From a virus, in the IMG/VR virus record IMGVR_UViG_3300050015_000195, positions 1-21,135 of that record: 21,135 nt of DNA; one strand, 5' to 3'. Positions within the stretch are counted from its first letter, which is position 1. The number at the start of each line of letters is the position of its first letter. Of this stretch, positions 1 through 21,135 are shown piece after piece. The notes under the pieces were generated by a model. It did not search any database, had not been told where the DNA came from, and worked only from the letters and a program-made list of their open reading frames with translations. Both the position numbers and the translations under genes were made by a program.

Positions 1-597
1 CGTAGAAACTGCGTTGTTTTCGATTACCTTGACGATATCGGTCGAATCCACAAGCTGAACAGGCAACCCAAGTTTTAAACCGGTACCGATACTTATCTTT
101 ACGGCACTTTCGCCGGTGTTGCTGGAATAGGATCCCGCCGTAATGGATGTAACTGTCGCCCAGGCAACCGAGCCAACAACACTATTAGTGCTGGCGATGA
201 CTGTCTCTGTTTGCGATACCCCGAATTGGTCTTTCCCTTGTATGACAAAAGCGCAACTTGCCGTCGTGCTCGCTGTTCCGGCCACATACGACAAGGCGAA
301 CGTAAGGTTTCTGGGATAGATCACGTCCGCATAGTCGCCATTCGCTAAAGTGAAAACTGATGTCCCCGGCGTCAACGAAGTAGACGAAACAGAGACAGCG
401 TTCTTCAATGACGTAGCGCTTGCAGCAGCCGGCGCGATGAAAATAGCCGGGGGGTTATTCCTGGACACCGCATAAAGACCGTTTGGGAATGCCCACGGTC
501 CGGCGACCTGACGACCGACCAACGTAGCCGCAAACGATGCCTGTAGCATTACAGCAGAAATGATTGTCACCAACAGAAACGAAATTAATCTTTTCAT
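1..597 (-). CDS. Signal-peptide-bearing beta-rich structural-like protein (3' end outside window)
   Basis: The reading frame is open from an ATG at 597 to the left edge, giving 199 residues without a stop, so the C-terminus is missing. A GGAGGA site sits 3-4 bases before the ATG, and the gene starts 9 bp after the tail completion gene. Residues 1-23 look like a classical Sec signal peptide: Lys2 and Arg3, a hydrophobic core (LISFLLVTIISAVML), then ASFA before a likely signal peptidase I cut after Ala23. The rest is rich in Ser, Thr, Ala and Val, with a segment (VIYPRNLTFAL, then VIQGKDQFGVSQTET) resembling beta-sandwich modules common in phage virion proteins. Inference: a virion-operon protein, perhaps a fibre or decoration protein, that is predicted to be exported. 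A cargo or lysogenic-conversion protein is an alternative. I do not recognise the family. Confidence 0.75.
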   Translation of the reverse strand, partial: MKRLISFLLVTIISAVMLQASFAATLVGRQVAGPWAFPNGLYAVSRNNPPAIFIAPAAASATSLKNAVSVSSTSLTPGTSVFTLANGDYADVIYPRNLTFALSYVAGTASTTASCAFVIQGKDQFGVSQTETVIASTNSVVGSVAWATVTSITAGSYSSNTGESAVKISIGTGLKLGLPVQLVDSTDIVKVIENNAVST

Positions 598-606
598 GTG
601 TCCTCC

Positions 607-1029
607 CTATGCAGATTTCTTCAAAAACTTTATATCGTAATTCCTGACTTTGATCACTTGCTTAGTCGCGTCGTCCTTATCGTCGCTCCCTCCGTTCTTT
701 TTGACGTAATAAATATAGAAGTCGCTGCTCGGTATCGGAATAGTCTCAAGTCGCTGCTTAAAGTCGAGCAGATAGTTGAGCCTGGCGACAATGGCAGCGG
801 CTAATGTATAGTCATAGTTGTCGGTCGTTACCTTCAACGTTATACGCTGACCGTCTATGATCTCGTCAGGGTCGCCTTCATTCGGTACCATGTAAACGAC
901 ATGCGGGGCAACGGCGTCAGTGGGAGCGATGACCGGATAGATCTTAGGAGTCTCCACGGTACCGCCAATTAGCGCAAGAAGCGTAGCGTCCGATGCCAGA
1001 TACTGGAAAATATCTTCCTCAAGGCTCAT
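607..1029 (-). CDS. Tail completion / minor tail protein (DUF3168-like)
   Basis: This 140-residue protein begins MSLEEDIFQYLASDATLLAL and has the size, position and pattern of DUF3168/tail completion proteins: an N-terminal helix with a short loop (LIGGTVETPKIYP), a central strand with P-HVVY, then ITLKVTTDNYDYTLAAAIVARL. Proteins of this type cap the tail tube where it meets the head. Its ATG overlaps the stop of the preceding gp10-like gene (ATGA, 1026-1029), pointing to translational coupling. The assignment rests on gene order (MCP, connector, head closure, gp10-like, this gene) as much as on sequence. Confidence 0.7.
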   Translation of the reverse strand: MSLEEDIFQYLASDATLLALIGGTVETPKIYPVIAPTDAVAPHVVYMVPNEGDPDEIIDGQRITLKVTTDNYDYTLAAAIVARLNYLLDFKQRLETIPIPSSDFYIYYVKKNGGSDDKDDATKQVIKVRNYDIKFLKKSA

Positions 1030-1616
1030 TTTATCCTCGTTGCATTTACTTCCTGTCTGAGCAGCTTCCCGAATGACGCCATCCCCGCCTGAATTCCAGG
1101 GAAAAGATGAGGAACCGGGCGCGTGCCTTTACGCGAAATCGAGCGCGCAATCACAAACGCCATCTGTTCGTCTTCTGAGGCTATGTTAGCCTTCCCGCCA
1201 GTCCGTCGGTTTGTCTTGACCGAATACGTCCCGGTCAATCCTTTATGGTGTACCCAGTCGATTAATGCTGAAATGGGCGGGAAATGAGGCTTTGTCCCGT
1301 TTTCCAGCCAGCTTCCACGGATCAAGGGCGTCCCGATGTTTACCGCGAACTCGCCTGCAGCTGCCCCAGGCGCTGACACACGGCTGACGCTCTCGCCTTC
1401 AAAGCTTGCTACCTTGATCTCACCTTCCGAGTTCATTGTCCAGGTGTAGCTGTTACGGAGTTCGCCTCGGTCCATCCCATGGTCCCACGTCAAGTTCTTC
1501 TTAGTTTCGGAGACGCACTTTTCTGACGTCAAAGCAATGACCCGAGTCAACGCCTTCTTTGTTTCAGCGGTGATTTTTTCGAATACTCCGGGATCCATCT
1601 TGAGTTCAAAGCCCAT
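1026..1616 (-). CDS. HK97 gp10-like head-tail joining (neck) protein
   Basis: A 196-residue protein with features of the HK97 gp10 family: an N-terminal helical stretch (VFEKITAETKKALTRVIALT), a central domain with NIGTPLIRGSWLENGTKPH resembling the conserved segment around Y-x-x-E-x-G-T, and a C-terminal RPVPHLFPGIQA similar to the typical R-P-FL-P-A motif before a last helix. These proteins sit in the neck and help join head to tail. The ATG shares one base with the TGA of the upstream head closure gene (TGATG). The insertion near residues 125-150 (Lys/Arg/Gly-rich) is longer than usual for the family. Confidence 0.8.
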   Translation of the reverse strand: MGFELKMDPGVFEKITAETKKALTRVIALTSEKCVSETKKNLTWDHGMDRGELRNSYTWTMNSEGEIKVASFEGESVSRVSAPGAAAGEFAVNIGTPLIRGSWLENGTKPHFPPISALIDWVHHKGLTGTYSVKTNRRTGGKANIASEDEQMAFVIARSISRKGTRPVPHLFPGIQAGMASFGKLLRQEVNATRIK

Positions 1617-1963
1617 CAGCTGTACCTCACAACTTGTATCTCGTAGTGATCCGGGACATTCAGCAGGCGATAAACAGGGGACACTCCGCCGACAATACGA
1701 TAATTAACAGAATCGATCTGTATTTGATTTTGTTTCACGTCGAGAACCACCGGGAGCGGGGAATTGCAAAGCAGAGTGTGTGTCCCAATTTGCATGTCGG
1801 CAGTCTGCGAGACGTACCGGCTTCCCTTGTTTTCGTCCAGCCGGCACCGGATGCCAGAGCAGGTCGGCGTCCACGTGTCATTCTGTTGCCCGGACTTTAA
1901 TCCGACCGTCGATGTTTTTGTCAGTATGGAGAACGTAGAAGGAAGCAAACGCATCGGTATCAT
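1616..1963 (-). CDS. Putative head closure protein
   Basis: The reading frame extends upstream to 2209, but I place the start at the ATG at 1963 (MIPMRLLPSTFSIL), which overlaps the stop of the DUF4054 gene by 4 bp (ATGA); the upstream part merely shadows that gene. The 115-residue product is beta-rich and ends RLLNVPDHYEIQVVR, a pattern seen in small head closure/head-tail adaptor proteins of the SPP1 gp16 type that plug the connector after packaging. The first strand segment and a loop with WTPTCSGIRCRLDE (two cysteines) are visible. Function is inferred mainly from position between the DUF4054 connector and the gp10-like gene. Confidence 0.65.
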   Translation of the reverse strand: MIPMRLLPSTFSILTKTSTVGLKSGQQNDTWTPTCSGIRCRLDENKGSRYVSQTADMQIGTHTLLCNSPLPVVLDVKQNQIQIDSVNYRIVGGVSPVYRLLNVPDHYEIQVVRYS

Positions 1964-2322
1964 ACGACAAACGCTCCCATGCCAATGGTCTTCCGATACT
2001 TCAGGAACTGCTGGCCATAGCTGGTAGACGCGAAGAAGTTCTCGCTGAACGTCCCGCCTTTCACGGTCTCGTATCCGGTCAGAACGCTGCCCGCGCGCAT
2101 GGTGTGCGTCGGCAGCCTCGATTCTCCGTCGCCTGCCGCTTGCTGTTTGGCTATATACACTTGGTGCGCGCAGAAGTACTGCATGCCCAACGTGTAGTAT
2201 TTGCCCCACCGCTGTTCGTCAAGGACGAGATTTGCCTCGTTGATGATCGACGTTATAAGGTCGTCGCCGGCAGCAGCAAGTTCAGGGAACCGTGTTTTGA
2301 AAACGTCTATCGTGTAGGCCAT
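1960..2322 (-). CDS. Head-tail connector / head completion protein (DUF4054-like)
   Basis: A 120-residue mainly helical protein: YTIDVFKTRFPELAAAGDDL, then SIINEANLVLDEQRWGKYYTLGMQYFCAHQV, and a C-terminal S-YGQQFLKYRKT segment. This is the pattern of DUF4054 proteins, structurally akin to HK97 gp6/SPP1 gp15 connectors that form a ring under the portal. The start is supported by GAGGT about 7 bases upstream. It is the first gene after the major capsid gene, separated by a hairpin, and its end overlaps the next gene by ATGA. Confidence 0.82.
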   Translation of the reverse strand: MAYTIDVFKTRFPELAAAGDDLITSIINEANLVLDEQRWGKYYTLGMQYFCAHQVYIAKQQAAGDGESRLPTHTMRAGSVLTGYETVKGGTFSENFFASTSYGQQFLKYRKTIGMGAFVV

Positions 2323-2338
2323 TGTTTACCTCATAACG

Positions 2339-2372
2339 GGGAGAGACGAGGCATTGCGTCCCCGCCTCTCCC
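2339..2372 (-). other. Intercistronic hairpin after the major capsid gene
   Basis: On the minus strand GGGAGAG (2366-2372) can pair with CTCTCCC (2339-2345), with a GC-rich loop of 20 bases. No run of T follows on the minus strand, so it is not a standard terminator. It could protect the abundant capsid transcript, be cut by an RNase, or lower expression of the following connector genes. The stem sequence resembles that of the hairpin upstream of the tmRNA (16293-16323). Confidence 0.45.
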
Positions 2373-2382
2373 TGTCCATGGT

Positions 2383-3414
2383 TTATATCTTGTCTGCGTA
2401 GATGATCGTTTCGGTGTGAACTATTTCGACGCCACCGATAAGACCGATGTACGGCACGCTGATCCCGAGGTCGACTTTCGTCACGTCCTCGCGGGTAAGG
2501 GGCACCGGCATGTGGAACCGGGTGTTCTCCGGGGCGTTGATGTAAGCCACCATCCGGTCGAACGATCCGCTGGCGCCATTCTGTGCGCCGCCGCTGCCGC
2601 CGTAGGTCTTCCCTTCAATGGTCTGCTGTGTGCACCATTTCATAGGGACGACGCTCAGCTTCTGTCCGGCCATCTTCACAATGTTGTTCTCCATGAAGTA
2701 GTCAAGTATGGACCGATTGCCGAGGGCGTTGAGAGGCCGGGTAAGAACCTCGAACTGTGTCGGCGGTACGCCGATCGTGTTCGGATACTTGCTGTAGCCC
2801 GTGTTCCGCCAGAACGTGAGTATGATCGTCCTGAGGTCGGTCAGGATCTCGTCCTGGGTCTTCGTCAGCCAGGTGGTTGTGGCATCACCTGCGCCTTTGG
2901 GAACGTTGTAGCATGTCACGCCGCTACGGTTGGCAAGCAGGCCCGGCATACCGAGAATCTTGCTGCCGACATAAGCCAGCATGTCGCAGGTCTTCTCGTA
3001 GTCGATGCGCAGCATGCGGGTCATGAGGTCGTCAATGTTGACGCCTGCATGGGCCGCTTTGTTGAGCTCTTCGACGTCGTAGCCAATGGCCGACTTATAG
3101 GTGAACACCGGGGTCGGGGTCTTTGTCAGATCAACGCCAATGCGTTTGATCGAATTAGACTTGTTTGATCCGGGTACACCTATGCTCACACCTGCAGGAA
3201 GCACGTTGCGGAACGATGTGCTTTCAACCCAGCCGGCACCCGTTTTCACATAAAGGTCACGGGCGTATGTCTCGGCATGGAGAGGGTCGGCGATTATCGG
3301 GTCGAGGTACTCAAGCTGCCCGATCAGGAACGTTAAAGCGTTATCGTACGATTTCCCGCTGAAGGGAGAGGGAAGTTTGTCGTGCGCTTTGCCGGTAAAT
3401 ATTCTTTTCTTCAT
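2383..3414 (-). CDS. Major capsid protein (DUF2184-like)
   Basis: A 343-residue protein starting MKKRIFTGKAHDKL. The longer frame to 3507 overlaps the decoration gene and lacks a ribosome site; the ATG at 3414 follows AAGGAG by 11 bases. Conserved-looking parts include the N-terminal FLIGQLEYLDP and PLHAETYARDLYVK segments, the central YDVEELNKAAHAGVNIDDL, the PNTIGVPPTQFEVLTRP stretch, and the C-terminal FHMPVPLTREDVTKVDLGI with IGGVEI. This matches the DUF2184 branch of HK97-fold capsid proteins. It lies downstream of the DUF2213 protease and a small decoration-like gene, the usual order for this capsid type. Confidence 0.87.
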   Translation of the reverse strand: MKKRIFTGKAHDKLPSPFSGKSYDNALTFLIGQLEYLDPIIADPLHAETYARDLYVKTGAGWVESTSFRNVLPAGVSIGVPGSNKSNSIKRIGVDLTKTPTPVFTYKSAIGYDVEELNKAAHAGVNIDDLMTRMLRIDYEKTCDMLAYVGSKILGMPGLLANRSGVTCYNVPKGAGDATTTWLTKTQDEILTDLRTIILTFWRNTGYSKYPNTIGVPPTQFEVLTRPLNALGNRSILDYFMENNIVKMAGQKLSVVPMKWCTQQTIEGKTYGGSGGAQNGASGSFDRMVAYINAPENTRFHMPVPLTREDVTKVDLGISVPYIGLIGGVEIVHTETIIYADKI

Positions 3415-3463
3415 CTGTGTTGGTTCTCCTTGTTTTTGTATTCCACCACCCAGGGGACAAAGA

Positions 3464-3949
3464 CTAAGCGTTGATCCGGATCTCGACCAGGCCGTTTGCA
3501 TCGGCAAGACCGTTCCACGTTGCTCCGGGGAACTCGATCACTTCATTGGCAATCGGAGCGGCTTCAAGCGTTCCGACCGCGCGAGTTGCGCTGCCGGTAT
3601 CTCCAAGCGCGTACCGGTAATATACCGGGGCCTGGGGAGCCGGCGAACCGTTAACGCATTTCGCCATGACAAAACCGATCTTCATGCCCGTGCCGAACTG
3701 CGCAGGCAGTATCGGAGCGCTGCCGTCTACTCCACCCTGCCGCAGTTCACGCACAACGAACATGTGCCCGTTGTCGCCAGCGGCGCTGGGGAGCAAGGCT
3801 CCGCCATCGGTCGCCGGATCTGCGACAACTACCATTCCGGCGGCCATGTTGGCTACGTCGGTGTTAACAAAAGGCACCAGCTGAGAGGACTGATTTACTC
3901 TTGAGATCTCGCCAAGCAGTCTGGCAAGCGAGTTGATGATTGCAACCAT
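3464..3949 (-). CDS. Putative capsid decoration / structural cement protein
   Basis: A 161-residue protein with an N-terminal helix (MVAIINSLARLLGEISRVNQ) followed by a small, glycine- and valine-rich beta domain (GMVVVADP, GHMFVVREL, EVIEFPGATWNGLADANG). AAGGAG lies 7 bases before the ATG. Location between the protease/scaffold and the major capsid gene, plus size and composition, suggest a decoration or cement protein that binds the outer capsid, as in DUF2190-type or gp24-like proteins. The family itself is not certain; a minor head protein is the alternative. Confidence 0.65.
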   Translation of the reverse strand: MVAIINSLARLLGEISRVNQSSQLVPFVNTDVANMAAGMVVVADPATDGGALLPSAAGDNGHMFVVRELRQGGVDGSAPILPAQFGTGMKIGFVMAKCVNGSPAPQAPVYYRYALGDTGSATRAVGTLEAAPIANEVIEFPGATWNGLADANGLVEIRINA

Positions 3950-4002
3950 GTGACACTCCTTTTCTGAATTATTTTTGAATCCTTACTGCGCTTGTAACTG
4001 AA

Positions 4003-5424
4003 CTACGCCTTCGGGTGATGCAATGCCCAGAGCTGGTCGCCGTAGCTCTTCGGCTTCTCGTCTTTCGCGGCAGATTCTGCCGGCTTGGCTGCGGCAACAG
4101 CCTTGCCGAACCCGCACTCTTCCGAGGTCGTGCATACGGCGCGGAATGCGGACCGGATAACGGTCTCATCAACCGAGTCATGCGCCATGTCGGCACCGCC
4201 AAGAATGGCGTCAATCATGCTGGCGCAATCCTGGTGCTTTGACTGTAGGACTTCGACCATGAGCTGCTTGTTGGTCTTTCCTTTGGTCTCGATCGTAGGC
4301 ATAAGGATCATTGAATCGTGAACGATTGACGCACGATCTTCGGCTGCTTTCTCAACCGCGGCAGGAAGCCCGGATTTCAGCTCGTCCATCTCTTTCTGCA
4401 TGCAAGCGATCTTGTCGTCCTTTTCCTTTATCCCTTTGTCTTCTTCTTCGCCTGCAGCCGGTTTCGCCGCGGCAGCCTCTGCTTCTTCCATGGCGATAAG
4501 CTTCGTAATCCCCGCCATCACCTGAGTTAACAATGCTTTGAGCTCTTCCACGTTCTTCTCCTTTTGGTCCATGATTTTGCATTCGTGTCCCGCGCGCCCC
4601 TCGTCTACGAGGGCCACGTGATTGACACGCACAACCGTACGAACAAAATCGACATCCGCCGGAATATCTTTATTGTCCGGCACGTCTTCCCGGCGGACCA
4701 GCGTCTGGTCGTACCCCGCCGACAACTCTTTTTTTCCTTTGTCGATGTCCGCGAGTGTCTCCGCGTCCATTACGACCACCACGCCGGCGAGATAGTGCTC
4801 CTCGTCTTCGTGTACGTCCCTGATTATTCCTGTAGCCCGCGCCTGCCACGTTTCCGGGTCAACATCTTTGTGCTCGTTCACAAAGGGTTTGTTCTCGGCG
4901 GAAGCCATGGTATCAGGATCGAACAGCACCGATGCAGGCATGTAGATTTTATAGATCTTCATCTTCTCCAGGCCGGGGATATCCTGGGGAAGCTCGTAGC
5001 CGTAATATTCGAACACGCCGGGATGAGAGATACGGCACGGAGCTATAAGATAACCTTCGTCCGTATATTCCCGGTGCTGCGGCAAATCAATTTTAAGCGA
5101 CGCTCTGTCAACAGCCCTTGCATCACCGTTCCTGGCTGACTCAAACATGATGTAATGCAGCTTATGCGCCTTAAGCCACACCTTTGCCTCGGCGGGGGTA
5201 AACTTCGCCTTTGCGAACCGGTACGCCTGAGCCTCGGAGCCGTCACGTCCGTCAAATAGAATTCCGTCCTGGCAAAGCGTCGTCTTGAACTTGTCTTCGG
5301 TGAACTTTGAGCCGTCGACAATGCCAAGAACAACCTGGATGCCGGGAGCGACATCTTTATTGGAAAACTTTTTGTACTTCTCGGGGTTCCGCATTCTGGC
5401 GCTGTGAAAGTTCGGGGACGGCAT
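4003..5424 (-). CDS. Head maturation protease / scaffold fusion (DUF2213-like)
   Basis: A 473-residue protein. I choose the ATG at 5424 (MPSPNFHSARMRN) because GGAG lies 7 bases upstream and the previous gene stops one base earlier; the frame continues to 5508 only by overlap. The N-terminal ~280 residues look like the DUF2213 prohead protease: NKPFVNEHKDV (His185), KKELSAGYDQ (Ser235, likely nucleophile) and VNHVALVDEGRAGHE (His269). The remainder (about 290-400) is charged, Ala/Glu/Lys-rich and likely coiled coil, consistent with an internal scaffold. The protease would cleave scaffold and capsid parts during head maturation. It sits directly before the decoration and capsid genes, as expected. 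Confidence 0.85.
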   Translation of the reverse strand: MPSPNFHSARMRNPEKYKKFSNKDVAPGIQVVLGIVDGSKFTEDKFKTTLCQDGILFDGRDGSEAQAYRFAKAKFTPAEAKVWLKAHKLHYIMFESARNGDARAVDRASLKIDLPQHREYTDEGYLIAPCRISHPGVFEYYGYELPQDIPGLEKMKIYKIYMPASVLFDPDTMASAENKPFVNEHKDVDPETWQARATGIIRDVHEDEEHYLAGVVVVMDAETLADIDKGKKELSAGYDQTLVRREDVPDNKDIPADVDFVRTVVRVNHVALVDEGRAGHECKIMDQKEKNVEELKALLTQVMAGITKLIAMEEAEAAAAKPAAGEEEDKGIKEKDDKIACMQKEMDELKSGLPAAVEKAAEDRASIVHDSMILMPTIETKGKTNKQLMVEVLQSKHQDCASMIDAILGGADMAHDSVDETVIRSAFRAVCTTSEECGFGKAVAAAKPAESAAKDEKPKSYGDQLWALHHPKA

Positions 5425-5425
5425 C

Positions 5426-5635
5426 TTAATTCTCCTGAGCTTCTTTATTCGCGCCCTGGTCTTCCGCCGGTGCTTCTGCTGCTGCTGGTTCCGATACTCC
5501 CGAGGCATTCGATTGCGGCGCTTCTGCTACCGGCGCCGTATCTGCCGGCGCTTCGTCACCCTTCTTCTCTTCTTCCTGCGGGGTAGACTCCAATACTTTG
5601 TTTCTCTGCCTTGCTAAATCTGCGTTACGCGGCAT
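5426..5635 (-). CDS. Small acidic Ala/Glu/Pro-rich protein
   Basis: A 69-residue protein with a basic N-terminal stretch (MPRNADLARQRNKVLE) and a low-complexity tail of Ala, Glu, Pro, Asp and Gln, probably disordered. A clear GGAGGG lies 5 bases before the ATG, and its stop is one base from the protease gene start, so it is a genuine gene of the head operon. No family is recognised. Its place next to the protease/scaffold suggests a minor head or scaffold-like role, but that is only context. Confidence 0.75.
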   Translation of the reverse strand: MPRNADLARQRNKVLESTPQEEEKKGDEAPADTAPVAEAPQSNASGVSEPAAAEAPAEDQGANKEAQEN

Positions 5636-5645
5636 GATAACCCTC

Positions 5646-6191
5646 CTATATTTGCTCGTTAATCGAATCAGCAGTGTTACTGTCTATGCTTCCATCTTCT
5701 CCGCGGCTTGACTCATCGTCTTCAAAGTCTCCACCTTCCAGTACCGGGTCCTCGCCTTCCTTCAGGATAACCGGCTCCTGCCAGCAGTAACAGTAAATGA
5801 ACTCGCCTGCGTGCGCCGTCCAGTCGTCCAGGGTCGGCGGGTTGTCGTAGTCAACGACCATTCCTTCCATGCCCTCATGGCTCTGCCGTGAAGTCGGCAG
5901 AAAAGCGCAATGCCAGATGTACTGGCTGAGTCCGAGCGATTCCGACCGTGCCTGGGTAAGCGCTGAGTTGATCTTGCTAGTCTCCGTCTGCGCCAACCTG
6001 ACCGCTTTGCCTTTGCTGAGGTCGTAAGTCTTTTGAAGGTCGTCGATGATCTCTTTCAAAGGCTTCCCGGACGCCGTGTCGACAACGAGCTGATGCTCAA
6101 AGTCATCAAGGTACCCGGTCGGGATAGACTTAATCAGCTGCTGGTTTTCAATGAGCTTTCGTTCAAGAGTGTTCTGTACGTTTTTGTTCAT
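5646..6191 (-). CDS. MuF-type head morphogenesis protein, C-terminal half
   Basis: A 181-residue protein carrying the conserved part of phage Mu F/SPP1 gp7 minor head proteins: helix LIKSIPTGYLDDFEHQL, then AVRLAQTETSKINSALTQAR, YIWHCAFLPTSRQSHEGMEG (Arg102, His105) and GEFIYCYCWQEPV (Cys134, Cys136). An acidic tail (about 143-181) follows. In the usual family these segments follow an N-terminal helical region in one polypeptide; here that region is in the upstream gene (6188-6811). The ATG overlaps that gene's TGA (ATGA) and has no good ribosome site, so it depends on translational coupling, or the two products were once one. MuF proteins are packaged in the head, often a few copies near the portal. 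Confidence 0.82.
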   Translation of the reverse strand: MNKNVQNTLERKLIENQQLIKSIPTGYLDDFEHQLVVDTASGKPLKEIIDDLQKTYDLSKGKAVRLAQTETSKINSALTQARSESLGLSQYIWHCAFLPTSRQSHEGMEGMVVDYDNPPTLDDWTAHAGEFIYCYCWQEPVILKEGEDPVLEGGDFEDDESSRGEDGSIDSNTADSINEQI

Positions 6192-6811
6192 ATCTGGCCA
6201 AGAACGTTCATTCCCGTCGCTTCTTCGATACGTTTCGCGTACCGGGTCCGGTTCACGCTGTCAGCCTTTGCCATGACATGGCTGGCAATGTTCTTCGCTA
6301 TGCGCTCAAAATCGTGCTGCGACCGTATCTGCGCGAGTTCGCGCAACGCTTCCTGCAGGTACTGGGCACCGGCGTTGCCACCAATCTCGAACTGCGTCTT
6401 GAACCTTTCGAGAATGGGAATAACCTTCCCGTGTACCTGAACTTTTATCTCAGAAAGCAATCCAGTAAGATTTTCGGCGTAGTTTATCTCTACGCTGCGG
6501 TCGTACCGCATTGCCCCGAGCTTCCGCGAACGCTGCCGGCCTACCAGGTGCGCGTACTTGCGCATATCGACATCAATGCCAAGCGCGTCGCCCACAATGG
6601 CGTAAACATAGACGTTCGCGGGACGCGGCGGCATGAGCCATGCCCGGATGCCAGCGTCAAAGCGGAAGCCTTTACGCTCAAGCTTATCGGCATATGCCTT
6701 CGTCTTCCCTGCGAGGATATAACGATCGCCGCGCCGCTTCAGGTAGATGCCCTGGGAAGCGAACGGCTGTATCTTGAGGTAATATTCGCGGCTGTGGTCA
6801 ACGAGTTTCAT
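6188..6811 (-). CDS. MuF N-terminal half fused to a small alpha/beta domain
   Basis: A 207-residue protein overlapping the portal gene by ATGA. Residues from about 90 (RQRSRKLGAMRYDRSVEI, then a long helical region ending RTRYAKRIEEATGMNVLGQI) match the N-terminal helices usually found before the MuF core, which here continues in the next gene. Residues 1-75 are extra: GIYLKRRGDRYILAG, TKAYADKLERKGFRFDAGIRAWLMPP looks like small domains with a K-x-x-G-x-x-W/F-D-x-x-x-x-x-W motif (HARP/DUF5710-like), known from nucleic-acid-related proteins. That similarity is by eye only. The protein probably acts in head assembly at the portal. Confidence 0.65.
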   Translation of the reverse strand: MKLVDHSREYYLKIQPFASQGIYLKRRGDRYILAGKTKAYADKLERKGFRFDAGIRAWLMPPRPANVYVYAIVGDALGIDVDMRKYAHLVGRQRSRKLGAMRYDRSVEINYAENLTGLLSEIKVQVHGKVIPILERFKTQFEIGGNAGAQYLQEALRELAQIRSQHDFERIAKNIASHVMAKADSVNRTRYAKRIEEATGMNVLGQI

Positions 6812-8166
6812 ATTATTGTCTCCGGCTCATTTCCCGGCTTCGGTGAGCCGCTACCGGTCGGCTCGTTCTCGTTAGGCGGCGTCAATAGCGATTCTTCGGT
6901 TACGTTCTGGTAGTATCCGCGCTGCTGCAGCTCTTTGTTAACCGTCTTTGCTGACACCGCGCCCATCTGCTCGTATAAGGTGTCTGCCTGTGCCTGCTGG
7001 TAAACTATCTCAGAAGCTTCCTTATCGCTGATCTGCCAAAGCGGCTTAAACTCAAAGTCGAAGTCTTCCGGCATCGCGCCCAGGGCAGAAGGCACGAGGA
7101 ATGAGTACAGCGTGGTGAGTGGATCGTAAAGCCGCGCTTCCTGCTTGGTCTTGATCGTATCGTAATACTCGCGCAGCTCGCCTTCCCCTGTCGCATTCAA
7201 GCCCTTCACGCACTGCCCCCAGAGCTTCGTCATTGGGATCTCGGCGGCGCCTGCGACCTCGGTCATAAAGTTGATCATGATGTCGGGCAATCCCGCGAAG
7301 GTATATGATTGCGTGTCCATTTTGTCCAAGGCGTCGGTGATCGAAAGACCGTTGTTGTTGGCGTAATCGGCTATGGTCTGGTAAACGGAAAGTATTGCCG
7401 ACAGCTGTTCTTTGCTCTCAGTTGCGGCCTCACGTAGGCCTTCTACGCCAACGTTGCGAAGCCGTGCTGTAAACGCCAGCTCAAGGATAGAATCAGAGAT
7501 CGAGTAGTACTTCTTTACTGTGTCGAACACCGGCTCCAACGTTGATTCGCTCCAGTGGTTCTCGCGGTAACGTTCGATCCAGGGGAGATCTTCGCTGACA
7601 AGCCTGATGCAGCGGCTATGATGGATGACCTTGTTTTCAAAGATATACGACTTCGGCAGCCCGAACCCCGGCCCGGTCGATAAGTCATTAAGCTCGCCGC
7701 TCGGCGTCAGACGCCACCTGTCGATGACGTGCAGCGCCTTAAGGCCGCCGGCCTTGACCTGGTTGGCAAACACCGGCTTTGACGGGTCGCTGGTCTCGCC
7801 GAAGTCCATGTAGACAATGGCGCCGCCGTACAGTCGCGCCCACTTTAGGGCCTCGTTGAACCGCGCCTTCGCGTGCAGCTTCTTTTCGTACTGCTCGATC
7901 TTCTTGACGTCGTCGGGATTCTTTTCAGTATTCAATTTTGTCCAGGCTCGGGTCATATCGTCCGCAGGAAGGTTTACTATACGTTTCGGGATCCAGTGCG
8001 ACCGGTACATAGCGTTAAGCTGCACCCAGTTGCGCGTGAACCCGAGGTCGCTGGAAAAATAGCTTTGCGCCGATTTTGAACCGTCGCCAAGCCTGAGTAT
8101 GGTGTTTTGGAGTGTGTCGTTGGTTGCTATCCGGTAAACGTTCTTAATTGTTTTCAGTAAGTTCAT
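6808..8166 (-). CDS. Portal protein (DUF1073-like)
   Basis: A 452-residue protein with the hallmarks of the DUF1073 portal family: an N-terminal YFSSDLGFTRNWVQLNAMYRSHWIPKRIV segment (shown here only in part of its conserved sense), PADDMTRAW, then WARLYGGAIVYMD, LHVIDRWRLTP, a Trp/Glu-rich WHWSES-like region (NHWSESTLEPVFD), and a long stem region with MTEVAGAAEIPMTKLWG and GLNATGEGELREYYD. Portals form the dodecameric ring through which DNA enters the capsid. The length is normal for the family and the C-terminus is a Pro/Gly/Glu-rich tail. It overlaps the large terminase gene by ATGA at its start and the MuF N-half at its end. Confidence 0.9.
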   Translation of the reverse strand: MNLLKTIKNVYRIATNDTLQNTILRLGDGSKSAQSYFSSDLGFTRNWVQLNAMYRSHWIPKRIVNLPADDMTRAWTKLNTEKNPDDVKKIEQYEKKLHAKARFNEALKWARLYGGAIVYMDFGETSDPSKPVFANQVKAGGLKALHVIDRWRLTPSGELNDLSTGPGFGLPKSYIFENKVIHHSRCIRLVSEDLPWIERYRENHWSESTLEPVFDTVKKYYSISDSILELAFTARLRNVGVEGLREAATESKEQLSAILSVYQTIADYANNNGLSITDALDKMDTQSYTFAGLPDIMINFMTEVAGAAEIPMTKLWGQCVKGLNATGEGELREYYDTIKTKQEARLYDPLTTLYSFLVPSALGAMPEDFDFEFKPLWQISDKEASEIVYQQAQADTLYEQMGAVSAKTVNKELQQRGYYQNVTEESLLTPPNENEPTGSGSPKPGNEPETII

Positions 8167-9608
8167 CCCAAAACCTGCCTTACGTTCTCGGCTGCCTTCG
8201 CCCAGTTTGTTTTTTTGATAGACAATCCCTTGTTTATCGCGTCCATCATGACATCGACCTGATCGTCGAATGCATGACTATCATCGGCAGAGAATGCTTC
8301 ACACTCTTCGAGGAAATCACTGACGAACGGTGCGCCTTCCGGTAAGAAGACGTACCCTGACTCAATTTGTCCTTGTATATCGAGAGCACGCGTATACTTG
8401 TCAATATTCCTCTGTATCGCTTCAATCGGGATACCGCCATCACGTTTTATCTCCTGGATCAACCCGGTACCGCTTGCCTTATCCTCAACGTACATTTTGC
8501 GTAGAGCGCTTAAAGATTCAGCTGCCTTATGTTTGTCCCAGAACGCTTTTGCTTTGCGTTTCAGGTCGGGAGCTTCCCACCGGCCACGGATGAGGTCGAT
8601 GAGGTAAAGCCGACCGTCTGCGACGCCCCACGCTGCAAAAACTGAATAGTCGTTACGCTCTTTTGTCTTTTGCGCAGTGTCAGCGGTTATGAATCGAAAT
8701 TTAAAGATCGGAGCAACGCTGTAATGCTTGAACCATTCGCACCGGAATATTACCGATGCCGAGCTTCTCCGCTTGTTTTGCATTTCCCGGTCGAATATAA
8801 TCGAGCCCATGCGCGTATCTGCTTTATCCTGCATAAGCTGATCGAATGTGTTCAACTCTGGCCAGAGAACAATTTTATTTTCAGCATCCTTGATAGCCTG
8901 AAACGTTCTCGATATAACTTTTTCATCTTTCTTTAAGCTCTCAAGAAGATCGCTATCGTTTATCGCTGTACCCTGGACATGGATGCTACAAGCTTTAGAC
9001 TTCGCTCTTGCGAGATACAATGAACCCCAAAACCATGCATTCTTTTTCTTGGTGCTCTCGATGTTGTTTATATCTTCGTCGTCGTACAGGTCGTCAACAA
9101 TGATATAATCCGGGCGGATGTTCTTGTAGTTTATTCCGCGCATCGACTCGCCGGCGCCTATTGCTGTAAATATCGTTTCCATGGTTTTCCCGTCGCACTT
9201 TGAATTTATGGAGAACTGTTTTTCTGTCCACTTCTCCGGGTTCACAAGGTTGTCGTAAACTTCTTGAAGCAATTCGTTGTTTTCTATCTCTGCACGTATC
9301 GCAAGGTTCACGCTTGCCGCTTTCGTCGAAGTCGATTGAACGTTCAGGTAGTGACGATATTCCCCAGGCTCTTCAAGCGCCTGGAAGAGAGGGATAAGAA
9401 AACATTCAATGAGCGTCTTCGCATGGTTCCGAGGTGCTTCAGTATTTGAAAATGCTGCTTTTCTTGTCTCGACAAGATATCCATGCAGCTCCTGGCAGAA
9501 CGGAAGATTGAACTTCTCGGGGAACAATAACTTTCCCCATGAGAGAATGTTCTTGTCTGCCGCCTCACGCCTGATCAGGTCAATCAGAACGTCGTGCTTT
9601 GTAGGCAT
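8163..9608 (-). CDS. terL: Terminase large subunit (packaging ATPase and nuclease)
   Basis: A 481-residue packaging motor protein. ATPase: a Walker A-like APRNHAKT (residues 58-65; terminases often have R-x-x-x-K-T rather than GKT) and Walker B YIIVDDLYDDED (168-179). The motif QGTAIND near 212-218 fits the coupling motif. RNase H-fold nuclease: FITADTAQKT (Asp310), YVEDKASG (Asp376) and HAFDDQVD (Asp448/Asp449), the three acidic positions expected. It starts 3 bp after the small terminase stop and overlaps the portal gene. It cuts concatemers and drives DNA into the prohead. Confidence 0.93.
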   Translation of the reverse strand: MPTKHDVLIDLIRREAADKNILSWGKLLFPEKFNLPFCQELHGYLVETRKAAFSNTEAPRNHAKTLIECFLIPLFQALEEPGEYRHYLNVQSTSTKAASVNLAIRAEIENNELLQEVYDNLVNPEKWTEKQFSINSKCDGKTMETIFTAIGAGESMRGINYKNIRPDYIIVDDLYDDEDINNIESTKKKNAWFWGSLYLARAKSKACSIHVQGTAINDSDLLESLKKDEKVISRTFQAIKDAENKIVLWPELNTFDQLMQDKADTRMGSIIFDREMQNKRRSSASVIFRCEWFKHYSVAPIFKFRFITADTAQKTKERNDYSVFAAWGVADGRLYLIDLIRGRWEAPDLKRKAKAFWDKHKAAESLSALRKMYVEDKASGTGLIQEIKRDGGIPIEAIQRNIDKYTRALDIQGQIESGYVFLPEGAPFVSDFLEECEAFSADDSHAFDDQVDVMMDAINKGLSIKKTNWAKAAENVRQVLG

Positions 9609-9611
9609 CGC

Positions 9612-10181
9612 CTACTCCATCTTGCCAAGGAGCTCGTAAAGCTGTTCTTTCGTGTAATCTTTAAGCGTCGCAGTGTTGTTCTGCGTCTCAATAGGCTTGC
9701 CGCCAGGGCCGCTTATCTCATGCGCATATGTGTTCTTCCACCCGAAATTCGTAAGCGCAAACATTGCGCCGGTAGCAGCGGAGCTATGCAACCGTTCTTC
9801 GTACCCCTGCTCGACAATCTGCTTGAGATGCTTTACTGCTTCAACGAAATCTTCTCCATACTTGCCCTTCTGGTAATCGTCAAGCACATCACGGAACGTG
9901 CCGAGAGCATTGCAAAGACCGGTAACGGTCAGCGGCCGAAACTCGTCGGAGCATTCCTGAAAATATGTAGTAGCTTTCTCGTAAAGGTCGTCGACAGTTT
10001 CGAATTTGCGCGGCCTGCCGACAAGGAACTCGCACCAATGCGCGTACCAAGCCTCGCCTTCAAGCGCCTCAATGATGCAATCCACGTCGTCGGGAGTGGT
10101 ATCAGACGCAACGAGAACGACGTAATCTCCGTCGTTCCCGTATGGGATGGTGCGTTCGTCTGGTCGTATATTTTTCTTCAT
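9612..10181 (-). CDS. Terminase small subunit (gp3-like DNA-packaging protein)
   Basis: A 189-residue protein with RPRKFETVDDLYEKATTY, PLTVTGLCNALGTFRDVLDDYQ, FVEAVKHLKQIVEQGYEERL and ATGAMFALTNFGWK, the pattern of P22 gp3-like small terminases that recognise the packaging site; the PLTVTGLCNALG segment fits a helix-turn-helix. About 50 residues precede this domain. GGAAGGAAATC lies directly before the ATG. It is the first gene after the terminator-like hairpin and probably starts the virion operon; its transcript has a structured leader. Confidence 0.85.
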   Translation of the reverse strand: MKKNIRPDERTIPYGNDGDYVVLVASDTTPDDVDCIIEALEGEAWYAHWCEFLVGRPRKFETVDDLYEKATTYFQECSDEFRPLTVTGLCNALGTFRDVLDDYQKGKYGEDFVEAVKHLKQIVEQGYEERLHSSAATGAMFALTNFGWKNTYAHEISGPGGKPIETQNNTATLKDYTKEQLYELLGKME

Positions 10182-10261
10182 GATTTCCTTCCCGGCATCA
10201 TCGCGCTCTAAGAGATATATATTGTCCGATGGCCGGGAATATCTTTGCTACTTTGCTGTCG

Positions 10262-10296
10262 GCCCACCGGCTTTCTGTTCTGTGCGCCTCGTGGGC
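10262..10296 (-). other. Hairpin in the leader of the packaging operon
   Basis: GCCCAC (10262-10267 on the plus strand) and GTGGGC (10291-10296) form a 6 bp stem, with a nested GGC/GCC (10269-10271, 10286-10288) inside. It lies between the terminator-like hairpin and the small terminase gene. There is no T-run, so it could be leader RNA structure or a protein site. No convincing sigma-70 promoter was seen nearby; TATATAT at about 10209-10215 might serve as a -10 box but has no good -35 partner. Confidence 0.3.
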
Positions 10297-10302
10297 AAAA
10301 GA

Positions 10303-10348
10303 AAAAGCGTGTACTCCTTCACTAGTAAGTGATGAAATACACGCTTTT
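10303..10348 (-). terminator. Strong terminator-like hairpin between replication and packaging modules
   Basis: An 11 bp perfect stem, AAAAGCGTGTA (10303-10313) with TACACGCTTTT (10338-10348), encloses a second 5 bp stem TCACT/AGTGA (10319-10323, 10328-10332) with a four-base loop. Read on the minus strand, the outer stem is followed by TTTTTCTTTT, as in an intrinsic terminator for transcripts coming from the 10404-10799 gene. It is A-flanked on the other side, so it might also stop plus-strand transcription. The segment 10182-10403 contains no gene; it also has two copies of ACACACCAAAA (minus strand) around this hairpin. Confidence 0.75.
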
Positions 10349-10403
10349 GGTGTGTTTTATGGACGATGCAAGTATTGTTTTTTGGTGTGAAAGTAATAAG
10401 TGA

Positions 10404-10799
10404 TTATTTCGATAACCTGATAATCTCTCCGTTCATGTCAATCGAGGACACGATGCGCTGCATGGCGTCCTGTACTGCGGCGGTCGTCGCCTTTCTTAAA
10501 ATCCGGACGCTCCGTGTAAGCCAGGGCATTTTGATATAAACTTTGTTTAGCTGGTATTCGGTTATGCGCGGATATGTCTTTGCTATTATCTTCCTCCGGC
10601 TCCACCCCAACAGCGACAAAACAATAACCGTACGCTCAATTAGGCTATACTCTCTTTTAAACTCGGCGGTACAATTGTGATAGTATTCACGGAAATCTCG
10701 CATCTGACGCTTGCTGTCAAAATTAATTCTGTAGCTCCGTAATGATTGTGTCGCATCAAGAACGTCTCTCTTTACCTCGGGATGTATTCTGATTGCCAT
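10404..10799 (-). CDS. Hypothetical protein with possible helix-turn-helix
   Basis: A 131-residue basic protein. The frame opens at a TTG at 10814, but the ATG at 10799 (MAIRIHPEVKRD) has GGAGG 8 bases upstream and is chosen. Residues 54-92 (LIERTVIVLSLLGWSRRKII, AKTYPRITEYQLNKVY) have the spacing and composition of a helix-turn-helix, similar to sigma region 4 or ArpU/RinA-like late activators. It is the last gene before the terminator and the packaging operon, a common position for phage late-gene regulators. The function is inferred; no family is recognised. Confidence 0.7.
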   Translation of the reverse strand: MAIRIHPEVKRDVLDATQSLRSYRINFDSKRQMRDFREYYHNCTAEFKREYSLIERTVIVLSLLGWSRRKIIAKTYPRITEYQLNKVYIKMPWLTRSVRILRKATTAAVQDAMQRIVSSIDMNGEIIRLSK

Positions 10800-10833
10800 T
10801 CGTTTGGCCTCCAAGCCATCCCCCCAGTGGTGC

Positions 10834-11016
10834 TTATTTCGCTACTTCTACCTCGATGACACGTTCGATGTTGTCAGGTTTAAAATACATCTTTTTGCCG
10901 CATACGCACGGGACCGACATTCCAGCGAACCAGTGCGCTTTGTCTTTCGGTAAATTCTCCTTTCGGTGATACGCTTCGCCAGACACTGCCTTCGACAGAT
11001 TCAGTATTTTACACAC
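10834..11016 (-). CDS. Small hypothetical protein with CxC motif
   Basis: About 60 residues, basic, with SVPCVCGKKMYF (Cys37, Cys39) which resembles half of a zinc ribbon, plus Cys2. I prefer the GTG at 11016, 9 bases after GAGG and overlapping the end of the MazG-like gene by 8 bp; a TTG at 11031 in the same frame has no ribosome site. The partner cysteines for a full zinc site are missing. No function is recognised. Confidence 0.6.
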   Translation of the reverse strand: MCKILNLSKAVSGEAYHRKENLPKDKAHWFAGMSVPCVCGKKMYFKPDNIERVIEVEVAK

Positions 11017-11326
11017 TGGCGCGTTCCTCAATCAACGCGCGCAACAAAACGAGATAGTTGATCGTGTCGCCGATCTTCTCATGCCAGACCGGCAGCGGCA
11101 TGACTTTGCCAGCTTCAAGGTCGTCGATATAATCGTATATCGCAATGACGTGCTTCGTCATCATTCCCTCGAGCGCACGTTCCGGAGTCGTTTTCTTCAA
11201 CGCCGCTGCCCGTTTGAAATTTGACAGCCGGTCGCCACGCGCATACTCTACGGCTTTTGCGCCGAGAACACTCCCAATCTCTGCAACCTGTTCGTCGATA
11301 ACTTTCTGAAATTGTACTTGATCCAT
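11009..11326 (-). CDS. MazG-like / nucleotide-modification-associated small protein
   Basis: A 105-residue all-helical protein. The frame reaches 11479 only by overlap; the ATG at 11326 has GGAG 9 bases upstream. Residues 24-41 (KAVEYARGDRLSNFKRAA) and 82-94 (HEKIGDTINYLVL, Glu83-Asp87) match a phage family with a MazG-like or DUF1599 (nucleotide modification associated domain 1) helical bundle. Such proteins hydrolyse or handle nucleotides. The catalytic E-x-x-E half of MazG is not clearly present, so enzymatic activity is unproven. It lies in the operon after the replication genes, which suits a nucleotide-pool role. Confidence 0.65.
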   Translation of the reverse strand: MDQVQFQKVIDEQVAEIGSVLGAKAVEYARGDRLSNFKRAAALKKTTPERALEGMMTKHVIAIYDYIDDLEAGKVMPLPVWHEKIGDTINYLVLLRALIEERASV

Positions 11327-11355
11327 GTCGCTATTCTCCTTTATGCGTTGGAATA

Positions 11356-11643
11356 TCAAACGGCAAGCTTCTGCTGCACGGGTGCCGGCGTGAACTCGAT
11401 CTTCCTTCCGCCGAACTGGTCGTGCGCAGCCATTACACGTTCCATAGCTGCGCGCTCCTGGGCGTTGAACTCTTCCCACAACTGATGCAGCGGGATGATC
11501 ACATTCCCGCTGAAGTCAACCGTGTCCTTTTGCACATCCTGGCCAGCCGCTATCCTGGCATCAAGCCACTTGCCTCCGGCCTTGAACTTCTGGTACAGAT
11601 TTGCGAACCGGTCGTACTTCGTTTTCTGCTTTTTTTCTGGCAC
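11356..11643 (-). CDS. Hypothetical 95-residue protein (GTG start)
   Basis: The start is a GTG at 11643 preceded by AGGAGGTG 5 bases upstream, the best ribosome site in this region. The protein begins with a lysine-rich stretch (PEKKQKTKYDRFANLYQKF), has IPLHQLWEEFNAQERAAMERV, probably helical, and an FTPAPVQQK tail. It is the first gene after the origin-like non-coding segment. No family is recognised. Confidence 0.75.
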   Translation of the reverse strand: MPEKKQKTKYDRFANLYQKFKAGGKWLDARIAAGQDVQKDTVDFSGNVIIPLHQLWEEFNAQERAAMERVMAAHDQFGGRKIEFTPAPVQQKLAV

Positions 11644-11880
11644 AATTACACCTCCTGTTTTCGGTTGTGGATAACCTCAAAGTAGAAGAGTAGAGATTAC
11701 TTTCGGGGTTGCTCCTATATATACGTATTCTATTATTTCTCATGTGTAAGACTAAAAAAATACGCTCTACTTCTCTACTGCGATTTTTTCATGTTCATTT
11801 TTCAAGTATTATTGCTGTAGAGAATCCCAAAAAATCGCTCTACCTTTTCTCTACTTCTCTACTTTTCTTTACTTTTTAGC
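11644..11880. other. Non-coding, A/T-rich repeat region; candidate replication origin
   Basis: These 237 bases hold no gene. On the plus strand CTCTAC occurs at 11765, 11773, 11838, 11849 and 11857, twice as exact 8 bp-spaced pairs (CTCTACTTCTCTAC), and the reverse complement GTAGAG occurs at 11690 and 11817, with two more just inside the primase gene (11928, 11941). GTAGAG at 11817 and CTCTAC at 11838 can form a small hairpin. The stretch 11715-11760 is very A/T rich. A perfect DnaA box lies at 11666-11674. Together these fit an origin with iteron-like sites beside the primase-helicase gene. A transcription control region for the downstream genes is the alternative; a TAGAAT (minus strand, about 11728-11733) could be a weak -10 box. 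Confidence 0.5.
11666..11674 (-). promoter_or_regulatory. Perfect DnaA box
   Basis: The minus strand reads TTATCCACA, an exact match to the bacterial DnaA box consensus TTATNCACA. It sits 22 bp upstream of the GTG start at 11643, inside the repeat-rich segment. A single box could bind host DnaA to help open an origin or to control the downstream gene. Confidence 0.55.
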
Positions 11881-14049
11881 TTAAAACGGCCTACCAAAGG
11901 CATCCTGTGAATCTTCCAGATTGCCGAGTAGAGATTCAGCGTAGAGAGATTCACTACCCAATTTCAGGCCGATTCCGCGCCAGAACATGCTGCCCCTTTG
12001 AGGCCCGGCAGTCATCATTTTTTTATCGAATTTTTTGGATTCCAGGTACTCAATTATTTTTGCCCTAGAGATGCGGTAAATACCCATATCTTTGCACCAG
12101 TCAGAAAGGTTCTTGTACAGCATGCTGGACTGTACTTCTTCTCCTTCCGCTACGATGCACCGGTCAGCGATGTACTCTTGGAGTATGTCCGACTCTTCCC
12201 GGTACTCCCGCGTTGCCTCATCTATCTCGGGGCACGATCCTAGGCCCTCTGCTTGCCACAGCTTGAACCCTTTTACGGCCCAGGCTAGAATGCCCTCCTG
12301 CTCAGCTAAAAGCTTCTCTGGTAGGCTTTTATCGCGTTCTTCAGGGGCAATGATCTTATTAAACGGGATATACCTGATACGTCGCCATATTCCGTTGTCG
12401 GTCCCGGAGATCCGTGGCTTGTGGTTCGTAGCCAGGAACAGTTTGAACGTGGCGTGGAACTCGAAGAACTCCTTATTGAGGAACCGGGCAACGATCTTGT
12501 CGCCTCCGGTCAGCGTCTTAATAACCGACTCAGCGAGCTTCTTGTTTTCGTCGGTCTCAAGCGCGTTGACGAACCGCGCGCCCTTGAGACGCGCGACGTC
12601 GTTCGGGATACCGTTATTTTGTTTCTCCATGATTGTCGCGGCCAGCGTCGTCATGGAGTAATCGCCGAAGACTTTCGAGATCGTCTCAAGGAACGTGCTT
12701 TTTCCGTTAGATCCTACGCCGTAGAGGATGAACATACACTGCTCGGCGATCGATCCTGAAAGCGAATACCCGACCGCTTTATGCACGAAGCGTATCGTCT
12801 CGGCGTTGCCCATAAATATACTTTCGATGAACTTGGTCCATGTCGGGCACGTCGCGGCAGGATTGTACGCTAACTGTATCTGTTTGGTGATATGGTTAAT
12901 TGGCAGGTGTGGTGTCATTTTTTCCGTCTCAAGATCGAGCGTACCGTTGATGCAGTTTATCAGGTAAAGATTTTTATCAAAGTCGTCGCTGTTGAGCGAA
13001 ACTCCCGCATGATCGCGCACGAGGTTCACCATACTGCGGAGCTTGTTTTCGGATTCCGTGCGTTCCGCGTGTCGATACAACGCTTTATCGCTGCTTTCAG
13101 TCGCTGACTCGTACATTCTCTTGACTGTATTCTTCGCGAGAGCCACTATCTGAAAATGATCTTTAATCCATTTTGAACCGTCCCACACGTGCCACCCGCC
13201 GAGCGCGTCGCAGAACCGGATCGAATCCCCGCAGTTGTCGTGAAACATTTTTGCGTTCCATACGTCGGTATACGGTTCTTTCGTAAAGTTTACCGGCTGT
13301 TTTTTCTCGGGGTCAGCTTTTGCGGCGCTCGCAGCGATACCGATTATTTCTTTTTCGCTAAGCGGGGGAGAACACTTCGCGCGGTTCAGGTCTTTCAGGC
13401 CTTGTAAAACTGTTTCGTGCGGCAGCCCGAGCTTGCGCAGCGCTATGCCTTTCTTGAAGAGTGTATCGTTCCGGGCGCCGGCTGTAATTTTCTCGACAGT
13501 GGCATCATCCTGTGCTGGCTGCGCCGGGGCGTGTTCAGACCGCAGCAGGTTCATCAGCCACTCTGGGGCGTCAACGATATCGATGTTGTCCGGGTGATGC
13601 TCGGCCTCCCAGACGTACTCCTTGCCCTCGATGACACTCGGCGCCGCTATGATGTAGCCGCCGTCACCGCGGACATCGATGCCGGGACGAACCTTCGTCC
13701 TGTTACCGATACCGCCCTCCGGGTACTTAAATAGGAGGTGGCGTCCTCCTGACCAGGTAATCGCCTCAACGGTGTCCGGGAGCTTGCCGAACTGCTGCTC
13801 GAGCTCGTGGAGCGACTCGTCGCCGCCGGCATCGTTTTTGACATCGATATCCAGGACGAAGAAGCCGGAGACCTTACCGGTAGCGATACCGATATTGCAC
13901 TTTGGGTGGGGTTTAAAGAGTTCGCGGACCGCAGCTTCTTCTTTTACTGCGGCGCGGAAACCGGTACCAGTAAGGGGAATTTTGTTGTTTGCTTTGCAGG
14001 GGAAAACATTCCAACCTCGGCGGGCGTACAGTAATGCGTGATCAAGCAT
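11881..14049 (-). CDS. Primase-polymerase / SF3 helicase fusion
   Basis: A 722-residue replication protein. Residues 1-165 are an archaeo-eukaryotic-type bifunctional primase/polymerase domain: RGWNVFPCKANNKIPLTGTG, FFVLDIDVK (Asp67, Asp69, metal ligands), SGGRHLLFKYP (His104) and GIDVRGDGGYIIAAPS. Residues 190-245 look like a PriCT_1 domain. After a D5_N-like region comes an SF3 helicase with Walker A GVGSNGKST (444-452) followed by a sensor/Walker B region (FVNALETDENKK) and FKLFLATNHKPRI. It primes and unwinds phage DNA. The ATG at 14049 has AAGGA 6 bases upstream; its stop lies at the edge of the origin-like repeats. Confidence 0.92.
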   Translation of the reverse strand: MLDHALLYARRGWNVFPCKANNKIPLTGTGFRAAVKEEAAVRELFKPHPKCNIGIATGKVSGFFVLDIDVKNDAGGDESLHELEQQFGKLPDTVEAITWSGGRHLLFKYPEGGIGNRTKVRPGIDVRGDGGYIIAAPSVIEGKEYVWEAEHHPDNIDIVDAPEWLMNLLRSEHAPAQPAQDDATVEKITAGARNDTLFKKGIALRKLGLPHETVLQGLKDLNRAKCSPPLSEKEIIGIAASAAKADPEKKQPVNFTKEPYTDVWNAKMFHDNCGDSIRFCDALGGWHVWDGSKWIKDHFQIVALAKNTVKRMYESATESSDKALYRHAERTESENKLRSMVNLVRDHAGVSLNSDDFDKNLYLINCINGTLDLETEKMTPHLPINHITKQIQLAYNPAATCPTWTKFIESIFMGNAETIRFVHKAVGYSLSGSIAEQCMFILYGVGSNGKSTFLETISKVFGDYSMTTLAATIMEKQNNGIPNDVARLKGARFVNALETDENKKLAESVIKTLTGGDKIVARFLNKEFFEFHATFKLFLATNHKPRISGTDNGIWRRIRYIPFNKIIAPEERDKSLPEKLLAEQEGILAWAVKGFKLWQAEGLGSCPEIDEATREYREESDILQEYIADRCIVAEGEEVQSSMLYKNLSDWCKDMGIYRISRAKIIEYLESKKFDKKMMTAGPQRGSMFWRGIGLKLGSESLYAESLLGNLEDSQDAFGRPF

Positions 14050-14074
14050 GGTTCATCCTTTGGGGGGAGAGTAG

Positions 14075-14491
14075 TTATTTATGGTTGTGCTTACGTTCAA
14101 TTGCTGCGGTTGCTAGTGCTCCGTAGATAGCTCTTATTTCTTCGTCGCTCATATCGTTCATGTGATAAGGTCTATCATGCTCGTCGCGTACATAGTTTAT
14201 GAGCATGGGCATCTTGATTTTAAAGCCATGAAATAGCGTTAAAGTATTCCCCTCATTCCTGCCTAAAAGTTCAGGGGATTCATCTGATAAGTACTCATAA
14301 ATCTTTTTAAATAGCACAGGCGAGACTTTACCGCCGTGCATCTGAATTATTTTTGCATCACTTCCTTCGTCGTTGCCACGCCCTGTTCCGATATACGCTT
14401 TCCGCATCTTCGTAACTTCATCTTCTGTTAATACAATTCCGATACATCCGTTGAGCTGCGTAAACCATATTGCGTCGATAATCTTGCTCAT
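14075..14491 (-). CDS. Hypothetical phage protein, 138 residues
   Basis: The ATG at 14491 (MSKIIDAIWFTQLNG) is preceded by GGAGGAGAGATAG and begins one base after the stop of the preceding small gene; the frame extends to 14512 without better support. Segments such as GCIGIVLTEDEVTKMRKAYIG and DAKIIQMHGGKVSP look like a compact beta-hairpin domain. It lies just upstream of the primase-helicase gene. No function is recognised. Confidence 0.75.
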   Translation of the reverse strand: MSKIIDAIWFTQLNGCIGIVLTEDEVTKMRKAYIGTGRGNDEGSDAKIIQMHGGKVSPVLFKKIYEYLSDESPELLGRNEGNTLTLFHGFKIKMPMLINYVRDEHDRPYHMNDMSDEEIRAIYGALATAAIERKHNHK

Positions 14492-14492
14492 C

Positions 14493-14654
14493 CTATCTCT
14501 CCTCCCCTTCAAAAATATCCTCGTTTATCTCCCGCATCGTCTTAACAGTCTGCGGCTCGTCGTCAATCAACGCGTCGCCCATGGTGATAACATCCTTGAC
14601 GACTGCTGCCGGTAGTTTGATAGCGACGGTGCCGATGATTTTTAGTAGGTTCAT
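14493..14654 (-). CDS. Small hypothetical protein, 53 residues
   Basis: Starts MNLLKIIGTVAIKLPAAVV and ends in an acidic EINEDIFEGEER. The ATG overlaps the stop of the 47-residue gene (ATGA), and its stop is one base from the next ATG; the last codons provide the GGAGGAG ribosome site for that gene. The N-terminus is hydrophobic and amphipathic, perhaps membrane-associated or helical. Tight packing between genes is the main evidence that it is real. Confidence 0.62.
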   Translation of the reverse strand: MNLLKIIGTVAIKLPAAVVKDVITMGDALIDDEPQTVKTMREINEDIFEGEER

Positions 14655-14794
14655 GACTTAGCTTCCTTAACGTTCCTCTTCTCAAGCAACGTATCTTTCC
14701 CGCACTTTTTACAGATGCAGGTCGGCGGGAAAACTTTCTTCTTTTTTAACCGGAAAACGGAACCACAGCAGAGCGTGACGTATTTCATCGGCAT
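14651..14794 (-). CDS. Small Cys/Lys-rich zinc-finger-like protein, 47 residues
   Basis: Begins MPMKYVTLCCGSVFRLKKKK and has CICKKCGKD. Cys9, Cys10, Cys26, Cys28 and Cys31 could bind zinc. GGAGG lies 6 bases before the ATG at 14794; the second ATG at 14788 is less well placed. Its start overlaps the end of the DUF2786-like gene by 10 bp. No known family; many phages carry such small zinc-ribbon proteins. Confidence 0.65.
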   Translation of the reverse strand: MPMKYVTLCCGSVFRLKKKKVFPPTCICKKCGKDTLLEKRNVKEAKS

Positions 14795-15321
14795 GGAGTG
14801 CCTCCTGGCAATTGTTTATGAATTCTTACTGGATTCATATCTTCCGCTAATTGGCGAGCCTTCACTATTTCGGTGGGAGTTAATTTAGTTACGTTATCGC
14901 TGTCGGATTCGTCGTTATCGGCAAATATTTTATTGACGTGCGTAAATGCAATATACGCTGCCCTGGTAACATCTTTAATTTCCTTCCGGAGAGCTGGCCT
15001 GTAAATATCGAATAAGAACATAATCTCAATTTGCTCTACGGGCGTAGCCTTAAAGCATTCCTTACCGCGCAATGATCCGCGGTTAATCGATCTACTGTTT
15101 TGCACTTTGGAGACAATTTGAGAGAGAAGCCTTGAATCAATCTTGTCGCACTTCTTGAAAATGCACCACTCACGCTCGGGGCTATCGATATCGTTGATCG
15201 TTATCCCATGCTTGCACATAAGAAGTTCCAGCATGCGTTCAGCTGATTGCTTTTCTCCAGCATGTCCGCGCCTGGCAAGTTCAAGGACTTTTCTCATGCG
15301 GCCCAATAGTTCAGCGTTCAT
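14785..15321 (-). CDS. DUF2786-like protein
   Basis: A 178-residue protein. Residues 1-46 (MRKVLELARRGHAGEKQSAE, then RMLELLMCKHGITINDID) match the DUF2786 N-terminal helices, a domain common in phages and mobile elements with unknown function. The rest is helical with a region ending TPTEIVKARQLAEDMNP. The ATG overlaps the stop of the 38-residue gene (CAATGA) and GGGAG lies 9 bases upstream. Its end overlaps the next small gene. Confidence 0.75.
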   Translation of the reverse strand: MNAELLGRMRKVLELARRGHAGEKQSAERMLELLMCKHGITINDIDSPEREWCIFKKCDKIDSRLLSQIVSKVQNSRSINRGSLRGKECFKATPVEQIEIMFLFDIYRPALRKEIKDVTRAAYIAFTHVNKIFADNDESDSDNVTKLTPTEIVKARQLAEDMNPVRIHKQLPGGTPCR

Positions 15322-15434
15322 TGCGCAAACTCCCGTATCCTCTCATCAAAAATAACATCACTCTCTCGCACCGCCCGCGCGAATCTGGTGCAGAGCAGAA
15401 CGTCGCAGGGGCCGGTCGGGCAGTTACTCAGCAT
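15318..15434 (-). CDS. Tiny Cys-rich protein, 38 residues
   Basis: A 38-codon frame starting MLSNCPTGPCDVLLC, with Cys5, Cys10 and Cys15 at even C-x4-C-x4-C spacing. It begins within the end of the 53-residue gene (11 bp overlap) and ends in an ATGA overlap with the DUF2786-like gene, so it fills the gap in an otherwise seamless operon. There is no strong ribosome site; coupling to the upstream gene would be needed. Confidence 0.5.
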   Translation of the reverse strand: MLSNCPTGPCDVLLCTRFARAVRESDVIFDERIREFAQ

Positions 15435-15585
15435 TGTTTAGTATGTCTACGTCACGTTCAAGGTCCTTAATCTTTGTGTTCGCATCTGCAAGCTCGTTCA
15501 TTTTTTCGCAGAGAGGGCATTTTATGTCTGACCCATGCACTATTTCTTCGTGCTTGTCGAACCGTGTCCCGGCGCATATCTCCAT
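15424..15585 (-). CDS. Small zinc-knuckle / coiled-coil protein, 53 residues
   Basis: Starts MEICAGTRFDKHEEIVHG. KCPLCEKM (Cys23, Cys26) looks like half of a zinc site, followed by a heptad-like helix (ELADANTKIKDLERDVDIL) that is probably a coiled coil. GAGGTG lies 6 bases before the ATG. Such short coiled-coil proteins with one C-x2-C are frequent in phage early regions; the role is unknown. Confidence 0.68.
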   Translation of the reverse strand: MEICAGTRFDKHEEIVHGSDIKCPLCEKMNELADANTKIKDLERDVDILNNAE

Positions 15586-15600
15586 TGTTGTCACCTCGTA

Positions 15601-15963
15601 TTAATGTCTGTACATCTTGAACGCTTCATCATCGCACGGAACTAGTTCCCTGATCCTTCCGTCATCGTGTAACTTGTTCCCATACCGAAGGATATCTTCG
15701 TTGCTCATGGCCCGTTCTCCGATATAGATCGCCCAGTCGTGGATCTTGGCGCGTGTCGCCACCCAGCGGAACGGCCTGTGACCTTCTAGCGCGTTGCCTG
15801 ATGCGAAGACGCCGGGCTCCATGTCTTTGAGTTGGTGGAGTGTTAACAATTCACCACTTTCGCGGCAAGGTTTATCCTTTAACAGATCACCAGGATAACC
15901 ACAGGAACCGGCAGTGTCTGTATTTCCGTGCATTTCGTATGGACATCTTCCGGTGAAGCACAT
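15601..15963 (-). CDS. Hypothetical phage protein with N-terminal cysteine cluster
   Basis: A 120-residue protein beginning 22 bases after the 3' end of the tmRNA, with GAGGT 8 bases before the ATG. The N-terminus has MCFTGRCPYEMHG (Cys2, Cys7, His12) plus Cys21 and Cys33, a possible metal site. The C-terminal half (RPFRWVATRAKIHDWAIYIG, RELVPCDDEAFKMYR) is a pattern I have seen in phage proteins of unknown function. It likely shares a transcript with the tmRNA upstream. Confidence 0.72.
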   Translation of the reverse strand: MCFTGRCPYEMHGNTDTAGSCGYPGDLLKDKPCRESGELLTLHQLKDMEPGVFASGNALEGHRPFRWVATRAKIHDWAIYIGERAMSNEDILRYGNKLHDDGRIRELVPCDDEAFKMYRH

Positions 15964-15985
15964 AATAGTTACCTCTAAAGTTTTA

Positions 15986-16284
15986 TGGACCTGGCGGGAA
16001 TCGAACCCGCGTCCAGAATGCTCACTTCTAACGGTCTACCAGCGTAGCCTATTTGCGGTTAGGCAACCTACTGCGTGCCATCCTCCACCAATCCGTTCAG
16101 TCTAACCTCAGCATACAGACCGGATAACTCTAATCGCTGAGGCTGATACCCGAAGCCACTAAGCAGCAGCTTGGAGTTCTACTTCGTTTGCGTCGTTTGT
16201 AGCGTTCCTCTTTTTAACGAGGCCAGAGGATCCTCGGCTGGCACATCAGAACTGATTACACCCTGTCGAAACCGGTTCAGGCCC
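15986..16284 (-). ncRNA. ssrA: tmRNA (transfer-messenger RNA), phage-encoded
   Basis: A complete 299-base tmRNA. The 5' end GGGCCTGAACCGGTTTCGAC pairs with the 3' CAGGTCC as a 7 bp acceptor stem whose third pair is G-U, the mark recognised by alanyl-tRNA synthetase. The T arm is GCGGG/TTCGATT/CCCGC. Upstream of the tag is a clear H-type pseudoknot PK1: CCAG (16238-16241) with CTGG (16223-16226), interleaved with CGAGG (16232-16236) and CCTCG (16218-16222). Further pseudoknot-forming pairs follow the tag (CCTCAGC with GCTGAGG, ATCCG with CGGAT). The discriminator is A; the next bases are TAA, so CCA is not encoded. tmRNA with SmpB rescues stalled ribosomes and tags their products. It is co-oriented with the operon. 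Confidence 0.95.
16159..16203 (-). other. tmRNA proteolysis-tag reading frame
   Basis: The frame after PK1 encodes (A)TNDANEVELQAAA and ends at TAG (16159-16161). ACA AAC GAC aligns with GCA AAC GAC of the E. coli tag, so the resume codon is probably ACA at 16198-16200, with GCT at 16201-16203 as the alternative. The end is QAAA rather than the usual ALAA. Confidence 0.8.
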
Positions 16285-16292
16285 ATTACGCA

Positions 16293-16323
16293 GGGAGAGC
16301 GGCATTTTTTCAACCGCTCTCCC
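16293..16323 (-). other. Stable hairpin just upstream of the tmRNA
   Basis: A perfect 10 bp stem GGGAGAGCGG/CCGCTCTCCC with an 11-base A-rich loop lies 8 bases before the tmRNA 5' end and 12 bases after the stop of the preceding gene. There is no T-run on the minus strand, so termination is unlikely. It may be a processing signal that frees the tmRNA from the operon transcript, or a barrier protecting the mRNA 3' end. Confidence 0.6.
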
Positions 16324-16335
16324 CTTATCTGACAG

Positions 16336-16776
16336 TTAGTAGGGTTTCTCTCCGATGTCTTCGATAGGCTGGAGTTTTTGAGATTCCAGACTGTAATACG
16401 CTATCGGCTCATGCCTGACCTGGCCATTTAAGTCTTTGCCATTGATGCCGATCTGGATCACCAGCTGGACATTGAGCCACTGCTCGGGAAGTATTTCAAT
16501 TTCTTCCGATGCCGGGTACCCAATGGCCAGAAGAAACGGTTTCACAAACGGCATTGCCGCTTCGGTCATGGTGAAATTCTTGAAAGCGTACCTTCCAGCG
16601 CATGGTCCAGAAAGAACCTTGAACCATGTTTTTACATACGGCTTCTTTTCTGAACCGTCCTGCTTCAGCTCACCGATAATCGGCTCTGATTTGATGATGC
16701 TGACGTGATACTTGCCCATCGGTAACGGTTCCGAACCGGTTGCTTCTTTGACCTTTGACAGATTGACTTTCATCAT
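16336..16776 (-). CDS. Putative single-strand DNA-binding protein (DUF669-like)
   Basis: A 146-residue protein with strands such as GKYHVSIIKSEPIIGE, PYVKTWFKVLSGPCAGRYAFKNF and WLNVQLVIQIGINGKDLNGQVRHE, typical of phage DUF669/OB-fold-like proteins found beside recombination ATPases. GGAGG lies 8 bases before the first ATG; a second ATG follows directly. It would bind single-stranded DNA and work with the Sak4-like ATPase upstream. Family assignment is by pattern and neighbourhood. Confidence 0.7.
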   Translation of the reverse strand: MMKVNLSKVKEATGSEPLPMGKYHVSIIKSEPIIGELKQDGSEKKPYVKTWFKVLSGPCAGRYAFKNFTMTEAAMPFVKPFLLAIGYPASEEIEILPEQWLNVQLVIQIGINGKDLNGQVRHEPIAYYSLESQKLQPIEDIGEKPY

Positions 16777-16800
16777 TGCAATGTCCTCCGAGAATGTGAG

Positions 16801-17592
16801 TTATGCTGCCGCGCCAAACTTTTTACCGACTTTTGTTGTCTTCTGTTCCTCCTTCGCGGTGTTCGTAGGAGTAGTTGCACTCCCCGAAAACACCGTATTG
16901 AATATCTTTGTAAAGTCCGGTTCTACGCTGGCCCCGAGCTTGCTTGACCGGTCTTTCGCATATACGCTCTGCGAAGGCTGTACCCTTATAGACCGCACCA
17001 GCACTGTCTGCTGAGGTTTTCCGATAACTGCCGGGCCGCCATCCATGCCGAGATTCTTTTCCTGCACCGACATGTGGCCGACGATGTCGTAGAAACCCAT
17101 AACTTCCTGAGGAAGGCTCTTTCCCTGCAGTGCCGGGGCCCGCATCGTCTGGCCGCTGATCTCGTCCTTCTCGATCTGTTCCAGGGCGATCAGGATCACG
17201 TTCATCTGCAGGTCGCGGAAATAGCGGCTGATCTTGCGTACTTCCTCGATGTTCGTTCCCCAGTCGCCGATCAGCGGCTTTTCGTTCCCACTCTTTGCGA
17301 GGATACCGTCCATCGATTTCTTCTGGATCTCGGTCAAACTGTCAATGATGACCGTCTGGTACTTATGCTGGCCGGCCTTGAGGAAATCGAAGGCATCACG
17401 CAGGTCTTGGAACGTCTCGATGTTGATCCGGTCAATGTTCCGGTCAGCGACCGAAAGCATACCGCCTTCTGCATTGAGGAAGATAGGTGACGGTGCTGAT
17501 GCACCGAAGACCGTTTTACCTACTCCGCTTGCTCCATAAACCAACATCTTGATACAGTTCGTCTGATTCTCTGCTGTTAAGATTTTAACCAT
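16801..17592 (-). CDS. RecA-fold ATPase (AAA_24/Sak4-like recombinase)
   Basis: A 263-residue ATPase with Walker A YGASGVGKT (19-27) and Walker B TVIIDSLTEI (80-89), then NEKPLIGDWGTNIEEVRKI and VILIALEQIEKDE, a pattern of phage nucleotide-binding proteins of the AAA_24/Sak4 group. These promote single-strand annealing or recombination, usually with an SSB partner, which follows immediately here. GGAG lies 7 bases before the ATG. The C-terminal 50 residues are low complexity (Thr/Ala/Lys). Confidence 0.85.
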   Translation of the reverse strand: MVKILTAENQTNCIKMLVYGASGVGKTVFGASAPSPIFLNAEGGMLSVADRNIDRINIETFQDLRDAFDFLKAGQHKYQTVIIDSLTEIQKKSMDGILAKSGNEKPLIGDWGTNIEEVRKISRYFRDLQMNVILIALEQIEKDEISGQTMRAPALQGKSLPQEVMGFYDIVGHMSVQEKNLGMDGGPAVIGKPQQTVLVRSIRVQPSQSVYAKDRSSKLGASVEPDFTKIFNTVFSGSATTPTNTAKEEQKTTKVGKKFGAAA

Positions 17593-17605
17593 GATAATTC
17601 TCCTT

Positions 17606-18586
17606 TTATGCTACCTTTGAATGCTCCGGATGATAATCCGGTCTGATTCCGAATGTTGTCCGCAGTTCCGCGGTGTCTTCGATGCACAGGCTGCGATAAT
17701 CGCATTTCCATGTGCAGTCGCGCGACGGGCATTTGTAGATAGGCGCGTCGGTGTTGATGGTCTTCGCCAATGTGTAGAGCCGCTGCTCGCATTCCTTGCG
17801 TTCCCGCTCATTGCGCAGTACCGGCTCACGAACAATGAAAGTGTTCCCCTTGGCCCTGAGGATCTCAAGGATCTCTGCGTAGTCGGCAGGGTTCAATCCG
17901 TTACGATTGATCGAGTCCAGGTAAATGTCATGGGTCGTGTCGATGTCTTTTCGCTGTGTTAAACCTCCTTTTTTAAGAATCTCAGGGACGTTCGGCATTT
18001 TCTTCCTGAGTATGGTGTAGATAGATCCTGCTACCGGCTCACCGAACATCTTTTCTGTCGCCCACTGGTACCGGCTCATTTGCTCATCGAGAACAAGATT
18101 GGAGATGTAGTTCGCATCGATGATCTCCGCGGTCTTGAATTCATGGATCCATAGCTGCTTATTGCGCCGCACCAACTGATCACAGGTGTAGGTGTACTCG
18201 AATGCATTTGATTTGTTCCCTGCAGCAGTGATGATCGGCACCGTGTGGGGGACTTCCATTTCGACGATTTCGAAATCATCGTGCGCTTTCGCAAATTCAG
18301 CGTACATGGAAAGCATTGATATGCCGAGAGTTTCCAGCTGCCGAAGGTTCTCGATTTCTTCCGGAGCTGATCCCTGGATAAACTCGGTGATCTCTTTCTG
18401 AAACAAGTCGAGTGCAGCCGGTAAGCCGGCCAGATAGAACGCGGCCAGTGCGCTATGGAATACTTTCCCGAAAGCAAGGTTCTTTCCGGTACGCTGCGGT
18501 GCCAGCTTTTGGGCGTACTTAAACAACCATTTCTGCGGGCAATCCTGGTACGTTGCTAATTCTGAATGAGTGAACTCTCTTTTCAT
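17606..18586 (-). CDS. PD-(D/E)XK nuclease with iron-sulfur cluster motif (RecB/Cas4-like)
   Basis: A 326-residue nuclease. The ATG at 18586 (MKREFTHSEL) follows GGAGG by 5 bases; the frame to 18610 is upstream sequence. Motifs in order: Cys16 in YQDCPQKW, GKVFHSAL (His44), Asp136 (TCDQLVRR), HEFKTA (Glu149, Lys151) and QMSRY (Gln169, Tyr173). The C-terminus has CPSRDCTWKCDYRSLC (Cys286, 291, 295, 301), which with Cys16 fits the iron-sulfur site of AddB, Cas4 and Exo5-type nucleases. It probably resects DNA ends for the recombination cassette. No CRISPR array is present, so it is not a Cas4 by context. Confidence 0.88.
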   Translation of the reverse strand: MKREFTHSELATYQDCPQKWLFKYAQKLAPQRTGKNLAFGKVFHSALAAFYLAGLPAALDLFQKEITEFIQGSAPEEIENLRQLETLGISMLSMYAEFAKAHDDFEIVEMEVPHTVPIITAAGNKSNAFEYTYTCDQLVRRNKQLWIHEFKTAEIIDANYISNLVLDEQMSRYQWATEKMFGEPVAGSIYTILRKKMPNVPEILKKGGLTQRKDIDTTHDIYLDSINRNGLNPADYAEILEILRAKGNTFIVREPVLRNERERKECEQRLYTLAKTINTDAPIYKCPSRDCTWKCDYRSLCIEDTAELRTTFGIRPDYHPEHSKVA

Positions 18587-18587
18587 G

Positions 18588-18902
18588 TTACCTCCTTTTG
18601 ATTTCGTCAATAAACTGCCTGACTTCTTTTACGCTGTGACAAACTGCCGTATAACCGTGTGCTTTATGAATTAATTCCATAACATACTCTTGAATGGGAT
18701 CAGCTTTTTTACCTGGCACCTTCAGCTCTACCTCAGCATGAATGCCGTACATTGTGCCATGAATCAATTTAGGCACACACATCGTTATATCTGGTCTTCC
18801 CGATTGGAACTTGTCGGCGGTCTTGACTGCATATATTTCCGGGTACTCTTTTTTGATCATGGCTAATACTTTCAACTTGATCTTTGTTTCTGGCGAGGGC
18901 AT
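18588..18902 (-). CDS. VRR-NUC domain nuclease
   Basis: A 104-residue stand-alone VRR-NUC protein: KFQSGRPDIT (Asp38), GIHAEVELKVPGKKADPIQ (Glu59, Lys61, Gln71) and a last helix. These are the catalytic residues of the PD-(D/E)XK superfamily VRR-NUC branch, found in FAN1 and phage proteins that act on branched DNA. The start ATG has GAGGT 5 bases upstream and lies 134 bp inside the helicase gene. Its stop is one base before the next start. Confidence 0.88.
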   Translation of the reverse strand: MPSPETKIKLKVLAMIKKEYPEIYAVKTADKFQSGRPDITMCVPKLIHGTMYGIHAEVELKVPGKKADPIQEYVMELIHKAHGYTAVCHSVKEVRQFIDEIKRR

Positions 18903-20421
18903 AAATTACCTCTTGCAGAGTCTTCTTACCGTTTAAAACGTCAAGCATATCATGATCGATTGTTCTTTCTTCGCTCATCATTGCCAGGAAATAGATGTAC
19001 AGACATTTCTTTGTTTGCTTATGACCGAGAAGCCGTTCCCTTGACTGAGAGTGAAGCTCGTTGGAATAGTCGATGCTGTAGAAAATCATCGTTGTTGCGA
19101 ATGCGAAGTCAAAACCATAAGCCGTTGTCAGCGGGTGTGCTATCAAATACAGAGCTTCTCCCGACTCGAACCGCTTAATAGAATTATCCTTGTTTTCTGT
19201 GCTTCCGCAGTGAGTGACGACTTTATCAGCACCAAACTTTTTAGAGATCATTTCAACGATTGACTGCGTTTCGTATTCAAACTCGATGTAGATGATAACC
19301 TGCTGATTCCCGAGCTCTTCGAGTTTATCTTCTAGCGCGTTCAATTTTGAGTTTCCGAACACCAGTGGTTTTTTTGTTTCATCATAAAATAATCCCCAAG
19401 AAACCTGACGCAGTTTCATTATCTTTGCCAGGGAAACGAGCGCGGCTACTTTCTTCCCGTCTACCTCAGCAACCAAATGGTTCTTCATATCTCTGTAAAT
19501 GTCGCATTCTTTCTTTGATAGCTGGATTTCAAGGAATTGGTCAACCATAGGCGGCATATCAAAACAATCTGCTTTTTTTACCCAATGGCAATATGGCTTT
19601 ACCAGGTTAATGAGTTGCGCTCTTTTGCTAGGTTCCATTTTGTATTGATACCCTGCTGACATCACAAGCTGCATGATTTGTTTTAATATCGGAAACGGCA
19701 CATATGTTTGCTTTTGATATTTCATCAACAATGCGGTAGCCTGTTTAACAAGATAATATTCGGCACTGCTTTGCGCGATAATATCGCGGACATAGTCCCA
19801 CGTCATGTACTGCGGCTGTTGTGGGAGCTTTACTATTGCACCAGTCTTTGTTTCTTTGGAGAGTTCAAAAAATTGTCTGCGGAAATCAAAAAATGATTTA
19901 GGGAGCAGTCCGGGCCGGATGAACGATATCTGTCCCCAATAATCGAGTTCTGAATTCCTTACTTCTGAACCAGTTAAGATCATCTTGTACTTAAAGAGTG
20001 GGGCAAGGTGAAGCATTGTTTTTGTTATGAGGCTGCTCGGCCCTGCTATTTTCGTGCTTTCGTCGATTACGCAAAAGTAAGGGTGCTTGGTGAACAACTT
20101 TTTCAGTTGAACTAACTGCTTCTTTGATATGATGCTTTCGAAGTTTAACGCGGTCACGTCCGGAATGTTGCAGCCTAAAAGCTTGAACGGCTGGAATGAT
20201 AGATCAGTGAATGATGCAACTTGTTTTTTCCATACGTTTGTAATCAACGTTCCCGGACAAGCAACAAACATCTTTAGTTCTGGAATTTGCGCCTTGAACT
20301 CTTTGAATATTTCAAGAGCAGTGCGCGTCTTACCACAGCGCGGTTCATGGAATAGGGCGCAATTTGCGCCAATGCTTACACCAAACTCAATTGCTTCCTG
20401 TTGGTGCCTAAATAGTTTCAT
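18769..20421 (-). CDS. SNF2-like DNA helicase
   Basis: A 550-residue SF2 helicase. The ATG at 20421 (MKLFRHQQEAIEFG) has GGAG just upstream and overlaps the preceding stop (ATGA); the extension to 20505 is not supported. Motif I is EPRCGKT (26-32), motif II DEST (120-123), and motif VI SQSRERLLGHKQ (about 458-469). The order resembles phage SNF2/DEAD helicases that remodel DNA during replication or recombination. The last ~44 residues are encoded in an out-of-frame overlap with the nuclease gene and look unlike the family. Confidence 0.87.
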   Translation of the reverse strand: MKLFRHQQEAIEFGVSIGANCALFHEPRCGKTRTALEIFKEFKAQIPELKMFVACPGTLITNVWKKQVASFTDLSFQPFKLLGCNIPDVTALNFESIISKKQLVQLKKLFTKHPYFCVIDESTKIAGPSSLITKTMLHLAPLFKYKMILTGSEVRNSELDYWGQISFIRPGLLPKSFFDFRRQFFELSKETKTGAIVKLPQQPQYMTWDYVRDIIAQSSAEYYLVKQATALLMKYQKQTYVPFPILKQIMQLVMSAGYQYKMEPSKRAQLINLVKPYCHWVKKADCFDMPPMVDQFLEIQLSKKECDIYRDMKNHLVAEVDGKKVAALVSLAKIMKLRQVSWGLFYDETKKPLVFGNSKLNALEDKLEELGNQQVIIYIEFEYETQSIVEMISKKFGADKVVTHCGSTENKDNSIKRFESGEALYLIAHPLTTAYGFDFAFATTMIFYSIDYSNELHSQSRERLLGHKQTKKCLYIYFLAMMSEERTIDHDMLDVLNGKKTLQEVIYALARNKDQVESISHDQKRVPGNICSQDRRQVPIGKTRYNDVCA

Positions 20422-21135
20422 TTCTCCACCCCAAAACTGTCGCACTCGTGAAGCACTGTCCCTTTGCGGAACGCGATCTTGTGCGGATACGAAGGCTTCG
20501 GCCATTCATAAAGGTCTTTAACGGAAATCTCAATGGCGACGTAACGGTCGTTTCTTTCGCTTCTGAACTCGTCGCAAAAATACGGACGCGAACAGGCATG
20601 GAATTTGCCTTTGCCGCACTCTTCTTCTTTCGGGCTCCAGCATGGATGATCCAAAGACGTGCCCGGCTTCCAGCAAGTTTCGTCTTTGGTGCCTTCCATC
20701 GTCTTCCAGTCTTTCGATACGCGCTTGAAAAGAATGACTTTCTTGTCTTTGACCTCGCAACCTTCGCGCTTGAGGTACGGTTCCTGTTTGAAACGTTTGA
20801 CGATAGCGGTCTTTGATTTGCGGGATATTTTTGCTTTCACGTCGAATGACACAAGGGCAACTGAGAAGCCGTGCAAAACGGCTTCGCAAAGGCTTGAAAG
20901 CAAATGAACGGCAACGCTTTCCCGTGCCTCGACGTGAGAGCTTCCCCGTGCCACGACGTGAGAGCTTTCCCATGCCACGACGTGAGAGCTTTCCCATGCC
21001 TCGACGTGAGAGCTTCCCCATGCCACGACGTGAGAGCTTTCCCATGCCTCGACGTGAGAGCTTTCCCGTGCCACGACGTGAGAGCTTTCCCATGCCTCGA
21101 CGTGAGAGCTTCCCCATGCCACGACGTGAGAGCTT
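20418..21135 (-). CDS. Repeat-bearing Cys-rich phage protein (5' end outside window)
   Basis: The frame is open to the right edge, so the real start lies beyond 21135; the apparent start at 21122 is just a GTG inside the repeat. The N-terminal part is at least 8 copies of an octapeptide of the form (V/E)-A-(W/R)-(E/G)-S-S-H-V. The C-terminal part has many cysteines (ETCWKPG, HPCWSPKEEECGKGKFHACS) and ends with PHKIAFRKGTVLHECD, resembling DUF7666-type phage proteins that also carry short repeats. Such repeats may form a beta-helix. Function is unknown; its stop overlaps the helicase start (ATGA). Confidence 0.75.
   Translation of the reverse strand, partial: SSHVVAWGSSHVEAWESSHVVARESSHVEAWESSHVVAWGSSHVEAWESSHVVAWESSHVVARGSSHVEARESVAVHLLSSLCEAVLHGFSVALVSFDVKAKISRKSKTAIVKRFKQEPYLKREGCEVKDKKVILFKRVSKDWKTMEGTKDETCWKPGTSLDHPCWSPKEEECGKGKFHACSRPYFCDEFRSERNDRYVAIEISVKDLYEWPKPSYPHKIAFRKGTVLHECDSFGVEK
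20931..21135. repeat. Tandem 24 bp repeat array, 8.5 copies to the window edge
   Basis: Plus-strand units start with GACGTGAGAGCTT at 20931, 20955, 20979, 21003, 21027, 21051, 21075, 21099 and (partial) 21123; a degenerate unit precedes 20931. Differences occur only at unit positions 14 (T/C), 18 (A/G) and 23 (A/T). The period is a multiple of three and the array lies inside the coding region of the 20418-21135 gene. Confidence 0.95.

Follow-up and report, generated by a model that had tools for sequence, protein, structure and literature searches.

A short one-piece tmRNA gene among the replication genes of a phage record from IMG/VR

Introduction

Phage-encoded tmRNAs are already known, and complete genes have been described in Bxz1-type mycobacteriophages and in Bacillus phage G (PMC4131195). 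The tmRNA of phage G is a one-piece RNA of 309 nt that lies in a tRNA cluster, and its acceptor stem also starts with a non-GGGG sequence (GGGATTG). Phage Melnitz carries a complete two-piece tmRNA in a gene cluster near a riboswitch, and this RNA is thought to act early in infection (PMC9004378). Huge phages with both tmRNA and SmpB are also known (PMC7162821). One survey recorded phage tmRNAs in 402 of 18,146 genomes, a share given as 2.3% (PMC9004378), and 79 unique phage tmRNA sequences have been curated (PMC11915505). A first-pass annotation of the DNA analyzed here, which held that tmRNAs are known from only some phages, thus understated their occurrence.

The gene described here is a further example, distinct in its size and acceptor stem. 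It was found in IMGVR_UViG_3300050015_000195, a linear IMG/VR virus record that was analyzed over its whole length of 21,135 bases (the window) and is probably a phage fragment. Like its counterparts in the Bxz1-type phages, phage G and Melnitz, it is a complete tmRNA gene on a phage. Unlike the phage G gene, it lies in a replication operon, and ARAGORN found no tRNA gene in the 21,135-base fragment; unlike that of Melnitz, its RNA is one-piece, and no Rfam riboswitch occurs in the window. The few curated phage tmRNAs thereby gain an unusually small one-piece member that is embedded in an operon.

Results

Architecture of the tmRNA gene

A complete one-piece tmRNA gene occupies the minus strand of the window, with the following parts:

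15986..16284, minus strand: tmRNA (ssrA) gene, one-piece, 299 nt (ARAGORN; Rfam RF00023)
16278..16284, minus strand: 5' strand of the acceptor stem, GGGCCUG (sequence; Rfam alignment)
16206..16236, minus strand: PK1, an H-type pseudoknot, CGAGG/CCUCG and UCCUCU/AGAGGA (sequence; Rfam alignment)
16159..16194, minus strand: tag frame DANEVELQAAA, then UAG (ARAGORN coding part 91-126)
15986..15993, minus strand: 3' strand of the acceptor stem, CAGGUCC, with discriminator A (sequence; Rfam alignment)

ARAGORN called one tmRNA in the window, at exactly the boundaries given by the first-pass annotation. The Rfam covariance-model search that the annotation had proposed matched RF00023 at 16284-15983 over the full model (1-374), scoring 134.4 bits (E 7.1e-53) against a gathering score of 47 bits. 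The acceptor stem, GGGCCUG/CAGGUCC-A, comprises 7 bp with every position paired, including a G3-U70 third pair and a C4-G69 fourth pair. The T arm reads GCGGG-UUCGAUU-CCCGC, and PK1 combines the GCCGAGG...CCUCGU motif conserved in the Rfam alignment with a second, crossing helix. CCA is not encoded, as the gene ends in GGTCCA followed by TAA. Of the parts read from the letters at first pass, the 7 bp stem with its G-U third pair, the T arm, PK1 and the tag frame with its stop, are present. In these respects and in its full-length match the RNA resembles the standard tmRNA of RF00023, from which it differs in its length of 299 nt, its C-G pair at 4-69 and its unencoded CCA.

A tmRNA typically contains four pseudoknots in all. 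Further downstream pseudoknots are plausible here, and pairings for them can be traced. They do not rise above chance, since a comparable pseudoknot turned up in 296 of 300 shuffled versions of the region under a criterion too loose to be informative.

Tag reading frame

The preferred resume codon is GAC, the one called by ARAGORN, although GCA, giving ANEVELQAAA, is possible. GAC is favored because the ACAA before it is nearer to AUAA/AUAG, the usual bases before the tag (PMC4236655), than are the bases before GCA, and because it follows a CAAAC that the phage tmRNA of contig L079 also has. The bases ahead of the tag as a whole (ACAAAC) depart from the usual AUAG/AUAA. The ANEVELQAAA sequence is close to the ANDEVELAYAA and ANDNVELALAA tags of sampled bacteria. 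Tags ending in AAA were found in 9 of 27 sampled Pseudomonadota; this ending was therefore ruled out as a phage-specific trait, and given that it is common there, a working degron at the end of the tag is likely.

Position within a phage replication operon

The genes of the record were assigned with PHROG and Pfam. On the packaging and head side, the minus strand encodes terminase small and large subunits, portal, head morphogenesis and head protease proteins, the major capsid protein (MCP), and neck and tail-terminator proteins. On the replication side, the same strand encodes a Prim-Pol/D5 primase-helicase, an SSB-like protein, Sak4, an exonuclease, a VRR-NUC-like nuclease and an SNF2-type helicase. 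All families flanking the tmRNA gene are phage families, all neighboring phage genes are co-directional with it, and no bacterial housekeeping gene was recognized on the 21,135-base record. The immediate surroundings are as follows:

16801..17592, minus strand: Sak4-like annealing ATPase gene (phrog_124, E 6.9e-59; AAA_24)
16336..16776, minus strand: SSB-like protein gene, upstream of the tmRNA (phrog_6015, E 2.5e-5; DUF669, E 1.5e-4)
16292..16324, minus strand: 12-bp hairpin immediately before the tmRNA 5' end (RNA fold)
15601..15963, minus strand: 120-aa ORF starting 22 nt past the tmRNA 3' end (ORF)

The SSB-like gene and the tmRNA are separated by 51 nt and the tmRNA and the next ORF by 22 nt; the 120-aa ORF has no Pfam or PHROG match. 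These calls agree with the placement first read from the sequence, on the same strand between a putative SSB gene and a small phage gene, inside a phage replication cluster and not beside an integrase. No integrase was found among the searched genes of the 21-kb fragment, and one may lie elsewhere in the phage. A remnant of an ssrA attachment site, that is, a 3' fragment beside an integrase, was rejected given that the gene is complete and these genes include no integrase. The complete gene is interior to the virus record, between phage replication genes, and not at a prophage junction. At 20916-21135, a 24-base tandem repeat of 9.2 copies reaches the contig end, in a part of the record whose ORFs read (GKLSRRGM)n or (WESSHVVA)n, and may have broken the assembly.

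No promoter or terminator near the tmRNA exceeded shuffled expectation. The upstream hairpin has a folding energy of -24.4 kcal/mol (z -5.35; 0 of 200 shuffles equally stable) and is a possible processing signal. Given this strong hairpin just 5' of the gene and the lack of promoter or terminator signals beyond chance, the tmRNA is likely processed out of a polycistronic replication transcript.

Phage relatives

A megablast search of 50,697 phage records returned zero matches to the window. Relatives were sought through Sak4, TerL, MCP and helicase, the best being about 42-55% identical; TerL relatives were about 40-55% identical and one MCP relative 54%. The 14 phage records related through TerL or Sak4, which include many short fragments, carry no tmRNA, nor does the MCP relative, and the search for a close tmRNA-bearing phage relative thus yielded no candidate. 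In the 51-kb record L002, Sak4 and SSB are still encoded as a pair, at 42% and 29% identity, with 14 nt between the SSB stop and the next gene and no tmRNA between them. By this comparison the tmRNA looks like an accessory gene at the SSB junction.

Two of the related records contain RNA elements of their own. L002, which is related through Sak4, has a type II hammerhead ribozyme match at 1987-2051 (42.3 bits, above cut-off) and, at 8975-9085, a tRNA gene, missed by ARAGORN, whose anticodon loop is enlarged by an insertion of some 40 nt. The size of the insertion suggests an archaeal-type intron, so that the L002 phage may infect an archaeon. An abiF RNA match above cut-off lies at 3080-3117 of L014, a viral contig related through TerL.

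Length and acceptor stem compared with other tmRNAs

The gene was compared with 141 one-piece bacterial tmRNAs from five phyla and with viral tmRNAs gathered with two DNA patterns. Its 299 nt compare with 340-406 nt in the bacterial set, and its 5' start is GGGC, against GGGG in 141/141 bacterial tmRNAs. Other short viral tmRNAs measure 277 nt (L114) and 296 nt (L061). Among about 119 viral pattern hits, a set preselected for the GGGCCUG stem, 91 ARAGORN-confirmed tmRNAs carry GGGCCUG/CAGGUCC with the C-G fourth pair, 77 of them two-piece, and a matching CAGGTCCA lies near 97 of 118 hits. These tmRNAs, about 90 and mostly two-piece, come from the viral contigs L172-L289, and their GGGCCUG/CAGGUCCA acceptor stem was seen in none of the bacterial tmRNAs sampled. 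In the set gathered by PK1 only, just 3 of 18 non-host-like viral tmRNAs have a non-GGGG start. Given the preselection of the larger set and this smaller fraction, the C4-G69 stem is, as far as these sequence sets indicate, an enrichment in viral tmRNAs and not a rule.

Among Pseudomonadota, the same stem pattern occurred in 1 of 399 genomes, whose own alphaproteobacterial tmRNA lies elsewhere. Alphaproteobacterial two-piece tmRNAs start the stem with GGGG in 28 of 30 cases (the stem of the other two was not called), and alphaproteobacterial acceptor-stem genes read GGATCGAC, not GGNTTCGAC. Host identification through the tmRNA 5' end was also attempted; a narrower 20-base 5' pattern, run against 84,980 species genomes, hit ten of them, in no case at a tmRNA. 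Global RNA alignment singled out no donor lineage.

Three uncultivated viral tmRNAs share individual features with the window gene. That of L041 is identical in its first 20 bases, that of L079 has CAAAC before the tag and a QAAA ending, and that of L214 has the same acceptor stem and an -AAA ending. However, these belong to much larger phages (106-198 kb), with longer RNAs, other tags and only about 70% aligned identity to the window tmRNA.

Discussion

Given that the parts needed for charging and tagging are intact, we consider it likely that the phage encodes a working one-piece tmRNA that performs ribosome rescue and tagging with the SmpB, AlaRS and proteases of its host. The G3-U70 pair, A73, T arm and PK1 are present, as is a normal-length tag frame whose -AAA end resembles a degron. 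The head, packaging and replication genes lie on one strand of a virus record, and the tmRNA fills a gap between co-directional genes, beside a strong hairpin and with no promoter or terminator signal of its own beyond chance. Comparable tmRNAs also lie in the interior of other phage contigs. Against this stand the atypical ACAAAC before the tag, the C4-G69 pair unlike that of any sampled bacterial tmRNA, and the 14 related records, many of them short, that have no tmRNA. Most likely, the RNA would be transcribed together with the replication operon and then released by RNase P and 3' exonucleases of the host, after which host nucleotidyltransferase would add CCA and host AlaRS would charge alanine through G3-U70. 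Since no SmpB gene was found among the searched ORFs of the 21-kb fragment, host SmpB would need to accept this RNA; together they would, in infected cells, free ribosomes that have stalled on broken mRNAs of phage or host, and the (D)ANEVELQAAA tag would send the products to host proteases. The phage would presumably benefit from such rescue. The first-pass annotation proposed that the RNA perhaps replaces or redirects the trans-translation of the host, which may be the case.

The RNA might instead act as a decoy that weakens or redirects host trans-translation, either by binding host SmpB, AlaRS or EF-Tu or by adding an altered tag. Mycobacteriophage DS6A has a TLD-only tmRNA, a similar molecule inhibits host tmRNA (PMC4131195, PMC11915505), and the window RNA is both shortened and unusual in its acceptor pair. 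Unlike the DS6A molecule, though, it still has PK1 and an intact tag frame with a degron-like AAA end, parts for which a decoy would have no use, and AAA-ending tags are ordinary in Pseudomonadota; we regard this explanation as unlikely. Recent capture of a host ssrA by imprecise excision of an ssrA-integrated element, with no selected function, appears improbable. Although ssrA is a common integration site, and many viral contigs have host-type tmRNAs near their ends (e.g., L052-L060, mostly with the tag ANDENYALAA), the window gene is interior to an operon in a fragment with no integrase found. Its length and acceptor stem differ from all 141 sampled bacterial tmRNAs, and its intact pairs, PK1 and frame suggest long upkeep in phages. 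That the contig is a bacterial chromosome carrying the only ssrA of the host, an outcome named at first pass as decisive against a phage tmRNA, is exceedingly improbable, and no evidence in its favor emerged: the DNA is an IMG/VR virus record with terminase, portal, head protease, capsid, neck, tail-terminator, primase-helicase and Sak4 genes, no bacterial housekeeping gene was recognized on it, and the 20-base 5' pattern met no tmRNA in the species genomes.

Beyond the preferred reading of a phage-encoded rescue RNA, it is conceivable, if somewhat doubtful, that a widespread phage-specific tmRNA type exists in one- and two-piece forms, marked by a C4-G69 pair that cellular tmRNAs avoid. Perhaps the pair alters how the RNA is charged, how it competes with its host counterpart, or how it is recognized by elements, of the host or of rivals, that use ssrA. 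The fourth acceptor pair is a testable sequence mark by which many phage tmRNAs seem to differ from cellular ones; it would help to tell genuine phage tmRNAs apart from ssrA genes captured from hosts, and to explore why tmRNAs occur in phages. The small size and the acceptor stem merit a systematic look.

Other phage tmRNAs in the collection have distinctive features. At 2696-3678 of the 106-kb phage contig L079, the tmRNA gene (tag ANAVANDNDVALPLQAAA) lies 7 nt downstream of a gene whose short product resembles a release factor, with an RF-1 (GGQ) domain and a partial PCRF domain; the two form a possible phage translation-termination and rescue cassette. Additionally, the phage one-piece tmRNAs of L072, L075, L091, L242, L243 and L258 have unusually long tags of 21-33 aa (e.g., AEEAELNSLLAEAESIFNNADEVLANAEAVAA).
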